From the NCBI RefSeq assembly GCF_002742625.1, contig NZ_PEBF01000001.1:3162001-3226000 (forward strand): a stretch of 64,000 nt of DNA. Direction: 5' to 3'. The notes beneath the pieces were generated by a model. The model searched no databases and had not been told where the DNA came from. It was given only the letters and a program-made list of their open reading frames with translations. The translations under genes and the position numbers were made by a program. Shown in pieces: positions 1 through 64,000 of this stretch. Source of the DNA: Caulobacter sp. FWC2. GTDB lineage: Bacteria > Pseudomonadota > Alphaproteobacteria > Caulobacterales > Caulobacteraceae. Positions within the stretch are counted from its first letter, which is position 1; every line of letters starts with the position of its first letter.

Positions 1-42
1 TCGCCGCAACGCCTCGAAAAGTTCGTCGAGCTTGTCGCTCAT
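1..42 (-). CDS. 5' end of an unidentified gene, cut by the window edge
   Basis: An ATG on the minus strand opens a frame of 14 codons reading MSDKLDELFEALRR before the window ends. The sequence is charged and helix-forming, but too short to assign. It lies downstream of the DUF305 gene on the same strand with about 180 bp between them. I see no usable homology; only the start is visible. Confidence 0.4.
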   Translation of the reverse strand, partial: MSDKLDELFEALRR

Positions 43-224
43 CGCCGATCCCCTGACTCTACATCCATGCATACGCAGCCCGCGGTCCGATCCCTCGGGT
101 GAAGGATGACGCGCCCCGACGCAGAGTGTGACCGACGGATGGCGGGCGGGAAACGCCCTATGCGCAAGGCGGTCGTGCAAAGCCACAAGAGTGCGGGCCT
201 GCCGGTCCGGCGGGCCGCCAAGGA

Positions 225-704
225 TTAGCGGGCGCGCGCGAGCATGGCGCCCATCTGGTCGATCTCCTGCTGCTGGCCCTTGATGATCGTGGCGCAAAGG
301 CGCCGGATCTCGGGGTCCTTCACAGGCGCGCGTCCGCACATCAGGATCGCGCCGGCGTGATGCGGGATCATCGAGCGCAGGAACTCGCGATCGCCGACCA
401 GCCACTGGTGGCGGATGGCCGCGAAACACAAGACCCCGATGACGAGGCTGGACGCGACCAAGCCGCGATTGAGGCCCTTGCTCGGATACATCATGCCCAT
501 GAGAAGAAGTTCGAGCAGCACCATCGGCGCGGTCATCAAGCCGGCCATGTAGGCCTGGTTGAAGCTTGGATGGATGTTCGCGGCCCTGTCGACCATGGCG
601 TACATCAGGACGTACATGGCCAGGAACGACAGGGCGGTCATGACCGCCAGGCGCAGGTAGGGCCTATGGTGTTGATGATTTTCAGGCGCGTGCTGCTCGG
701 CCAT
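225..704 (-). CDS. DUF305 family membrane protein
   Basis: A 159-residue protein with about three hydrophobic segments in its N-terminal two-thirds, followed by a DUF305 signature (SMIPHHAGAILMC) and a helical tail. DUF305 has a ferritin-like four-helix fold and is common in metal-resistance clusters; the paired histidines suggest metal contact, but no reaction is established. I chose the ATG at 704 because a GGAG-type ribosome site lies just upstream; the frame stays open further upstream with no such signal. The N-terminus is His-rich (HHRPY region). A second DUF305 protein of the secreted type lies at 42906. Confidence 0.85.
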   Translation of the reverse strand: MAEQHAPENHQHHRPYLRLAVMTALSFLAMYVLMYAMVDRAANIHPSFNQAYMAGLMTAPMVLLELLLMGMMYPSKGLNRGLVASSLVIGVLCFAAIRHQWLVGDREFLRSMIPHHAGAILMCGRAPVKDPEIRRLCATIIKGQQQEIDQMGAMLARAR

Positions 705-998
705 GACTGTCTCCAGGAGACCCGAGCAGCCGCCGCCACGGTCGCGTCGCGCTGATGCCCAAACCGGGTCCGACGCTGCCAAAACCGGCGAACGGCGCCC
801 CCGTTCCGCTTCTGAAAATATTCGCCACGATGGCGCGAAAGGGTCGAGGGATGATCCGGGCCAGCGCGTATTGGACCAGATCGGCGGCTTTCGGGGTTTG
901 TCTCCAAGCCGTCACCAGTCCGCGCCGCGGTCGCGGCGAACCGCGTTCAGGAATTGTCCGTACATGACGACGCCGTGCGACTGCGCTAAGCTTACCCG
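705..998. other. Intergenic gap, no gene recognised
   Basis: These 294 bp separate the divergent DUF305 gene and the Cys-rich secreted protein. Short frames exist on both strands, but none has a ribosome site, a recognisable domain or a hydrophobic segment. The promoters of the two flanking genes presumably lie here; I could not identify convincing boxes. Confidence 0.4.
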
Positions 999-1361
999 AT
1001 GCTAAGGCATGCGCTCGCTTTCCTGGCCGCCGTGGCCCTCGCGTTCAGTCCGCTGGCGGTCAACGCCGCGCGGGCCGATTGCGACATGGCTGGCATGGAC
1101 GCGATGGCCATGGTCGCCATGGCCCCCGCCGGCGACGACGCGGCTCAGGCTGATCCTTGCTGTGACCACGGCAAGGCCATGTCGGCTAAGGATTGCGCCA
1201 AGGCTTGCGCGGTCAGTTGCGCCCTGTCCGTCGCCGCCCCCTGCGAGGGCTCGGCGATGCCGGTCGCCGTCAGCTATCGCGTCGAGACGAGCTGGTCGAA
1301 CACCAGCGGTCGCACGCACCGGCTCATCCTCGAAGATCCGCCTCCACGAACGATCGCCTAG
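999..1361 (+). CDS. Small secreted Cys/Met-rich protein, possibly CopL-like
   Basis: A 120-residue protein with a signal peptide (cleavage probably after the ARA near residue 25), followed by a Met-rich stretch (CDMAGMDAMAMVAMA) and six cysteines including CCDHGK and an AKACAVSCAL segment. Such residues fit periplasmic binding of Cu(I) or a similar soft metal. The layout and its place ahead of a cus operon resemble CopL-type small proteins, but I cannot prove family membership. The C-terminal LEDPPP motif recurs in similar short proteins upstream of heavy-metal efflux genes. Function is inferred. Confidence 0.6.
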   Translation: MLRHALAFLAAVALAFSPLAVNAARADCDMAGMDAMAMVAMAPAGDDAAQADPCCDHGKAMSAKDCAKACAVSCALSVAAPCEGSAMPVAVSYRVETSWSNTSGRTHRLILEDPPPRTIA

Positions 1362-1430
1362 GACCGGCCCAAAGGCCGATCCACGTCCATCGCTCGTTTC
1401 ATGCGCCCGCCCTGCCGGGCGCGTGTGATC

Positions 1431-1448
1431 GCCCGCGCTCTCGCGGGC
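1431..1448 (+). other. GC-rich hairpin between two small genes
   Basis: A perfect 7-bp stem GCCCGCG / CGCGGGC with a CTCT loop lies about 30 bp before the next start codon. A second GC-rich stem (around 1403-1421) precedes it. There is no U-tract, so it may act on mRNA stability or attenuation rather than as a classic terminator. Confidence 0.4.
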
Positions 1449-1477
1449 TGGCTTTCCGATCTTCAAGGATGACCCTC

Positions 1478-1708
1478 ATGTCTCCCCGCATCATCGCGCT
1501 GGCGCTCGTCGCCAGCCTTGCTTCCCTGGCGACGGCCTCGGCCGCCGCGCCACGCGCCTGCGGCCATCTGCAGGCCCTCCCCGCGCCCGCCAATCCCAAG
1601 GACGTCTTCCGGCGCGCCGCGTGGGTTTGCGACATGCCGGCCGATTGTATGCCGCACGCCGTCGCCGGCGTCGACGGCGCGTTCCAACCGGCCCGCTCGC
1701 CTCGCTAG
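1478..1708 (+). CDS. Small secreted hypothetical protein
   Basis: A 76-residue protein with a signal peptide (hydrophobic segment ending in ASAAAP near residue 24) and three cysteines in the mature part (RACGHL, WVCDMPADCMPH). An AAGGA ribosome site sits 8 bp before the ATG at 1478; an in-frame ATG at 1469 is less well placed. The CDMPADCMPH segment has Cys, Met and His close together, so metal binding is plausible. It lies between the Cys-rich protein and the cus operon. I do not recognise a family. Confidence 0.5.
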   Translation: MSPRIIALALVASLASLATASAAAPRACGHLQALPAPANPKDVFRRAAWVCDMPADCMPHAVAGVDGAFQPARSPR

Positions 1709-1715
1709 CTCGGGT

Positions 1716-1794
1716 GGGACGGGCGGGGACCGATCCCCTGTCGTCGCCCGTCCCGTCCGGCCCCGGCGAGGCGGCTGCAAACGCCTCGCCGGGG
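1716..1794 (+). other. Two tandem strong hairpins ahead of the cus operon
   Basis: The first stem pairs GGGACGGGCG (1716-1725) with CGCCCGTCCC (1745-1754). The second is a perfect 13-bp stem (1761-1773 with 1782-1794) around an 8-nt loop. Together they fill most of the gap before cusC. Without a U-tract they look like an attenuator or a processing/stability element rather than a simple terminator. Confidence 0.5.
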
Positions 1795-1833
1795 CGCTGC
1801 CCCTTCACGGCTGCCTCCAGGATTTTCGTCCCC

Positions 1834-3057
1834 ATGCGTATTCTTCCTCTTCTGGCCGGACTGAGCTTGGCCAGCGCCGCCCAGGCCGCGCCCCTCACCT
1901 ACGCCCAGGCCCTCGACGCGGCCGCCGCCAACGCGCCGTCCCTGCGCGCCGCCGCCTTGCAGGTCGACGCCGCCAAGGCCTCGGCCAAGGCGGCCGGCGC
2001 CTTGCCGGATCCCAAGCTGGCCCTCGGCCTCGACAACTTCCCGGTCTCGGGTTCGCCGGCCGGGCGGTTCGGGGCCGACGAGATGACCATGGGCAGGGTC
2101 GGCTTCAGCCAGGAGATGCCCAGCGCCGCCAAGCGCCAGGCGCGTATCGGCCGGGCCGAGGCCGACATCGTCGCGGCCGGGGCCGAGGGCGCGGTCGAGG
2201 CCCGCCAGGTCCGTGTCGCCACGGCGCTCGCCTGGATCCAACTGCTCTATGCCCAGCGCAAGCTCGCCGCCCTGGATGGGGTGGTCGCCCAGCTGGCCCC
2301 GCTGTGGGACGCCGCGCCGTCCGGCGTCGCCTCCGGTCGCTCCAGACCCGCTCAGGCGCTGGAGGCCGCGCAGATGCGCGCCGCCCTGGAGGACCGCCGC
2401 AGCGAAGCGGTCTCCGAGCTGGAACGGGCCCGCGCCATGCTGAGCCGCTGGACGGGTGATGCTGATCCTCAGGCGATCGGCGAGACACCGGATCTGGACC
2501 TTGCCCCCGCCGGCCTCAGGACCGCGATCGACCGCAATCCCGCCCTGCTGGCCAAGGACGCCGCCGCCCGCCAGGCGCGGGCGGACGTCGCCCTGGCCAA
2601 GGCCGACAAGCGTCCCGACTGGAGCTGGGACGTGGCCTACCAGCGCCGCGACCCGATGTTCGGCGACATGGTCTCGGCCGGGGTCAGCATCAGCCTGCCG
2701 CTGTGGGGCAAGAGCCGCCAGGACCCGATGATCGCCGCCCGCGCCGCCAGCGCCAGCCGGGCCGACGCCCAGCGCGAGGATGCGCGCCGGGCGCTGGCCG
2801 CCCAGCTCGAAGCCGACCTCGCCGATCACGTCATGCACCACGAGCAATGGCTGCGGTCCCGCGACACCCTGCTGCCGCTGGCCAAGCAGAGGGCCCAGTT
2901 GGAGACCGCCGCCTATGGCGCCGGCACGGCCGCCCTGCCCAACGTGCTGGTCGCCTTCTCGGGCTTGGCCGACGCCCAGCTCACCACCCTCGATCGCGAG
3001 GCCGCCGTCGCCGTCGACGCCGCCCGCCTGACCCTGACCTACGGAAGCGACCAATGA
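1834..3057 (+). CDS. cusC: Outer-membrane efflux protein of the TolC/CusC family
   Basis: A 407-residue TolC-family protein: signal peptide (cleavage after AQA, about residue 19), then two outer-membrane-efflux-protein repeats made of long Ala-rich helices. It should form the outer-membrane channel of the RND pump encoded directly downstream. The ATG at 1834 begins the signal peptide; upstream residues in the same open frame are Arg-rich and cross the tandem hairpins, so they are not coding. Its stop overlaps the start of cusB (ATGA), showing tight coupling. Assignment to copper/silver efflux rests on the neighbouring CusA signature. Confidence 0.88.
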   Translation: MRILPLLAGLSLASAAQAAPLTYAQALDAAAANAPSLRAAALQVDAAKASAKAAGALPDPKLALGLDNFPVSGSPAGRFGADEMTMGRVGFSQEMPSAAKRQARIGRAEADIVAAGAEGAVEARQVRVATALAWIQLLYAQRKLAALDGVVAQLAPLWDAAPSGVASGRSRPAQALEAAQMRAALEDRRSEAVSELERARAMLSRWTGDADPQAIGETPDLDLAPAGLRTAIDRNPALLAKDAAARQARADVALAKADKRPDWSWDVAYQRRDPMFGDMVSAGVSISLPLWGKSRQDPMIAARAASASRADAQREDARRALAAQLEADLADHVMHHEQWLRSRDTLLPLAKQRAQLETAAYGAGTAALPNVLVAFSGLADAQLTTLDREAAVAVDAARLTLTYGSDQ

Positions 3058-4568
3058 CCCCGTCCCCCTCGATGAAGGCGCTGCTCGCGGGCGCCGCCGC
3101 CCTGGTGGTGCTGGCCGGCGCCGGCGGCTATGGCCTCGCTCGCCTGACCGCCAAGCCGGCGATGTCGGAAGCCCCGGCCGACGGTCGCAAGGTGCTCTAC
3201 TGGTACGACCCGATGGTCCCGGCCCAACACTTCGACAAGCCGGGCAAGTCGCCGTTCATGGACATGCAGCTGGTGCCCAAATACGCCGGCGAGGCCGAGG
3301 CGAGCGGTCCGGCGGCGGGCGTCCGCATCGATCCGTCGGCCGCGCAGAACCTCGGCTTCCGGCTGGCGACCGTGGAGGAAGGCGCGCTTTCCAGCGGCCT
3401 GACCGCCACCGGCATCGTCGATTTTAACCAGCGCGACATCGCTGTCGTCCAGGCCCGCAGCGGCGGGTTCGTGCAGCGCGTCTATGGCCGCGCGCCCGGC
3501 GACGTGATCGCTGCCGGCGCGCCGCTCGCCGACCTGCTAATTCCCGAGTGGGGCGGCGCCCAGACCGAATATCTGGCTGTGCGGAGGACCGGCGATGCAG
3601 CCCTGGTCGCCGCCGCCCGCCAGCGCTTGCGGCTGCTGGGCATGCCCGACGGCGTGGTCGCCGGTCTCGACCGCGACGGTCGGCCGCGCACCACGATCAC
3701 CGTCACCGCCCCCTTGGGCGGGGTGATCTCCAAGCTCGACGTGCGGGCCGGCATGACCGTGGCCATGGGCCAGACCCTGGCCGAGATCAACGGCCTCTCG
3801 AAGGTCTGGGTCACGGCCGCCGTGCCCGAGGCGCAGGCCGGCCAGCTGCGGCCCGGTCAGGGCGTCGGCGTCACCCTGGCGGCCTATCCGGGCGAGACCC
3901 GGCGCGGAACGGTCCAGGCCGTGCTGCCCCAGGCCCAGGGCGACAGCCGCACCTTGCAGGCGCGGATCGAACTGGCCAACCGCGACGGCCGCCTCAAGCC
4001 CGGCCTGTTCGCCACCATCAGCTTCGACGCGGCGGCTCGCACCGCCCTGCTGGTCCCGTCCGAGGCAGTAATCCGCACCGGCGCGCGCGACGTGGTGCTG
4101 CTGGCCGCCGACGGCGGCCGCTACCAGGCCGTCGAGGTCCGGACCGGCCACGAAGCCGGTGGCCGGACGGAGATCCTGGCCGGGCTGGCTTCGGGCCAGA
4201 AGGTCATCGCCTCGGGCCAGTTCCTGGTCGACTCCGAGGCCAGCTTGGCGGGCCTGCAGGTCCGCCCCTTGCCGGCGTCAGGTCCTCAAGCACCCGCGGG
4301 CGACATGACCATGACCAAGCCCATGACGGCGGCCAAGCCGGCCCTGGTCGAAGCCACAGGCCGCATCGAGCAGGTGACCAAGGACGGCGTCACCCTGTCC
4401 CACGGCCCCGTGCCGGCGATCGGCTGGCCGGCCATGACCATGACCTTCCGCGCCGATCCGATGCTGCTGCGGGGCTTGAAGGTCGGCGACCAGGTCCGCT
4501 TCGCCTTCGATCCGCCGCCGGCCGACCCGACCGTCCGGCGCATCGCCAAGATCGGCGGTGGCGCATGA
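3054..4568 (+). CDS. cusB: RND periplasmic adaptor CusB with a fused CusF domain
   Basis: A 504-residue membrane-fusion protein: N-terminal anchor (about 7-30), a heavy-metal-binding domain (YWYDPMVP to DMQLVPKY, about 46-77), the hairpin/barrel-sandwich adaptor body, and a C-terminal CusF-like OB domain (about 430-495). That last domain keeps the copper ligand spacing His-x7-Trp-x2-Met-x-Met ([15 protein letters not shown]). It bridges inner-membrane CusA and outer-membrane CusC and probably hands over Cu(I)/Ag(I). Starts and stops overlap both neighbours. Most CusB proteins lack the CusF fusion, and a separate CusF-like lipoprotein follows the operon. Confidence 0.92.
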
Positions 4569-7500
4569 TCGCCGCCCTGATCCGCTGGTCGGTCGCCAAC
4601 CGCTTCTTCGTGCTGCTGGGGGCCCTGGCGCTGATCGTGGCCGGCGGCCTCGCCGTGCGCTCGACTTCGATCGACGCGCTGCCCGATCTCTCCGACACCC
4701 AGGTGATCATCCGCACCAGCTATCCGGGCCAAGCCCCGCAACTGGTCGAGAACCAGGTCACCTATCCGCTGGCCACCACCATGCTGTCGGTGCCCGGCGC
4801 CAAGACCGTGCGCGGCTACTCGTTCTTCGGCGACAGCTTCGTCTACGTGATCTTCGACGACAAGACCGACCTCTACTGGGCCCGCTCGCGGGTCCTGGAA
4901 TATCTCAACCAGGTCCAGGGCCGTCTTCCGGAGAGCGCCCGTCCGGCCCTGGGCCCCGACGCCACCGGGGTCGGCTGGGTCTACGAATACGCCCTCGTCG
5001 ACAGGACCGGCAGCCACGACCTCAGCCAGCTGCGATCCCTGCAGGACTGGTTCCTGCGCTATGAGCTCAAGACCCTGCCGGGCGTGGCCGAGGTCTCGGC
5101 GATCGGCGGCATGGTCCGTCAGTACCAGGTCGTGCTCGACCCACAGAAGCTGGCCAGCTTCGGGGTCACGCACCAACAGGTCGTCGCCGCGCTGAAGGGC
5201 GCCAACGCCGAGGCCGGCGGCTCGGTGCTGGAGCTGGGCGAGGCCGAATATATGGTCCGCGCCACCGGCTATCTGAAGACCCTCGAGGACTTCCAGGCCG
5301 TGCCGCTGAGGACGGCCGCCGGCGGCGTCCCGGTGCGCCTCGGTGACGTGGCGACGATTCAGGTCGGCCCGGAGATGCGGCGCGGCATCGCCGAGCTCAA
5401 CGGCCAGGGCGAGGTGGCCGGCGGGGTGGTGATCCTGCGCTCGGGCGAGAACGCCCGCACGACCATCGCGGCGGTGAAGGCCAAGCTGGTGGAGCTGAAG
5501 AAGAGCCTGCCGCCCGGCGTCGAGGTGGTCAGCACCTACGACCGCTCGGGCTTGATCGACCGCGCCGTCCATAACCTGACCGGCAAGCTCCTGGAGGAGT
5601 TCCTGGTCGTGGCCCTGGTCTGCGCCCTCTTCCTGGGCCACCTGCGCTCGGCCCTGGTGGCGATCCTCTCGCTGCCGCTGGGCGTGCTGGCCGCGTTCCT
5701 GGTGATGAAGAGCCAGGGCGTGGACGCCAACATCATGTCCTTGGGCGGCATCGCCATCGCCATCGGGGCCATGGTCGACGCGGCCGTGGTGATGATCGAG
5801 AACGCCCACAAGAAGCTTGAGCGCTGGGCGCATGAGCATCCCGGCGAGACCCTGGCCAGCGAGACCCGCTGGACGGTGATCACCGAGGCCGCCGCCGAGG
5901 TCGGTCCGGCGCTGTTCTTCAGCCTCCTGATCATCACCCTGTCGTTCATCCCGGTGTTCACCCTGCAAGCGCAGGAAGGCCGGCTCTTCCGTCCCCTGGC
6001 CTTCACCAAGACCTACGCCATGGCGGCGGCGGCCATCCTGTCGGTGACCCTGATCCCGGTGCTGATGGGCTACCTGATCCGCGGCAAGATCCCCGACGAG
6101 GCGGCCAATCCGATCAACCGCGTGCTCACGGCGGCCTATCGCCCGCTGCTCGACCGGGTCATGCGTCGCCCCAGGACCACCCTGCTGGTCGCCCTGCTGG
6201 CCTTCGCCACCACGGCCTGGCCTCTGGCCCATCTGGGGGCTGAGTTCATGCCCAACATGGACGAAGGCGACCTGCTCTACATGCCCTCGGCCCTCCCGGG
6301 CTTGTCGGCGGCCAAGGCCGGCCAGTTGCTCCAGCAGACAGACCGGATGATCAAGACCGTGCCGGAAGTGCAGAGCGTGTTCGGCAAGGCCGGCCGGGCC
6401 GAGAGCGCCACCGATCCCGCGCCGCTGGAGATGTTCGAGACCACCATCCGCTTCAAGCCGCGCGACCAGTGGCGGGCGGGCATGACGCCCGACAAGCTGG
6501 TGGCCGAGCTCGACCAGCGCGTCCGCGTCCCCGGCCTGACCAATGTCTGGGTGCCGCCGATCCGCAATCGCATCGACATGCTGGCCACGGGCATCAAGAG
6601 CCCGATCGGGGTCAAGGTCTCGGGGGCCAACCTCGCCGAACTCGATCGCATCGCCCGCGAGGTCGAGGGCGTGGCCAAGGGCGTGCCGGGCGTCAGCTCG
6701 GCCCTGGCTGAACGGCTGACCGGCGGGCGCTATGTCGATGTTCGCATCGACCGCGCCGCCGCCGCGCGGTTCGGGCTCAATATCGACGACGTCCAGTCGA
6801 TCGTCTCCGGGGCGATCGGCGGCGAGACCATCGGCCAGACGGTCGAGGGCCTGGCGCGCTATCCGATCAGCGTGCGCTATCCGCGCGAACTGCGGGGCAG
6901 TCTGGAAGGCCTGCGGACGCTGCCGATCCTGACCCCAGACGGCGCGCAGATCACCCTTGGCACGGTGGCGCAGGTCGAGATCGCCGACGGGCCGCCGATG
7001 CTCAAGAGCGAGAACGGCCGGCCCACGACCTGGGTCTATGTCGACGTGCGGGGCCGCGATCTCGCCTCGGTCGTCGGCGACCTGCGCCAGGCGGTCGGGC
7101 AGAAGGTCAGGCTCTCGCCCGGCGTCAGCGTCTCCTATTCGGGCCAGTTCGAATATCTGCAGCGGGCCGCCGACCGACTGAAGATCGTCGTGCCGGCCAC
7201 TCTGCTGATCATCTTCGTCCTGCTGTACGTGATCTTCCGCCGCTTCGACGAGGCGGGGCTGATCATGGCCACCCTGCCGTTCGCCCTGACCGGCGGGATC
7301 TGGACGCTGTATCTGGCGGGGTTCCACCAGTCGGTGGCCACCGGCGTCGGCTTCATCGCCCTGGCCGGGGTCTCGGCCGAGTTCGGGGTGGTGATGCTGA
7401 TCTATCTCAAGCACGCCATGGAGGCCCTGGGTCCCGATCCGTCGCCCGCCCAAGTCGAAGCCGCGGTGCGCGAAGGCGCCCTGCTGCGCGTGCGGCCCAA

Positions 7501-7711
7501 GGCCATGACCGTGGCGGTGATCCTGGCGGGCCTGGCCCCCATCCTCTGGGGCCACGGCGCGGGCTCCGAAGTGATGAGCCGCATCGCCGCGCCGATGATC
7601 GGCGGCATGCTCACCGCCCCGCTGCTGTCGATGTTCGTGATCCCGGCCGGCTACCTGCTGCTGCGCCGCCGGCAAGCCCGAACCGCACCTTCCGCTTTCC
7701 GCTCAGCCTAG
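4565..7711 (+). CDS. cusA: Copper/silver RND efflux pump CusA
   Basis: A 1048-residue heavy-metal RND transporter of normal length. The TM4 signature [15 protein letters not shown] matches the HME-4 (Cu/Ag) group rather than the Zn/Co/Cd group. The N-terminus has the usual [19 protein letters not shown] stretch. It is the proton-driven inner-membrane component that exports Cu(I)/Ag(I) through CusB and CusC. The ATG at 4565 overlaps the cusB stop. A long open frame antisense to this gene is a codon-bias shadow. Confidence 0.95.
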
Positions 7712-7722
7712 GAGATCCCCCC

Positions 7723-8100
7723 ATGAAGACCCTGTCCCTGACGCTCGCCGCCCTGCTGGCGACGACCGGCCTGGCCGCCTGCGACCGCAAGACCGAAGCC
7801 CCGGCCACCCCAGCGCCTCCCGCCGCCGCCGCCCCGGCCGCGAGCAACGCCATGGCCGGCATGGACATGGCGCCAGCCGACAAGATGGCCAAGGGCCTCG
7901 GCGTGGTGAAGGCGATCGACAAGACCGCCGCGATCACCCTCGATCACGAGGCCATTCCGGAAGCCGGCTGGCCGGCCATGACCATGGGCTTCAAGATCGC
8001 GCCGGCCCTGCTGGACGGGATCGCGGTCGGCGACAAGGTCGCCTTCGACCTGAAGCTCCACGACGGCGCGGGCGAAGTGATGGCGATCCGCAAGTCCTAG
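7723..8100 (+). CDS. cusF: CusF-like copper-binding lipoprotein
   Basis: A 125-residue protein with a lipobox LAAC (Cys20), a Pro/Ala linker, a short Met/His-poor segment with AMAGMDMAPADKM, and a CusF OB domain. The ligand pattern His-x7-Trp-x2-Met-x-Met (DHEAIPEAGWPAMTM) is exactly that of the Cu(I)/Ag(I) chaperone CusF. It begins 11 bp after cusA and belongs to the same transcript. It would be membrane-anchored on the periplasmic side. E. coli CusF is soluble, so the lipid anchor is a variation. Confidence 0.88.
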   Translation: MKTLSLTLAALLATTGLAACDRKTEAPATPAPPAAAAPAASNAMAGMDMAPADKMAKGLGVVKAIDKTAAITLDHEAIPEAGWPAMTMGFKIAPALLDGIAVGDKVAFDLKLHDGAGEVMAIRKS

Positions 8101-8109
8101 GCTTGGCCG

Positions 8110-8144
8110 GCTGAGGTGTTGATCGTTCTGCCCAACATCTCAGC
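8110..8144. terminator. Stem-loop between convergent genes
   Basis: GCTGAGGTGTTG (8110-8121) pairs with CAACATCTCAGC (8133-8144): a 12-bp stem with one G-U pair and an 11-nt loop. It lies between the end of the cus operon and the end of the oppositely oriented CDF gene, a natural place for a terminator serving the plus strand and perhaps both. Confidence 0.6.
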
Positions 8145-8162
8145 TAGCGGAGGTTCGTCACG

Positions 8163-8749
8163 CTAGGGTCGCGCGGCGGCCTCGGATTGCTCTTGCCTGG
8201 CCGCGGTCCACACTTCGCGCGCCGCGTCGATGTTCATGGCCGCGATGCCAAGACCGACGACAACATCGGGCCAGAGTGATCGGGTCCACAGGGTCAGGCC
8301 GCCAGCCGCGATGATCGCCACATTGGCCAGCACGTCGTTGTGCGCCGAAAGGAAGGCGGCTTTGGCCAGGCTCCCGCCATGGCTTTTGAACCGCGCCAGC
8401 ATGAAGGCGCAGGTCAGGTTGACAGCCAAGGCGCCGAGGCCGGTGACGGCAAGCTTCACCGGGTCAGGCGCGACGGGCGCGCCAAGCTTGCTCCCGCGCC
8501 CAGAGGAAGGCGAGCGCGAGCGCCAGGAGAACACAGGCCAGCGCCATGCCCACGCGCCCGCTGCGCTGCGCTCCAGGCCAGGGCCATGAAGATCAGGAAA
8601 TTGACCGCCGCGTCCTCGAAGAAGTCGGCGCTATCGGCCAGCAAGGACACCGACCCGATATGCAGGGCCACGACGAACTCGACGAGGAAGCAGGCCAGGT
8701 TCAGCATCGCGGCCCATTGGACGGCGCGTCGGAAGTGTTGATCGTTCAT
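8163..8749 (-). pseudogene. Cation diffusion facilitator (CDF) transporter, two frameshifts
   Basis: Three consecutive reading frames together spell one CDF protein of about 196 residues. Frame one runs from the ATG at 8749 through VSLLADSADFFEDAAVNFL to SAAQRAR. Frame two continues VGMALACVLLALALAFLWAR. Frame three continues GSKLGAPVAPDPVKL to SAHNDVLANVAIIAAG and the end. Each join is best explained by loss of two bases, in a GCGCGC run near 8540 and in a G run near 8495. The gene is either decayed or affected by sequencing error in GC-rich repeats. CDF proteins export divalent cations; a second, intact one is at 24456. Confidence 0.8.
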
Positions 8750-9075
8750 CAAAGGCCCGTGGTGTTCGTCCGCGCGACGCCACGCGTCTTAGCGCACCGC
8801 CGCCGTGCCTGTCCCCGGCAGACCCGGTCGTCCGGTTTCAAGGCGCAGAGCCCACCCTCGCCCGTCTCGAACTGGAGCGTAGCGGGCTTACGTCAAAGCT
8901 TGTTCCCTCAACCTAAGTTGACGGCACCAACCATGGACGTGGCTTATGCGGCGCGCTAGAGCCGATAGGCTGGGTCGTTCAGCGGCCTAAGCGTGTCCGC
9001 AGTGTCTGCTTGCCCGCAAGACTATCACTATCGACTGGATTCTACATTTCGCGAATTCTGCTGGAGCAGTATTGC
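8750..9075. other. Intergenic gap with a possible MerR-type box
   Basis: About 325 bp between the broken CDF gene and the small acidic gene, both on the minus strand. No frame shows a recognisable product. The only notable structure is the palindrome at 8906-8923, listed separately. A merR gene for the CDF transporter could once have been here, but I found no coding remnant. Confidence 0.35.
8906..8923. promoter_or_regulatory. Candidate MerR/SoxR-type operator
   Basis: CCTCAACCTAAGTTGACG contains the inverted repeat TCAAC/GTTGA around CTAA. By eye it matches 14 of 18 positions of the SoxR box (CCTCAAGTTAACTTGAGG). A TTGTTC hexamer lies just before it on the plus strand. No intact MerR-family gene is adjacent, so function is speculative. 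Confidence 0.25.
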
Positions 9076-9294
9076 CTAGCCTTCGCCGATCATGCCGCCG
9101 TCGGCCCGCGTCTCAGTCTCGCTCTCGACGCCCTCGACGCTGGCCGCGCCCGCCTCACCCTCGCCGATCATTCCGCCGGGCTTGTCAACAACGGGAGGCG
9201 TGGCCTTGGGATCGCCGGGCGATGCGTCAGTAGGCGCGACCGGCTTGGCGCCTGCCGGCGCGGCGAGATCTTTGGAAGGTGCTGCGGGATTCAT
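9076..9294 (-). CDS. Small Pro/Ala-rich acidic hypothetical protein
   Basis: A 72-residue, low-complexity protein: Pro/Ala/Lys-rich first half, acidic second half, with the heptapeptide GGMIGEG present twice (mid-protein and as the last seven residues). A strong AAGGAG ribosome site sits 7 bp before the ATG, which supports expression. There is no signal peptide or membrane segment. It is the last gene of the long leftward cluster that starts near 22.4 kb. I do not recognise it. Confidence 0.45.
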   Translation of the reverse strand: MNPAAPSKDLAAPAGAKPVAPTDASPGDPKATPPVVDKPGGMIGEGEAGAASVEGVESETETRADGGMIGEG

Positions 9295-9359
9295 GAATGT
9301 GCTCCTTAGGCAAGGAAGGCCTCAACGCAGTCCAATGTTCCCCCGCCGTTCATCCACAT

Positions 9360-9704
9360 TCATCCGCCGTGATGGCGGTGGCCGCCGTAGCCGACGACTT
9401 GGACTTTCTCCAAGGTCACCAGACCGATCTCGACGGACAGCTCAAGAGCTTCCACGAAGGCTTTCAGCTTGGGCTGAGCATCGACCAATTCGACGATGAG
9501 GTGCTGATCCGGCGCCAAGTCCCTCGCGTGAGCGCCATGGACGATCGCGGTGTCACCGTAGGCCTGCATGACCCGCAAAACCGCAGCGCTCGCGATCTTC
9601 ATCTGGCGCGCTCTAGCGAGCAGCACGTCGTCATAGGCTTGGCCTTGAAATGTGAGCGCAGCGTCGAAATAGATCCGCAGTAGGTGCTGGCTGTCATTGG
9701 TCAT
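9360..9704 (-). CDS. DUF190 domain protein (PII-like fold)
   Basis: A 114-residue DUF190 protein, start LLRIYFDAALTFQG and end GLVTLEKVQVVGYGGH, the usual length for the family. DUF190 proteins adopt a PII/GlnB-like fold and are often encoded beside ion transporters, where they are thought to bind a small ligand or regulate transport; the ligand is unknown. Two more DUF190 proteins occur here, at 13498 (beside the P-type ATPase) and 50417 (in the fluoride operon). This copy and the one at 13498 share the ending L-x-T-F/L-EKV-x-V-x-x-YGGH. Confidence 0.88.
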   Translation of the reverse strand: MTNDSQHLLRIYFDAALTFQGQAYDDVLLARARQMKIASAAVLRVMQAYGDTAIVHGAHARDLAPDQHLIVELVDAQPKLKAFVEALELSVEIGLVTLEKVQVVGYGGHRHHGG

Positions 9705-9748
9705 TTGAATGAGCCTTGTCGTTGTGAGGCTGTCGCGGTGAGCAACCC

Positions 9749-10216
9749 TTAAATCCGGGTCCGCGGCCGCTTGCGCGCGCCGGTGGTGAGCGAAGCGTTG
9801 GTGGTCAGATAGCGGTCCAGGGCTTTGTCTGTGACGTCACTGGCCGTTCGCATATTGGCGACGAAGGGTTGGGCGAAGCGGAACAGGAACTCGGCCGGCC
9901 CCGTCATCTCGGTGCGATGGCGCAGCAAGGTGCCCCTTCGGCTTGGCGTCAGGAGATAAGACTCCGTATTTTTCAGCATCAGGTTGCCAGTGGCGAAGGC
10001 TATGGCCTCGCCTGGGATCAACGTGCTGATCCTGCCAGAATCCTTGCGTCGTCGCTCAAGGCTGGTCCTGACCAGCATCTTCACTTTTTCATTCAAGGCC
10101 AACTCACCCGACACCGTGCGGAATGGGTGCCACTTGGGATAACCAGGGAAGTCGGTAATAGCGCGCCAGACCTTCATGGGCGGCGCTGCGATATCGATCT
10201 CGGTTTCGATCATCAT
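9749..10216 (-). CDS. SRPBCC (START-like) family protein
   Basis: A 155-residue SRPBCC protein (ETEIDIAAPPMKVWRAITDFPGYPKWHPF, typical of the polyketide-cyclase/dehydrase subgroup). These helix-grip folds bind hydrophobic ligands; the ligand here cannot be read from sequence. Two adjacent ATG codons (10216, 10213) follow a TAGGAAC site; the frame continues upstream into the previous gene without a start signal. It sits between a small envelope protein and a DUF190 gene in the leftward metal cluster, which gives no direct clue to function. Confidence 0.8.
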   Translation of the reverse strand: MMIETEIDIAAPPMKVWRAITDFPGYPKWHPFRTVSGELALNEKVKMLVRTSLERRRKDSGRISTLIPGEAIAFATGNLMLKNTESYLLTPSRRGTLLRHRTEMTGPAEFLFRFAQPFVANMRTASDVTDKALDRYLTTNASLTTGARKRPRTRI

Positions 10217-10226
10217 GGCGCAGTTC

Positions 10227-10703
10227 CTAAAAAATGCGCGAGGGCGGCGCGGCTTTCGAGGATGCCTCATCTAGCGGTTGGGCGGCAGGACACGGCCCCA
10301 CAGTCCGTTGAGCGCACACGCGAGCGCTCTCGCCCGGACGCAGGTCACCGACGGTCGGCACGTCGAAGAACGTGCAACGGTGTTCATGTCCGCGCAGCCC
10401 TGACAGGGCGCGCGAGGTCGAACTCAGCAGCTGTCCCTTGGCGTCTACGCGATCGACCCGGATGCGTACTGGTGATGGCAATGATGATCTGCGGCAAGCT
10501 GCACCGTGGAACCGAACGCCGTTGGGCTCCTGGATCGCCTCGACCGATTTGAGAATGAAGCCTCGTGGCGCTGTGGCCTCAATCGGCGTCGAAAGCAACG
10601 CAGCCCCCGCATAGGCCACGCAGCCCCCCAGCCCGACCACCAAGCCGCCAGCCGCCAGCCACGCGGTAGGAACACGAAGAGGTTTGTGCGGACGGAAGAT
10701 CAT
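10227..10703 (-). CDS. Membrane-anchored hypothetical protein
   Basis: A 158-residue protein with one N-terminal membrane segment (WLAAGGLVVGLGGCVAYAGA, about residues 15-34) and a periplasmic domain rich in Arg with several cysteines. The ATG at 10703 overlaps the stop codon of the 50-residue peptide upstream (ATGA), so the two are translationally coupled. The outer domain has short beta-strand-like segments but no family I recognise. It lies 10 bp before the SRPBCC gene. Confidence 0.6.
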   Translation of the reverse strand: MIFRPHKPLRVPTAWLAAGGLVVGLGGCVAYAGAALLSTPIEATAPRGFILKSVEAIQEPNGVRFHGAACRRSSLPSPVRIRVDRVDAKGQLLSSTSRALSGLRGHEHRCTFFDVPTVGDLRPGESARVCAQRTVGPCPAAQPLDEASSKAAPPSRIF

Positions 10704-10852
10704 GTTCGATATCCAAGTTCGAGCGCAAGAAGGATGATCGCCAAGGCGAGGAAAAGCAGCGACACGATGATAGCGACTACGGCCCATGCCGAAGGCCGGT
10801 TGGCTTTGGACCTAGCGCGAGCCGACGGTGTGTGACGATTATGGCCGGTCAT
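10700..10852 (-). CDS. 50-residue single-pass membrane peptide
   Basis: A short open frame of 50 residues: a basic, hydrophilic N-terminus (MTGHNRHTPSARARSKANRP), then one strongly hydrophobic helix of about 22 residues (AVVAIIVSLLFLALAIILLA), ending LELGYRT. The stop overlaps the next start as ATGA, a good sign of real translation. It starts about 40 bp after the P-type ATPase stop. A GGAG lies 12 bp before the ATG, somewhat far. A small regulatory or accessory subunit of the ATPase is possible; that is inference from position only. Confidence 0.55.
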   Translation of the reverse strand: MTGHNRHTPSARARSKANRPSAWAVVAIIVSLLFLALAIILLALELGYRT

Positions 10853-10894
10853 GACGCAAGCGTGCTCCAACCGCGGTCGAGATGGCGCAGTCGC

Positions 10895-13480
10895 TCATAC
10901 GGTCTTGGCCCGATAGGCCAGCAAGCGCAGCGCGTTTGCCACGACCAGCAAGGTCGACCCTTCGTGGAAGATCACCGCCTCGCCGATCTTCAGACCCAGC
11001 AAAGTCGCTGGGATCAGGAAGGCGACCATTCCCAAGCTGACCCAGAGGTTCTGCTTGATGATGCCGCTGGTGCGGCGGCTCAGGCCAACGGCGAACGGCA
11101 GATGAGTCAGATCGTCGGCCATCAGCGCCACGTCGGCGGTCTCGAGCGCGACGTCCGATCCGGCCGCGCCCATGGCGATCCCAACCGTAGCGTTGGCCAT
11201 GGCCGGGGCGTCATTGACGCCATCGCCGACCATGGCGGCCTTGCCAAACTTCTCCTTCAGGGCCTTGATCACCGCGACCTTGTCCTCGGGCATCAGGCCG
11301 CCCTTGGCCTCGTCCAGTTCCAGTTCCTTGGCAATGGCGCTGGCCACCGACTGGTTGTCACCCGACAGCATGATGATGTGCTTGATCCCCAAGGTGCGCA
11401 GACGCTGGATCACGACCTTGGCGGCTGGGCGCGCGGTGTCCATGAGGCCAAGGACGCCGAGATAGCGATCACCGTGTCGAACCACCACGACCGTGCGACC
11501 CGCAGCCTCCAATCGTTGAGCCTCGCTCCAGACCGCTGCGGGCGGCTTTGGCCCCTCCCCACTTTCGAAGAGGCCGGGCTTGCCGATCACCGCGGCCTTG
11601 CCGGACACGTCGGCCTGAACGCCTTGTCCGGTCAGGCTCTTGACAGCCTCGGCCTTCAGGCGAGGGGTCTGCCCCAGCTTTTCCTCGCCGTCGCGGACGA
11701 CCGCGGCCGCCAGGGGGTGGTCGCTCAAGGCTTCGACGGCAACCGCCACGGCCAACAACTCGTGCTCCTCCACGCCATCGGCTGGCACCACATCGGTGAG
11801 CCTTGGCTTGCCCTGGGTCAAAGTGCCGGTCTTGTCGAACGCCAGGGCGGTCAGGGTGCCCAGATTTTCCAACGGGCCACCGCCCTTGACCAACACGCCG
11901 CCGCGACCGGCCCGAGCAACCCCGCTCAGCACGGCGCTGGGCACGGAAATGGCCAGGGCGCAGGGGCTGGCGGCGACCAGGACGGCCATGGCGCGATAGA
12001 AGCTGGCGCTGAACGGCTCGTCGATGACCAGGAACGCCAGCATCAACAGGCCAACGCCGACCAGGACCGCCGGCACGAAAATCCGTTCGAAGCGATCGGT
12101 GAACCTTTGGGTCGGCGATCGCTGAGCCTCCGCCTCGGCCACCATCTTGACCACTCGCGCCAGGGTGCTTTCCGAAGCTTTCTTGGCGACGCGGACATCG
12201 AGTGCGCCTGAGCCGTTGATCGTGCCGGCGAAGACACGATGCTCGCTGCTGGCTTTTGCAAAATCCAGATCGTGCTGCGCGGCGGCCCGCTTATCGACTG
12301 GGACGCTCTCCCCGGTCACCGGCGCCTGATTGACGCTGCTTTCCCCAACCACCACGACACCGTCCGCGGCGATCCGCTCGTTGGGGCGCACCAGCACGAT
12401 ATCGCCAATCTTGAGCGCTTCGACGGCGATGTCCTCGGTCTGATTGCCGCGTCGCACCGTAGCGCGTTCGGGCGCCAGTTGGGCCAAAGCCTCGATGGCG
12501 CGACGCGCCCGGCCCATGGCGTAGTGCTCCAGGGCATGGCCAATGCTGAATAGGAAGAGCAACAAGGCGCCTTCAGCCCATTGCCCTAGGGCGGCCGCGC
12601 CAGCGGCGGCCACCAGCATCAATGTGTCGATCTCGAACCGGCGCTTGCGCAGGTTCTCGAAGGCTTCCTTGAGGGTGAAATAGCCGCCGAACACATAGGC
12701 CGCGCCATAGAAGATCAACTGGACCACGCCGGGCAGCCGCTGGCCGATCAGCCAACCGGCCAAAAGCATTACACCGGAGAGAACCGCGAAGATCAGTTCG
12801 GTGCGTTCGCCAAAGACGCCGCCGTGGGCATGATCGTGGTCGCCCGCGGCGTGGTCGTGGCCTTCATGGCCCGTGGCGAGCTTGGCGGACGCACCGTGAT
12901 CGTGTCTCTCGTGAGCTGGGTCGGGCACACGCGCCTTGTCGTGGACATGTCCGCTGCCGGAGCCGTGGTCGTGGTGCTCGTGCACCACGCCCTCGACATT
13001 GACGCCACTGGGTTGGCGATCCGTTGGAGCAGGGCGAACTAAGAGGCGAGCCCCTGCGGCGCGCACCGACGCGCGTAAGGCGTCTTCGTCGGTCTTGGCG
13101 CGATCGAATTCGACAAATCCGCGGCCAGTGGGTCCGACCTCGGCCGCTAACACGCCGACCTGCCCTCGAAGGCCATCGGCGATCCGGCGGGCGCTCCTGG
13201 CATGGACGCCGCCCGCCAGTTCGAAGGCGAAATGACCGAACCGGTCGTTGAGGGTCGCTCCGGCCTGCAGGGCGAAAGCCCGCAGTTGGCCCAGCCGGAT
13301 TTGGCTCTCATCGTAGTGGATGCAGAGCGAGCCTTCGCCCGCCTCGCTCTTGTCGACGTGGGCTTCGGAAACGCCAGGACGCCCCTCAAGCACGGCGATC
13401 AGGCTCGTGACGCAGTGGTCGCAGGCGTCAGCGGCCTCGGGCAACAGGATCGGCAGTTCAAGTCGGAGCTTGTCGGTCAT
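10895..13480 (-). CDS. P1B-type heavy-metal ATPase, SPC (P1B-4-like) class
   Basis: An 861-residue P-type ATPase. The N-terminus has a metal-binding ferredoxin-like domain with ACDHC, a second domain of similar size, and a long His-rich linker (HEHHDHG to GDHDHAHGG, about residues 165-225). The core has VTGESVPVD, SPCAL in place of CPC, DKTGTLTQGKP, MVGDGVNDAPA, and a final membrane segment with HEGST. SPC plus HEG[GS]T are the marks of the P1B-4 group (Co, Zn, Fe or Cd export). It follows a DUF190 gene by 17 bp. The P1B-4 class often lacks N-terminal metal domains, so the large His-rich extension is notable. Confidence 0.92.
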   Translation of the reverse strand: MTDKLRLELPILLPEAADACDHCVTSLIAVLEGRPGVSEAHVDKSEAGEGSLCIHYDESQIRLGQLRAFALQAGATLNDRFGHFAFELAGGVHARSARRIADGLRGQVGVLAAEVGPTGRGFVEFDRAKTDEDALRASVRAAGARLLVRPAPTDRQPSGVNVEGVVHEHHDHGSGSGHVHDKARVPDPAHERHDHGASAKLATGHEGHDHAAGDHDHAHGGVFGERTELIFAVLSGVMLLAGWLIGQRLPGVVQLIFYGAAYVFGGYFTLKEAFENLRKRRFEIDTLMLVAAAGAAALGQWAEGALLLFLFSIGHALEHYAMGRARRAIEALAQLAPERATVRRGNQTEDIAVEALKIGDIVLVRPNERIAADGVVVVGESSVNQAPVTGESVPVDKRAAAQHDLDFAKASSEHRVFAGTINGSGALDVRVAKKASESTLARVVKMVAEAEAQRSPTQRFTDRFERIFVPAVLVGVGLLMLAFLVIDEPFSASFYRAMAVLVAASPCALAISVPSAVLSGVARAGRGGVLVKGGGPLENLGTLTALAFDKTGTLTQGKPRLTDVVPADGVEEHELLAVAVAVEALSDHPLAAAVVRDGEEKLGQTPRLKAEAVKSLTGQGVQADVSGKAAVIGKPGLFESGEGPKPPAAVWSEAQRLEAAGRTVVVVRHGDRYLGVLGLMDTARPAAKVVIQRLRTLGIKHIIMLSGDNQSVASAIAKELELDEAKGGLMPEDKVAVIKALKEKFGKAAMVGDGVNDAPAMANATVGIAMGAAGSDVALETADVALMADDLTHLPFAVGLSRRTSGIIKQNLWVSLGMVAFLIPATLLGLKIGEAVIFHEGSTLLVVANALRLLAYRAKTV

Positions 13481-13497
13481 GGCGCGACTCCTGAAGT

Positions 13498-13848
13498 CTA
13501 CTGATGGGGTTCGACGTGATGGCCGCCGTACCGGAGAACCTCGACCTTTTCGAAGGTGATGAGGCCTATGCCCTTGAGATCATCGAGAGACTTCAGGAAA
13601 ACGCGCAAGCGCGCCTCCTCGTCGACAATCTCGATGACGACGGGGAGATTGTCGTTGAAGTCCAACGGCCTAGACTCGTGCATGCGCGCCGACTCGCCAA
13701 ATCCCTTTCGGCCGCGCAGCACGGTCGCGCCGGCTAGCCGCTCCTGTCGAGCGCGCAGCACGATCACATCAATCAAGGCGCGGTCGCCAACCAGGGCGTT
13801 CTCATCGGTGTAGATACGAAGCAGGACAGCTTGCCCGGGGATTTGCAT
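13498..13848 (-). CDS. DUF190 domain protein
   Basis: A 116-residue DUF190 protein (VLLRIYTDENALVGDRALIDVIVLRARQ at the start, GIGLITFEKVEVLRYGGHH near the end). It has a PII-like fold by family. It is placed 17 bp before the P1B ATPase and 22 bp after the DUF411 gene, so it is co-transcribed. A role in sensing or tuning the adjacent metal ATPase is plausible, as DUF190 genes commonly adjoin ion transporters. Confidence 0.88.
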   Translation of the reverse strand: MQIPGQAVLLRIYTDENALVGDRALIDVIVLRARQERLAGATVLRGRKGFGESARMHESRPLDFNDNLPVVIEIVDEEARLRVFLKSLDDLKGIGLITFEKVEVLRYGGHHVEPHQ

Positions 13849-13870
13849 GGAAGTCTCCTTTGAGGCCGGT

Positions 13871-14326
13871 TCAGTGACGCGCGAAAACTTGTCGGCGGCC
13901 GCCCGAGAGCAGCAGCAGGGTGGAGTAGGCTTGGGGGACGACGCCGGGCACGGTCATGCCCGGCGAACCAATCGGCATGCCGGGCACGGCCAGGCCCACC
14001 GCCCGGAGGCCGCGCCGCAGCAGCGCCGCAACGTCTTGGGCCGGCACATGGCCTTCGATCGCGTAGCCGTGAATAACTGCGGTGTGGCAGGCGGCAAGAT
14101 CCTCGGGAACGTTGAAGCGCCGTCGGACCGCCACCAGATCGTCGACCTCGACGCTCCTGGGGGCAAAACCTGCGGCGGCCATGTGCGCCATCCAGGCCTG
14201 GCAGCATCCGCACGCCGCCAAGCGATAGACGGTGAATGGCGTGGCCGCCGCCCTCCCTTGGCCCGCGATCGCGGTCAGGCCCGCCGTCAGGCCGGCCAGC
14301 GCTTGGCGGCGCGACCAGGGCGTCAT
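13871..14326 (-). CDS. DUF411 periplasmic metal-binding protein
   Basis: A 151-residue protein with a twin-arginine-like or Sec leader (SRRQALAGLTAGLTA) and the DUF411 domain: LAACGCCQAWMAHM, HTAVIHGYAIEGHVPAQDV, then GLAVPGMPIGSPGM. In related proteins the CGCC and Met/His residues bind copper or other soft metals. The ATG at 14326 overlaps the stop of the upstream gene. Export as a folded metalloprotein would fit the RR motif, but this is inferred. Confidence 0.85.
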   Translation of the reverse strand: MTPWSRRQALAGLTAGLTAIAGQGRAAATPFTVYRLAACGCCQAWMAHMAAAGFAPRSVEVDDLVAVRRRFNVPEDLAACHTAVIHGYAIEGHVPAQDVAALLRRGLRAVGLAVPGMPIGSPGMTVPGVVPQAYSTLLLLSGGRRQVFARH

Positions 14327-14781
14327 CGGTGCGCCTCCGTGGGCGCGGGCTCGGAGACATTCAGGAGAAAGTCGTGCTGGTGATCGGCCTCGACGATGCT
14401 GAGCCTGGCGCCTTCGCGCGGCGCGGACTGCGCCGAGGTCGAGATCCACCCCCGGCCGTTGCGCCTGAAAATGATCGTCTCGCCGGCGGCGCTGAGCCCC
14501 ACCCGTTGGGCGGTTCGCGGGGACACCGCATCACCGTTTGCGTCTAGAAACCGGATCATCAGACGCGGGTCGGCCGCCGCGCCGGTGCGTCGAAACTCCA
14601 CGGTCATCCGCCGCGCCTTCGTCCGCCAGACCCCTGGAGCCGTCGGCTCCAAGACCAGGACGCGTTCGGCCCACGCGGCCTGGGCGAAACCCGCGCCAGC
14701 GACCCCGGAGACAACCAAGCCTGCGGCGATCATCGATCGCCGCAGGGGCGCCGGTCTCAAATCAGTGAGCCTAGGCGTCAT
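14323..14781 (-). CDS. Secreted hypothetical protein
   Basis: A 152-residue protein: PLRRSMIAAGLVVSGVAGAGFAQAAWA looks like a signal peptide or RR leader, then a roughly 110-residue beta-rich domain (VLVLEPTAPGVW to ARLSIVEADHQHDFLLNV). No family recognised. The start overlaps the stop of the cation exchanger by 11 bp, and its stop overlaps the DUF411 start, so it belongs to the same operon. The C-terminal HQHD could contribute to metal binding. Confidence 0.6.
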   Translation of the reverse strand: MTPRLTDLRPAPLRRSMIAAGLVVSGVAGAGFAQAAWAERVLVLEPTAPGVWRTKARRMTVEFRRTGAAADPRLMIRFLDANGDAVSPRTAQRVGLSAAGETIIFRRNGRGWISTSAQSAPREGARLSIVEADHQHDFLLNVSEPAPTEAHR

Positions 14782-16084
14782 CAGCTGCGCGCTCCGGGCT
14801 AGACTGGGGCCTGGCCAGTTGAAGATCGGCAACGGTGTCGGGTTTGGCCGTCAGGCTAAAGGCGGTGGACAGCAGGCCAGTGATGGCGCGCCAATTGAGC
14901 GCGAACAGCAATCCGGCCAGGATGAGGTAGCCCCAGGCCACAGACGTGAGCGCCGCGATATCGCGCGCTTCGTCTTGGCGCAGGGTCAGGGCGATCATCA
15001 GTTGGGCGACAAACAAGCCCAGCAAGGCGATCGCGCCGAACACCGAAAGCCGCAGCCGCAGCAGCAGGGCTAGGCCGAACAGAGACTGCGCGGCTGTGAG
15101 GAAAAATTCCTCATGCTGACGCGCGTCAAGCGGCAGCGCCGTCAGTTGCCCCGCACCCAGACTCATGGCCAGGGGCAGCATTCCGACCAGTAGCGTCCAC
15201 TGGTTGATCTTGTCGCTGATCATGGCCACCAGACCCGCCGCCGCCCGCCCCGCAAGCACGAACAGCACCGCAATGACAACCGCTGGGGCCTCGCTGGCGA
15301 TTGGCGCCAGCCACTGGATCAGCAAAAACTGGTCGATGCCGAGCGCGCGTCCGCCGTCGATCATCGACTCGGCGAACGGCTCGGCAACGGCCAAGATCAC
15401 TCCGGCGGCGACCACGGTCATGCCGATCATCACCGTCCAGCGCGCCTTGGTCGACATCTTGGCGATGACTGCGCCGGGGCCAGGCTCTTCAGCCTCGTCT
15501 TCATCCTGCGCCTTGGGCAGCTTGCTGACACGCCAGAGGTAGAGGCCAAACAGCCCGACCAATACGATGGAGTCCCAGGCGCTGATCGTGTTCTTCAGGA
15601 TGATGACAAAGGCGTAGGCGCTGGAGATGGCCAGCACGACGATCTCGATGGCGTTGACTGGCGCCAACTCAATGCCCGGTTGCCGGTTCTTCCACCAGTG
15701 CAAGAGGACCATGGCCGGCCAGGCCAGGCCGATCAGCAACCGGTTGGCGCCTGTCATGTTGGCGGCCGCGAAGGCGACATAGCCTTCACTGGGCGATCGC
15801 CCCGCCTGGAAGGCGTAGTAGATGTCGACGGCGTATTCGGGCAGCACCGTGACAAGAGCTACGGCCGCCAGGATCAGGCCTTGGGAGAGGTATTTTTCCG
15901 CCGCTTCCGCGCCCCAGGACAACAGGAAGCCCGCTGCCAGGATCGCGACGCCGAACACGGCGATATCCAGCACGGCATTGGGCCGCCAGCCTTCGATCCG
16001 CAGAGCAAGGGCGGGGATCATCACCGCGGCGGCCAGACCGACGGGTATCCAGAGTTGCCGTGCTTGAGAAGCCTTCAGGGACAT
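14771..16084 (-). CDS. Ca2+/cation antiporter-type membrane exchanger
   Basis: A 437-residue protein with about 11-12 membrane segments and the two alpha repeats of the Ca2+/cation antiporter superfamily: GAEAAEKYLSQGLILAAVALVTVLPEYAVDIYY and IASEAPAVVIAVLFVLAGRAAAGLVAM, each with the acidic residue in the membrane. It should exchange a divalent cation for Na+ or H+ across the inner membrane. A cytosolic acidic loop (KAQDEDEAEEPGPG) separates the halves. Its position between CzcA and metal-binding proteins suggests heavy-metal rather than calcium transport, but specificity cannot be read. Confidence 0.85.
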   Translation of the reverse strand: MSLKASQARQLWIPVGLAAAVMIPALALRIEGWRPNAVLDIAVFGVAILAAGFLLSWGAEAAEKYLSQGLILAAVALVTVLPEYAVDIYYAFQAGRSPSEGYVAFAAANMTGANRLLIGLAWPAMVLLHWWKNRQPGIELAPVNAIEIVVLAISSAYAFVIILKNTISAWDSIVLVGLFGLYLWRVSKLPKAQDEDEAEEPGPGAVIAKMSTKARWTVMIGMTVVAAGVILAVAEPFAESMIDGGRALGIDQFLLIQWLAPIASEAPAVVIAVLFVLAGRAAAGLVAMISDKINQWTLLVGMLPLAMSLGAGQLTALPLDARQHEEFFLTAAQSLFGLALLLRLRLSVFGAIALLGLFVAQLMIALTLRQDEARDIAALTSVAWGYLILAGLLFALNWRAITGLLSTAFSLTAKPDTVADLQLARPQSSPERAADDA

Positions 16085-16109
16085 CGCTTTTCTTTCGACA
16101 AGAGAGACA

Positions 16110-16143
16110 CGCCGGCGTGGTGGGGGGACGGGCCACGCCGGCG
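16110..16143 (-). other. Perfect 11-bp hairpin between czcA and the exchanger
   Basis: CGCCGGCGTGG (16110-16120) is the exact inverse of CCACGCCGGCG (16133-16143), with a 12-nt loop. It occupies half of the 66-bp gap between two genes on the same strand. No U-tract follows, so partial termination or mRNA 3'-end stabilisation of the czc transcript is more likely than full termination. Confidence 0.55.
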
Positions 16144-16150
16144 CCCCGGA

Positions 16151-19100
16151 TCAGTGCGTCGCCGGTGACGGCTCTGCCGGGCTAACATCTGGGACGGCCC
16201 GACCTCGGCCCAGTTGGAGGACCAGTTGAGCGATGGCCGGCAGCACGACGAGCGTGACCGCCGTCGCGGTGATCAGACCGCCGATAACCACCATCGCCAG
16301 CGGCTTTTGCACCTCCGCGCCAGTCCCATGCGCCAAGGCCATGGGAATAAAGCCGATCGCGGGCACCAGGCCCGTCATCAACACCGGACGGAAACGCTCG
16401 ATCGAGCCCTCATAGATGGCTTGCGGGACCGGCATCCCCTCGTCGAGCCTCTGGCGGACGCTCGACATCACCACCAGGCCGTTGAGGACCGCTACCCCGG
16501 CCAGGACGATGAAGCCCACCGCCGCCGAGATCGAGAAGGTGATCCCGGTCAGGGCCAAGGCGAAGACCCCGCCCGACAACCCCAGCGGAATGGCCGCAAA
16601 GACCGAGGCGGCGGGCTTAACGCCTCCCAGCGCCATGTAGAGAATCAGGAAAATCAGCACAAAACAGAGCGGCACGACGAGCGCCAGGCGGGCGGTCGCG
16701 GCCTTCAGGTTTTCGAACTGTCCGCCCCAGGTTAGCCAGGAACCGGTCGGCAATGGCACGGCGTCGACCTTGGCCTTGGCCTCGTTGACGAACGAACCAA
16801 TGTCGCGCCCCCGCACATTGACCTGGATGACCACCCGGCGCTTCCCGTCCTCGCGGCTGATCTGGTTGAGGCCGTCGGCGAACCGGAACTGCACCAGTTC
16901 GCGCAGCGGGACCGAGCGTTGAGCATTGCCGTTTTCGGACGGCAACATCACCGGCAAGGCGCCCATGGCGTCGAGATCGTCGCGCTGGGCCATCGGCACC
17001 CGCACGGTGATGTCGAAACGCTTGTCGCCTTCGAAGACATCGCCGGCCTGACGTCCGCCCATCGCGGCGGCCACCGTGTCGGCGACTTCCTCGACGGTCA
17101 GCCCGAAGCGCGCGATGGCGGCGCGGTCGAACCGCACGTCCAGGGTCGGGGCTCCAGCCGTCTGCTCGACCCGAACCCCGTCGGCGCCCGGGATGGCTTC
17201 CAGGACCGCGCCGATCTTGGCGGCCGATACGCCCATCTTGTCCAAATCATCGCCATAGAGCTTGATAGCGACGTCGCCGCGCACGCCGGCGATCAGTTCG
17301 TTGAACCGCATCTGGATTGGCTGGGTGACCTCGAAGCTGTTGCCCAGCAGCGGCGCGACCTTGGCCTCGATGCGCTCGACGACCTTGGCTTTGTTCTCCA
17401 CGCCCTTGGGCCACTCCTTCTGCGGCTTGAGGATGATGAAGCCGTCCGAGACGTTGGGCGGCATGGGATCGGTGGCGACTTCGGCGGTGCCGGTCTTGGA
17501 GAACATCATCTCCACTTCCGGCAGCGAACTGACCGCCTTTTCCACCTGCTGCTGCATGGCGCGCGACTGTTCCAGCGCCGTGGAGGGAATCTTCAGCGAC
17601 CCCATGGCGACGTTCTTCTCATCCAGCTGCGGGATGAACTCCTGGCCAAGGGTCGTGTAGACCACGCCTGCGACCAGGAAGAGGGCCAGGCCCCCGCCGA
17701 TGAAAGGCCAGGGTTTGGCGATCGCGCGCTTGAGCACCGGGTCATAGTGACGCTTGGAGTAGGCGATCACCTTGACCTCCTTCTCCGACACCTTGCCGCG
17801 CATCAGGATGGCGACCATGGCCGGCACGAAGGTCAGCGATAGGATGAACGCCGCGCCCAGGGCCAGCATGATGGTAATGGCCATCGGCGAGAAGGTCTTG
17901 CCTTCCACACCGGTGAAGGTCAGCAGCGGCGCGAACACCAGGAAGATGATCGCCTGGCCAAAGACCGTGGGACGAATCATCTCCTGGGTCGCGTGCAGGA
18001 CGGTCTCCAGGCGTTCAGGAAGATCCAGCAGCCGGCCGCGATGATGCTGTCGCTCGGCCAAGCGAAGCAGGCAGTTTTCGATGATAATCACCGTGCCGTC
18101 GACGATCAGACCAAAGTCCAGGGCGCCCAGGCTCATCAGATTGCCCGGCACCTTCAGCTCGTTCATGCCGATGGCCATCATCAGGAACGATAGCGGGATG
18201 ATCAGCACGGCGATGAAGGCCGCACGAACATTCCCCAAGAGCAGGAAGAGTGTCGCGGCGACCAGGATCGCCCCTTCGGTCAGGTTGCGTTCGACGGTCG
18301 CGACCGTCGCGTTGACCAAGACCGAGCGGTCCAGCGTTGGGGTGACCTCCACGCCTGGCGGCAGCGACTTCTTGACCTCTGCCAGCTTCTCGCCGACCGC
18401 CTTGGCCACCGAGCGGCTGTTCTCGCCGATCAGCATCAAGGCGGTGCCGACGACCACTTCGTCGCCGTTCTTGCTGGCGGCGCCGGTGCGCAGGTCGCCG
18501 CCGACGCGAACTGTCGCGACATCCTTCACCGCGACAGGCACCGTCCGACGTGTGGCGATGATGGCGCTCTGGATTTCGTCGAGCGTGCGCACCCGCGCGT
18601 CGGCGCGGACCAGATAGGCCTCGCCGGCCCGCTGGATGAAGTTGGCGCCGACAGAGAGGTTGGCCGACTCCAAGGCCTTGGCCAGATCGGTGTACGACAC
18701 GCCGTAGGCCGCCAGCTTGGCGGGGTCCGGCTCGACGACATATTGCTTCTCGTAGCCGCCGATCGAATCGATGCCGGCCACGCCCTTGACCGAGCGCAGT
18801 TGCGGCCGGATGACCCAGTCCTGCACGGTCCGCAGATAAGCGGCTTGGGAAATCTGATCGGTGAGCCGCTCGCCTTCGGGCGTCAGATAGGCGCCGTCGC
18901 TCTGCCAGCCGGGGCTGCCGTCGTGGGGCTTGGCGCCCTTCCCGCCGGGATTGGTGAACTCCACCGAGTACATGAAGACTTCGCCCAGGCCGGTGGTGAC
19001 CGGCCCGATCTGCGGCTGGACAGACGCCGGCAGGGTGTCTCGCGCCTGGGTCAGGCGCTCGGCCACCTGTTGGCGGGCAAAATAAAGGTCCGTGCTTTCG

Positions 19101-19393
19101 GAGAAGATCGCCGAAACCTGAGAGAAACCGTTGCGCGAAATCGAGCGCGTGGTCTCCAGCCCCGGAATGCCGGCCAGGGCCGTCTCGACGGGAAAGGTCA
19201 CCCGCTTTTCGATCTCGATCGGCGACAGCGCGCCGGCCACGGTGTTGATCTGCACCTGCTTGTTGGTGATGTCGGGAACCGCGTCGATCGGCAGCTTGGT
19301 CAGCTGCCACGCCCCGAACGCGGCGATGAGAACGGTGACGAGGAGGACGTACCAGCGTCCCTTCACCGACATAGAGAGAATGCGACCGATCAT
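16151..19393 (-). CDS. czcA: Zn/Co/Cd RND efflux pump CzcA
   Basis: A 1080-residue heavy-metal RND pump. The TM4 signature DFGLIVDGTVIIIEN matches the HME-1 (Zn, Co, Cd) group, in contrast to the copper-type signature of the pump at 4565. The start MIGRILSMSVKGRWYVLLVTV and PIDAVPDITNKQVQINT are family-typical. It is the inner-membrane, proton-driven unit working with CzcB and CzcC, encoded upstream on the same strand. Its stop is followed by a strong hairpin. Confidence 0.95.
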   Translation of the reverse strand: MIGRILSMSVKGRWYVLLVTVLIAAFGAWQLTKLPIDAVPDITNKQVQINTVAGALSPIEIEKRVTFPVETALAGIPGLETTRSISRNGFSQVSAIFSESTDLYFARQQVAERLTQARDTLPASVQPQIGPVTTGLGEVFMYSVEFTNPGGKGAKPHDGSPGWQSDGAYLTPEGERLTDQISQAAYLRTVQDWVIRPQLRSVKGVAGIDSIGGYEKQYVVEPDPAKLAAYGVSYTDLAKALESANLSVGANFIQRAGEAYLVRADARVRTLDEIQSAIIATRRTVPVAVKDVATVRVGGDLRTGAASKNGDEVVVGTALMLIGENSRSVAKAVGEKLAEVKKSLPPGVEVTPTLDRSVLVNATVATVERNLTEGAILVAATLFLLLGNVRAAFIAVLIIPLSFLMMAIGMNELKVPGNLMSLGALDFGLIVDGTVIIIENCLLRLAERQHHRGRLLDLPERLETVLHATQEMIRPTVFGQAIIFLVFAPLLTFTGVEGKTFSPMAITIMLALGAAFILSLTFVPAMVAILMRGKVSEKEVKVIAYSKRHYDPVLKRAIAKPWPFIGGGLALFLVAGVVYTTLGQEFIPQLDEKNVAMGSLKIPSTALEQSRAMQQQVEKAVSSLPEVEMMFSKTGTAEVATDPMPPNVSDGFIILKPQKEWPKGVENKAKVVERIEAKVAPLLGNSFEVTQPIQMRFNELIAGVRGDVAIKLYGDDLDKMGVSAAKIGAVLEAIPGADGVRVEQTAGAPTLDVRFDRAAIARFGLTVEEVADTVAAAMGGRQAGDVFEGDKRFDITVRVPMAQRDDLDAMGALPVMLPSENGNAQRSVPLRELVQFRFADGLNQISREDGKRRVVIQVNVRGRDIGSFVNEAKAKVDAVPLPTGSWLTWGGQFENLKAATARLALVVPLCFVLIFLILYMALGGVKPAASVFAAIPLGLSGGVFALALTGITFSISAAVGFIVLAGVAVLNGLVVMSSVRQRLDEGMPVPQAIYEGSIERFRPVLMTGLVPAIGFIPMALAHGTGAEVQKPLAMVVIGGLITATAVTLVVLPAIAQLVLQLGRGRAVPDVSPAEPSPATH

Positions 19394-19424
19394 TTCGGCG
19401 TGTCTCCGGATTTAGGTGAGGGGA

Positions 19425-20597
19425 TCATTCTTCTTCCGCGCTCTTGCCGAGCTCGGCCTTCAACAGGAAGGCGTTCTTGACCGCGAGCGTCTCGCCGCCC
19501 CTCAAACCCTGCGCGATGACCACGCGCCCGGCGCTGCGCTGGCCGACCGTCACCGGCTGGACCTTGAAGCCGGTTTTGGTGCGCACGAAGACCACGTCGC
19601 GCCCCTCCACCGTCTGCACCGCCTCCTCGGACACGACGAAGCCGCTGGACGTTGATTGGCGTGAGGTAATGCGCGCGCGGACCAATTGCCCAGGCTGCAG
19701 CACGCCCGCACCGCCCGTCAGGGTCAGGACCACGGTGGCCGACCGGGTCTCTTCGCTGACGCCCGGCGTCACGGCCCGAACGATTGCGGTGCGGGTCTCG
19801 CCGGTATTGGTCTCGATCACCGCCTGGTCGCCCGGCTGGATGCGACGCGCGTCGTTGGCGGTAACGGCCGCGTCCACCTGGATCTTGGCCGGATCGGAGA
19901 TCCGGAAGAGCTCGGTCTCGGGTTGGACGAACGCCCCAAGGCTCGCCGCCATCGAGGTCACTCGGCCGCTGATCGGACTGATGACCGCCACATAGCGGCC
20001 GTCGCGTGACACCCCTGAGGCGCCGGCGGCTGTAGCCGCTCGTCGGGCCTCGGCTTCTGCCACCACCAGTTCGGACTGGGCGGTCTCGTAATCTTGGCGG
20101 GGGCTGACCTTTTGTTCGTAAAGGCGCTTCTCCCGAGCCAGGACCTTTCGCGCCAGATCGGCCTTGGCGGTCGCCACGCTACGATCGGCCGAAATCTGGG
20201 CCGCATCCCGACTGGAGACCAGGGCAAGCGTGTCGCCGGCCCTGACAGGGTCGCCGAGGCGCTTGGTGATTTGCGTGATCGAGCCAGCGGCGCGCGCTGT
20301 CAGTACTGCCTGGCCGGTCGGCTCGGCCTCGACCGTGGCCTGGGCGACGATCTCCGAAGCGAGGCCACCGGTCGTGACTGTCTGCAGTTGGACGCCTGAC
20401 GCGGTGATCCGCTCCTGGCCCATGGTCAGGGTTTCGGCGGCATGAGCAGCCTCGGCGGGCGCGGCTGCTGGAGCTTCAGGGGCGGCGGGCTTGCCACTCG
20501 TGAATTTACCCGCTGAGAAGGCGACGACGGCGACAACGGCCAGGGCCGCGCCGGCCATCAACCATTGGCGATTGGCGGATGTGGTTTTGAGAGGCAT
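19425..20597 (-). CDS. czcB: RND periplasmic adaptor CzcB
   Basis: A 390-residue membrane-fusion protein with an N-terminal anchor (about 12-32), a coiled-coil hairpin of ordinary length and the barrel/sandwich adaptor domains (AVISPISGRVTSMAASLGAFVQPETELFRI). It lacks the heavy-metal-binding and CusF domains present in the cus adaptor. The ATG at 20597 overlaps the czcC stop. Connects CzcA with the CzcC outer channel. Confidence 0.9.
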   Translation of the reverse strand: MPLKTTSANRQWLMAGAALAVVAVVAFSAGKFTSGKPAAPEAPAAAPAEAAHAAETLTMGQERITASGVQLQTVTTGGLASEIVAQATVEAEPTGQAVLTARAAGSITQITKRLGDPVRAGDTLALVSSRDAAQISADRSVATAKADLARKVLAREKRLYEQKVSPRQDYETAQSELVVAEAEARRAATAAGASGVSRDGRYVAVISPISGRVTSMAASLGAFVQPETELFRISDPAKIQVDAAVTANDARRIQPGDQAVIETNTGETRTAIVRAVTPGVSEETRSATVVLTLTGGAGVLQPGQLVRARITSRQSTSSGFVVSEEAVQTVEGRDVVFVRTKTGFKVQPVTVGQRSAGRVVIAQGLRGGETLAVKNAFLLKAELGKSAEEE

Positions 20598-21859
20598 CAA
20601 CGGTCTCCGAAGAGGCGGCCTTGCAGGCGCGCCAGGCCCGCTTCGGCGCGCAGACGCGCCAGCTGGGCCTCGATGGTTTGGGCGCGCGCTTCGGCCAAAG
20701 ACCGGCGCGCGTTGATGAGTTCGACGAGCGGCGACTTGCCCGCCTCATAGGCGATACGGGTCAGCCGGTAGGCCTCGGCCGCCGTCGTTTCGCCCTCCGT
20801 CGCGGCGCTCACCCGCGTCTGGGCCGCGTCGATCTGGAACAGGGCGGTGCGGGTGTCGGCTTCTGCGTCGAAGCGGGCGGCGTTGAGCCGGGCTTCGGCG
20901 GCCTGAAGTTCGCCTTGCGCCGCGGTTATGTTGCCGCGGTTCTGGTCGAACACCGGGATCGGGATCGAAAGCCCCGCCACCAGCGCGGTGGAGTCATCGC
21001 CACTGAACCGCCTAACGCCAGCCGAAACCGTTACATCGGGCACGGCTCGAATTTTCTCGATCCGGACGCGACGCGCTGCCGCCTCCCGTTCGGCTTGTGC
21101 CGCCAGGACGGCGGGTGTGGCCAGAACATCGATATCGCGCTGTTGGGATTTCACCTTGGAGCCGCTCAGCAGGCTTTCGGTCAACGAGGTGAATGGCGCC
21201 GCTGAGCCGGCCAGCGCCGTCAAGCGCGAGAAGGCTCCCGCCCGCTCGGCCCGCGCTTCATCGAGCGAGGCGCGCGCCGCCGTCAGGGCGGCTTGGGCCT
21301 GGAGGCTGCGAAGCTCGGCTTCCTTGCCGGCGTCAACCAGGGCGCGCGAGGCGCGGACGGTCTCATCCGACAGCGTCACCGCCTCCTGCGCCAAGCTCAC
21401 CCGACGTTCGGCGGCTTCGGCCTGGGCGTACGCATCGGCCAAGGCGAAGGCGTAGTCAGCCTGTGATTGAACAAGGCGCGCCCGCGCCGCGTCCAAGTCG
21501 GCTCGGCCCGCCGCCATCCGCGCTCCGCGCTTCCCGCCCAGTTCCAGAGGCTGGCTCAGCGAGAAGGTGGTCTCCGCGTTATTGGAGCCGCTATAGACCC
21601 CGCTGCCACTGAAGTTCTCGACCCCAATATCCGCAGTGGGATTGGGACGAGCAGCGGCTTGCCGCGCTAAGCCTTCGGCCTGGCGCACTGAAGCGGCGGC
21701 CTCGGCGAGGCGCGGTGCATTGGCCTGGGCTCGAGCCAACAGGTCTTTGAAAGGCGGCGCCGGATCGGCGGCCGCGCCGCGTCCGGCCGCCAACGCGCCC
21801 AAGATCGCAGCCGCGCTGGCGGCCGCGTATCGCAGCCGTCCACGCATGATAAAAGTCAT
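20597..21859 (-). CDS. czcC: Outer-membrane efflux protein CzcC
   Basis: A TolC-family protein of about 420 residues with a signal peptide ending near AAAD and two efflux-protein repeats; the PLELGGKRGARMAAGRADLDAA stretch is characteristic of the Czc branch. Two start codons are possible (21859, MTFIMRG; or 21847, MRGRLR); the second gives a more typical signal peptide. It is the first structural gene of the czcCBA set, with stop/start overlap to czcB. Confidence 0.9.
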   Translation of the reverse strand: MTFIMRGRLRYAAASAAAILGALAAGRGAAADPAPPFKDLLARAQANAPRLAEAAASVRQAEGLARQAAARPNPTADIGVENFSGSGVYSGSNNAETTFSLSQPLELGGKRGARMAAGRADLDAARARLVQSQADYAFALADAYAQAEAAERRVSLAQEAVTLSDETVRASRALVDAGKEAELRSLQAQAALTAARASLDEARAERAGAFSRLTALAGSAAPFTSLTESLLSGSKVKSQQRDIDVLATPAVLAAQAEREAAARRVRIEKIRAVPDVTVSAGVRRFSGDDSTALVAGLSIPIPVFDQNRGNITAAQGELQAAEARLNAARFDAEADTRTALFQIDAAQTRVSAATEGETTAAEAYRLTRIAYEAGKSPLVELINARRSLAEARAQTIEAQLARLRAEAGLARLQGRLFGDR

Positions 21860-21923
21860 GAAGTTTAAAATCCCCAGAGTTTCGATGCAGTTTGGCGCGC
21901 CGTTCAGGGGCGCCGATAACGCA

Positions 21924-22370
21924 TCAGACTCTGGGTGGGCGGTCCAAGAGGGCGGGACGCGACACCTGCAGCCACGGATCCTGGAACACAGACCAGACCG
22001 CGCGATGGACGAACGGGACGATTGCCAGGGCGGAGAAGGCGGGAAGCGTCAGAGTGTGGGCGACACAATGGCCCGTACAGAGGCCGGCGACGTCCTTCTT
22101 CTGTGGCGCTTTGTGATCGGTGGGTGTTTTTGCAAGGCTGTCGAGCGCTTGCAAGCTCACCATCGGTTCGCCCTCAAGCCACCGATGTGCGGCTGGGCTA
22201 GCCGCGATCGTCCCGAAAACGAACGCTAAAACAACGACCGCTGTCAGCAACTGGCGGATCGATATGGTTAGGCCACCGAAGAGAGCACGGCTCAGGCCCC
22301 GTCGAAGGTCGGCGAACGGCGCGGCGACGAGACCGCCCCGGAGACGCAAGCGTCCGGTGCTAGCGATCAT
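21924..22370 (-). CDS. Small membrane-associated protein upstream of czcCBA
   Basis: About 148 residues from the ATG at 22370 (a further in-frame start lies at 22406). It has a hydrophobic segment (LLTAVVVLAFVFGTIAA), a DHKAPQKKD stretch followed by a Cys/His cluster (GLCTGHCVAHTL), and a second mildly hydrophobic part. Similar Cys/His-bearing small proteins often precede czc operons, and a periplasmic metal-sensing or -binding role is plausible. I do not recognise a named family and the exact start is uncertain. Confidence 0.55.
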   Translation of the reverse strand: MIASTGRLRLRGGLVAAPFADLRRGLSRALFGGLTISIRQLLTAVVVLAFVFGTIAASPAAHRWLEGEPMVSLQALDSLAKTPTDHKAPQKKDVAGLCTGHCVAHTLTLPAFSALAIVPFVHRAVWSVFQDPWLQVSRPALLDRPPRV

Positions 22371-22454
22371 GCCCAAAGGCCGATTTCGGAACGCCGTTCC
22401 TACCATGGTTGGCTCTATACCTGTCAGATTGGCCGATGGAAATGCGTTACAAGA

Positions 22455-24407
22455 TCACGCAGCCCCGTCGGCCTCGGCGCTGCCCGCCCGCCGCGACCAC
22501 CAGAAGCCCCCGACCAGGATGGCCAGCGTCACCGCCTGGGCGGCGACGCCCTCGATCGTCGGGAAGAAGCCCAGCAACTCGATGCGCGGTAGGGCCAGGG
22601 GGTGCAGGTCCAGAAGCCCCGCCTCCTGGAGGGCGGCCACGCCCTTGCCGGCCAGGACGACGGCGAGGATCGCCATCAGAATAGCGCTGTATTCGAAGAA
22701 CTTGCCGATCGGCAGGCGCTTGGAGAACCGCAGCATGGCCCAGGCGATGGCGGCGAGGACGACGATGGCGCAGCCGACGCCGGCCAGCACGGCCCCTGCC
22801 CCGCCCTGCGTCCACAGGGCCGTCAGGAACAGGATGGTCTCGAACACCTCGCGATAGACGACGACGAAGGCCAGCAGGAACAGGAACCAGGCCGACTGCT
22901 TGGACAGGGCGTGCGACAGCTTCTCGCGGATGTAGACCTGCCAGGCGTCGGCCTGGGCCTTGCCGTGCATCCATAGGCCCACCGAGATCAGCACGGCGGC
23001 GGCGATGAGCGAGCCGAAGCCCTCGGTCAGTTCGCGGCTGGCGCCGCTGATCGAGATGAAGAAGGTCGCCGCCGCCCAGGTCAGGCCGCCGGCCGCCAGG
23101 GCCGCGATCCAGCCGCCGTGGACGTAAGGCAGCACGTCGGTCCGCTCGGCCTTGCGCAGAAAAGCGATCATGGCGACCACGATCAGCAGGGCCTCCAGGC
23201 CCTCGCGCAGCAGGATGGTGAAGGCGCCGGCGAAGCTCGACAGGCTGCTGGCCTTCTCCGGGGCCAGCGCCCGGCCGGCGGCGGCGAACAACGCGTCGAG
23301 GCGTTCGATCTGGGCGCGGACCTCGCTGGCCGGCGCGGCCTTGCCGATGGCGCCGCGCACATCGCCCATCGCACCCTCAATCCGACGCATCAGGGCCGGA
23401 TCGCGCGCGCCCAGCGACGGCTCGACCGGTTCGAAGCCATCGAGATAGGCGGCCAGGGCCAGATCAGCGGCGGCCTTCCGATCGCCTGCCTCATAGGCCT
23501 TGAGGCTGGCGGCCAGCTTCTGGCGGGCGACATCGAGCGAGCCGCCGCCCGTGCGGGTGACGACCTCGGGATGGCGACGCAGATAGGCGGTCAGGGCGCG
23601 GGCCTTGGTCTCGCCCACGGCAGTCGCTAGGGCGGCGGGCGTGGTCTGGGTCAGGGTTTGCAGGTCGGGGAAACGGGCGCGGACGGCGGCGTCCTCGTTC
23701 CAGAGCTTTTCGCCGGCGGCGGCCTCGGCGTCGCTGAAGGCGAAGCGCCCGACATAGAAGGCCAGGTCCCATCGATCATCTGACGGCAGGTGGGCGTAGC
23801 TGGCCATGGCGGTGCCGTCGAGGCCCTGTTGGATGACCTGGTAGAGGCCAAACACGCTGCGCTGGCGGGCGCGATCGGCGTCGGCGAAGGCGATCGGCGG
23901 CGGGTCCAGGCCGGCGGCGTTCGGACCATCGGCCTTGCCCGTTTCGCCGTGGCAAGCCGCGCAGTTCTCTGCATAGAGGGCCGCGCCGCGCGCCAAGTCC
24001 GGCGTCCGCTTGGGGGCCAAGGGCGTGGGATAGGCGGCCAGCAGGTCGTTGGCCAGGGCGTGGGCCTTGGCCGAGACCACGGCTGGCTCTTGCTTGGCGG
24101 CGATCGTGGCCTGCAGTCTCTCGGCCTTGGCCAGTAGGTCCGGCTGGGCCTTGGTGGCCGGAAGGCCGGCGATGCGCTCGCGCACCTGGCCGGCGAACTC
24201 GTTCATCTCGGCATATTCGGACGGGCTGATGACCTTGCCGTCCTTCACCGCCCCAGCGTAGTCGACCGAGAGGTAGTCGAGCAGTCGCCAGGCGGTTTGC
24301 GAAGAACTGGCCTCTTGGGCCTGGACCGTCGGCGCGGCCGCCATGAGCACGACCGCCAACAGGCCGCCAACCATCGAGGCCAAGCGGCCCTTGAGAGCAG
24401 TAATCAT
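22455..24407 (-). CDS. FTR1-family iron permease with N-terminal cytochrome c domain
   Basis: A 650-residue protein: signal peptide (ending VQAQ near 30), helical periplasmic part, a c-type haem site CAACH (about 145) within a cytochrome-like domain, another helical region, then a seven-helix FTR1 permease with two REGLE-type motifs (REGLEALLIV and REVFETILFL). FTR1 permeases move iron across the membrane, usually with a redox partner; here the haem domain is fused and could oxidise Fe(II). ATG at 24407 is chosen over the in-frame TTG at 24413. A Fur-like box overlaps the start. Confidence 0.9.
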   Translation of the reverse strand: MITALKGRLASMVGGLLAVVLMAAAPTVQAQEASSSQTAWRLLDYLSVDYAGAVKDGKVISPSEYAEMNEFAGQVRERIAGLPATKAQPDLLAKAERLQATIAAKQEPAVVSAKAHALANDLLAAYPTPLAPKRTPDLARGAALYAENCAACHGETGKADGPNAAGLDPPPIAFADADRARQRSVFGLYQVIQQGLDGTAMASYAHLPSDDRWDLAFYVGRFAFSDAEAAAGEKLWNEDAAVRARFPDLQTLTQTTPAALATAVGETKARALTAYLRRHPEVVTRTGGGSLDVARQKLAASLKAYEAGDRKAAADLALAAYLDGFEPVEPSLGARDPALMRRIEGAMGDVRGAIGKAAPASEVRAQIERLDALFAAAGRALAPEKASSLSSFAGAFTILLREGLEALLIVVAMIAFLRKAERTDVLPYVHGGWIAALAAGGLTWAAATFFISISGASRELTEGFGSLIAAAVLISVGLWMHGKAQADAWQVYIREKLSHALSKQSAWFLFLLAFVVVYREVFETILFLTALWTQGGAGAVLAGVGCAIVVLAAIAWAMLRFSKRLPIGKFFEYSAILMAILAVVLAGKGVAALQEAGLLDLHPLALPRIELLGFFPTIEGVAAQAVTLAILVGGFWWSRRAGSAEADGAA

Positions 24408-24412
24408 TATCA
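24398..24412 (-). promoter_or_regulatory. Candidate Fur box over the FTR1 start codon
   Basis: On the minus strand TGATAAT-G-ATTACTG: the first heptamer is a perfect Fur half-site, the second matches 4 of 7 positions of the 7-1-7 consensus. It overlaps the start codon, where binding would block transcription or initiation. Consistent with an iron permease, but based on one good half only. Confidence 0.4.
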
Positions 24413-24455
24413 ATCCATGAGCGCGAAAAGGCGCTGCGGCAAGAGCTTGAGCATG

Positions 24456-25112
24456 TCAGGAGGTCTCGAGATCGGCGCGGTGTTCGTCGCGGGCCTGGCG
24501 GATGATCTGGTAGGCCGAACTCAGGAAGACCCCAGCCAGCAGCACGCCCACGATCAGGTCGGGCCAACGCGAGCCGGTCAGCCAGACGAGGACGCCGGTG
24601 GCGGCCACGCCCAGGCATTGGATCAGATCGTTGCGGGTGCAGAGCCAGACCGAGCGGACATTGGCGTCGCCGTCGCGGTAGCGGACCAGCAAGGCGGCGG
24701 CGGCGAGGTTGGCCAGGGCGCCAAACAGCCCCAGGGCCGAGATCGCCTCGCCGGAGGGCGCAGCCCCGCTCAAGGCCCGCCAGGTGGCGAAGCTCGCGAC
24801 GGACAGCGCGACCGCGCCGAGGCTGAAACCCTTGAACAGAGCCGCGCCGGTGCGAACGCTCACCGACTTGCCGATGGCCCACAGGCTGATGGCGTAGGTG
24901 GCGCTGTCGGCCAGGAAGTCGAGCGCATTGGCCGACAAGGAGGCCGAGCCCTGGATCAGGCCACCGATCAGCACGACGACGAAGCCCACGAGATTGATCG
25001 CGATCACCCACGCCAGGGCGCGGCGATAGGCCGGGGTGGCGCCGTCGAACTTGACGTCGCTTCCACAGCCACAGCCCGAGGCGGCCGGCTTGCTCGAACA
25101 GGATTCGCTCAT
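24456..25112 (-). CDS. Cation diffusion facilitator transporter
   Basis: A 218-residue CDF-type transporter with a Cys-rich start (MSESCSSKPAASGCGCGSD), then six membrane segments; metal-site motifs SLSANALDFLADSATY and CTRNDLIQ. It should export Zn, Cd, Co or similar ions using the proton gradient. An ATG at 25127 is possible, but it lies inside the MerR operator; the promoter geometry places the transcription start near 25112, so the shorter form, perhaps leaderless, is preferred. It is divergent from the MerR gene at 25182, which should control it. Confidence 0.88.
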   Translation of the reverse strand: MSESCSSKPAASGCGCGSDVKFDGATPAYRRALAWVIAINLVGFVVVLIGGLIQGSASLSANALDFLADSATYAISLWAIGKSVSVRTGAALFKGFSLGAVALSVASFATWRALSGAAPSGEAISALGLFGALANLAAAALLVRYRDGDANVRSVWLCTRNDLIQCLGVAATGVLVWLTGSRWPDLIVGVLLAGVFLSSAYQIIRQARDEHRADLETS

Positions 25113-25125
25113 AGGGCCACCATGC

Positions 25126-25149
25126 ATCCTCTAGCCACTTGAGGATCAA
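25126..25149 (-). promoter_or_regulatory. MerR-type operator/promoter of the CDF gene
   Basis: On the minus strand a TTGATC -35 box (25149-25144) overlaps the palindrome ATCCTC-N9-GAGGAT (25146-25126), which has the long-spacer layout typical of MerR-family promoters. A -10 placed 19 bp on falls at 25124-25119 (CATGGT, weak), giving a transcription start at about the CDF start codon. A second small palindrome CTTGA-GGA-TCAAG overlaps at 25138-25150. Confidence 0.7.
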
Positions 25150-25181
25150 GGGCCTATTTGCGGGATCAAGGAGCGCCCTGC

Positions 25182-25574
25182 ATGACCCTCTCCATCGGCC
25201 TGTTGGCCAAGGCCGCCGACGTCAAGGTCCCGACCATCCGCTTCTACGAGGAGATCGGACTGCTGCCCGAGCCGCAACGCGCCGCCAACGACCGCCGGGT
25301 CTATGATGTCGGCGCCGTCCGTCGGCTGGTCTTCATCCGCCACGCGCGTCAGCTCGGCTTCTCGGTCGAGGCGATCCGCAACCTGCTCGACCTCTCCGAC
25401 AATCCCGAGCGCCCGTGCGGTGAGGCCAACGCCTTGGCCGCCCGCCAGCTCGACGACGTCGAGGCCAAGATCGCCCAGCTGGAAACCCTGCGCGGCGAGC
25501 TTCGGCGAATGGTCCAGGCCACCTGTGACGGACGGGCCGCCGATTGCCGGGTGATCGAGGCCCTGACCGGATAG
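25182..25574 (+). CDS. MerR-family heavy-metal-responsive regulator
   Basis: A 130-residue MerR protein: winged helix IGLLAKAADVKVPTIRFYEEIGLLP, dimerisation helix, and a C-terminal metal loop with ATCDGRAADC and an upstream Cys (RPCGEANA). The three cysteines match the CadR/ZntR/PbrR style of sensors for Zn, Cd or Pb. The ATG at 25182 has AAGGAG 8 bp upstream. Divergent from the CDF transporter with the shared operator in between. Confidence 0.9.
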   Translation: MTLSIGLLAKAADVKVPTIRFYEEIGLLPEPQRAANDRRVYDVGAVRRLVFIRHARQLGFSVEAIRNLLDLSDNPERPCGEANALAARQLDDVEAKIAQLETLRGELRRMVQATCDGRAADCRVIEALTG

Positions 25575-25587
25575 GCGGCGAAACCAG

Positions 25588-25920
25588 TCAGCTCGCGGTT
25601 CGCCGCCCCAGCAAGATCACCGCCGCGCCCACCAGGCAGATCGCCGCGCCGGCGATGTCCCAGCGATCGGGTCGCACATGCTCGACGCGCCAGAGCCAGC
25701 CGATCGAGGCGATGATGTAGACGCCGCCATAGGCGGCATAGGACCGGCCGGCCGCTTCGCTGTCGACCTGGGTCAGCAGCCAGGCGAACAGCGCCAGGGA
25801 GGCCATGCCCGGGGCCAGCCACCAGATCGGCTTGCCCTCGCGTAGCCACATCCAGAAGCTGAAGCAGCCGGCGATCTCGGCGAGGGCCGCGCCGACATAG
25901 ACAAAGGCGGTCTTGATCAT
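25588..25920 (-). CDS. ynfA: YnfA family (UPF0060) inner-membrane protein
   Basis: A 110-residue protein with four membrane segments and the family core [21 protein letters not shown] and [10 protein letters not shown]. YnfA resembles small multidrug-resistance subunits; its substrate is not settled. The start overlaps the stop of a merR remnant (ATGA), implying a former merR-ynfA operon. A paralogue about two-thirds identical lies at 52403. Confidence 0.9.
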
Positions 25921-26084
25921 GGTCCGGTCCGCAGGGTGCGCCTGGACACCGTGTAGCTTGCAGCGCCGCCCAAGTCCCCAAGGATCACGCAGTCCGGCCC
26001 CGGCCCGCCAGCGCAGGCGACGTCGCAGCTCGCGACCAGGGCGGCGATGCTCCGCTCGAGGGCTTTCAGCTCGATGAGCTTGAC
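25919..26084 (-). pseudogene. 3' remnant of a MerR-family regulator
   Basis: In the minus strand, about 52 codons of open frame end in TGA overlapping the ynfA start. They read [20 protein letters not shown], then [18 protein letters not shown], which is the C-terminal helix and metal-binding loop of a MerR heavy-metal sensor. An in-frame TAG lies immediately upstream, and the remaining two-thirds (DNA-binding domain and start) are missing. The break falls exactly where the truncated exonuclease III sequence begins on the other strand. Confidence 0.7.
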
Positions 26085-26540
26085 CTACCCAACGGCAACC
26101 CCGCGCCAGGTCCCAAGTTCGACTACAAGCTTGCCTGGTTCGAGCGCTTCATCGACCACGCCGCCGACCTGATGGCAAGTGGGGCTCCGGTGGTGTTAGC
26201 CGGCGACTACAACGTCATCCCCACCGACGCCGACATTTACCCAAAGCACTCCTACGCCGGCAACGCGCTGCTTCGGCCCGAGAGCCGCGTGGCCTTTCAG
26301 CGACTTCTAGGCCAAAGGTGGACCGACGCCTTGCGGGCGATGCACCCGGTCGGGCCGCTGTGGACCTTCTGGTCCTATCTTCGCAATCGCTGGGAGACCG
26401 ATCACGGGATGCGGCTGGACCACTTGTTGGTGTCGACGAGCTTGGTCGATGACTTCGTGGCCGGCGGCGTGGATCGCTGGGTGCGGGCCGAAGAGAACGC
26501 CAGTGACCATGCTCCGGCCTGGATTGTGCTCGACCGGTGA
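26085..26540 (+). pseudogene. xth: 5'-truncated exodeoxyribonuclease III
   Basis: Open from the junction at about 26085, the frame gives [39 protein letters not shown], a TFWSYL segment, RLDHLLVS and ASDHAPAWIVLD. These are the central and C-terminal catalytic motifs of exonuclease III. The N-terminal half, including the first metal-binding Asn/Glu, is absent, so it cannot be active. It overlaps the next gene's GTG by four bases, an original operon junction that survived. Confidence 0.85.
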
Positions 26541-26896
26541 ACCAGATCCCCAAGACCCCAAGCACCTATCCAACGACGCCCGATGGTCGCTACTTCGTGG
26601 TCAAGGAGCGGCTGTGGCGGCTTTCCAATCCAAGGCTGGATGCGCAGGTTCGCGAAGGCCTGGTCAAGGCGTTGATGGACGCTCGACGCGAAGTGGGAGC
26701 GGCAGGGCGGCGCGGCGATGAAGAGGGCAAGGCGCTGGCGCGCTCCAGAGTGGATGAGGCCAAGCGAGGACTGGGCGAGCGAGGGCCTGTCTGGTGGTCG
26801 GATGGCGCGCCTGATTTCAATCGTCGGCTCGTGAAGAACACGCCTTATGCGCAGTGGTTTGATCGGTTAGGTCAGATGGGGGAGGCCTCCCCCTGA
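26537..26896 (+). CDS. Conserved hypothetical protein next to xth
   Basis: A 119-residue charged protein starting with GTG overlapping the exonuclease III stop (GTGA). It is rich in Arg/Lys/Asp and has the segments YFVVKERLWRLSNP, GPVWWSDGAPDFNRRLVKN and YAQWFDRL. Similar small proteins commonly follow xth in alphaproteobacteria; their function is unknown to me. With the upstream gene truncated, its expression may be altered. Confidence 0.65.
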   Translation: MNQIPKTPSTYPTTPDGRYFVVKERLWRLSNPRLDAQVREGLVKALMDARREVGAAGRRGDEEGKALARSRVDEAKRGLGERGPVWWSDGAPDFNRRLVKNTPYAQWFDRLGQMGEASP

Positions 26897-26898
26897 GC

Positions 26899-26943
26899 TT
26901 GAGCCGCAAGGCTCAATCTACCCCCTCTGCGGGGACACCCCGC
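26899..26943. terminator. Double stem-loop between convergent genes
   Basis: First stem TTGAGCC-GCAA-GGCTCAA (26899-26916) is perfect with a GNRA tetraloop. Second stem GCGGGG-ACA-CCCCGC (26929-26943) is also perfect. They lie between the convergent genes ending at 26896 and 26972 and probably serve as a two-way terminator. Confidence 0.6.
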
Positions 26944-26971
26944 AACGCCCCGTTCGTGACTGCATAGACGC

Positions 26972-27334
26972 CTAGACGACGTCTGGCGTCCCAAACAGCC
27001 TGACCACCAGGATGGCCTTGGGGTCACCGTCGTCGGCCAGTTCGAGCAGCTGGGGATAGCGGCGCTGCGGCGAGAAGATATCCAGGTGCGCCTCGTAGAC
27101 GTCCGACCAGTCTTCGATGTCGCCGGGCATAATCACGCGCATGTCTGAATCAAACCGTTGCAGCTGGCCGATCAACGCGCCGACGGTCAGCGGGCCGTAC
27201 GGCGGGCCGGCCCTCTCCCCTGTCGTCGAGCGACGCAGGTAGGCGACCAGGCGCCGCAGCCGGCCAAGAATGGGGCGCCTGGCCTTGCTCGGCGCGCCAG
27301 CCCGTAGGGCGATGGAGGTCATCGTGAGCTGCAC
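26972..27334 (-). CDS. Hypothetical protein
   Basis: A 120-residue protein from a GTG at 27334 with a GGGAG site 7 bp upstream (an ATG at 27322 is the alternative). Basic N-terminus, then YGPLTVGALIGQLQRFDSDMRVIMPGD, DWSDVYEAHLDIFSPQ. The pattern of a short domain on how rigid residue pairs follow GQLQRFDSDM resembles small phage- or island-borne proteins. No function assigned. Confidence 0.5.
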   Translation of the reverse strand: MQLTMTSIALRAGAPSKARRPILGRLRRLVAYLRRSTTGERAGPPYGPLTVGALIGQLQRFDSDMRVIMPGDIEDWSDVYEAHLDIFSPQRRYPQLLELADDGDPKAILVVRLFGTPDVV

Positions 27335-27477
27335 AGGGGTGCTCCCGCGCCCGGCCGTGTCCCATCGCCCAGGGCCTCCACGGCAGTGGCGCTAAAGAGC
27401 GTCACCGCCGCCAGCGAGATCATCAAGGCGCGGTGCGGGCGGTCCGGCCGCAGGCGTTGAGCGGACCGCCCGGGCAT
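27319..27477 (-). CDS. Possible 52-residue secreted peptide
   Basis: An ATG at 27477 opens 52 codons: a basic start (MPGRSAQRLRPDRPHRALM), a hydrophobic stretch (ISLAAVTLFSATAVEA) and a short tail with one Cys. It could be a signal peptide with a tiny mature part. Its stop overlaps the ATG at 27322 of the downstream gene. Ribosome site is weak; treat as tentative. Confidence 0.25.
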   Translation of the reverse strand: MPGRSAQRLRPDRPHRALMISLAAVTLFSATAVEALGDGTRPGAGAPLCSSR

Positions 27478-27479
27478 GA

Positions 27480-27665
27480 TCAGTGCGCGCTGCGTTGCAG
27501 GTAGGCTTGCACGGCATCAGCGCCGTTGCCGGCGGCCTTAACCGCCCGCTCGAGTTCTTCGCGCGAAACGCCGAACTTGTCGCTCCAGTAGCGGACCTCG
27601 TAGTCCTCGCTCAGGCTGATCTTGGAGGCGTCTTGCGGGCCGGTCTTGGTCTTGTCGTCGGTCAT
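27480..27665 (-). CDS. DUF3606 family small protein
   Basis: A 61-residue protein with the family's characteristic DDKTKTGPQD start, EDYEVRYWSDKFGVS and a C-terminal GNGADAVQAYL. DUF3606 proteins are abundant, uncharacterised and typical of alphaproteobacteria. A good ribosome site (GGAGA) precedes the ATG. Confidence 0.85.
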   Translation of the reverse strand: MTDDKTKTGPQDASKISLSEDYEVRYWSDKFGVSREELERAVKAAGNGADAVQAYLQRSAH

Positions 27666-27727
27666 GGAAGTCTCCTTTCCACCCCAACCGGCGCGGGCGA
27701 CTCCGGGTTCCCCTCGCGGGCGTCAGG

Positions 27728-27970
27728 TCAGGCTTTCAGCCGCAGCCCTGGCCCACCCTGTTGGCCGGCTTCCAGGAAGACGACGCCGGCCGCGTCCAGC
27801 GCCGCGCGAACGGCCTCGACGTTGGCGGCCGCGCGCTGGGCGGTTCCGATCTTGGGGTCTTCCATGCGCCGGATGCTCATCAGCGACAGGCCGCTGGCCT
27901 GCGCCAACTGGGGCTGGCTCCAGTCCAGTAGCGCCCGCGCCGCCCTGATCTGCCCGGCGGTCAGAAGCAT
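27728..27970 (-). CDS. XRE-family helix-turn-helix regulator
   Basis: An 80-residue single-domain HTH protein (QIRAARALLDWSQPQLAQASGLSLMSIRRME) with a short C-terminal extension VVFLEAGQQGG, a form common in Caulobacterales. It has no ligand domain. A palindrome at 28039-28058, about 70 bp upstream of the start, could be its own operator. Confidence 0.85.
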   Translation of the reverse strand: MLLTAGQIRAARALLDWSQPQLAQASGLSLMSIRRMEDPKIGTAQRAAANVEAVRAALDAAGVVFLEAGQQGGPGLRLKA

Positions 27971-28038
27971 GAAGAGAGCATAAAATGTTCAGGAAAGATC
28001 ATTTGTAGTTATCCTGGCTATCGCGGTCGTGGTAGCAA

Positions 28039-28058
28039 TCTGTTCTTAAGTGAACAGA
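28039..28058. promoter_or_regulatory. Inverted repeat upstream of the XRE gene
   Basis: TCTGTTC-TTAAGT-GAACAGA is a perfect 7-bp inverted repeat in an AT-richer gap between the divergent XRE gene and the VbhA-like antitoxin gene. Likely a dimeric repressor site; a related half-site TGTTC occurs nearer the XRE start. Confidence 0.45.
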
Positions 28059-28173
28059 TGAGTTCAAGCCATGGCCTCACGTCGCAAGGCGGGAGACGCG
28101 GTCGCGCGCCTGCCTGCCCTGGCCCCCTGCGCTCCCCAATGCTATAATGGAGGGTGTTCAAAGGAGTTTAGCC

Positions 28174-28365
28174 ATGAGCCGTTGGTCTTCATCCGACCCT
28201 GCGGACATAGCTTGGCGCCGCGAGCAGATGAGCGCGAGCAACGACATCGAAGGCGTGCGCCGCGATCCCCGGGGCGACCAGTTTATGGCGCGCCTGGACG
28301 CTCAGGGCAAAACTCCAGCCCAGAAGCGTGACGCACTGCGCGGTTATTTTGCCCAGAAGGCTTAG
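28174..28365 (+). CDS. VbhA-like antitoxin of a Fic toxin-antitoxin pair
   Basis: A 63-residue protein with AAAGGAG 7 bp before the ATG. Residues 22-27 are SNDIEG, which fits the class I Fic inhibitory motif (S/T)xxxE(G/N) used by VbhA-type antitoxins to block the Fic ATP site. The rest (GDQFMARLDAQGKTPAQKRDAL) is helical, as in these antitoxins. The stop codon overlaps a GTG start (TAGTG) of a disrupted frame with Fic-like sequence. Family assignment rests on this motif and the context; no Fic domain survives to confirm it. Confidence 0.5.
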   Translation: MSRWSSSDPADIAWRREQMSASNDIEGVRRDPRGDQFMARLDAQGKTPAQKRDALRGYFAQKA

Positions 28366-28479
28366 TGAGCGACCGCAAGGCGGACGAGCGTGCCGCGTTC
28401 GCGCGTCGTCTATTCTGACGGCCGTGTCCTGGTGAACGAGCTTGGCGCCCTGACGCGGCCGATTGCCTATCAACGATAG
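28365..28479 (+). pseudogene. Truncated, frameshifted Fic toxin remnant
   Basis: GTG at 28365 starts VSDRKADERAAFARRLF and stops after 17 codons. A neighbouring frame, entered by a one-base slip near 28411, continues YSDGRVLVNELGALT before stopping at 28479. This recalls the N-terminal YPGxxVLxNKLGIxD region of VbhT-type Fic AMP transferases. The catalytic HxFx(D/E)GNGR motif and the rest of the gene are absent. Confidence 0.4.
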
Positions 28480-28851
28480 GCCGATCGAAGAAGACATGCC
28501 CCTCGCGCGGGCAGCCGGACTTATGCCGGGTTCAAAGCAATCCCGATCACCACCTCTTCTAGGGACCTCCATGCGTGGGGCGGACAGAAGCAGACTACGG
28601 CAAATCCTCGTTGACCGCCCCCGCCCGACCGAACTCCGCACACAGTTCGATGGAATCGGAAAGCTCGTTGCGAAGCCAGTCGCGCGACAGCCGGCATCAT
28701 GCGGCTGTTGCGCATGCACGGCGGCTTAAGCGTTCACGGTAGTGCGACATCGCGCCATGGGAGGTGGAAGAGAGCAAAAAAGAACGTTGAAAAGCGAGTG
28801 CAGAAAATGCACACGAAACCCTATAAATATTTGATTATATTAGCAATTCAC
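28480..28851. other. Gap with a possible short coding remnant
   Basis: No complete gene. On the minus strand around 28601-28700 one frame reads SRDWLRNELSDSIELCAEFG and ends in a stop; it looks protein-like but has no start or match I can name. From about 28760 the sequence turns AT-rich and becomes similar to the region at 52860-52932 upstream of the integrase remnant. Confidence 0.3.
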
Positions 28852-28884
28852 TCCAGTCCATCATAGGCGCCACGGCTAACCTAT
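28852..28884 (+). repeat. Left att-like direct repeat of the 24-kb island
   Basis: Thirty-three bases with a core TCCAGTCCATCATAGGCGC and an ending AACCTAT match 52933-52965 without gaps at 28 of 33 positions (18 of 19 in the core). The flanking 55 bp on the left also resemble each other (shared GAGTGCA...TGCAC). Direct orientation and an adjacent integrase at the second copy fit attachment sites. Confidence 0.6.
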
Positions 28885-29176
28885 TGTTTTTATTATATTT
28901 TTTGGCGATGCGAATCATGGATGGGTTATGCTGTCTTTTCAGCTACTTAGCTGATCTCGTGTGCAGCCGAGGGCAATATCGCAGAAACGGCGGCGTTCAG
29001 CAAAGCGCTTCTGGCGTTGATTTTATTGACCTTTTCGAGTGCAGTCGGTCCCTTATCGGATTGGACGGATTGTCTCGCCTTTTCCGTGTCTTACCGAAAT
29101 CCGTGTGCAATTGGTGTGGACGTGCACACACGTCCACGCGAATACGCGTGAACATGTCGCCGTGTGAACGCCCTGT
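28885..29176. other. AT-rich gap with a strong palindrome
   Basis: No gene recognised. GC content is visibly lower than in the surroundings. At 29116-29137, GTGGACGTG-CACA-CACGTCCAC is a perfect 9-bp inverted repeat, possibly an operator for the HTH gene or part of the element's recombination or transfer region. The frame running through here on the plus strand lacks any domain. Confidence 0.4.
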
Positions 29177-29398
29177 CTAAGGGCCGTGTGAGCTTCGTTT
29201 TGGTGGAGCGTGCGCTGGGACGCCCCTGTCCGATGTCGACAATCGACGGCCAAGGTCGGCCCATGCCTCCAGGTCAGCCAGCGCGTAGACGACCCGGCCG
29301 CCGAGTTTCCGGTAGACCGGCCCGGTGCCATGGACCCGATGCTTCTCCAGTGTTCTCGGCGACAGGCCGAGGAAGGCGCCGGCTTCCCTGGTCATCAT
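29177..29398 (-). CDS. Helix-turn-helix (AlpA/excisionase-like) protein
   Basis: A 73-residue protein: TREAGAFLGLSPRTLEKHRVHGTGPVYRKLGGRVVYALADLEAWAD is a MerR-like winged helix used by excisionases and AlpA-type regulators on mobile elements. Two adjacent ATG codons (29398, 29395). It lies 26 bp after copB on the same strand and just inside the left att-like repeat, which fits a directionality factor or element regulator. Confidence 0.8.
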   Translation of the reverse strand: MMTREAGAFLGLSPRTLEKHRVHGTGPVYRKLGGRVVYALADLEAWADLGRRLSTSDRGVPAHAPPKRSSHGP

Positions 29399-29424
29399 GA
29401 ACGGGGCTGGACGCTCGCCAGGAA

Positions 29425-30411
29425 TCAAAACCACGCCCGCAGCCCCACCACGAAGGCCGTTGACCGGACATCCTTGCCCGCGGCGCGGGCATAGTCCGCG
29501 GTCCGGCCGAAGCGGCGGTCGAACGAGACGCCGATGTAGGGCGCAAACTCGCGGCGGATCTCGTAGCGAAGGCGAAGGCCCAGTTCGGCGTTGGAGAGGC
29601 CGCTGCCTGTCCGGGTCTCGGCGGTGTCCTGGGCGGCGAAGTTGAGCTCGGCCCGGGGCTGCAACACCAGGCGCTGTGTCAGCCGAAGATCGTAGGTCCC
29701 TTCGACGCGGCCAAGGACCTCGCCCTTGGTGGAGAGGAAGGCGGCGGCCGACACATCGAACCAGTAAGGCATGAGCCCCTCGGTCCCGATCGTCAGGTAG
29801 GTCCGGTTCTTCGGCGCGAAGTCCTGGCGGACGCCGGCCTGCAGATCGAAGTAGGGCCCGATCGCCCGCGAATAGAGGCCCTGGACCTCCGCGGCGTCGA
29901 CGCCGCCCTTGAATGAGCCCTCCCCTTCGCTCTTCAGCACAAAGCGGTTGATGTCGCCGCCCCAGAACGCCGCGCCCTCCCACCGGTAGCCGCCGCCGCC
30001 CCGGCGGGCCTGGTATTCGGCGAGGTTGCTCATCACCATCGAATAGCGGGCGCCGCCGTGCTCCTCGCGCAGCACGGCGCGTGCGGCGGCCATCCTGGCG
30101 GGATCGTAGAAGGTGTCCGCCGCGTGGTCGGTCGGCGCCGGCGGCGGCGTCAGGTGCGGGATCGGCGCTTCGTCTTCGCCGGCGGTCACCATCGCGTGGC
30201 CCGCGTGGTCGCCGCCCATGCCCTGCGACATATCCATGCCCGGCATGTTGTCTGGCGCCGGCGGCGAGGCGGGCGCGGCGGCGGGCTTGGGCGCGGCCTT
30301 GGGCGGGTCGGCCGGCATCGACATGCCGTGCATGGAGTGGTCCATCGTCTGGGCCAAGGTCGGCGAAGCGGCCAAGGCGGCGACAGCCGCTATCGCAATC
30401 AGGCGGCTCAT
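29425..30411 (-). CDS. copB: Copper resistance outer-membrane protein CopB
   Basis: A 328-residue protein: signal peptide ending LAQ (about 21), a Met/His-rich metal-binding stretch (MDHSMHGMSM, NMPGMDMSQGMGGDHAGHAM), then the CopB beta-barrel domain (YDPARMAAARAVLREEHGG to SFDRRFGRTADYARAAG), ending in Phe as outer-membrane proteins do. It sequesters or exports copper at the outer membrane together with CopA. The start overlaps the copA stop. Confidence 0.95.
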   Translation of the reverse strand: MSRLIAIAAVAALAASPTLAQTMDHSMHGMSMPADPPKAAPKPAAAPASPPAPDNMPGMDMSQGMGGDHAGHAMVTAGEDEAPIPHLTPPPAPTDHAADTFYDPARMAAARAVLREEHGGARYSMVMSNLAEYQARRGGGGYRWEGAAFWGGDINRFVLKSEGEGSFKGGVDAAEVQGLYSRAIGPYFDLQAGVRQDFAPKNRTYLTIGTEGLMPYWFDVSAAAFLSTKGEVLGRVEGTYDLRLTQRLVLQPRAELNFAAQDTAETRTGSGLSNAELGLRLRYEIRREFAPYIGVSFDRRFGRTADYARAAGKDVRSTAFVVGLRAWF

Positions 30412-32138
30412 GCGGCGGCTCCGTCCATGGGCCGTACGCTGAACACCTGAAACATGCCCGCGTGCATGTGGTAGAGCATGTGGCAGTGGAAGGCCCAGTC
30501 GCCAGGCTCGGCCGTGAAGTCCCAGGACACCTTGCCGCCCGGCAGCACCATCACCGTGTGCTTGCGCGGCCGATGCCCGGCCGGTCCCGTCACCAGCTCG
30601 AAGAAATGCCCGTGCAGGTGGATCGGGTGGGCCATCATGGTGTCGTTGACCAGGGTGACCCGCACCCGCTCGCCCTTCTCGAAGGCGTAGGGCTTGGTGG
30701 TCTCGCTGAACTTCTCGCCGTCGAAGCCCCACATGAACCGTTCCATGTTGCCGGTCAGGTGGATGTCCAGGGCGCGTGAGGGCGTGCGCGTGTCCGGGTT
30801 GGCATTCAGGGCGACGAGGTCGCGATAGACCAGCACCTTGTGGCCTGCGTTGGCGAGCCCCTGCCCCGGCTCGCCGGTGCGGTCGACCGGCATGGGTGCG
30901 ATCATCTGCACGCCAGGTCCGAGCTTCACGCCGGGCGCGTTGGCCGGGTTCCGCATCGACATGTCCATGGCCGGCATCGCCACGTCTCCGCCGTGAGCGC
31001 CCATCCCGTGCATCGCGCCCATGTCCATGCCCATGCCCATGTCGCGCATGGTGGCGAGGGGGCGGGCGCGCAGCGGCGGCACGGGCGCGGTCATGCCGAG
31101 GCCCGGCGCCAGGGTCGCGCGGGCCATGCCCGAGCGGTCGACCGACTCCGCGACCAGGGTGAAGGCCTTGTCTTCCATCGGCTGTACGATGACGTCGAAG
31201 GTCTCGGCGTTGCCGATCTGAAACTCGTCCACCTCAACGGGCCGCACGTTCTGACCGTCGGCGGCGACCACGGTCATCTTCAGGCCGGGGATGCGCACGT
31301 CGAAGACGCTCTGGGTGCCGGCGTTGATGAACCGCAGCTTGACCCGCTCGCCGGGCTTGAACAGTCCCGTCCAGTTATCCGTTGGCCCATGACCGTTGAT
31401 CAGGAAGGTGTAGGCCGCGCCGGTCACATCCGAGATGTCGGTCGGGTCCATCCGCATCCTGGCCCATTCGATCCGGTCCTTCAGCGACTGGTCCTTGCCG
31501 GCCAGCAGGCCCGCGACCGTCTGGCGCTGGTAGTTGAAGACGCCCGATTGCTGCTTCAGCTTCTCGAAGATCTTGTGGGCGTGGATGAAGCTGTAGTCCG
31601 ACAGCATGACCACATAGTCGCGGTCGGCAGGCGCGGGCTCTGGCGCCGCCGGCTCGATGACGATCGGGCCGTAGAGGCCCTCCTGCTCCTGCAGCCCGGA
31701 GTGACTGTGATACCAATAGGTGCCGCTCTGTCGGACCGGGAACTCGTAGACGAAGGTCTCGCCCGGCGGGATGCCGGGGAAGGTCACACCCGGCACGCCG
31801 TCCATCTGGAAGGGCAACAGGATGCCGTGCCAATGGATGGAGGTGGTCTCGGCCAGCCGGTTGGTGACAGACAGCCTGACGGTCTGTCCTTCCTTGAGCC
31901 GGATGATCGGCCCCGGCAGCGATCCGTTGACGGTCACCGCATGACCGGATCGCCCGTCGATGGTCCAGGCCGCATGACCGATGGTCAGGGCGATGTCCGT
32001 GCCCGACACGACCGGGGGCTCTCCGGCGACCACCGCAGGCGCAGCCTGCGCCCAGGCCGGCAGCAAGGCGCTTGCCGCGAGGCCGCCTCCCAAGGCGACC
32101 GTCGATTGCAGCAACCGCCGCCTGTCCAAGTCCCGCAT
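30408..32138 (-). CDS. copA: Multicopper oxidase CopA
   Basis: A 576-residue periplasmic copper oxidase with a Tat leader (DRRRLLQSTVALGGG). Copper sites are intact: HWHG, HSHSG, HPIHLHGHFF and HCHMLYHMHAGM. A Met-rich loop (MGMGMDMGAMHGMG and MPAMDMSM) for binding Cu(I) lies at about residues 370-400. It oxidises Cu(I) to less toxic Cu(II). It is the PcoA/CopA resistance enzyme, not the CopA P-type ATPase. Divergent from copC. Confidence 0.95.
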   Translation of the reverse strand: MRDLDRRRLLQSTVALGGGLAASALLPAWAQAAPAVVAGEPPVVSGTDIALTIGHAAWTIDGRSGHAVTVNGSLPGPIIRLKEGQTVRLSVTNRLAETTSIHWHGILLPFQMDGVPGVTFPGIPPGETFVYEFPVRQSGTYWYHSHSGLQEQEGLYGPIVIEPAAPEPAPADRDYVVMLSDYSFIHAHKIFEKLKQQSGVFNYQRQTVAGLLAGKDQSLKDRIEWARMRMDPTDISDVTGAAYTFLINGHGPTDNWTGLFKPGERVKLRFINAGTQSVFDVRIPGLKMTVVAADGQNVRPVEVDEFQIGNAETFDVIVQPMEDKAFTLVAESVDRSGMARATLAPGLGMTAPVPPLRARPLATMRDMGMGMDMGAMHGMGAHGGDVAMPAMDMSMRNPANAPGVKLGPGVQMIAPMPVDRTGEPGQGLANAGHKVLVYRDLVALNANPDTRTPSRALDIHLTGNMERFMWGFDGEKFSETTKPYAFEKGERVRVTLVNDTMMAHPIHLHGHFFELVTGPAGHRPRKHTVMVLPGGKVSWDFTAEPGDWAFHCHMLYHMHAGMFQVFSVRPMDGAAA

Positions 32139-32185
32139 ACTGACGTCCCAACTCCCGGCCGACTTCGATGTCCCGGCCTGTCCTT

Positions 32186-32279
32186 GCGTTACGCGCCGGC
32201 TCGAACCCGGCCCTCAAGTTCGAAGGCCGCTGGCGATCGAGGTCAGGTTGAGGGCGCGCCTGCTCCTGGCGCGTAACGC
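32186..32279. promoter_or_regulatory. Paired inverted boxes between copA and copC, possible ECF promoters
   Basis: GCGTTACGCGCC (32186-32197) and its exact complement GGCGCGTAACGC (32268-32279) face copA and copC respectively. Towards copC, GTAAC (32273-32277) is followed after 18 bp by CGTC (32296-32299), a spacing and pair of motifs typical of ECF sigma promoters. The copA-facing copy has the GTAAC but a weaker -10. The ECF factor encoded at 34376 is the obvious candidate to read them. Confidence 0.5.
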
Positions 32280-32313
32280 TTTCAACGGCCCATGCCGTCA
32301 GCGGAGTTTGAGC

Positions 32314-32667
32314 ATGTCGAAGATCCTCGTTCGCGCCGGCCTCGGCGTCCTTCTGGCCGCGGCCCTGGCGGCCTCCCAGGCCTCGGCCCACGCCCACCTC
32401 GTCGCCTCCGAACCGGCGAACAACGCCATGGGCGCGGCCCCCAAGGCGATCGCCCTGCATTTCAGCGAAGCGCTGATGCCCAAGTTCTCGAAGGTCGAGG
32501 TCTCGATGGGCGACGCCGCCGTGCCGGTGAAGACGGAGATCGCCAAGGACACCATGACGGCGGTTCCCGCCGCGCCCTTCGCAACGGGAACCTACAAGGT
32601 GAAATGGCACGCGGTGACGGCCGACAGCCACAGCGTCGACGGGACCTTCAGCTTCATGGTCCACTGA
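32314..32667 (+). CDS. copC: Periplasmic copper-binding protein CopC
   Basis: A 117-residue protein with a signal peptide cleaved before HAHLVASEP, giving the N-terminal His used for Cu(II), and the later SHSVDGTFSF His/Asp. CopC hands copper to CopD for uptake or delivery. GGAG lies 7 bp before the ATG. Five bases separate it from copD. Confidence 0.94.
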   Translation: MSKILVRAGLGVLLAAALAASQASAHAHLVASEPANNAMGAAPKAIALHFSEALMPKFSKVEVSMGDAAVPVKTEIAKDTMTAVPAAPFATGTYKVKWHAVTADSHSVDGTFSFMVH

Positions 32668-32671
32668 TCCG

Positions 32672-33586
32672 ATGATGGACGTCGCCATCGTCGTCGTCCG
32701 CTTCGTCCAGTTCGTCGGCGCGGCGGTCCTGTTCGGGACGCCGCTCTTCTTCCTCTATGGGATCGAGCGCGGGACGCCCGCTCGGTGGCTCAGGCCGATG
32801 GCGGCCGCGGGCGCGGCGCTGGTCGCGGTCGCCGCGGTCGCCGGCTTCGGCCTGCAGACCGCCGCCATGGCGGGCGATCCCTCGGCGGTGTTCGACCGCG
32901 AGACCCTGTCCGCCGTAGCAACGGGCAGCGCGTTCGGCGCCGGAATCCTCGCGAGACTTGCCTCCGCCGCCGTCGCACTCTTCGCCTGCCTGGTCCTGCG
33001 GGGTGGCTCGCGCCTGTGGCTGATCCTGTCGGCGCTCGGCGCCGTCGCGATGGCGAGCTTCGCCTGGACCGGTCACGGCGCGGCCGAGGCCGGGGTCGCC
33101 GGCCACATCCATGCGGCGGCGGATGTCGCGCATCTGCTGGCCGCCGGCGTCTGGTTGGGCGCGCTCGCCGCTCTCGCCGGATTGCTCACCCCAGGCCGGG
33201 CCGAGCCGCCTGGGAACGCCGCGACGCTCCATCGCGCCCTGGCGGGCTTCGCCGGCGTCGGAACGGCGGCTGTCGCCGTCATTCTGGCGAGTGGCCTCGT
33301 CAACAGCTGGTTCCTGGTCGGCCCCTCCCATCTCCTGGACATCGGCGCATCGGCCTATGGCTGGCTGCTGCTGATCAAGATCGGCGCCTTCGTGCTGATG
33401 CTCGGCCTGGCGGCGACCAACCGCTTCCATCTGACGCCCGACCTCGAACGCGGCCTGGCGTCCGGCAATGCAGCGGTCGCCCTGGCGGCGCTGCGGCGCA
33501 GCGTCCTTGCCGAAACGCTTGTCGGCCTTTTGGTCCTGGCCCTCGTCAGCGTTCTGGGGACCTTGCCCCCGGTCGCCGCTCAGTAG
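32672..33586 (+). CDS. copD: Copper transport membrane protein CopD
   Basis: A 304-residue protein with eight membrane segments and the CopD core TGHGAAEAGVAGHIHAAADVAHLLAAGVWLGAL, whose histidines line the copper path. It follows copC and probably imports copper into the cytoplasm or assists cuproprotein loading. ATG at 32672 or 32675. Confidence 0.92.
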   Translation: MMDVAIVVVRFVQFVGAAVLFGTPLFFLYGIERGTPARWLRPMAAAGAALVAVAAVAGFGLQTAAMAGDPSAVFDRETLSAVATGSAFGAGILARLASAAVALFACLVLRGGSRLWLILSALGAVAMASFAWTGHGAAEAGVAGHIHAAADVAHLLAAGVWLGALAALAGLLTPGRAEPPGNAATLHRALAGFAGVGTAAVAVILASGLVNSWFLVGPSHLLDIGASAYGWLLLIKIGAFVLMLGLAATNRFHLTPDLERGLASGNAAVALAALRRSVLAETLVGLLVLALVSVLGTLPPVAAQ

Positions 33587-33648
33587 GCTTGCGGGCCGAT
33601 GGCTCGCCGAGGCGTATAGCGAGTGAGGATGTGGCGGAGGAGCAGCCG

Positions 33649-33942
33649 ATGCAGGACGATCTGAATGAAGACCTCGCGGGGCTCGCCGCCGTCGGACCGG
33701 ACCGTTCGATGGCCGGGTTCGAGGACGGCGTAATGCGCGGCATCGCCGAGCGGCGGGAAGCCGCGCGCCAGTCGCGCATCTCTTCGGCCTATCGGACCGC
33801 CACGGTCAGCGTGGCGTTGGCGATCGGGGTGACGGCCGGCGGCCTGGCCGCAGCGACGGCGGCGACGCAGCCTCGCGAGGTCAACCCGTTCTCGACGGCG
33901 GCCCACCTTGCGCCATCGAACCTGCTCGAAGGCCGCCCGTGA
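33649..33942 (+). CDS. CnrY-like membrane anti-sigma factor
   Basis: A 97-residue protein: about 48 cytosolic residues rich in Asp/Glu/Arg, one membrane segment (TVSVALAIGVTAGGLAAATAA, about 52-72) and a short periplasmic tail. Length, topology and position before a CnrX-like sensor and an ECF sigma factor match CnrY, the 95-residue anti-sigma of the Cupriavidus cnrYXH operon. A GGAGGAG site precedes the ATG. The stop overlaps the next start. Sequence identity to CnrY is not obvious by eye; the call rests on architecture. Confidence 0.7.
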   Translation: MQDDLNEDLAGLAAVGPDRSMAGFEDGVMRGIAERREAARQSRISSAYRTATVSVALAIGVTAGGLAAATAATQPREVNPFSTAAHLAPSNLLEGRP

Positions 33943-34379
33943 AGCCGTTGCGCAACCTGATCCTCACGGTGGCGCTGTCGGTCGTGGCTGCGACCGCCGG
34001 CGCTTGGGGCGTGGCCCACATGGTCCTGCACCGCGCCGAGCCGGCGACGGCGTTCCACCAGATGCTGCACAAAGACCTGCATCTGACCGCCGATCAGGAT
34101 CGCCGGATCGAGGGGCTGGAGCAGGCCTACGCTATCCGTCGGCGAGCCCTCGAAGCCCAGATGCGCGGGGCCAACGCCGATCTGGCCGAGGCGCTGAAGC
34201 AGGGGCACGCCTACACGCCCGCCGTCCAGCAGGCCGTCGACCGCTCGCACGCCGCCATGGCCGAACTGCAGAAGGCGACGATCCTGCATGTGCTGGCGAT
34301 GCGCCAGGTCCTGACACCGGACCAGGCCGCCCGGTTCGACGAGACCATGGCGAAGGCGCTCACCGAAGACACGCCGTGA
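33939..34379 (+). CDS. CnrX-like periplasmic metal sensor
   Basis: A 146-residue protein with an N-terminal membrane anchor (about 7-29) and an all-helical sensor domain. It has His40, His44, Glu61, His117 and Met121 (HQMLH, EQAY, HVLAM). The CnrX nickel/cobalt ligands are His42, His46, Glu63, His119 and Met123, so all five recur with the same offset of two. It should release the anti-sigma factor on metal binding. It is coupled by overlap to both neighbours (ATGA and GTGA). Confidence 0.85.
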   Translation: MKPLRNLILTVALSVVAATAGAWGVAHMVLHRAEPATAFHQMLHKDLHLTADQDRRIEGLEQAYAIRRRALEAQMRGANADLAEALKQGHAYTPAVQQAVDRSHAAMAELQKATILHVLAMRQVLTPDQAARFDETMAKALTEDTP

Positions 34380-34960
34380 CCACATCCCCGGATCGCCCGG
34401 ACGCCGAGCTGGCGCGCGCGGCGGCCAGCGGGGACGAGCGCGCCTATGCCGAACTGGTCCGGCGTCACAAGGATGGGCTCTACCGCCTGCTGCGCCGCTA
34501 CGTCGGCGATCCCGACGACGCCTACGAGGCCGCCCATGAGGCGTTCATCGCCGCCTGGAGCGCCCTGCCTCGCTACGACCCGAACCGGCCCTTCGGCGCC
34601 TGGCTAAAGACGATCGCCATCAACAAGGCCCGCGACCGAGCCCGACGCCTCGCGGTCCGCCGCTTCTTCTTCGGCTCCAAGAGCCTGGAGGACAGCGGCG
34701 CTCTGGAGGTGGAGGATGGCGGCGAGGCCGCCGATGCGACGGTGATGGCGACCCAGCGCCGGGGCGCGCTCGACCAGGCGATCGCAGGCCTTCCCGACGG
34801 TTTGCGCGGGCCGCTGATCCTGACGGCGTTGGAGGGATGCTCGCACCAGGAGGCCGGCGACATCCTGGGGCTATCGGCCAAGACCGTCGAGATGCGCGCC
34901 TATCGGGCCCGCAAGCTCCTGGCCGAAACAGTTCCCGCCAATTACCGCGACGGCGATTAG
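34376..34960 (+). CDS. ECF sigma factor, CnrH-like
   Basis: A 194-residue ECF sigma factor beginning with GTG at the CnrX-like stop. Region 2 (ELVRRHKDGLYRLLRRYVGDPDDAYEAAHEAFIAAWSAL) and region 4 (CSHQEAGDILGLSAKTVEMRAYRARKLL) are complete. A linker with an acidic stretch lies between. It should be held by the membrane anti-sigma and activate the copper genes, and probably its own operon through the copC promoter. Confidence 0.92.
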   Translation: MTTSPDRPDAELARAAASGDERAYAELVRRHKDGLYRLLRRYVGDPDDAYEAAHEAFIAAWSALPRYDPNRPFGAWLKTIAINKARDRARRLAVRRFFFGSKSLEDSGALEVEDGGEAADATVMATQRRGALDQAIAGLPDGLRGPLILTALEGCSHQEAGDILGLSAKTVEMRAYRARKLLAETVPANYRDGD

Positions 34961-34981
34961 TCGATGGGCCTGGCGCCGACC

Positions 34982-35386
34982 TCAGCTCTGAAACGCCGCG
35001 ATGATCGGGCACGGGCCAGCAGAGCCGGCGCCGCAGGCCCGGGCCAGGCGCTCAAGCGACGTGCGGGCCGTCTGCAGCTCGGCGATCCTGGCGTCCAGGG
35101 CGGCGAGCCTCTCATGGGCCAGTTCGCGCGCCCGGGTCCGATCCTCGGTGGCGTCGAGTGCCAGGAGCTCGCCGATCTGCTCCAGGGTGAAGCCCGCGGT
35201 CTGCGCGGCCTTGATGAAGCGCAGCCGCCGGACCGCCTCGTCGTCGTAACGCCGAGCCCCACCTCCGAGCCCGCCGCTGTCTGGCCGGTCCGGCGTCTCC
35301 AGGAGGCCGCGGCGTTGATAATAGCGGACTGTCTCGACACCGACGCCGCCTTCGCGCGCCAGGGCCGCAATCGTTCGCGAGGCCAT
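34982..35386 (-). CDS. MerR-family regulator resembling mercury MerR but lacking one Hg ligand
   Basis: A 134-residue MerR protein: TIAALAREGGVGVETVRYYQRRGLLETP, long dimerisation helix, and C-terminal ACGAGSAGPCP. The two C-terminal cysteines correspond to Cys117 and Cys126 of Tn21 MerR, though spaced eight rather than nine apart. The region of Cys82 (LLALDATEDRTRARELA) has no cysteine. Hg(II) sensing in its usual three-Cys form is therefore unlikely. No merT, merP or merA follows. It is divergent from the glutaredoxin-MauE gene, sharing a mer-like operator. Confidence 0.88.
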   Translation of the reverse strand: MASRTIAALAREGGVGVETVRYYQRRGLLETPDRPDSGGLGGGARRYDDEAVRRLRFIKAAQTAGFTLEQIGELLALDATEDRTRARELAHERLAALDARIAELQTARTSLERLARACGAGSAGPCPIIAAFQS

Positions 35387-35389
35387 GCC

Positions 35390-35420
35390 TTGACTCCGTA
35401 CTACGGTACGGAACCTACAT
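35390..35420 (+). promoter_or_regulatory. mer-type promoter/operator
   Basis: TTGACT (35390-35395), then a 19-bp spacer with the perfect repeat TCCGTAC-TACG-GTACGGA (35395-35412), then CTACAT as -10 (35415-35420). This is close to the Tn21 merT promoter (TTGACTCCGTACATGAGTACGGA). The MerR start codon lies 4 bp away on the other strand, so the regulator controls itself as well as the plus-strand gene. Confidence 0.85.
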
Positions 35421-35455
35421 GGGGCGGGTAGGATTGAAAGCAACAGGTGACGATC

Positions 35456-36208
35456 ATGCCCAAAAGCCTTGCCAAGACAGCCACCCTCTATCGAATGGTG
35501 ATGCCCGAGCACACCTGCCCCTATGGCCTGAAGGCCCGGGCCTTGCTGAAGCACAAGGGCTATGCGGTCGACGACCACTGGCTGAGAACACGTGCTGAGA
35601 CGGACGCCTTCAAGGCGGAGCATGGGGTGAAGACCACGCCCCAGACCTTCATCGATGGCGAGCGGATCGGCGGCTACGACGACCTGCGCCGCCATTTCGG
35701 CCTGAAGGTTCGCGACCCCAAGACCGTGACCTATACGCCGGTGCTGGCGGTGTTCGCCGTCACCGCCTTGATGGGGCTGGCGCTGAGCTACGCGAGCTTC
35801 GGCTCGGCCCTGACCATGCGGGCCGGCGAGTGGTTCATCAGCCTGTCGATGATGGCCTTGGCGATGCTGAAACTGCAGAACGTGGAGAGTTTCTCGACCA
35901 TGTTCCTAAACTACGACCTGCTGGCGCGGCGCTGGATCCCTTACGGCAAGATCTATCCCTTCGCCGAGCTTGGCGCAGGCGCGCTGATGACGGCCGGCGC
36001 CCTCACCTGGCTTTCGGCCCCGGTCGCGCTGTTCATCGGCGGGATCGGCGCGGTCTCAGTGGTCAAGGCGGTCTACATCGACAAGCGCGAGCTGAAATGC
36101 GCCTGCGTCGGCGGCGACAGCAACGTGCCGCTGGGCTTCCTGTCGCTGACCGAGAACCTGATGATGATCGCCATGGCGGTCTGGATGTTGGCGATGACGT
36201 TCGGATGA
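35456..36208 (+). CDS. Glutaredoxin-MauE fusion membrane protein
   Basis: A 250-residue protein. Residues 10-85 form a glutaredoxin with a CPYG active site (one cysteine, not CPYC), TTPQTFIDGERIGGYDDL. Residues 95-250 form a MauE/DoxX-type domain with four membrane segments and a KCACVGGDSNVPLGF motif. Such proteins are thought to move reducing power or handle thiols at the membrane. The ATG at 35456 has an AGGTGA site; the upstream GTG (35447) is possible. It is driven by the mer-type operator. Confidence 0.85.
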   Translation: MPKSLAKTATLYRMVMPEHTCPYGLKARALLKHKGYAVDDHWLRTRAETDAFKAEHGVKTTPQTFIDGERIGGYDDLRRHFGLKVRDPKTVTYTPVLAVFAVTALMGLALSYASFGSALTMRAGEWFISLSMMALAMLKLQNVESFSTMFLNYDLLARRWIPYGKIYPFAELGAGALMTAGALTWLSAPVALFIGGIGAVSVVKAVYIDKRELKCACVGGDSNVPLGFLSLTENLMMIAMAVWMLAMTFG

Positions 36209-36315
36209 ACCCGGCTGGATGCAGCTTCGCTTCGGCGTAAGCGTTGGTCTGCGAAGGCAAGCGGGGTCGAACCGCCCAGAACCGCTCTTGCTCGGACCAG
36301 CCCGAAGGAAAATCC

Positions 36316-36933
36316 ATGACCAGACCCGCAAGCCGGCGCCAGCAAGCAGAAGCCAAAGCCGCCGCCGTCGCTGACGCCAAGTCGGTTTCGCCCGATGTGC
36401 CGGCGCGGATCGGCTCGACACCGGCCACGAAATTCCGTGGCAATCCGGCGATCTTCGGAAGACTGGTCGAGGATCATGACAAGCATCGGGCGCTTCTGGC
36501 GATGATCGAGGCGACGGGCCCCAAGGACCCCGCTCGAAAGACACTCTTCGAGGAATTCGTCCGCGACGTTCACGGCCATGCCGCGGCCGAGGAGCAGGCG
36601 CTTTGGTCCACCGTAATGCGCAACCCGGAGACCACCGAGTTCGCGCGCCATGCCGTCGGCGATCACCACAAGCTGGACAAGCTGGACAAGCTGATGGCTG
36701 ACGCCGCCGCGCGCGACATCACCGGCGCGGGATGGCTGCGCCACTTCGCGGCGCTGAAGGCAGAGTATCTCGACCACATCCTCGAGGAGGAAACGGAGCA
36801 GTTCGTCGAAGCCGAAAAGACCCTATCGGACAGCGACCAGCGCTACATGCGAGGCGTGTTCAACCGGCGCAAAAAGGCCGAGAAGGCTGCCGCGGTGATA
36901 GAGAAGGAGATCGCGCTTACACCGATCGCCTGA
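36316..36933 (+). CDS. Hemerythrin-domain protein
   Basis: A 205-residue protein with a basic Ala-rich start (MTRPASRRQQAEAKAAA), then a hemerythrin-like four-helix domain: LVEDHDKHRALL, DVHGHAAAEEQALW, FARHAVGDHHKLDKL and EYLDHILEEETEQFVEA. The His/Asp/Glu set fits a di-iron centre. It could bind oxygen or iron, or sense redox state. GAAGGA precedes the ATG. Confidence 0.85.
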   Translation: MTRPASRRQQAEAKAAAVADAKSVSPDVPARIGSTPATKFRGNPAIFGRLVEDHDKHRALLAMIEATGPKDPARKTLFEEFVRDVHGHAAAEEQALWSTVMRNPETTEFARHAVGDHHKLDKLDKLMADAAARDITGAGWLRHFAALKAEYLDHILEEETEQFVEAEKTLSDSDQRYMRGVFNRRKKAEKAAAVIEKEIALTPIA

Positions 36934-36997
36934 TGATCCGATAGAACCGCCCATCGCGATCTGGCTCAGCTTGCAAGTTATCGCGTTCGCCTATATA

Positions 36998-37017
36998 TTG
37001 ACCGTAATATCGGTCAA
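36998..37017. promoter_or_regulatory. Operator of the RES/Xre toxin-antitoxin operon
   Basis: TTGACCG-TAATAT-CGGTCAA is a perfect 7-bp inverted repeat directly ahead of the AAAGGAG ribosome site of the antitoxin, overlapping the AT-rich (TATATATTG) promoter region. It is typical of autorepression by an antitoxin dimer. Confidence 0.65.
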
Positions 37018-37028
37018 AGGAGCGGCAG

Positions 37029-37457
37029 ATGACTCAAGCGGCGAAGGCGCCCCAGGGCCCGGCCCGAGCCCGTAAGACTGTCCGTCACGCCGCGACCGGG
37101 CGCTTCACCATCACCAGCCTGATGGACGAATGGGGCGCGGTGAAGGTCGATGACGTCGCTGAGGCCTTCAGCATGTCCAAGGCCCAACTCGCCGACACCG
37201 CCGGACTTGGCCGGGAGGTTTTCCAGAAATCGAGCCGCCGCGACGGCCCCAAGGCGCAGAGCCGGGTTCGCGAGATGCTGGAGATCATCAACCTCGTCCA
37301 GGGCTGGGCCGGCGGCGCCGCGCAGGCCATGGCTTGGTACCGCGCCGAGCCGATCCCGGCCTTCGGCGGCCGCACCGCCGAAGCCTTAGTGAAGTCTGGT
37401 GAGGCGACAGCCGTCCGCGACTATGTCGACCACCTGGCGACCGGCGGCTACGCTTAG
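37029..37457 (+). CDS. Xre/MbcA/ParS-type antitoxin (DUF2384)
   Basis: A 142-residue antitoxin: N-terminal basic segment, an Xre-like DNA-binding part (VDDVAEAFSMSKAQLADTAGLGREVFQKSSRRD) and the C-terminal toxin-binding DUF2384 domain (WYRAEPIPAFGGRTAEALVKSGEATAVRDYVDHLATGGYA). It neutralises the RES toxin encoded 13 bp downstream and probably represses the operon through the palindrome at 36998. Confidence 0.92.
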   Translation: MTQAAKAPQGPARARKTVRHAATGRFTITSLMDEWGAVKVDDVAEAFSMSKAQLADTAGLGREVFQKSSRRDGPKAQSRVREMLEIINLVQGWAGGAAQAMAWYRAEPIPAFGGRTAEALVKSGEATAVRDYVDHLATGGYA

Positions 37458-37470
37458 ACGCGCGCCTTCT

Positions 37471-37989
37471 ATGCGGTTCAAAGGCGAGGCCTTCCGGGCG
37501 CACGACCCGAACTGGTCGTGGACGCCGCTTTCAGGCGCCGGCGCGGCGCTGAAGGGCCGACGCTTCAACTGGCCGGGCCTGGAGACTCTTTACCTCTCCC
37601 TGAGCTTCAAGACGGCCTTTCGCGAGGTCTCCGCCGGCTTCGCCCACAGGCTGACACCCTATGTCCTGTGCAGCTACGATGTGGACTGCGAGAACATCTG
37701 CGACCTGCGCACCGAAACGCTTCGCACCGACAACGCCGTGGCGCAGAGCGACCTTGCCTGCGCCTGGGGCGACGCTCTCATCGCCGGCCGCGAGCCCGCG
37801 TCCTGGGGCGTGGTCCGACGCCTGATGGCGAACGGCTCCGCCGGCATGCTTGTCCCCAGCTTCGCCAACGGCGCGACCGACGACGACCAGAACCTGATCC
37901 TATGGCGCTGGGGTTCCGTCCTGCCGCACAAGGTCACGGTCTACGACCCGACCGGAAAGCTGCCCAGGAACCAGCTATCTTGGTCGTAG
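37471..37989 (+). CDS. RES-domain toxin
   Basis: A 172-residue RES protein with the three family residues: Arg in GRRFNWPG, Glu in FKTAFREV and Ser in LVPSFANG. RES toxins deplete cellular NAD+ by cleaving it. Length and order (antitoxin first) match known RES/Xre pairs. ATG at 37471; no better upstream start is present in this frame. Confidence 0.92.
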   Translation: MRFKGEAFRAHDPNWSWTPLSGAGAALKGRRFNWPGLETLYLSLSFKTAFREVSAGFAHRLTPYVLCSYDVDCENICDLRTETLRTDNAVAQSDLACAWGDALIAGREPASWGVVRRLMANGSAGMLVPSFANGATDDDQNLILWRWGSVLPHKVTVYDPTGKLPRNQLSWS

Positions 37990-38011
37990 CGAGCTTAATT
38001 TTGAACCTATA

Positions 38012-38064
38012 GGTTATCGGCGCGACGCGAAGACATAATCTCTGGGTTATCGCTTTGGGTTATC
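38012..38064 (+). repeat. Three GGTTATC repeats
   Basis: GGTTATC occurs at 38012, 38045 and 38058, the last two within GGGTTATCGCTTTGGGTTATCC. They lie in the 140-bp gap after the RES toxin, between convergent genes. They may be protein-binding repeats or chance; no pairing structure is obvious. Confidence 0.3.
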
Positions 38065-38132
38065 CTGCGGTCTCCAGTCGCGCCGGCAGCCCCACGCTTC
38101 AACCTCCCGTTCCAAGGCGCTTTCAAGTGCGT

Positions 38133-38915
38133 TCAGGCGCCTCCCGAGGCGCGCCAGCCGACGTAGGCGGCAGTGGCTAGCACCATGACCGCGAACACCC
38201 GCCGCGCAGCGTCGGCGTGGCCGGCCAGGGCCTTCGCCAAGGGCATGCCGGCGATTGCGCCAGCGACGCCGCCCACAACCAGCGCGCCCAGAACGGGGAC
38301 ATTCACGAAGCCGCCTGCAGCGTAGCTTACGCTGGTGGCGGCTCCGAACAGGACGACGGAGACGAGGGAGGACGCAGCCGCGTTAGCCAGGGTCATACCC
38401 GTCGCGGCCATTAGGCCCGGCACGATGAGAAAGCCGCCACCGATGCCGAAGAAACCTGCCGCCAGCCCGGTCAGGAGGCCTGCGGGCGCAAGCTTGAGCG
38501 TGAGGGATGACGTCAGATGGGCGTCCGGATTTCCCGCGACCTTTTTGGGGAGCATCATCGAGATGGCGACGATCGCCATGGCGCCGGCGAACCAGAACAG
38601 CAGTCGCTCCCCGTTCATCTGCTTGGCCAGATGCGCGCCCGCCAGCGACCCAGCGAGTCCCGCCCCGCCGAAGACGAGGGCGCACGGCCATTTCACTCGG
38701 CCCGCACGGGCCTGGACGGCCAAGCCGGCTGCGGCGTTGACCGCAACCGCTGCAGCCGCGGTGCCGATCGCCACATGGGGATCGCGGACGCCAACAACGT
38801 AGACTAGCAGAGGGGTGGCCAGGACCGAGCCGCCACCGCCGAACACCGTCAGCAGCAGTCCGATGCCAGCGCCGCCGGCGACCGCCGCGACGTATGACCA
38901 GACGGCGGGATCCAT
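38133..38915 (-). CDS. tauE: TauE/SafE-family sulfite (sulfoacetate) exporter
   Basis: A 260-residue membrane protein with about eight segments and the TSUP core (FGGGGSVLATPLLVYVVGVRDPHVAIGTAAAAVAVNAA, FFGIGGGFLIVPGLM). It likely exports sulfite or another sulfur oxyanion. It is the last gene of the bigR-rhodanese-tauE operon, which points to sulfite made by the persulfide dioxygenase. Confidence 0.88.
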   Translation of the reverse strand: MDPAVWSYVAAVAGGAGIGLLLTVFGGGGSVLATPLLVYVVGVRDPHVAIGTAAAAVAVNAAAGLAVQARAGRVKWPCALVFGGAGLAGSLAGAHLAKQMNGERLLFWFAGAMAIVAISMMLPKKVAGNPDAHLTSSLTLKLAPAGLLTGLAAGFFGIGGGFLIVPGLMAATGMTLANAAASSLVSVVLFGAATSVSYAAGGFVNVPVLGALVVGGVAGAIAGMPLAKALAGHADAARRVFAVMVLATAAYVGWRASGGA

Positions 38916-38919
38916 TGGT

Positions 38920-39450
38920 TTAGACCCGCGCCGGCCGGTTCCAAGGCATGATCTGCAGAACGCTCGCCATGCCGCAATGTCCAGTGACCCCGGCGAACAT
39001 CAGGCCTGCCCCGACGAACGCTGAGACGCCGAAGAAGGCGGGGTGGACGGCAAAGCCGAGGCCGACGCCAGACAGGATAAGCACCCCGGCGGAGATCTGG
39101 ACTTGGCGCATGATCTCCAGCGGCGCCTTGCGATCTTCGACTACAGGCAGGCCAGCGGCGGCCCAGCCATCGACGCCGCCCTCCAGAACATAGGCCTGAC
39201 CCTCGACGAGCGCGGCAAGGCGATCATCATGGGCGCCGGTGCGCATTCCAGAGCGGCAGGTGAACACCACCTCGATGCCGTCACTCAGCGCGGGCGGCGC
39301 CGCGTTCAGATCGCCTAGGGGATGCGACCGGGCGCCCTTCACATGTCGACGGGCGAATTCGTCAGGCTCGCGGATGTCCACAAGGACGGCGCGCCCCGCC
39401 TTCAATCGTTCAGCGACGAGGCTTGGATTCAGGGCGAGGAGTTGGGTCAT
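38920..39450 (-). CDS. Rhodanese with membrane DUF2892 domain
   Basis: A 176-residue protein: rhodanese domain (LVDIREPDEFARRHVKGA, active-site loop CRSGMRTG) followed by a two-helix DUF2892 membrane domain (VQISAGVLILSGVGLGFAVHPAFFGVSAFVGAGLMFAG). It transfers persulfide sulfur at the membrane. Its start overlaps the BigR coding end by 41 bp. It is a typical BigR-regulon member. Confidence 0.9.
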   Translation of the reverse strand: MTQLLALNPSLVAERLKAGRAVLVDIREPDEFARRHVKGARSHPLGDLNAAPPALSDGIEVVFTCRSGMRTGAHDDRLAALVEGQAYVLEGGVDGWAAAGLPVVEDRKAPLEIMRQVQISAGVLILSGVGLGFAVHPAFFGVSAFVGAGLMFAGVTGHCGMASVLQIMPWNRPARV

Positions 39451-39787
39451 GGGGCGTCTTCATGTCTGGAGGACAGAAGATCTCGGCGAGCGTCGCCACC
39501 ACCTTGATCGCGGCAGGGTCTGAGATTCGGTACCAGATCGTCTGGCTTTCGCGACGCGTGGCCACGACGCCTTCCTCCCGCAGCACCGCGAGGTGTTGCG
39601 ACAGCGCGGACTGCGACAGACCGACGAGAGGCAAAAGCTCTCCCACCGAACGTTCGCCATCCGTCAGTTGGCACAAAATCATCAGCCGCCGTTCGTTGCC
39701 GAGCGCGCGAAGAAGCTTGGCGGCTTCTGCGGCGCTGGCCTCGAACCGGGTGATGTCGAAGTTCGCAAGATCGAACATGGGCCCCAT
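39410..39787 (-). CDS. bigR: BigR/SqrR-type ArsR-family persulfide sensor
   Basis: A 125-residue ArsR-type regulator (a second start at 39778 gives 122). The winged helix is LSQSALSQHLAVLREEGVV. Cys39 (MILCQL) and Cys105 (IFCPPD) are in the positions of the two redox cysteines in BigR and SqrR, which form a disulfide or tetrasulfide on persulfide stress and release DNA. It should repress itself, rhodanese-tauE and the divergent dioxygenase. Confidence 0.88.
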   Translation of the reverse strand: MGPMFDLANFDITRFEASAAEAAKLLRALGNERRLMILCQLTDGERSVGELLPLVGLSQSALSQHLAVLREEGVVATRRESQTIWYRISDPAAIKVVATLAEIFCPPDMKTPHDPTPRPESKPRR

Positions 39788-39797
39788 ATATTCAATA

Positions 39798-39812
39798 TTG
39801 CTAATTTAGCAA
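39798..39812. promoter_or_regulatory. BigR operator candidate
   Basis: TTGCTAA-T-TTAGCAA is a perfect palindrome in the AT-rich divergent region between bigR and the persulfide dioxygenase gene, 11-20 bp from the bigR start. AT-rich palindromes are typical BigR sites. It is placed to control both directions. Confidence 0.65.
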
Positions 39813-39850
39813 GATTGCATATTATTAGGTCGGCAGAGGATGCTTCCGAC

Positions 39851-40711
39851 ATGAATCCCCAGATCCAGGCCTCCTTCGATCACGCGACATCGACCGTCAC
39901 CTACCTGGTGTCCGATCCTAGCACCCGAACTGCAGCGGTCATCGACCCGGTGCTCGACTTCGAACCCCGGGCCGCCAAGCTGTCCACCACCTCGGCGGAC
40001 ACGCTACTTCGAGCCATCGCCGACCAAGGTCTGACGCTGGCCTATGTTCTCGAAACCCATGCTCACGCCGACCACCTGTCGGCCGCCGACCATCTGAGGC
40101 GAATGACAAAGGCCAAGGTCATCATCGGGGCTGAGATCACCAAGGTGCAGGCGGTGTTCGCGCCGCTGTTCGAAGACGAAGATGTGGCTCTGGATGGGCG
40201 CGCCTTCGATTGCCTGGTCAAAGAGAACGATGTCTTGCCCTTGGGCGAATTGAGCATCCGGGTCTTGCAGACCCCGGGCCACACTGTTGCCGACGTCACC
40301 TACTTGATCGGCGACGCGGCCTTCATCGGCGACACGCTGTTCATGCCCGACTATGGAACGGCGAGGGCCGATTTTCCAGGCGGGAGCGCACCGACGCTCT
40401 ATCGATCCATCCGCAAGATCCTGGCGCTGCCCGACGAAACTCGCCTGTTCGTGGGGCATGACTACCTGCCCAGCGGCCGGTCATCGTTCCAGTGGGAGAC
40501 GACGGTGGCGGAGCAGCGCGCCGCGAATGTCCACGTCCATGACGGCGTCAGCGAAGAGGCTTTTGTCACCATGCGGGAAGCCCGAGACCAGACCCTCGCG
40601 CCGCCCACGCTCATCTTCCCTTCTTTGCAAGTCAATATCCGAGCCGGTGGCCTGCCTGCCCCTTCCAAATCGGGAACGACATTTCTCAAAGTTCCGGTGA
40701 CCATCACGTAG
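39851..40711 (+). CDS. Persulfide dioxygenase (ETHE1/Blh-like)
   Basis: A 286-residue metallo-beta-lactamase-fold protein with THAHADH, TPGHT, GDTLFMPD and GHDY: the iron-binding set of persulfide dioxygenases. It oxidises glutathione persulfide to sulfite. Divergent from bigR over a shared palindrome. The ATG at 39851 is the first with correct family N-terminus (MNPQIQASFDHATSTVTYLV). Confidence 0.9.
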   Translation: MNPQIQASFDHATSTVTYLVSDPSTRTAAVIDPVLDFEPRAAKLSTTSADTLLRAIADQGLTLAYVLETHAHADHLSAADHLRRMTKAKVIIGAEITKVQAVFAPLFEDEDVALDGRAFDCLVKENDVLPLGELSIRVLQTPGHTVADVTYLIGDAAFIGDTLFMPDYGTARADFPGGSAPTLYRSIRKILALPDETRLFVGHDYLPSGRSSFQWETTVAEQRAANVHVHDGVSEEAFVTMREARDQTLAPPTLIFPSLQVNIRAGGLPAPSKSGTTFLKVPVTIT

Positions 40712-40808
40712 AGCCCGCCGTACCGGGGAAGCTACATCCGGCCTGGACATCAGCCGAGGAACTGCAGTGGCGTGGGCGCCTTGAGTCCCGGCCTCCAGGA
40801 ACCACGCC

Positions 40809-41471
40809 ATGCTCATCGAAAAGTTCGTCCACTCCTGCCTGCGGCTGACCGTCGGCACAGACGCCCTGCTCTTCGACCCGGGCAAGTTTGGTTTCATAGA
40901 TGGCCGGGTCGATCCCAAGACGCTGGCGGGCGCCAACGTCGTGGTGATCACCCACGCACATCCGGATCACCTCGACCCGGCGGCCCTGAAGACCATCCTT
41001 GCCGGTGGCCGCCAGGTCGTCGGAAATGCTGAGGTTCGCGATAAGTTGGCCGGCGAAGGCATCACGGTCGAGGTGTTAGAAGAGGGTGTCCGGCGGTTCG
41101 GCGCCTTCGAGTTGCGCGCCATCCCTGTCCCTCACGAACCGATCCTGGCCAAGGAGACGCCGCAGGTGACTGCCTTCCTGATCAACGGCCGCCTGCTCAA
41201 TTGCGGCGACTCCTTCGACGATGCGCTGCTCGCCCATGCCGGCGTCGAGGCGCTCGCCCTGCCCGTCATGGCCCCTTACCTGACGGAGCTGAAGGTCATG
41301 GCCTTCGCCAAGGCCATGCGGCCCAAGTTCGCCCTGCCCCTCCACGACGGCCACGCCCGCGATTTCTTCGTGGAGCAGCGCTACGACACCTACGAGCCCT
41401 TCTTCCGTGACGCCGGCATAGAGTTCGTGGGTCTGGCCAAGCCGGGCGACGCGTTCGAGCTAGCCGAGTGA
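40809..41471 (+). CDS. Metallo-beta-lactamase-fold hydrolase (paralogue 1)
   Basis: A 220-residue MBL-fold protein: MLIEKFVHSCLRLTVG, THAHPDHLD, NCGDSF, PLHDGHARDFFVEQRYDTYEP. The HxHxDH metal site is complete. Family members include UlaG/YtkL-like hydrolases with varied substrates; none can be assigned. A paralogue more than half identical is at 48505 in the same orientation, and the two flank the YncE-LysR-sulfite segment. Confidence 0.85.
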   Translation: MLIEKFVHSCLRLTVGTDALLFDPGKFGFIDGRVDPKTLAGANVVVITHAHPDHLDPAALKTILAGGRQVVGNAEVRDKLAGEGITVEVLEEGVRRFGAFELRAIPVPHEPILAKETPQVTAFLINGRLLNCGDSFDDALLAHAGVEALALPVMAPYLTELKVMAFAKAMRPKFALPLHDGHARDFFVEQRYDTYEPFFRDAGIEFVGLAKPGDAFELAE

Positions 41472-41478
41472 CCGGCCG

Positions 41479-42909
41479 CTAGCGCTGGATTTGCACCACC
41501 ATCCCGAGTTCATCTGGCTTGCCTTCGGCGATCACCAGATAGCGGCGCGGCGCGGGCGTGTCGGCGCTGACCACATTGCGCAATGGTCCCACCGCGTTGA
41601 CCACGGCCGACCCCGACGGGCTTGTCATGAAGCCGGCCAGGGGCTGTAGCTTTCCCTCACCTTTGGGATTGTCGGCGATCGCCAGCACATAGGCCGCCTT
41701 CGGCTTGAGGCCCACGGCTGCCGCCTGCAGGATCTGCACCTGGCCCTGGTCGAACAACGTCACCTGGGTGGGTGGTCCGCCCGCAGCGCCGGCGAGAGTG
41801 AGGCTGTCGGACTCAGCGGCCATCCCGAGTGGCTGCAGGTTAGCGGTGCCTGGACCAGTGGGAACGGCGTTGGGGACATAGGCCACGCCCTGAGGCGCCT
41901 GGCCGATCGGGATGGTGGCGATCACGGTATTGGTCGCCGTATCGATGGCCGCCACCGCGTCACCGTTCTCCAGGCCGACATAGACGCGCGAGCCGTCACC
42001 GGACGGCCAGAGGCCATGCGGCAGCGCGCCGACCTTGATCTCGGCCACCTGGGCGAAGCTGTCGGTCCGGAACACTTTCACCGCGTTCTGCGTGCCGACG
42101 GTGACGTAGGCAAACTGGCCGGCGCCGTTGCGCACGATGTTGACGTGGTTGGTGATCGGGCCGGTGTCGAGCGTCTTGAGAACCGCGAACGGCGGCTTGG
42201 CGTCGAACACCATCACCTTGCCGATGTCCTTTAGCGTCAACCAGACCTGCTTGCCGTCCGGCGTGGCGGCGATGTCCGGGCAGAACGGGCTCTCCTGTTT
42301 CACCCGGCCGACGATCGCCTTGGTCTTGGTGTCGATCACCACAGTCTCCGGGGTGAAGCTCGAGCACACATAGGCATACTGGCCATCGGGGGCGAAGATG
42401 GTCATGCCCGGGCCGTTGGGCACCTTGATCCGTCCGGTCTCCCTGTAGGTCGCGCCGTCGAGCACCTGCAGATAGTCCTCGCCGCGCACCGCGACCCAGA
42501 CTTCCTTGCCGTCGGGGGTGAAGAAGGCCTCGTGCGGCGAGCGGCCGACATAGGCGGTGTGCTTCACCGCGTTGGTCGCCGTGTCGATGAAGGTCACTGA
42601 ATTGGAGCCGATGGAGATCACCGCCAGGGTCTTGTGGTCCGGCGAGAACCCCATGCCATGGACCAGCAACTGGCCCTTGTAGAGCGGGCTCAAATTCATG
42701 GGCGTCTGGTCGCCCAGCTTGATGACGCCGAGCAGCTTGTTGGCGGCCGGGTCGATCACCGAGACGGTGTTTGAGAACTGGTCCGACGTATAGAAGCGGT
42801 CGCGGCTGCTCACCGCGATGTCGGGCGCACTCGCAGGTCCAGGCGCTTGCCCGGCGAAAGCCGGCGCGGCGCTGGCGAGCAACAGGATGAGGGCTAGACT
42901 GCGGGTCAT
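41479..42909 (-). CDS. Secreted YncE-like beta-propeller protein
   Basis: A 476-residue protein with a signal peptide (ending AFAGQ) and at least six repeats of the form FSPDHKTLAV / VWVAVRGEDYLQVLDGAT / VYVGLENGDAVAAIDTATNTVIATIPIG, which form a seven-bladed propeller. A C-terminal 110-residue domain (VTLFDQGQVQILQAAAVGLKPKAAYVL) is distinct, resembling small copper-cofactor or anti-sigma-like add-ons. Its start overlaps the DUF305 stop (ATGA). Function unknown; periplasmic. Confidence 0.85.
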   Translation of the reverse strand: MTRSLALILLLASAAPAFAGQAPGPASAPDIAVSSRDRFYTSDQFSNTVSVIDPAANKLLGVIKLGDQTPMNLSPLYKGQLLVHGMGFSPDHKTLAVISIGSNSVTFIDTATNAVKHTAYVGRSPHEAFFTPDGKEVWVAVRGEDYLQVLDGATYRETGRIKVPNGPGMTIFAPDGQYAYVCSSFTPETVVIDTKTKAIVGRVKQESPFCPDIAATPDGKQVWLTLKDIGKVMVFDAKPPFAVLKTLDTGPITNHVNIVRNGAGQFAYVTVGTQNAVKVFRTDSFAQVAEIKVGALPHGLWPSGDGSRVYVGLENGDAVAAIDTATNTVIATIPIGQAPQGVAYVPNAVPTGPGTANLQPLGMAAESDSLTLAGAAGGPPTQVTLFDQGQVQILQAAAVGLKPKAAYVLAIADNPKGEGKLQPLAGFMTSPSGSAVVNAVGPLRNVVSADTPAPRRYLVIAEGKPDELGMVVQIQR

Positions 42910-43271
42910 TGCGGGTGTCCTTGCGGATGAGTGGCGGGGGTCTCGTCCAAAATCTGCTGCATCACGGCGACCTCCTGGGCCTGTTCGACGATGATGCCCT
43001 GGGCCAGCCGGCGCAGGCGCGGGTCCTTGCCGTACTGCAGCTGAAGCCGAGCCATATCGATGGCGCCCTGGTGATGCGGGATCATCATCCGGGCGAAGGC
43101 GCGGTCCACGTCGCCCGTCGGCGGCAGCATCATGGCGTGGTGCATCCGCTCCATCGCCTCGGTCATCGCGGTGTCGAAGGCGTTGGGCTGCGCCGCAGCC
43201 CATGACGCGGTCGCGACGAGCGTCGTCGCCAACGCGGCCACGCCGAGGCGTCGATATCCGATGCGGGTCAT
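42906..43271 (-). CDS. Secreted DUF305 protein
   Basis: A 121-residue protein with a signal peptide (ALATTLVATASWAAAQ) and the DUF305 motif RMMIPHHQGAIDMARLQLQYGKD. It is the soluble periplasmic kind, unlike the membrane one at 225. It is coupled to the YncE-like gene. The ATG at 43271 is preferred over an upstream frame extension that lacks a signal peptide. Confidence 0.85.
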   Translation of the reverse strand: MTRIGYRRLGVAALATTLVATASWAAAQPNAFDTAMTEAMERMHHAMMLPPTGDVDRAFARMMIPHHQGAIDMARLQLQYGKDPRLRRLAQGIIVEQAQEVAVMQQILDETPATHPQGHPQ

Positions 43272-43404
43272 CCGAGGCTCCGGGTGTGAGATCGCGACGA
43301 TCGTGCGCTGTCTACACCGGCGCCTCCAACGCAAATGCCTGACCGAACCGTTCGATCCAGCCGAATGGTCTCGACGCTTTGTCGAAGAGGCCTAAGTTGG
43401 GCGC

Positions 43405-44298
43405 ATGACCCTGGAGCAGCTCCGCATCTTCATCGCCGTCGCCGAGCGCCAGCACGTCACGCGCGCAGCTCAGGCGTTGAACCTCACCCAGTCGGCGGTC
43501 AGCAGCGCCATCACCACCCTGGAGGGCCGCCATGGCGTCGCCCTCTTCGACAGGGTTGGGCGCAGCATCGTGCTCAACCGCGCCGGCGAGGTGTTCCTGG
43601 CCGAGGCGCGCAAGGTGCTGGGCCAGGCCGAGGCCGCCGAGGCTGCGCTCGCCGACCTCAGCGGCCTGGAGCGGGGCCGCCTGTCCATCCAGGCCAGCCA
43701 GACCATCGCCAGCTACTGGCTGCCGCCGAGGCTGGCCCGCTTCCACGATGCGCACCCAGGCATCGAACTGGAGGTCGCCATGGGCAATACCGCACAGGTC
43801 GCGCGCGCTGTCGCGGAGGGCGAGGCAGAGCTCGGCCTTGTCGAAGGCGAAATCGACGATCCGGGTCTGAGCCGCAGCGTGATCGACGCCGAGGCGCTCA
43901 GTCTGGTCGTCGCGCCCGACCATCCGTGGGCGAAGGCCAAGCCAGGGCCGGACCTCGATCTTCGCACCAGCCGCTGGGTGCTGCGCGAGCCCGGTTCCGG
44001 CACGCGAGCGGCTTTCGAACATGAACTCGAGCGGCGCGGCCTCAAACTCGACGACCTGACCATCGCCATGGTGCTTCCGGGCAACGAAGCGGTGCGATCA
44101 GCGGTCGAAGCCGGCGCGGGCGCGGGCGTCATGTCCCGCACGGTCGCGCGCCTCGGCGTCGCGCGGGGCGCCCTGGTCGAGATCGACCTGGCCCTGCCGG
44201 TTCGGCAGTTCTACCTGCTGCGCCACAAGCAGCGATACCGCAGCAAGGCCGGCGACGCCTTCCTGGCGATGGCGAAGACCGTCGAGGCGTCACGCTGA
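43405..44298 (+). CDS. LysR-family transcriptional regulator
   Basis: A 297-residue LysR protein: winged helix (MTLEQLRIFIAVAERQHVTRAAQALNLTQSAVSSAITTLE) and a substrate-binding domain of the CysB/YeiE-like kind (SGLERGRLSIQASQTIASYWLPPRL). YeiE-type members sense sulfite in other bacteria; the downstream TDT exporter and sulfite oxidase make sulfite a reasonable ligand. It is divergent from the DUF305-YncE pair and its end overlaps the convergent DNA-glycosylase gene by 9 bp. Confidence 0.88.
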   Translation: MTLEQLRIFIAVAERQHVTRAAQALNLTQSAVSSAITTLEGRHGVALFDRVGRSIVLNRAGEVFLAEARKVLGQAEAAEAALADLSGLERGRLSIQASQTIASYWLPPRLARFHDAHPGIELEVAMGNTAQVARAVAEGEAELGLVEGEIDDPGLSRSVIDAEALSLVVAPDHPWAKAKPGPDLDLRTSRWVLREPGSGTRAAFEHELERRGLKLDDLTIAMVLPGNEAVRSAVEAGAGAGVMSRTVARLGVARGALVEIDLALPVRQFYLLRHKQRYRSKAGDAFLAMAKTVEASR

Positions 44299-44898
44299 GC
44301 CCGCGGCGCAAAGCGCGGCGATGATGGCGGGGGCGACGCCGGGACTCGTGTTGACGAACGTCGGGCTCGGATGCGGGCACTCCAAGATCTTAAGCCTGGG
44401 CTTGATCCGCTCGATTGGACCGCGCGCCATCTGCGCGACGCGCCCCATCAAGACGACTGACTTGAGATCGTCGAACGCCGCGATCAGCTCGGGAAGTCGA
44501 GCAAGACCCGCCACGATGTCTGCTCGCGACGGTGGCTGATTGCGACTTCCTGGTGGCGCCAGGACCCACGGTACGGTGTTCCACAAGGTCACGGCGCTCC
44601 GGTCGATCTTGGCGGCTTCCAGGAACCGACGCAGGTTCCGTGCGGTGCCCGTGGGATTGTCCAGGGAAGCGAAACGGACAGCCGCCGCGCTGGGGCCGGG
44701 GTTCTGGAGCAGAATGAGTACTTCCGCGTCCGAACCTGCGCTGTTCGGGTCGAAATGCGGCGCCGCGAACGGACGATGGCCGAGGTTCAGGCGGTACGCC
44801 TCAAGCCCCGCGAAACGGGACGCACCAAGAGCCTCCAGTCGCGGATCGATCTCTTCGGCCAGGGTCGCACTCCCAAAATAGAAAATGTTCGATTTCAT
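44290..44898 (-). CDS. Uracil-DNA glycosylase superfamily protein
   Basis: A 202-residue protein with UDG-fold motifs: ILLQNPGP (substrate loop), LWNTVPWV, SVVLMGRVAQ and the ECPHPSPTFVN loop. It may excise uracil or related lesions, although this branch is uncharacterised. It has no functional link to its neighbours and may be cargo of the island. Confidence 0.8.
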   Translation of the reverse strand: MKSNIFYFGSATLAEEIDPRLEALGASRFAGLEAYRLNLGHRPFAAPHFDPNSAGSDAEVLILLQNPGPSAAAVRFASLDNPTGTARNLRRFLEAAKIDRSAVTLWNTVPWVLAPPGSRNQPPSRADIVAGLARLPELIAAFDDLKSVVLMGRVAQMARGPIERIKPRLKILECPHPSPTFVNTSPGVAPAIIAALCAAGSA

Positions 44899-45002
44899 CG
44901 AACGAACAGTGCGGAAACTCGCGTTGGAGCGAAACGACGCTAGGCGCGATTGTGTTCACAAGGAGCGCGCCATTTCGGCCTCCACTCCAGATGGAGGATA
45001 CC

Positions 45003-45491
45003 GTGCTCGCTTTCACCCCCACCACCGACTTCGTCCCCGCCCGTCGGGCCGGCCGCGCCGCCGCTGCGGCTGCTACCGCCATTCGCGCCACCGAACCTCG
45101 CAGCTTCGAAGAACTCCGTCGCGACGCCGCCGACCTTGGCGTCAGCGGCGTGCATCCGACAGCGGTCAAGGCGCTGATCGGCGCCTATGCGGCTTTGCTG
45201 CTGGTGTTCTGGCTGTTCTTCGGCGGCCCGGAAACGGCGCTCACTCTCGGCATCATCACCGTGCTGGGCGTCATGTTCTTCGGCGGCCTGGGCGGCGGCA
45301 TCCTCCTGGCCGACAGCGTGCCACGGGGCGTCCGGGGCCGCAGCTTTGGTGACTTCCTCGAAGGCCGCGCCCTGATCGCCACCGGCTGGATCTCGGGCCG
45401 CGAAGCCTTCGCTCAGATCATCGCCCTGCCCCTGACCCTGCTTCTGGGCGGCGTCGTCTTCGGGACGATCTGGCGGCTCACCGCCGGCTGA
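45003..45491 (+). CDS. Small membrane protein upstream of the TDT exporter
   Basis: A 162-residue protein from GTG at 45003 with a GGAGG site 5 bp upstream. Ala/Arg-rich N-terminus, FEELRRDAADLGVSGVHPTAVKAL, then two hydrophobic segments (YAALLLVFWLFFGG and LTLGIITVLGVMFFGGLGGGILLA), a loop with DFLEGRALIATGWISGREAFAQI and a third hydrophobic end. No family recognised. It precedes the TDT gene by 58 bp and probably belongs to its operon. Confidence 0.65.
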   Translation: MLAFTPTTDFVPARRAGRAAAAAATAIRATEPRSFEELRRDAADLGVSGVHPTAVKALIGAYAALLLVFWLFFGGPETALTLGIITVLGVMFFGGLGGGILLADSVPRGVRGRSFGDFLEGRALIATGWISGREAFAQIIALPLTLLLGGVVFGTIWRLTAG

Positions 45492-45549
45492 CGCAACGCC
45501 GCCGTCCCTTCACGCCTTTTCCTTCCAGCTTCGCCTTGGATCGCCCCCA

Positions 45550-46707
45550 ATGACTGACCTCGCCCACACCCGCGCCGTCGCCTTCGGCCTCAAGCCGCTC
45601 GCCAGCCTTGCGAGCCCACGCGAGGTGGTGCGCCAGTTCACCCCCAACTGGTTCGCCGCCACCATGGGCACCGGCATCCTGGCGCTGGCCCTGGCGCAGT
45701 TCCCGGCCAAGGTCCCGGGCCTTCACGCCGTCGCCGAAGGCCTGTGGGTCTTCAACATCGGGCTCTTCAGCCTCTTCACCCTGCTCTACGCCGCCCGCTG
45801 GATCTTCTACTTCGACGGCGCGCGGCAGATTTTCGGCCACTCGGTGGTGTCGATGTTCTTCGGCTGCATCCCCATGGGGCTGGCCACCATCATCAACGGC
45901 TTCCTGGCCTTTGGCATCGGACGCTGGGGTCAGGCGGCGGTCGACATCGCCCAGGTGCTCTGGTGGGCGGACGCGGCCATGGCGCTGGCCTGCGGCGTCG
46001 CCATCCCCTTTATGATGTTCACCCGCCAGACGCACAGCATCGACCAGATGACCGCCGTCTGGCTGCTGCCAGTGGTCGCCGCCGAGGTGGCGGCGGTCAG
46101 CGGCGGCCTCCTGGCCCCGCATCTCGCCGACGCCCATCACCAGCTCACCGTCATCGTCGCGAGCTACGCGCTCTGGGCCTGCTCGGTGCCGCTGGCCATG
46201 AGCATCCTGGTGATCCTGGTGCTGCGCATGGCGGTCCATAAGCTGCCGCACGCCAGCATGGCGGCCTCCAGCTGGCTCGCGCTGGGGCCCATCGGAACCG
46301 GCGCGCTCGGCCTGATGGTGCTGGGCGGCGCGGCCCCCGCCGTCTTCACCGCCAACGGCCTTGGCGAATATGCCGCCGCCGCGCACGGCATCGGCCTCGT
46401 CGGCGGCCTGCTGCTCTGGGGCTACGGCTTCTGGTGGGCGGCGATGGCGGCCCTGATCACCGCCCGCTACCTGCGCGAGGGCCTGCCCTTCAACCTCGGC
46501 TGGTGGGGCTACACCTTCCCGCTCGGCGTCTACGCCGTCGCCACCCTGAAGCTCGCCACCCTTCTGCCCATCGGCGCCTTTGCGGTGTTCGGCGGTGGCC
46601 TGGTAATCCTGCTGGCCATCATGTGGCTGGTGGTCGGCGCCCGCACGCTGCGCGGCGCCTGGCGTGGCGAACTCTTCGTCGCGCCCTGCCTCAAGTCCGC
46701 TGCCTGA
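45550..46707 (+). CDS. TDT-family transporter (SLAC1/Ssu1/TehA type), probable sulfite exporter
   Basis: A 385-residue protein with ten membrane segments and the family start VVRQFTPNWFAATMGTGILALALAQFP. Members include the sulfite pump Ssu1, the anion channel SLAC1 and TehA. Directly followed by sulfite oxidase and a cytochrome, so sulfite efflux is the best guess. Confidence 0.85.
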   Translation: MTDLAHTRAVAFGLKPLASLASPREVVRQFTPNWFAATMGTGILALALAQFPAKVPGLHAVAEGLWVFNIGLFSLFTLLYAARWIFYFDGARQIFGHSVVSMFFGCIPMGLATIINGFLAFGIGRWGQAAVDIAQVLWWADAAMALACGVAIPFMMFTRQTHSIDQMTAVWLLPVVAAEVAAVSGGLLAPHLADAHHQLTVIVASYALWACSVPLAMSILVILVLRMAVHKLPHASMAASSWLALGPIGTGALGLMVLGGAAPAVFTANGLGEYAAAAHGIGLVGGLLLWGYGFWWAAMAALITARYLREGLPFNLGWWGYTFPLGVYAVATLKLATLLPIGAFAVFGGGLVILLAIMWLVVGARTLRGAWRGELFVAPCLKSAA

Positions 46708-46732
46708 TCCGCCCCGTTCGAAGGACAAATCT

Positions 46733-47965
46733 ATGACCAAGTTCCCGCATCTCCTCGATATCGGGCGGCGCCGGTTCCTCTCCGGGGCTGGCTTGGTGGC
46801 GGCCTCCGCGCTCGCGCCCCGCGCCCTCGCGCAGGCCACCGTCGACCTTCGCCTGCCGGGCGGCCCGTCGTCGCGCCCGACGACCGACACCTTCCCGGGC
46901 AAGCGCGGGATGATCCTGCAGCGCACCCGGCCGCCGCTGCTGGAGACGCCGATGAGCGTCTTCGACCAGGGCGTCTTCACCCCGAACGATCAGTTCTTCG
47001 TCCGTTGGCACTGGGCCAACATCCCGACCGAGATCGACGCCACCACCTTCAAGCTCAACGTCCACGGCGCGGTGAACAAGCCGGTGTCCCTGTCGCTCGC
47101 CGACATCCTGGCCATGCCGCGGGTCCAGATGGCCGCCGTCAACCAGTGCTCGGGCAACTCGCGGGGCTTGTTCGTCCCGCGGGTCCCTGGCGCGCAATGG
47201 GGCCACGGCGCCATGGGCAACGCCAAGTGGCTCGGGGTCAGCCTGCGCCATATCCTCGATCTGGCCGGCGTGAAGGCCGGGGCGACCGCGGTGCGGTTCA
47301 ACGGCCTCGACCAGCCGGTGGTCGATGGCGCGCCGGACTTCTCGAAGTCGCTCAGCCTCGACCATGCCCGGGACGGCGAGGTGATGATCGCCTTTGCCAT
47401 GAACGGCGAGCAGCTCCCGCTGCTAAACGGCTTCCCGATCCGCCTGATCGTGCCGGGTTGGTTCTCCACCTACTGGGTCAAGATGCTCAGCGATATCGAG
47501 GTGCTGGCCGGGCCGGACGACAGTTACTGGATGGCCAAGGCCTACAAGATACCGACCACGCCGCTGGCCAATGTTGCGCCCGGCGCCAAGGATTTCCCGA
47601 CCGAACCGATCAACCGCATGGTCCCACGCGCCTGGATCACCAGCCTGGCCGATGGCGCCAGCGTGGCCTACCAGCCGCAACTGCCCGTCGGCGGTATCGC
47701 AATGGGCGGCGACACCGGCGTCGCTCGGGTCGATCTCTCCGCCGATGGCGGCCGCACCTGGGCGCCGACGCGCCTCGGACCCGACGAGGGCAAGTACAGC
47801 TTCCGGCGCTTCGACGGCGCCGTGCCGCTGGCCGCCCGTGGACCCGTCGCTCTTATGGCCCGCTGCACTGGCGCCAACGGCGTCGTGCAGCCTCTGGCCG
47901 CCAACTGGAACCCCGGCGGCTTCATGCGCGCCGTCGTCGAGACAACCCACGTGGTGACGGCATGA
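46733..47965 (+). CDS. Molybdopterin sulfite oxidase (SorA-like)
   Basis: A 410-residue enzyme with a Tat leader (GRRRFLSGAGLVAASALAPRALA). Cys139 in NQCSGNSRG is the molybdenum ligand. The Moco domain (WGHGAMGNAKWLGVSLRHIL) is followed by the dimerisation domain (VGGIAMGGDTGVARVDLSADGGRTW). It oxidises sulfite to sulfate in the periplasm and passes electrons to the cytochrome encoded next (ATGA overlap). Confidence 0.93.
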   Translation: MTKFPHLLDIGRRRFLSGAGLVAASALAPRALAQATVDLRLPGGPSSRPTTDTFPGKRGMILQRTRPPLLETPMSVFDQGVFTPNDQFFVRWHWANIPTEIDATTFKLNVHGAVNKPVSLSLADILAMPRVQMAAVNQCSGNSRGLFVPRVPGAQWGHGAMGNAKWLGVSLRHILDLAGVKAGATAVRFNGLDQPVVDGAPDFSKSLSLDHARDGEVMIAFAMNGEQLPLLNGFPIRLIVPGWFSTYWVKMLSDIEVLAGPDDSYWMAKAYKIPTTPLANVAPGAKDFPTEPINRMVPRAWITSLADGASVAYQPQLPVGGIAMGGDTGVARVDLSADGGRTWAPTRLGPDEGKYSFRRFDGAVPLAARGPVALMARCTGANGVVQPLAANWNPGGFMRAVVETTHVVTA

Positions 47966-48450
47966 GCGGCAACCCCAAGCCCACCTCCTACGGCAAGGCG
48001 CTGTTGCAGATCGCCGGCGCGGTTGGCGGCTTCGCCCTGGCGCTCGGTCTCGGCCGTTACGCCTTTGTGGAGAGCCTGAAGCCGCCACCGCCGCCCCCCG
48101 CTCCCGAAGCGCCGCCGCCACCGTCGGTATCCGGCGGCGGCTTCACCCTGACCTCGTCCAGCATCGCCCTGCCGGACGACGACCCGCCGTACCCTGACGG
48201 CGCCGGCGCCGACCTGATGAACGCCAACTGTACCGCCTGCCATTCCGCCGCCATGGCGCTCACACAGCCGGCGCTGTCGGAAGCCCAATGGACCGCCACG
48301 GTCGTCAAGATGCGCGACACCTACAAGGCCGCGATCGCCGACAAGGACGTCCCGGCCATCGTGCAGTACCTGACGAAAGTCAGCGCGCAGACCAAAGGCG
48401 GCGAGGCCCCAACGGCAGCGTCGTCCGACGCCGGCGGCGCCAGCGGGTGA
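47962..48450 (+). CDS. c-type cytochrome, SorB-like partner
   Basis: A 162-residue protein with an N-terminal anchor (IAGAVGGFALALGLG), a Pro-rich linker, and a single haem site CTACH near residue 92. A methionine-rich region after it fits an axial ligand. It should accept electrons from the sulfite oxidase. The last residues are Ala/Ser/Gly-rich and disordered. Confidence 0.9.
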   Translation: MSGNPKPTSYGKALLQIAGAVGGFALALGLGRYAFVESLKPPPPPPAPEAPPPPSVSGGGFTLTSSSIALPDDDPPYPDGAGADLMNANCTACHSAAMALTQPALSEAQWTATVVKMRDTYKAAIADKDVPAIVQYLTKVSAQTKGGEAPTAASSDAGGASG

Positions 48451-48504
48451 GCCGCCCTTCGGCACTCGGCCTCGGCAAGGGCGTTGTCCTGTGCGGAGGC
48501 CGGC

Positions 48505-49164
48505 ATGCGTATTGAAAAGTTCGTCCACTCCTGCTTGCGGATCACGGTTGGTGGCGAGAGCTTGCTGTTCGATCCCGGCAAGTTCTCGTTCGTCGATGGT
48601 CGCGTGGATCCCCACCAACTCGCCGGTCCGAGCCTTGTCGCCCTGACGCACGACCATCCCGACCACATCGACTTCGACGCCTTGCGGATCATCCTCGGTC
48701 AACGGCCCCCGACCATCCTGGCCAATGGCGAGGCGGCCAAGGCGCTACGCGAGAAGGGATTTTCGCCGACGATATTCGAACATGGTCAGCAAACCTTCGG
48801 CCCCTTCAGGCTGGTGGCCATTCCGACGCCGCATGCGCCGATCCTCGCCAAGGAGACGCCGATCGTCACCGCATTCAAGGTCAACGAGGGTCTGCTGAAT
48901 GTGGGCGACTCGCTGGATCCGGGTCTCCACCGCTTCGCCGATACCGAAATCCTTGCGATGCCGGTCATGGCGCCCTTTCTGACCGAACTTGACGTCTTCG
49001 CCTTCGCCAAAGCGATGCGTCCCCGGACGCTCATTCCGCTGCACGACGGCTACGCGCGGGATTACTTTGTCGAGCAACGCTACGACACGTACGAGCCGTT
49101 CCTGAAAGGTGTCGGAATCCGGCTTTTGCGGATGTCTGACCCAGGCGCATCGGTCGAGGTCTGA
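48505..49164 (+). CDS. Metallo-beta-lactamase-fold hydrolase (paralogue 2)
   Basis: A 219-residue protein: MRIEKFVHSCLRITVG, THDHPDHIDFD, LNVGDSLD, PLHDGYARDYFVEQRYDTYEP. It is clearly paralogous to the protein at 40809, and the two genes share runs of identical DNA around the KFVHSC codons. The metal site is kept. ATG at 48505 preferred; an upstream in-frame start adds MSCAEAG. Confidence 0.85.
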   Translation: MRIEKFVHSCLRITVGGESLLFDPGKFSFVDGRVDPHQLAGPSLVALTHDHPDHIDFDALRIILGQRPPTILANGEAAKALREKGFSPTIFEHGQQTFGPFRLVAIPTPHAPILAKETPIVTAFKVNEGLLNVGDSLDPGLHRFADTEILAMPVMAPFLTELDVFAFAKAMRPRTLIPLHDGYARDYFVEQRYDTYEPFLKGVGIRLLRMSDPGASVEV

Positions 49165-49192
49165 GCGCGTCCGACTGAAGCCCACCCGAGGG

Positions 49193-49945
49193 TCAGAGCA
49201 CGGGCCGGCCCTCTTCCGCATCTTCTTCCTCCTGCAACGCCCGCCGGTAGAAGTCGCCTCTGCTTTCATTAGCCGGAGGTGCGACGACGCGCGCGATCCA
49301 GTCGCCCGCCTTCGGATGGATCATCTTGCGAGCGACAAGCGTGTCCGGGGCAAGTTCGTAGACGAACAGGTCCCCGGTAGGCGCTTCCAGATTCTCCACG
49401 GCCTGTGGCGACAGCCCATCGAGCACCATCATCAAGGCGCGCAGGCTGTTGCCATGCGCCACGACCAGCACCGTGCGCGACTGCATCAGCCGCGGCAGGA
49501 TCGACCGTAGATAGAACGGAAGCACCCTGGCCGTCGTGTCACGGAGGCTTTCGCCGCCAGGGGGCTGTTCAGCATAGGCGCGCCGCCATCGCGCGACCTT
49601 CGCCTCGCCCCACCGTTCTCGCGCCTGGTCCTTATCAAGACCTGAGAGCTGCCCATAATCGCGCTCGTTCAGCGCGGGATCGCTGAAAGCTTGGACGCCG
49701 TGCAGGTGAAGCTTATCGCGCACAACATCCGCGGATCGGATGGCGCGCTGCAGGCTTGAACTGAAGATATCGTCCACCTTCACATTCGATTGGCGCAAGA
49801 CCTCAGCCGCCGCTTCCGCCTCTGCGACGCCAGCGTCGGTCAGCGGCGGATCATGGAGCCCCGTGAAGCGGTTGGCGGCGTTGTAGGCGCTCTGCCCGTG
49901 GCGCATCAGGATGAGGCGGCGATGCGGATGACTGAACAGGCTCAC
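49193..49945 (-). CDS. gpmA: 2,3-bisphosphoglycerate-dependent phosphoglycerate mutase
   Basis: A 250-residue histidine-phosphatase-fold enzyme with RHGQSAYN, ERDYGQLSGLDKD and VAHGNSLRAL. It interconverts 3- and 2-phosphoglycerate. It is the last gene of the riboswitch-CLC-DUF190-EamA cluster; glycolytic enzymes near enolase are natural fluoride targets, so an extra copy under fluoride control is sensible. Confidence 0.92.
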   Translation of the reverse strand: MSLFSHPHRRLILMRHGQSAYNAANRFTGLHDPPLTDAGVAEAEAAAEVLRQSNVKVDDIFSSSLQRAIRSADVVRDKLHLHGVQAFSDPALNERDYGQLSGLDKDQARERWGEAKVARWRRAYAEQPPGGESLRDTTARVLPFYLRSILPRLMQSRTVLVVAHGNSLRALMMVLDGLSPQAVENLEAPTGDLFVYELAPDTLVARKMIHPKAGDWIARVVAPPANESRGDFYRRALQEEEDAEEGRPVL

Positions 49946-49979
49946 GGCTCGCTCCGATGGCTTGTGGATGGCGGCGGCT

Positions 49980-50420
49980 TCATGCTTTCAACGCGACGAG
50001 GATCGCGCCGCCGCCGATCATGGCGATCCCCAGCCAGTTGCGGCCCGACAGCCGCTCGCCCAGGAAGGCGACTGCAAACAGGGCGACCAGCACCACGCTC
50101 AGCTTGTCGATCGGCGCGACCATCGATGCTGGGCCAAGCTTCAGCGCCCGATAGTAGCAAAGCCATGAGGCGCCCGTGGCGAGGCCGGACAACACCAGGA
50201 AGGCGTAGGTTTTCCCCGTGATCGTGTTGATCGGCTGGAAGGCGCCTGTAGCGGTCACGATCGCGACGAGGACGACGAGGATGACGACTGTCCGGATCAG
50301 GGTCGCATAGTCGGAGTTGACCCCTTCCACGCCGACCTTGCCGAAGATCGCGGTCAGCGCTGCGAAGCTAGCGGAGAGGACCGCCCAGAAGGTCCAGTTG
50401 GCGAGAAGGCTGCGCATCAT
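49980..50420 (-). CDS. Half-size EamA family transporter
   Basis: A 146-residue protein with five membrane segments, one EamA repeat (ASWLCYYRALKLGPASMVAPIDKLSVVLVALFAVAFLGERLSG). Such half-size members dimerise. Its start overlaps the stop of the DUF190 gene (ATGA). Substrate unknown; belongs to the fluoride operon. Confidence 0.88.
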   Translation of the reverse strand: MMRSLLANWTFWAVLSASFAALTAIFGKVGVEGVNSDYATLIRTVVILVVLVAIVTATGAFQPINTITGKTYAFLVLSGLATGASWLCYYRALKLGPASMVAPIDKLSVVLVALFAVAFLGERLSGRNWLGIAMIGGGAILVALKA

Positions 50421-50839
50421 CCGACAGGCTCCTGGCCGGGAATGATCTCACAGGCTTCCACCGCGCTGGCCTCCAGCCGCCATCGCTCCAGATGCTTATA
50501 GATGATGACCTTGTTGGTGAGCATCGCGCCTTGCGCTTTGCAAAACATCTCCAGCTGACCGCGCTCCCCGATCAGCTCCACGCACATCGTCAGTTCTGGA
50601 TTGGCGATCTCGACGCCCTCGTCCTGGATGCGGCCGTGGTTGCTGTATCCGTAGTGCCCATGGTGAGCCACGGCATTCAGAAGGCCCGCGGCTTTCGCGG
50701 CCTGCACGATCTGGCGGTAGAGCTGTGGCCGTCCAGCGAAGAGCGATTTCACGCCACTTCCGCGGCCCCGCTCGCCAGGTTTCATGTAGATGCGGACCAT
50801 GCCGACCTCGTCGGCGCTCATGGTGTGTGAGGAGGTCAT
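50417..50839 (-). CDS. DUF190 domain protein in the fluoride operon
   Basis: A 140-residue protein with DUF190 core [15 protein letters not shown] to [16 protein letters not shown], but a different ending from the two DUF190 copies at 9360 and 13498. PII-like fold. Overlaps start/stop with both CLC and EamA genes. DUF190 is also found with CrcB-type fluoride channels, which supports a fluoride-related role. Confidence 0.85.
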
Positions 50840-52239
50840 GGGCGGGCTTTCTTTTTGTCGGGCTGACTGACAGGACGCGGCTGCCTGGTGGATGCTCGGA
50901 GTTCACGGATCTGTCGCAAGGCGAGATCCGCCGGCGGTTGGGCGGCGGAGGTCTTGGGGACGCCCAGCCTTTGGGAGAGGTAAATCCCCGAATGTCCGCT
51001 GCAGAGGTAAGCGGTGAAGCAGGCGACAGCGATGTAGGCCGTGTGCTCACCGCCGAAGAGCTCGATCCCCATGAGGGTGCAGGCCAGCGGCGTATTGGCC
51101 GCGCCTGCGAAGACCGCCACGAAGCCCAGGGCGGCGAACAGATCGGTCGGGCCGCCGAGCGGGGCCGAGAGCGCATTACCCAGCGCCGCGCCGATGAAGA
51201 ACAACGGCGTCACCTCGCCGCCCTTGAAGCCGGCGCTGAGCGTCACGACCGTGAAGAGAATCTTCAACAGCCAGCTCCAGCTGTCGATCCGGTCGGCGGC
51301 GAAGAAGCCAAGGATTGTCGGGTCGGCCGGGTTGGGAGACCAGACGCCGAGACCCAGGTAGCCCCGGGTCTGGAAGAGGTAAACCATGCCGACGATCGCC
51401 AGGCCGCCCAAGAAGGGGCGCAGCGGGCCGTAGGGCACAAGGCGCTTCAGGGTGGCGCTCAGGCGATGTTGCGCCTCGGAGAACAGCAGGCTGACCAGCC
51501 CGAACGCCACGCCAGCGACCGCGACCTTGGCCAGCAGGACGGGGTCGAGGCCGTACTTGCCGCCAGGCGCCTGGAAGTGAACCGCATACAGGGTGTGCTC
51601 GATGCCCCAGGCATGACACGTCCAATCGCCGATAAGGGCGGCGATGAGGCAAGGGATCAAGGCCTCGTAGTTGACCCGTCCAACAGTGAGCACCTCAAGC
51701 GCAAAGACCGCGCCCGCCACCGGCGTTCCGAACACCGCGCCGAAGCCGGCGGCGATGCCTGCCATCAACAGGATGCGCAGCCTGGCCGCCTCCAGGCGGA
51801 ACAGCTTGGCGAAAGCGCTGGCCAGGCTGCCGCCCAATTGGACCGCCGTGCCTTCGCGTCCGGCCGAACCGCCGAACAGGTGGGTGACGACGGTGGAGAC
51901 CAGAATCAAGGGCGCCATGCGCAAGGGCACGCCGCCGCCTGGTTCGTGGATCTGGTCGACGATCAGGTTGTTGCCCGCTTCGGCTGAGCGGCCTTTCCAG
52001 TGGTAAACCAACCCCACCAGAAAGCCGGCCACCGGCAGGCCGAACAGCAGCCAGGGGTGCGCGAACCGCGCACGGGTGGCCAGATCAAGGCTCCAGAGGA
52101 ACAGGGCGCAGAGCGAGCCGATCGCTGCCGAGGTGGGCGCAAGGATCGCCGCCCACAGAGCCGCAGCCTTCAGGTGAGACAGGCGCGCCTGAACGAACGG
52201 CCGGACATCGGCCAAGGTAAAACGGGGCGGCTTTGACAC
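50836..52239 (-). CDS. eriC: CLC-family anion channel, probable fluoride exporter (EriC-F type)
   Basis: A 467-residue CLC protein. Selectivity-filter motifs are [11 protein letters not shown] (in place of GSGIP) and [15 protein letters not shown] (GREGT in place of GREGP), then [15 protein letters not shown]. These deviations, and the riboswitch upstream, fit the CLC-F fluoride/proton antiporter branch. Start is a GTG at 52239 preceded by GAGGAG. First gene of the operon. Confidence 0.88.
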
Positions 52240-52252
52240 GACTCCTCTTTCT

Positions 52253-52266
52253 CGCGGCAAGCCGCG
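52253..52266 (-). promoter_or_regulatory. Hairpin between riboswitch and CLC start
   Basis: CGCGGC-TT-GCCGCG, a perfect 6-bp stem, sits between the aptamer 3' end and the ribosome site. It may be part of the expression platform. No U-tract follows, so control of translation or of an overlapping RNA fold is more likely than a classic terminator. Confidence 0.4.
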
Positions 52267-52271
52267 CCAAA

Positions 52272-52335
52272 GTAGGAATCATCGGCTCCTTCCTGAGGAG
52301 CGGTTCGGCATGACGCCAGGCGGAAATCCATCGCC
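52272..52335 (-). promoter_or_regulatory. Fluoride riboswitch (crcB motif)
   Basis: In the minus strand GGCGATGGATTTCCGCC is followed by a joiner with CCGAACC, a stem GCTCCT-CAGGA-AGGAGC and then CGATGATTCCTAC. This matches the crcB aptamer element by element: P1 (GGCG/CGCC) with loop AUGGAUUUC, AACCGCU...AGC GAUGAU, and the 3' UCCUAC. The Pseudomonas syringae aptamer shows the same AUGG..UUC loop, AACCGCU and UGAUGAUGCCUAC. Loop GGA can pair with UCC of the 3' strand as the pseudoknot. It lies 33 bp before the CLC start. Confidence 0.9.
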
Positions 52336-52402
52336 AGCGGCGCTTCTAGGTGCGGCTCCTGCGACTGTCAAACGGGGCGACATCAGCCTGCCTCTGACTT
52401 CC

Positions 52403-52735
52403 TCAACGAAGCGCGCGCGGTCCGAGCAAAATGATGCCGGCGCCGACAAGACAGACGACGGCGCCTAGTGTGTCCCAACGGTCGGGCTTCACGCCTTCGA
52501 CGGCCCAAAGCCACGCCAACGATGCACCGATGTAAATCCCGCCATATGCGGCGTAGGCGCGCCCGGCGTTGTCAGCATCTACCAGCGTCAGGAGCCAGGC
52601 GAACAGGGCCAAGGAGACCATGCCGGGCGCGAGCCACCACAGAGGTTTGCCCTCTCGCAGCCACATCCAGAAACTGAAGCAGCCTCCGATCTCCGCCAGG
52701 GCTGCGAACGCATAGACCAAAATCGATTTCGTCAC
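52403..52735 (-). CDS. ynfA: YnfA family inner-membrane protein (paralogue 2)
   Basis: A 110-residue protein starting with GTG at 52735; core [21 protein letters not shown] and [10 protein letters not shown]. Roughly two-thirds identical to the YnfA at 25588. It ends just before the riboswitch and sits immediately inside the right att-like repeat. Upstream frame extension is Arg-rich and unlikely to be coding. Confidence 0.9.
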
Positions 52736-52932
52736 GCCGCCCCCTTCGCCAGCCTCCTCGTAGCGTCTGCGGCGGCGACCTCGCAAATTCGGAAAGCCCT
52801 TCGGATTTCACCGCATCGATTGGGGTCACAGAGGACGCGAAAGCACGAACGAAAACGAAAGAAAACACGAACGTGAGTGCACGGAATTTGCACCGGAGTC
52901 CGTATAAGTCACTGAAAATACACGACTATCTA

Positions 52933-52965
52933 TCCAGTCCATCATCGGCGCGACAGAAAACCTAT
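52933..52965 (+). repeat. Right att-like direct repeat
   Basis: Copy of 28852-28884 (core TCCAGTCCATCATCGGCGC, ending AACCTAT), 28 of 33 bases shared and in the same orientation. It lies in an AT-rich stretch directly before the integrase remnant, the normal place for the attachment site of an integrative element. Confidence 0.6.
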
Positions 52966-53365
52966 GCGGTCGAAATTGCTGCATCTTTTTCGTAGTTTCA
53001 ACGAGTTCGGTCATGCCGAAACGTTCCTAAAATTGCGCACGTTTTCGCCGTTTGTTCCCGTGGTTTCCTTCCTGAGCGCACACACAGAGCACACGAAATT
53101 GGCCACGTTCACGAGACTCCCATCGGGCTCCTGGAGAGCCCAGGTTCGCCGGAAGGGTCGCTATATAGGCGAGACCTTCGCGTACCGCGAGGACGCGCGT
53201 CGATGGGCCACCGAAGCCGAGCGGACCATCGACCAGGGCAAGGCGCCCAAAACCACGAGGATTGCCGACAAAACCACCTTCGGTCATCTGATCGATCTGC
53301 ACATCGATGAGCGGAAGGACGTAACCAAGCCTATCGGCCGGACCGAGCTCGAAGCCCTTAGCTGA
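52964..53365 (+). pseudogene. N-terminal remnant of a site-specific (tyrosine) integrase
   Basis: The frame reads ATFTRLPSGSWRAQVRRKGRYIGETFAYREDARRWATEAE and then KTTFGHLIDLHIDERKDV, which is the arm-binding domain and the start of the core-binding domain of a phage-type integrase. It stops after about 130 codons; the catalytic domain with the RHRY residues is missing. The start is uncertain (residues before LATFTRL are not integrase-like). Confidence 0.75.
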
Positions 53366-53407
53366 TCGAGGAACAGCGCGCCTTCCGGTTGCCCGGCAGA
53401 GGTCAGA

Positions 53408-55165
53408 TCAGCCGGCGAGCGCGTGGTCTTTCGGTACGGTAGCCAGGGTCTCAGCGATGGCGGCGAAGAGGACAGCGACGTCGATCGGCTTGCTGACATG
53501 GGCATCCAGGCCCGCGGCAAGATAGTCGTGCCTCTGGTGGTCCATGGCGTTTGCGGTCAGAGCGATGATCGGCGTTCGGACGCGCGCGCTGTCGCGCTCT
53601 TCGGTCCGGATGGCGCGCGTGGCGCTGACCCCATCCATGACCGGCATATTGATGTCCATCAGGATCAGATCGAAGGTGCGCTGGCGCCAGGCTTCCAGCG
53701 CCAGGCGACCGTCCTCGACGACCTCAAGGTCGATTCCCGCGCCGCCGAGCAGGCTGCGAAGCACCAGTTGGTTAGTGGGATTGTCCTCGGCGACCAGGAT
53801 GGCGAGGCGTTCCTCCGCGACGGTAACCGAGCGTGCGGCCCCTGGCGTCGCCGATGACGCAAGAACCGGCGAGCCGGCGCGCGCCAAGGGCAAGGCGACG
53901 CGAAAAGTGGATCCGGCTCCCAGACGGCTTTCGACCGTGATGTCGCCGCGCATCAATCGGGCTAGGTCGCGCGAGATCGGCAGGCCAAGGCCCGTGCCGC
54001 CAAACCGCCGGGTCGTGGTGGCGTCTCCCTGGCTGAACTTCTCGAAGAGGCTGGCCCGGGAGGCCTCGGAGAAGCCTACTCCGGTGTCTTCAATCGTGAA
54101 GGCAAACCCCGCCGCCTCATAAGCCAGCAGCACATCGATGCGCCCCCGATCCGTGAATTTCACGGCGTTGCCAATAAGATTGTAGAGAATCTGTCTCACG
54201 CGCGTGGGGTCGCCCCGGTAGAGGCTATGCGTCCCCCGCGCCACGAACGCCAGGACAAGACCCTTTTCCGCCGCGATGACGCCGAATGCATCGCACGCGT
54301 CGCGGCCGAGCGCCTCGGGGTCGAAGTCGAGGACCTCGAGCTCGATCTTGCCGGCCTCAATCTTGGCCATGTCCAGCATGTCATTGAGCAACGTCAGCAG
54401 GGTCGCGCCCGACTGTTGCAGCACCCCAAGGCGCTCCTGTTGGTGACGGCTCATCGGCTCGCGCGCCATAGCCTGGGCCATGCCCAGGATGCCGTTGAGC
54501 GGCGTGCGGATCTCGTGAGAGACCGTGGCCAGGAAGGCGCTTTTGGCCTGGTTGGCCGCTTCGGCGTTGAGTTGGTCCTGGATCACGTCGTCATAGGACT
54601 CGGCGTTGGCGAGCTGCAAGTCACGAGCGTTGACCGCAAAACAAGCAGCCAGCGCCGCAAGGATCCAAACCTCCACGCCCGACTGCATTCGGGTGGCGCT
54701 GTAGAGAAGCGCGATGGCTGGGGCCGGCGCGGTCCACAGGATCATGCTGCGCGTCAGCGTGTGCTGAGCCGCGCAGGTCATCAGAATCCCTGCGCTGACG
54801 AGCACAAGGGTCACGACCGCCGTGCTGGTGGTCGGATGAGCCAGAAGAAGGGGCGCCGCGGAGGTCGACGTCAGCAGGGTGGTTATGGCGATCAGCTGGT
54901 TCTGAAAGATCCGGAACTCTTCCTGCGTCGCTGTCGCCAAGCGGGGCGCCACCCGCCGCCACCAAGCCATGGTCGCCACCTCGGACGACACATAGGCGGC
55001 GACCCAGCCCAGCGCGATCCACACCGACATCGCCTTCAAGAAGAGCAGCACCATCGCCACCAACGCGATGCTGCCGATCCGCATGGAAACGTGACCAGAG
55101 TAGGTTCGAGCGTAGTACGTCTCGAACGCCTGCTGTGAATAGGGCCTCTCGGGGCGCGAAGTCAT
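53408..55165 (-). CDS. Hybrid histidine kinase with receiver domain
   Basis: A 585-residue sensor: about six membrane segments within residues 30-180, HisKA with SHEIRTPLNGILG (His217), HATPase with NLIGNAVKF, DTGVGF and GGTGLGLPI, then a receiver domain with DINMPVMDG (Asp near 510) and KPID. No periplasmic sensor domain of size, so the signal may be in the membrane. Phosphorelay partner not adjacent. Confidence 0.93.
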   Translation of the reverse strand: MTSRPERPYSQQAFETYYARTYSGHVSMRIGSIALVAMVLLFLKAMSVWIALGWVAAYVSSEVATMAWWRRVAPRLATATQEEFRIFQNQLIAITTLLTSTSAAPLLLAHPTTSTAVVTLVLVSAGILMTCAAQHTLTRSMILWTAPAPAIALLYSATRMQSGVEVWILAALAACFAVNARDLQLANAESYDDVIQDQLNAEAANQAKSAFLATVSHEIRTPLNGILGMAQAMAREPMSRHQQERLGVLQQSGATLLTLLNDMLDMAKIEAGKIELEVLDFDPEALGRDACDAFGVIAAEKGLVLAFVARGTHSLYRGDPTRVRQILYNLIGNAVKFTDRGRIDVLLAYEAAGFAFTIEDTGVGFSEASRASLFEKFSQGDATTTRRFGGTGLGLPISRDLARLMRGDITVESRLGAGSTFRVALPLARAGSPVLASSATPGAARSVTVAEERLAILVAEDNPTNQLVLRSLLGGAGIDLEVVEDGRLALEAWRQRTFDLILMDINMPVMDGVSATRAIRTEERDSARVRTPIIALTANAMDHQRHDYLAAGLDAHVSKPIDVAVLFAAIAETLATVPKDHALAG

Positions 55166-55669
55166 AGCAACACCTTGAGTGCATGAGGCTTTACAGGCTA
55201 ATGGTCGATCGCCTCATGGGGTTGCGACATGGCGCCACAGGGTCCAACGAACCGGGGCGCCAGAACCTCCAAGCCTCGCCGCAGCGAAGACATCTTAGCG
55301 ACCAGAAGTCGATTTCCCCCTTACATGCCGCTGGCGCGGAGGAACTTTCGAGGTTGCGCCAGGAGCGGCCTCTCAGGTCGTGCCAGGAACACCCCCGTCA
55401 CATCGGCCTGGACGCCCTCCGCTGCTGATCCCGGCGCCCCCTCGCCGTCAGGGCCCGAAACGCCAGCAAGGGCATGGGTCCCTTTCCTACCTGCCCCGCG
55501 CAACTCCGATCCCGGCCACGCATTACGTATGTCCCCCATACAAGTGGGTCCTACTCGGTCGGCCGCTTCGGTCGTGCGCTCTATCGGCCCCGCCGCCGAG
55601 CCAATTCCTCTGAGTGCGGGATGTCCCTGCTTAGGCGCCGCAACCCCGCGGTCACATCTGGAGACACGC
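55166..55669. other. Intergenic gap, no gene recognised
   Basis: About 500 bp between the kinase and the host-attachment-family gene, which are divergent. Open frames on both strands are present but composition-driven: no ribosome sites, no domains. I see no strong palindrome. Confidence 0.4.
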
Positions 55670-56074
55670 ATGCAACTTCCCAAGGGCGCCACCGTCGCCG
55701 TCGCTGATGGCGAAAAGTTCAATCTCTTTCGCAACGCTGGCGATGAAGCCGAGCTGAAGCTCACGGCCGTCGATCACGCGGCCGTCGATGCCGACCACCA
55801 AGGCGCGACGCCGGGTCGCCACGGCAGTTCCGCCAATCCCGACGGTGGGCAGGATGATGAGGACGGCTTCTCGGCGGGCGTCATCAGCCTGCTCAACAAA
55901 CAGGTCCTGGATGGAAAGATCACCGCCCTGTTGATCATCGCCGCGCCGCGAGCCCTGGGCGCTATCCGACCTCAGTACCACGCCAAACTCAGCGCGATCC
56001 TCGTGGGCGAAATCGCCAAGGACCTGACGGGCCACGCATTGCACGACGTCGAGAAGGCGATCGCGGCAGCCTGA
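55670..56074 (+). CDS. Host-attachment-family protein (eRF1 domain 1-like)
   Basis: A 134-residue protein: VAVADGEKFNLFRNAG start, ADHQGATPGRHGSSANPDGG loop, FSAGVISLLNKQVLDGKITALLIIAAPRALGAIR and YHAKLSAILVGEIAKDLTGHALHDVEKAI. This is the family named after a plant attachment protein, resembling eRF1 domain 1; function unknown. A GGAG lies 8 bp before the ATG. Confidence 0.85.
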   Translation: MQLPKGATVAVADGEKFNLFRNAGDEAELKLTAVDHAAVDADHQGATPGRHGSSANPDGGQDDEDGFSAGVISLLNKQVLDGKITALLIIAAPRALGAIRPQYHAKLSAILVGEIAKDLTGHALHDVEKAIAAA

Positions 56075-56241
56075 CGCTGGGCGCGCCGGGCGGGCAAACG
56101 CCCGCTCGACGCAGCGCGTCGCTCAAGGCTTCGGGCACGCCCAGCAAGGCGACCTTGAAAAGCGATGGCGGCGTTGCGCCAGGACGGGCCTGCTCGCGGA
56201 GCGACTGGGGCGGTTCGATCGACACGGCAGGAGTCAGGCGC

Positions 56242-57504
56242 CTAAGCCTGCGTGTTGCGCGGCGGGTCCTGCACGAGGGCCAAAGCATAGCGGCGGCAGT
56301 GCTCGAGATAGGCCGCCTCGTGCACCGCTGTCAGATCCACAACGCTCGACCATAGCCACGAGGGCGCATCAAGCGTCCCGGTTCGATTGCGGGCTAGGTC
56401 CGCAATCCAGGCCTTGCGCGTGGCCCCGTCCATCTGGCGGCCATGGGCGTGACCCACGACCCGGGCCAGAGCCTTGGCCGCGTGCATCGCCTCGGTGGGC
56501 GACAGCCCGACGATTTCCAGTTTCATGTCCTGCGGCATCAACTCGCGCACGAAGACGGCCTTGTCGAGGAGCCGTCCGGCGGCCATGCGCTGGCCAAGAT
56601 TAGGCGACAGGGCCAGCGCTCCGGCCACGACTCGCTCGGCGTTGTCGCGCGGCATAGCGGCCTTGGGCTCGCGCGGCGCTGCGGCCTTGATCGCCTCCTT
56701 AAGGTCTAGGAAGCAGATATCGGGCGCGCCCTCCCCGCCGTCCACCTCCAGCAAGACGGCGAACCGCAGTCGACCCAGCGAGCTGCAACCCTTGACCCAA
56801 TAGGCCGCATCCAGGACGCGGATGTCGTCCTTGCGTCCCCGCGACTTGAGGCTCGTGACGAGATCGCGCACCGTCTCGCTCTGGCATATCGCCTCGATCT
56901 CGTGGCGCTCCGTGCGGGTGATCGGCCAGAAGCGTCGGCCGATCGGAATCTCGGGCCGCACGCCGCGCAGCCGCTCGCCGGCCAGATGTTTCCAGGTCCG
57001 CCGCTCGGCCTCGCGCACGACCGCGCCGATCATCGGCGGATGCGGCGGCTCGATGTTAAAATCGCCAGCGAGCGCGTCCTCGTAGCCCTCGATCATCGCC
57101 TCCAGCATCTGGGCGGTGATAACGCCGGGCAGGTCCGAGCCGCGCGCGGCGGAGGCCAACGACAGGCCCAGGCGGATCAGGTCATGGGCCGGGTTGCCGA
57201 CCACGGTCTGGTCAAGATCGCGGATCTGAATGTCGACCTGGCCTTCGGCGCTGGCCAAAGGCCCAAGATTGCCCAGGTGGCAATCGCCGCAGATCCAGAC
57301 CGGGGGACCGCTAGGCAGACTCGTTCGCCGGCCCTCCAGCCACTCGTAGAACTTGACGGTGCTGCCCCGCACATAGGCGTGGGCCGAGCGCGCCATCTTG
57401 AGGTTCCGCGTCCGCAACAATACGGGCGCACGCATGGCAGGCCGCGCGGCCAGCGCCTCGCGCGCGGCGCTCTTGGCGCGGTCGTTACGGTCATCCTTGG
57501 CCAT
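56242..57504 (-). CDS. DUF2252 family protein
   Basis: A 420-residue protein with the DUF2252 core: VRGSTVKFYEWL, PPVWICGDCHLGNLG, IQIRDLDQTVVGNPAHDLIRL, GHAHGRQMDGATR. The fold is related to kinase-like/aminoglycoside-phosphotransferase proteins, with GDCHLGN and DLD as possible catalytic residues. Substrate unknown. The start overlaps the DUF1206 stop. Confidence 0.88.
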   Translation of the reverse strand: MAKDDRNDRAKSAAREALAARPAMRAPVLLRTRNLKMARSAHAYVRGSTVKFYEWLEGRRTSLPSGPPVWICGDCHLGNLGPLASAEGQVDIQIRDLDQTVVGNPAHDLIRLGLSLASAARGSDLPGVITAQMLEAMIEGYEDALAGDFNIEPPHPPMIGAVVREAERRTWKHLAGERLRGVRPEIPIGRRFWPITRTERHEIEAICQSETVRDLVTSLKSRGRKDDIRVLDAAYWVKGCSSLGRLRFAVLLEVDGGEGAPDICFLDLKEAIKAAAPREPKAAMPRDNAERVVAGALALSPNLGQRMAAGRLLDKAVFVRELMPQDMKLEIVGLSPTEAMHAAKALARVVGHAHGRQMDGATRKAWIADLARNRTGTLDAPSWLWSSVVDLTAVHEAAYLEHCRRYALALVQDPPRNTQA

Positions 57505-58388
57505 CAGGACAGCGCCTCGTCGGGACGGATGCGTCGGAAGGCCGCTTCGACGAAGCCGAATAGGCCGAAGGCGACGAGACCCAGGGCCAGCAGGGCCAGC
57601 ACCCACGACCCGAATGGTTGGCTCTCCACCGCCTGCAGCGCTCCACCCCAACTGTGGGCGTCGCCGCTGCGCGCGTCCAGTCCCGCCTCGATCAGGAAGA
57701 CGCCCGCCGGCAAGGTCGCCAAGCCTCGCGCGCCGTAGCCGATCTTGGCCATGGGCACGACCCAGCGACAGACCGTTTCATCGCAAGACAGCCGCTTGGC
57801 GAAATCCTGTTTGAGGCCCTGAATGATGTTTCCGAGCGCCACGCCGACCAGCGCCGCCCCGGCGAGCAGCAGAAGGATCTCCCCGTGGGGCAGGGCCAGG
57901 ACTGTGGCCGCTGCGCCGTGCGCGGCCTGCTCCTCGTCCGCCTCACCGACGTCCTCGACCTCGTCGAGCAGTTCCAGCGCCCACAGGCCGAGACCACCAT
58001 AGATCAGCCCGCTGATCGCCTGGCCGATCCGCACGGCGATGGCCTTGGGCGAGCTCCCATGGCGGTCGGCGTCAAACACCGCCTGCAACGCCCGCCATAG
58101 CGCGAAACCCAGAAGGCCGACCGCGACGAGCGCCACCAGGACCAGCCCGAGGGGCCAGTCGGCCCAGGCCGCCAGCATGGCCTTGGCTCCGCGCGCCCTC
58201 GGCGTCAGATCCGCGGCGGCCAACAGCACGATCGCGCCGAGGCCGAGATAGACCACGCCCCGCGCCGCGTAACCCAGGCGCGAGGCCCACTCGAGCAGTC
58301 GCGCCAGATCGGGCCGCATCACCCAACTCGGCAATTTCAGTCCTGCCACAACGGCCCTGCTGCGCCCCACGACCCCGTCCTCATGCAA
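57504..58388 (-). CDS. DUF1206 membrane protein
   Basis: A 294-residue membrane protein with three repeats of the two-helix DUF1206 unit (LGYAARGVVYLGLGAIVLL, QAISGLIYGGLGLWAL, IGYGARGLATLPAGVFLI). Family function unknown. It is coupled to DUF2252 by an ATGA overlap. An acidic loop (DEVEDVGEADEEQ) is notable. Confidence 0.88.
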   Translation of the reverse strand: MHEDGVVGRSRAVVAGLKLPSWVMRPDLARLLEWASRLGYAARGVVYLGLGAIVLLAAADLTPRARGAKAMLAAWADWPLGLVLVALVAVGLLGFALWRALQAVFDADRHGSSPKAIAVRIGQAISGLIYGGLGLWALELLDEVEDVGEADEEQAAHGAAATVLALPHGEILLLLAGAALVGVALGNIIQGLKQDFAKRLSCDETVCRWVVPMAKIGYGARGLATLPAGVFLIEAGLDARSGDAHSWGGALQAVESQPFGSWVLALLALGLVAFGLFGFVEAAFRRIRPDEALS

Positions 58389-58601
58389 CCAGCAGCGGCC
58401 AAGCGCTGCGGTCGGGCAAGCTGAACGGCGCCCTGGCCTTCAACGTTCCGCGAACCACGCTGCGCTTCTCAAAAGATCGCCGAAAGCGCTCGCATCACCC
58501 AGAGGCCCAGGTCGCCCAAGCCGGTCTGCAACTTCCCTGGCCATCGGGTGTTTTGGCCCTGCTCGCGGTTGAGCGAGCGTCTGACCTCCGAAGAGTTGCG
58601 C

Positions 58602-61600
58602 ATGTCCGAGGCCGTCATCCCGCCCCCGACCGTCGGCGAGACCCTGGCACCGGGGGCGCGGCCCCACCGCGACGACAAGCCGGCCAGCGTCCAGGCGCCG
58701 GCCTCGGCCGCGGCCCTGGCCTTGGCGCGCAAGGTCGGCGCCGGGCGCGGCGCGCCACTCGTCCACCTGGCGTCGAGCGAGCGTCGCGCCGAGGAGATCG
58801 GCCGGGCGCTCGCTGGCTTCGCGCCCGCGCTCAAGGTCCTGGTCCTGCCCCCCTGGGACTGCCTGCCCTATGATCGCGCCTCGCCCTCGCGCGACGTCAT
58901 GGGCCGGCGCATGCGCGTGCTGCAGCAACTGGCCGGGAGCTGCGGACCGCGCGTCCTGATCACCTCGCCCGAGGCGCTGGTACAGAAGCTGCCGCCGCAA
59001 GAGACACTCGCGGCCGCCTTCCAGGACCTTGAGCGCGGCCAGACTGTCGATCGCGAGGCCCTGGCTGCCTTCGCCTCGGCTGTCGGTTACGTCGCCGACG
59101 ATCGGATAGACGAGCCTGGCGAGATCGCGTTCCTGGGTGAGGTCATCGATGTTTTTCCGGCAGACGCGGCCCGTCCCGTGCGCATCGTGATCGACCAGGA
59201 TCGCATCGCCGAGATGCGGACCTACGATCCCCTGACTCAACGGTCCGAAGGCGAGATCGAGATCCTGCATCTGGGTCCGGCCAGCGAACTGATCCTCACG
59301 CCAGGCACGGACGGCGCGTCGTCCGAACGCCCGCCTGGCGCCGAGCATGCCATGGGCGAGCACTATGGCGCGCTGGTATCGCTGTTCGATCTACTGCCGA
59401 AGGCGCGCCTGTCGACCGACGCCAAGGCGCTGGCGCGGCTGACCGAGGTCGAAGAGCATGTGCTGGACGCCTTCGAAGCGCGAAGGAGCCTGGGCGGCGG
59501 TGTGGAGCCGCCCTCGCCCGAAATGCTCAACGTGCTTGGCGCAGACTTGAAGAGCGCCATGTCAGCGTGGTCGAACGCGCGCCTGGACCTTCGCGGGTTC
59601 GAGCCTGTCACCAATCTGGCCCTGCAGCGCAATCCTGGGCGGGCGTTCTGCGATCTGGTCGACAGTCATCGCCAAGCCCACCGCCGCGTGGTGCTGACCG
59701 GACTTCGCCAGGAGCTTCGCCCCCTGGCGCGGGCCCTGGCGCGGGGCCTGGATCTCAAGCCCGAGCCGGTCGCCGACTGGTCGGCGGCGCTTTCGGCAGA
59801 ACGCGGCGCCGTGGTCAGCCTTGAGCTGGACCTCGACACGGGCTTTGTCGAGCCCGCCAGCGATCTGGTGGTCATCGCCGCCAGCGACGTGGCCGGCGGC
59901 CGGACGGCGGCTCGCGCGGCCACCAGCGTCCAGGACCTGCTGGCCGAACCAGACCTGCGGCCGGGAGACGTCGTTCTGCACGAGGACCACGGAGTCGGCG
60001 TCCTGCGCGAGCTGGCCCGCATCGAGATCGACGGAGTCGGCCGAGATACGCTTCAGCTGGAATATCACGGCGGCGACATCCTGCAGGCGCCGGTCGAGGA
60101 GATCGGCCGGATCTGGCGCTATGGGGCCGAGGAGAGCGCAGTGACCCTCGACCGCCTGAAGGGAGACGGCTGGGCCAAGCGTCGGGCCGAGGTCCATCGC
60201 CATCTCGATGCCGCCGCCGAACAGCTGGTGGCCCTGGCCAAGGCCCGTCAGGAGCGCCAATGCGCGCCGATCGTCCCGCCCAAGACGGCCTACGCCAGGT
60301 TCGCCGCCCGCTTCGCCTATCCCGAGACCCCCGACCAATCGGCGGCCATTGAGGCTGTGCTGACCGATCTTGCCTCGGGTCGCCCGATGGACCGGCTGGT
60401 GTGCGGCGATGTCGGCTTCGGCAAGACCGAGGTGGCGTTGCGCGCGGCCGCGGCCGTGGCGCTGAGCGGCCGCCAGGTCGCCGTGGCCGCCCCAACCACG
60501 GTGCTGGCCCGCCAGCACGTGGAGACCTTCAAGCGCCGGTTCGCCGGCACGGGAATCGGCGTTTCGCACCTGTCGCGACTCGTCACGTCCGCCGAGGCCC
60601 GGGCCGTCAAGCAAGGCCTGGAAAGCGGCGAGATCCATATCGTCATCGGCACCCAGGCCTTGGGTGGCAAGGACATCGCCTTCGACAATCTTGGCCTGAT
60701 GATCATCGACGAGGAACAGAAGTTCGGCGCGGCGATGAAGACCCAGCTGCGCGACCTGGCTGAGGATGGCCACAGGCTCACCCTGACAGCCACGCCCATC
60801 CCGCGCACGCTGCAAGCGGCCATGGTCGGCGTGCAGGATGTCTCGGTGATCGCCAGCCCCCCGGCCCGCCGCCGGCCGATCCGAACCTTCCTGGCCCCCT
60901 TCGACGCGGCCAGCCTGCGCATGGCTCTACGTCGGGAAAAGCGTCGCGGTGGCCAGAGCTTCCTGGTCGTGCCGCGCATCGAGGACATCACACCGATCGC
61001 CGAACAGCTGGCCAGCCTCGTCCCGGACCTACACATCCGCGTAGCGCATGGGGGGCTGGCCGCCGATGCGGCCGATGCGGTGATGGTCGGGTTCGCCGAT
61101 GGCGAAGGCGACGTGCTCTTGGCCACCAACATCATCGAGAGCGGGCTCGACGTGCCGCGCGCCAACACCATGATCGTCTGGCGGCCCGACCGCTTTGGGC
61201 TCTCACAGCTGCACCAATTGCGGGGCCGGGTTGGTCGGGGACGCATCCAGGGCGTGGCCTATCTGCTGTCCGACCCGCAGGACGATCTGTCCGAAGCCAC
61301 GCGCGCGCGCCTGTCAACCCTGGAGGCCTTCGATCGACTTGGCTCGGGCTTGGCGATCAGCGCTCGCGATCTCGACTTGCGCGGCGGCGGCGACCTGGTG
61401 GGCGAGGACCAGGCCGGGCACGTGCGGATGATCGGCGCGGGCCTCTACCAGCGCCTGCTGACGCGTGCCGTGCAGGTCGCGCGCGGCGAGGCCGAGATCG
61501 CCGACTGGATGCCCGACATAAGCTTGGGGCGTCCCGGCGCGATCCCGGCCGACTACGTCCCCGACGCTGTCACCCGGATCAATCTATATGCCCGGCTGGC

Positions 61601-61928
61601 CAGGCTCGAAGATCTCGCAAACATCGACGCCTTCGAGGAGGAGCTGGAAGACCGCTTCGGAAACCTTCCTGTGCCGCTGACGGACCTTATCGACCAGGCG
61701 CGCTTGCTGCATCTCGCCAAGGCGACGGGCGTTCGCCAGCTGCGGGCGGGTCCTAAAGGGCTCTCGCTCGCCATGCCCGAGGCCTTGATGTCCTCCGCCA
61801 AAAAGAGATTGGCCAAATGGGCGGATCGGATTTCGCAGCGAGAAGACAAGCTCATTGTCAGTGTCGCGACACACACCGACGAAGAAAGGCGCGATCTGAT
61901 TCAGGGCGTGCTCTCGGCGCTCGCCTGA
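58602..61928 (+). CDS. mfd: Transcription-repair coupling factor Mfd-type helicase
   Basis: An 1108-residue protein with the order of domains of Mfd: UvrB-like N-terminal domain (PPWDCLPYDRASPS), RNA polymerase interaction domain (DVVLHEDHGVGVLRELARIEIDGVG), RecG-like helicase with CGDVGFGKTE, IDEEQKFG, TATPIPRTL, and the C-terminal regulatory domain. Normally Mfd displaces stalled RNA polymerase and recruits UvrA. The ATG at 58602 matches the start of the family; an upstream in-frame start adds 18 residues. The NTD and helicase are somewhat unlike typical alphaproteobacterial Mfd, so it may be an additional paralogue. Confidence 0.92.
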   Translation: MSEAVIPPPTVGETLAPGARPHRDDKPASVQAPASAAALALARKVGAGRGAPLVHLASSERRAEEIGRALAGFAPALKVLVLPPWDCLPYDRASPSRDVMGRRMRVLQQLAGSCGPRVLITSPEALVQKLPPQETLAAAFQDLERGQTVDREALAAFASAVGYVADDRIDEPGEIAFLGEVIDVFPADAARPVRIVIDQDRIAEMRTYDPLTQRSEGEIEILHLGPASELILTPGTDGASSERPPGAEHAMGEHYGALVSLFDLLPKARLSTDAKALARLTEVEEHVLDAFEARRSLGGGVEPPSPEMLNVLGADLKSAMSAWSNARLDLRGFEPVTNLALQRNPGRAFCDLVDSHRQAHRRVVLTGLRQELRPLARALARGLDLKPEPVADWSAALSAERGAVVSLELDLDTGFVEPASDLVVIAASDVAGGRTAARAATSVQDLLAEPDLRPGDVVLHEDHGVGVLRELARIEIDGVGRDTLQLEYHGGDILQAPVEEIGRIWRYGAEESAVTLDRLKGDGWAKRRAEVHRHLDAAAEQLVALAKARQERQCAPIVPPKTAYARFAARFAYPETPDQSAAIEAVLTDLASGRPMDRLVCGDVGFGKTEVALRAAAAVALSGRQVAVAAPTTVLARQHVETFKRRFAGTGIGVSHLSRLVTSAEARAVKQGLESGEIHIVIGTQALGGKDIAFDNLGLMIIDEEQKFGAAMKTQLRDLAEDGHRLTLTATPIPRTLQAAMVGVQDVSVIASPPARRRPIRTFLAPFDAASLRMALRREKRRGGQSFLVVPRIEDITPIAEQLASLVPDLHIRVAHGGLAADAADAVMVGFADGEGDVLLATNIIESGLDVPRANTMIVWRPDRFGLSQLHQLRGRVGRGRIQGVAYLLSDPQDDLSEATRARLSTLEAFDRLGSGLAISARDLDLRGGGDLVGEDQAGHVRMIGAGLYQRLLTRAVQVARGEAEIADWMPDISLGRPGAIPADYVPDAVTRINLYARLARLEDLANIDAFEEELEDRFGNLPVPLTDLIDQARLLHLAKATGVRQLRAGPKGLSLAMPEALMSSAKKRLAKWADRISQREDKLIVSVATHTDEERRDLIQGVLSALA

Positions 61929-62025
61929 CCGCGTCTTACATGAGTGAGCGCCAGGACCGACGGTCAAGGCGCCCGGTCGTCGATCCAGAAACCCGCCAAA
62001 TGGCTCCTGTTAGCGCCGCCAGAAC

Positions 62026-64000
62026 CTAGACCCTATTGGCCTCGCCTATGGACGAGATCGAAGGTCGCCGACCTCGGAAGGCTGCTCCCATCTCGGGTTG
62101 AGGCCGGATCACCCACCCGTTGGCGGCGCCCCACCAGTAGGTCAGTCCGCCTTCCTCGTCCAAAGCCGCCAGACTGATCCAGCCGTTGGAGAACCAGGCC
62201 TTCAGGTCGGGGTGGCGGTCGAGGATGGTGGTCAGCGCCTGCCGGGGCGCGTCGGCGACAACGACCAGTCGGCGCGGCTGGTGGATGTCCTTTTCCGCCC
62301 GGAGCGATTGCCACGGAATCCCCGGCCTCGGATCAAGACGCCGCCCTTCGCCGACGGCGAAGCCCCCGACCACATTGTGCAGGAGCTTGTCGCCGCCGCC
62401 GTAGATCTCGGGGGCCAGCTGAGCGCCGAAATAGGCGAGATTGATCCAGCTGGCGACCACCACCGGCGCGGTGAGGATCGCCTCCAGCTGCGCGAAGTCC
62501 GGGTCGCGCTTCGCGTCGTAGTCGTGGAGGAAGACCGCGCCGTCGAGGTCCAGGCCCCGCGTGCGTGCGCGCGGCGCGGCGATGAAGCCGTGACAGCCCG
62601 CTAGCCCCCATTCAGGCCGGACCTCCGCGAAATGGCGCGCCGCATCGGTCGACTGGACGACGGCCGCGGCGCCAGGCCTGCGGCGCGCGCGCTCTTGCCG
62701 CGCGGCTCGCGACGCGGCCTCCAGCCAGGCCTTGGCCTGGTCCAGTCCCGGCGCCGCGCCTGCGTCAAGGAGGGTGACGGAGTCGCTGGCGGTGTCATGC
62801 AGGGCGGCCACGAAGCGCGTGTCGTCCGGAATGACCAGACCCCGCTCCGCCAGACCCTGGCGGATCGCAACGTCGTTCAAGAGATTGGCCAGCAGCCGGG
62901 CGTTGATGTCCCCGGCGTGGCCGCCGCATGCGCCACATTGCAGGCCCGCAGCGTGAGGATTGTTGCGCACATGCGCGCCGTGCCCCACCAGCAGCACGAT
63001 CGGCGCGAAGTCGCGATCCAGCGTCATCCCTTTGAGCGCGCCGTAAGCGATGTCGATGCGCGTCTCCAGCGACACCTGGGCGTCAAGCACCGGAGCGGCC
63101 GAGGCTGGACGCGCGGCGCTCCCGCCGAGCAGGCCGGTGAGCGCGGTGAAGCCCAGCGACTCGACATAGGCAAAGGCGGCGACGGCCCCGGACTTGAAGC
63201 GCTCGACCGCGCGTGCTGCGCGGGCGTCCAAGCGCGACGTTTGCATGGCTTCCGACCCTAGATCGGCGGCGCGGCCGTGGACCTGCGGCCGTAGCAGAAC
63301 CGGCAGGCGATGCTCGACGACGCCATCCGACGCCGAGGCATAGCCGACGCCGACGCCGAAGAAGCCGGCGAACCCCAGCGTCGCCACGCCGGCGTCCTGG
63401 GCTTCGAGGTGGCGGCGCAGAACCTCCGAACGTACGTCGATGCAGAAGACCGCCTGCAGGGCCGGGCGCGTGGGCACGGCGGGCGGGGGCTCCGGGCGGG
63501 CGGCTAGCGCGCCCGCGAGCCGGCGGCGCTGGGCGTGCTCATAGGCCTGATGCAACAAGGCGTCGGTCTGCGCTTCAAGATCGGGCGCGAAGACCCGGCT
63601 GTAGGATTCGTGAACGATCGGCCAGTCCACAAGCTTTCCGCCGTGGCCGCGCATCTGGAAGAAGAGCTCCCAGGCCAGGCGCACCGCGAGCAGACCTTCC
63701 AGCGTGGCGTCCCCGCGCCCGTCCCGGCGCGCGGTCCAGCGAGCATGGGACGCGACTTGGCTCCACCCGTTCATGGCGTGGAGGAGGCGCAGGAAATAGG
63801 CCCGTTGCGCCTCAACGCTCAGGCCCAGTTTTTCGACAGCTGTGCGGATCAAGGCCGCCGGCTCACCGGGCAAATCGGCAATGAAGCCGCGGAAGCTCCT
63901 CAGTCCCACCAGCTCTGTCGCTAGATCATGGCCGGCGAAAGCGCGCCAGTCGGCGAACGCCGTCACGGCGTGCGCCGGAGCCCATAGCGCCTGGCCGTGA
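62026..64000 (-). CDS. dabA: DabA-like inorganic carbon uptake subunit (DUF2309), cut by the window edge
   Basis: At least 657 residues run to the right edge with the start outside the window. The zinc site of DabA is present: FCIDVRSE (Cys, Asp), HGAHVRNNP (His) and QCGACGG (Cys). DabA is a carbonic-anhydrase-like protein that works with the NuoL-like DabB to drive bicarbonate into the cell using the membrane ion gradient. DabB would be expected beyond the edge. The frame is open to 64000 (HGQALWAPAHAVTAF continues before the first internal Met). Confidence 0.93.
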   Translation of the reverse strand, partial: HGQALWAPAHAVTAFADWRAFAGHDLATELVGLRSFRGFIADLPGEPAALIRTAVEKLGLSVEAQRAYFLRLLHAMNGWSQVASHARWTARRDGRGDATLEGLLAVRLAWELFFQMRGHGGKLVDWPIVHESYSRVFAPDLEAQTDALLHQAYEHAQRRRLAGALAARPEPPPAVPTRPALQAVFCIDVRSEVLRRHLEAQDAGVATLGFAGFFGVGVGYASASDGVVEHRLPVLLRPQVHGRAADLGSEAMQTSRLDARAARAVERFKSGAVAAFAYVESLGFTALTGLLGGSAARPASAAPVLDAQVSLETRIDIAYGALKGMTLDRDFAPIVLLVGHGAHVRNNPHAAGLQCGACGGHAGDINARLLANLLNDVAIRQGLAERGLVIPDDTRFVAALHDTASDSVTLLDAGAAPGLDQAKAWLEAASRAARQERARRRPGAAAVVQSTDAARHFAEVRPEWGLAGCHGFIAAPRARTRGLDLDGAVFLHDYDAKRDPDFAQLEAILTAPVVVASWINLAYFGAQLAPEIYGGGDKLLHNVVGGFAVGEGRRLDPRPGIPWQSLRAEKDIHQPRRLVVVADAPRQALTTILDRHPDLKAWFSNGWISLAALDEEGGLTYWWGAANGWVIRPQPEMGAAFRGRRPSISSIGEANRV

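Follow-up and report, generated by a model that had tools for sequence, protein, structure and literature searches.

A predicted riboswitch-controlled fluoride-resistance operon of Caulobacter sp. FWC2 with a PII-like protein beside its CLC-F-type antiporter

A modular fluoride-resistance operon, of a type that is largely known, was located on the minus strand of the window (the whole stretch of 64,000 nucleotides that was analysed). A fluoride riboswitch is followed there by genes for a CLC-F-type antiporter, a PII-like protein of the DUF190 family, a single-domain EamA protein and a second phosphoglycerate mutase. The operon has probably been spread horizontally and probably works, as a whole, by the mechanism proposed below. 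Its least familiar member, the DUF190 protein, is a candidate regulator of fluoride exporters.

The riboswitch and its expression platform

Only one Rfam match in the 64-kb window reached its gathering score, namely the fluoride riboswitch aptamer RF01734 at 52266–52344 (minus strand). All 64 model positions (1–64) were matched in cmscan with 44.1 bits (E = 6.1e-9; gathering score, 34), and a search of the whole FWC2 genome returned a single RF01734, the operon's own. The preliminary description, which had placed a crcB fluoride aptamer with all conserved elements at 52272–52335 and had suggested this covariance-model run, was thus borne out: GGCG (52335–52332), the loop AUGGAUUUC, AACCGCU, GAUGAU and UCCUAC (with its end at 52272) were each located. 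The riboswitch was also present, at 39.8 bits each, in two congeners outside the 200-genome sample; stricter filters had been applied in the first riboswitch survey of those 200 genomes. A candidate promoter at 52343–52371 (minus strand; TTGACA at 52371–52366, 17 nt, TAGAAG at 52348–52343) was read by eye and was absent from the output of the consensus promoter scan. If the RNA started near 52336, the aptamer would lie at the 5' end of the transcript. Farther out, the segment 52964–53365 (plus strand) has, by eye, the look of an integrase N-terminus. It had no Pfam or NCBIfam match, and for that reason this possible mobile remnant was not used.

Folding and pair counts delineated a predicted expression-platform hairpin at 52237–52283 (minus strand), comprising the aptamer 3' strand GAUGAUUCCUAC, the Shine-Dalgarno sequence and the GUG start, with CGCGG-CUUG-CCGCG as its apical stem. 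The platform looks to be of the translational type, the ribosome-binding site being paired in the fold with the 3' strand of the aptamer. A transcription terminator was rejected, since no U-run lies 3' of the hairpin and the terminator scan had no entry at 52237–52283. The hairpin was shown by computation to recur in relatives: in each of 25 tails, folded apart from the remaining aptamer sequence, the 3' strand of the aptamer paired with a purine-rich element downstream of it, which in 21 of them stood directly before a GTG. In tails L015, L021, L032 and L054 the start was located elsewhere, and in 13 Rhizobiales loci the hairpin-covered GTG starts a short leader ORF, not CLC. Across 14 distinct tails, 96.4% of the hairpin cells were paired (slid controls, 23.6–53.6%). 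Covariation support in these tails was mixed. Two-sided changes were found in 13 cells (6.2 ± 2.2 in shuffles); the number of pairs with a two-sided change (3) and the number of pair types (6) were not above the shuffles, 259 and 426 of 500, respectively, being as high, and 7 of 10 pairs were invariant.

The exporter and its accessory genes

The order of genes downstream of the aptamer that had been described initially (CLC, DUF190, EamA, phosphoglycerate mutase) was confirmed in its coordinates, as were the ATGA overlaps among the first three (CLC/DUF190 at 50839–50836; DUF190/EamA at 50420–50417). EamA and gpmA are separated by 34 nt. The first gene (50836–52239, minus strand) encodes a predicted CLC-F-type F−/H+ antiporter (PF00654, 228.8 bits). 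The ORF list starts it with the TTG at 52260, but the GTG at 52239, preceded by AGAGGAG, is the better reading. CLC-F signatures are given in the available text of PMC11139923 as GNNLI or GMGLI, GREGT/V and GEVTP; the translation holds all three (GNNLI, GREGT and GEVTP), including the GREGT already reported in the filter. The best PDB match was the CLC fluoride/proton antiporter 6d0j (E = 2.4e-59), and 6d0j, 6d0k and 6d0n spanned 2.4e-59 to 2.7e-58, with ClcA next at 1.3e-5. Fluoride control and export, as first described, are backed at the level of sequence. The protein resembles the CLC-F antiporters (6d0j; PMC11139923) in its signatures and in the riboswitch upstream, which some of them have. 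It differs in its PII-like neighbor, adjacent here and fused in Rhizobiales, whereas the available text of that source names no such partner.

The last gene (49193–49945, minus strand) encodes a second 2,3-BPG-dependent phosphoglycerate mutase (dPGM; TIGR01258, 184.5 bits vs. a cut-off of 81.7). It is a short form that is missing the insert of the housekeeping enzyme and has an additional C-terminal tail. The motifs RHG, ERDYG and AHGNSLR, which we take to hold the catalytic His/Arg/Glu/His, are retained. Because its score against the equivalog-level NF002339 fell below the cut-off (247 vs. 316 bits), the enzyme was regarded as a diverged paralogue. Enolase is a main fluoride target. The earlier reading of the gene as a metabolic bypass is not apt, since phosphoglycerate mutase acts before enolase and cannot bypass it. 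For Enterobacter cloacae FRM, a gpmA gene in an operon with a fluoride riboswitch has already been described and put to experimental test; according to the available text (PMC5533749), that operon (ppaC-uspA-eno-gpmA-crcB-orf5249) lies on a genomic island, and knock-out and complementation were performed. It shares with the present operon the fluoride riboswitch, an exporter and the extra glycolytic gpmA, but its exporter is CrcB rather than CLC-F, it has eno, ppaC and uspA, and the words DUF and EamA are absent from the available text. A plasmid locus of Sphingomonas sp. LK11 (L027) likewise has EamA, a short gpmA and riboswitch-CLC-DUF190 (two units there), but is longer, with additional phosphatases, an ABC protein, Usp and eno. 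Among plasmids, gpmA follows a riboswitch and CrcB on one and stands with Usp and eno on another. The tree gave no support for a single clade of fluoride GpmAs (the 4 rows needed 4 changes, equal to shuffles); in it L144 was labelled as fluoride for its Usp and PAP2, though it has no riboswitch match.

The third gene (49980–50420, minus strand) encodes a single-domain EamA/DMT membrane protein of 146 aa. Its one PF00892 domain (75.4 bits vs. a cut-off of 28.2) agrees with the half transporter described at first. EamA and GpmA look like recurrent yet recruited accessories. About 6 kb around EamA relatives (shorter at contig ends) was searched in 17 further genomes from the same class, and tblastn returned no matches to CLC, DUF190, GpmA, CrcB, Eno, Usp, PAP2 or alkaline phosphatase. 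RF01734 reached its gathering score at 0 of the 16 EamA-relative loci scanned (L074–L089; L090 lay outside the scan). A fluoride-specific DUF190-EamA unit was rejected for EamA on the basis of these 17 genomes, in which no fluoride neighbors were seen; the EamAs of fluoride operons also did not form a single clade (across 14 rows the label changed 5 times, and starred branches forced at least 2 of these changes).

It is very unlikely that EamA is the key extra component, handling lipid-phosphate carriers together with phosphatases of the PAP2, undecaprenyl-diphosphatase or PgpA kind when fluoride blocks phosphatases. Of 13 annotated plasmid loci that contain EamA, 8 had such a phosphatase or an alkaline phosphatase annotated in the stretch read (L027, L034, L036–L040 and L145; none in L025, L026, L029, L033 and L035), or about six independent loci because L036/L037 and L038/L039 share gene content. 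EamA also matched the ArnE flippase model weakly (24.7 bits vs. a cut-off of 92). However, these loci were chosen by similarity, are non-random and have no base rate; the operon in the window has no such phosphatase; and in the 17 other genomes neither the PAP2 query nor the alkaline phosphatase query, a single sequence of each, had a tblastn match near the EamA relatives.

The DUF190 protein at fluoride loci

The second gene (50417–50839, minus strand) encodes a 140-aa PII-like DUF190 protein (COG1993; PF02641, 35.5 bits vs. a cut-off of 23.4). By sequence, the top PDB match was 2dcl, with an E-value of just 0.0012. The predicted model (pLDDT 74) has elements in the order E-H-E-E-H-E, and its fold was matched by 2dcl (E = 1.2e-5) at the top, then by 1o51, CPII and SbtB, at a moderate query TM of about 0.5. 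As modelled, the protein has the PII ferredoxin-like fold.

DUF190 adjoined CLC in all 14 genome loci found with DUF190. Plasmid records with a close CLC (at least 60% identical) numbered 37; the best DUF190 and CLC places were at most 150 bp apart in 31 of them, and 4 had no DUF190 match; for more distant CLCs, 21 of the 23 listed rows were missing from the DUF190 list (among the matches listed; there were 55 further CLC records). RF01734 was found in 24 of 24 CLC-DUF190 loci scanned (L023 lay outside the scan). Single-chain CLC-DUF190 fusions were numerous and occurred in Rhizobiales, and DUF190 adjoined CLC-F on two Bacteroidota plasmids. CrcB/Fluc, an exporter family unrelated to CLC-F, adjoined DUF190 in 8 of the best 30 DUF190 loci, 4 of these 8 with RF01734. 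The other 22 had no CLC or CrcB match in the short stretches searched, and the two of them that were read had a CRP-like gene alongside; the family is not confined to fluoride loci. A viral source of DUF190 was rejected, as no relative was confirmed in viral contigs. The preliminary description had held that no role in the fluoride response is known for the DUF190-EamA pair. This stands for the open-access literature searched (a scope that did not include the 2012 primary fluoride-riboswitch gene lists), in which no DUF190-fluoride link was found. The pair is nevertheless not peculiar to this genome: DUF190 is met again with both CLC-F and CrcB, and several fluoride loci contain EamA.

The operon could be of a known kind, a fluoride riboswitch and CLC-F with passengers, in which DUF190, EamA and GpmA are stress genes induced together, with neither a physical nor a regulatory link to the exporter; we regard this as somewhat unlikely. 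CLC-F does occur without DUF190, both in the 4 close-CLC plasmid records and in the two congeners, where the riboswitch and CLC were present and DUF190, EamA and GpmA were not found within 16 kb. EamA was unlinked to fluoride genes in the 17 sampled genomes, and the gene set of the Enterobacter operon, in the available text, is mixed (PMC5533749). The many fusions, the recurrence with unrelated CrcB and the occurrence in a second phylum are hard to explain in this way for a passenger.

It is quite unlikely that DUF190 works in solution, sensing or buffering a nucleotide or a fluoride-metal-nucleotide complex, and gates nothing, the fusion serving only to site it at the membrane. Fluoride-metal complexes mimic phosphate, a point in favor of such a sensor. 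Solved structures of PII-like relatives also carry adenine nucleotides, according to their PDB titles. The PII precedents, however, act on transporters, SbtB on SbtA and GlnK on AmtB (available text of PMC8352866). As in those pairs, a small PII-fold protein is encoded here next to a transporter, and SbtB chains were among those matched by the DUF190 model; SbtA and AmtB belong to transporter families other than CLC/CrcB, CLC proteins are dimers whereas PII proteins are trimers, and binding of a partner or a ligand by DUF190 is putative.

Proposed mechanism and meaning

When fluoride is absent, the aptamer 3' strand UUCCU would pair with the GAGGAG ribosome-binding site and the GUG start, and CLC translation would be off. 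When fluoride-Mg is bound, this strand would be held in the aptamer pseudoknot, the start would be freed and CLC-F would be turned on. Translational coupling, across the two ATGA overlaps and the short gap before gpmA, would extend this to the three downstream genes. CLC-F would exchange fluoride for protons, the second phosphoglycerate mutase would keep lower glycolysis running, and EamA may serve as an auxiliary carrier in the membrane, possibly of a lipid phosphate or of a glycolytic acid. DUF190 would be a gate on fluoride exporters. We tentatively propose, at somewhat less than an even chance, that DUF190 is a natural protein-level regulator common to the unrelated CLC-F and CrcB/Fluc, which opens or shuts export in response to an adenine-nucleotide or fluoride-metal-nucleotide signal while a riboswitch sets the amount of DUF190.

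In its available text, a 2024 review (PMC11139923) considers that protein-level regulation could keep the Fluc channel from admitting fluoride and states that a natural mechanism of this kind has yet to be identified. The PII-like protein found beside CrcB/Fluc and CLC-F, and fused in Rhizobiales, is a concrete candidate for such a regulator that is testable in E. coli, and the remaining operon is a well-supported addition to the known fluoride-resistance gene sets.

The riboswitch leader and its start codon

The Rfam fluoride riboswitch model (RF01734) matched the window at 52344-52266 on the minus strand with the whole model covered (44.1 bits against a gathering threshold of 34, E = 6.1e-9), and this was the single match found across the whole genome. 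The preliminary description had read a fluoride aptamer here, upstream of a CLC-DUF190-EamA-GpmA operon; its aptamer sequence elements were confirmed in the window sequence, and its gene coordinates were correct. When 200 genomes of the order were scanned under stricter filters, only the window's own exceeded the cut-off; two others held sub-threshold matches of 22-23 bits. The GTG at 52239, behind AGAGGAG, is the best choice for the CLC start. A promoter-like TTGACA-N17-TAGAAG was located by eye at 52371-52343 (minus strand) and was absent from the output of a promoter consensus scan. On the same strand, 58 nt separate the riboswitch match from the end of an upstream YnfA/UPF0060 gene (52403-52786).

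Folding of the 47 nt from GAUGAU to the GUG yielded a GAUUCCU/AGGAGUC pairing that covers the ribosome-binding site and the start (-24.7 kcal/mol). The longer window leader adopted the same fold, with a modest z of -1.95 (7 of 200 shuffles were equally good). Tails from the window and its relatives (25 in all) were folded without the rest of the aptamer; in every one, the partner of this upstream strand was an AGGA or GGGG farther downstream, at a mean probability between 0.50 and 1.00. The paired element stood immediately 5' of a GTG in 21 tails, the start being elsewhere in L015, L021, L032 and L054 (L-numbers denote loci from other genomes or plasmids). Across the 14 distinct tails, pairing was retained in 96.4% of cells (slid versions, 23.6 to 53.6%), 7 of 10 hairpin pairs were invariant, and one outer pair varied as C-G/U-A/U-G. 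Two-sided changes numbered 13 cells, compared to 6.2 ± 2.2 in shuffles; neither the pairs with two-sided change (3) nor the pair types (6) rose above shuffles. The UUCC strand is also the pseudoknot strand of the aptamer, so the two pairings would be mutually exclusive. Structurally, the window leader is thus a putative fluoride-ON translational switch.

The hairpin-covered GTG serves as the start codon of CLC in the window, L027, L028, L030 and L052, and lies in the CLC frame in L029. In 13 Rhizobiales loci (L011-L014, L016-L020, L022, L024-L026), it opens an ORF of 18-22 aa, outside the CLC frame and just downstream of the riboswitch; this ORF stops at the CLC start in L025 and L026, the two of the 13 with an annotated CLC. 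It might encode a riboswitch-gated coupling peptide.

DUF190 and the fluoride exporters

The window CLC (PF00654) was closest among solved structures to the CLC fluoride/proton antiporter (6d0j, 6d0k, 6d0n). It contains GNNLI, GREGT and GEVTP, the CLC-F signatures according to a review (PMC11139923). CrcB is also encoded elsewhere in the genome; the same review places both exporter kinds in about 3% of strains surveyed.

The DUF190 protein (PF02641) had 2dcl as its best PDB match by sequence (E = 0.0012). In its AlphaFold model (pLDDT 74, pTM 0.64, 14 sequences), the secondary-structure elements run E-H-E-E-H-E, and Foldseek ranked the PII-like proteins 2dcl, 1o51, CPII and SbtB highest. DUF190 proteins have been proposed as modulators of other membrane channels (PMC3543383). 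Two more DUF190 genes lie in the window (13537-13824 and 9396-9683, both minus strand), with no Rfam match near either in a scan of the window, and one more lies elsewhere in the genome. A Caulobacter DUF190 gene appears among metal-efflux genes in a table of a Zur paper (PMC4176598). By eye, DUF190 adjoins a CRP-like regulator in L107 and L112, from genomes of another family.

DUF190 goes with fluoride exporters, not exclusively. CLC adjoined it in all 14 genome loci found by DUF190 search. Among plasmids, DUF190 occurred in 37 records (E up to 1e-5) and CLC in 115, the latter at least 60% identical in 37. The best DUF190 and CLC places were no more than 150 bp apart in 31 of these 37 close-CLC records and farther apart in NZ_CP017078 and NZ_CP065714; four had no DUF190 match. 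For more distant CLC, 21 of 23 records among the matches listed were absent from the DUF190 list (55 further CLC records fell outside those matches). RF01734 turned up in each of the 24 CLC-DUF190 loci put through an Rfam scan (L011-L022, L024, L025-L030, L032, L040, L054, L145 and L146; L023 was left out), which had been chosen by similarity to DUF190 or EamA. On two Bacteroidota plasmids, the riboswitch-CLC-DUF190 set is accompanied by enolase together with either CrcB or Usp.

In Rhizobiales, CLC and DUF190 are joined in one polypeptide of roughly 605 aa. When the DUF190 part was used as query against fusion-length proteins only, 231 matched; of the 120 listed, 116 have both Pfam domains, so such fusions are numerous. 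The consensus of 54 aligned fusions keeps GNNLI, GREGT and GEVTP, and a model of one comprises CLC helices, a low-confidence linker (446-477) and a PII-like domain. The JGI database label on fusions already reads "H+/Cl- antiporter ClcA/PII-like signaling protein".

Independently, a phylum-wide sample contained DUF190 in 97 of 398 genomes. Among the best 30 loci (mostly stretches of about 3.3 kb, 18 from one family), one or two CrcB genes adjoin DUF190 in eight (L092-L097, L100, L116), with RF01734 in four (L095, L096, L097, L100). Against exclusivity count the other 22, which show neither CLC nor CrcB in these stretches, and two congeners whose riboswitch-linked CLC lacks DUF190.

EamA and GpmA

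The window EamA has one PF00892 domain. Several plasmids carry EamA in fluoride loci, where riboswitches were found, arranged as CLC-DUF190-EamA, CLC-DUF190-CrcB-EamA, CrcB-EamA or CrcB-PAP2-EamA, and in one further case with enolase. It also occurs with no fluoride gene in view in some plasmid loci and 17 genomes. The fluoride label requires five changes on the EamA tree, indicating that the association arose, or disappeared, on more than one occasion. In 8 of 13 annotated plasmid loci (L027, L034, L036-L040, L145), a gene for PAP2, undecaprenyl-diphosphatase, PgpA or alkaline phosphatase shares the stretch with single-domain EamA, a count with no control rate. That EamA and such phosphatases handle lipid-phosphate carriers under fluoride is considered improbable, slightly more so after re-checking.

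GpmA is a short-form dPGM. Since a housekeeping dPGM (237 aa, 38% identical) is present in the same genome, it is a second copy; cofactor-independent PGM had no match in that genome. Short-form GpmA is also encoded downstream of a riboswitch and CrcB on a plasmid of Bradyrhizobium, and it accompanies Usp and eno on Sphingomonas LK11. According to PMC5533749, gpmA belongs to the tested fluoride operon of E. cloacae FRM, and fluoride inhibition of its enzyme was previously unreported.

Origin of the operon

Close CLC was found in 3 of 75 genomes of the genus, the window's among them. The two congeners carry riboswitch and CLC at another genomic place, with DNA similarity to the window limited to 50953-52350. 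The riboswitch-linked CLC gene is open in one (G594); in the other (L053; 6411-7773, minus strand) it spans more than one frame and looks broken. The DUF190-EamA-GpmA tail was not found in the 16 kb read around either CLC. By sequence comparison, this pattern fits gain by transfer and re-assembly.

This kind of operon is already known. A link between DUF190 and fluoride exporters was not found in the open-access papers searched. Confidence was lowered slightly because two covariation measures did not exceed shuffles; as a whole, the window operon is still rather likely to be a horizontally spread fluoride-resistance operon under a translational fluoride-ON switch, in which DUF190 is proposed as a control part of the exporter.
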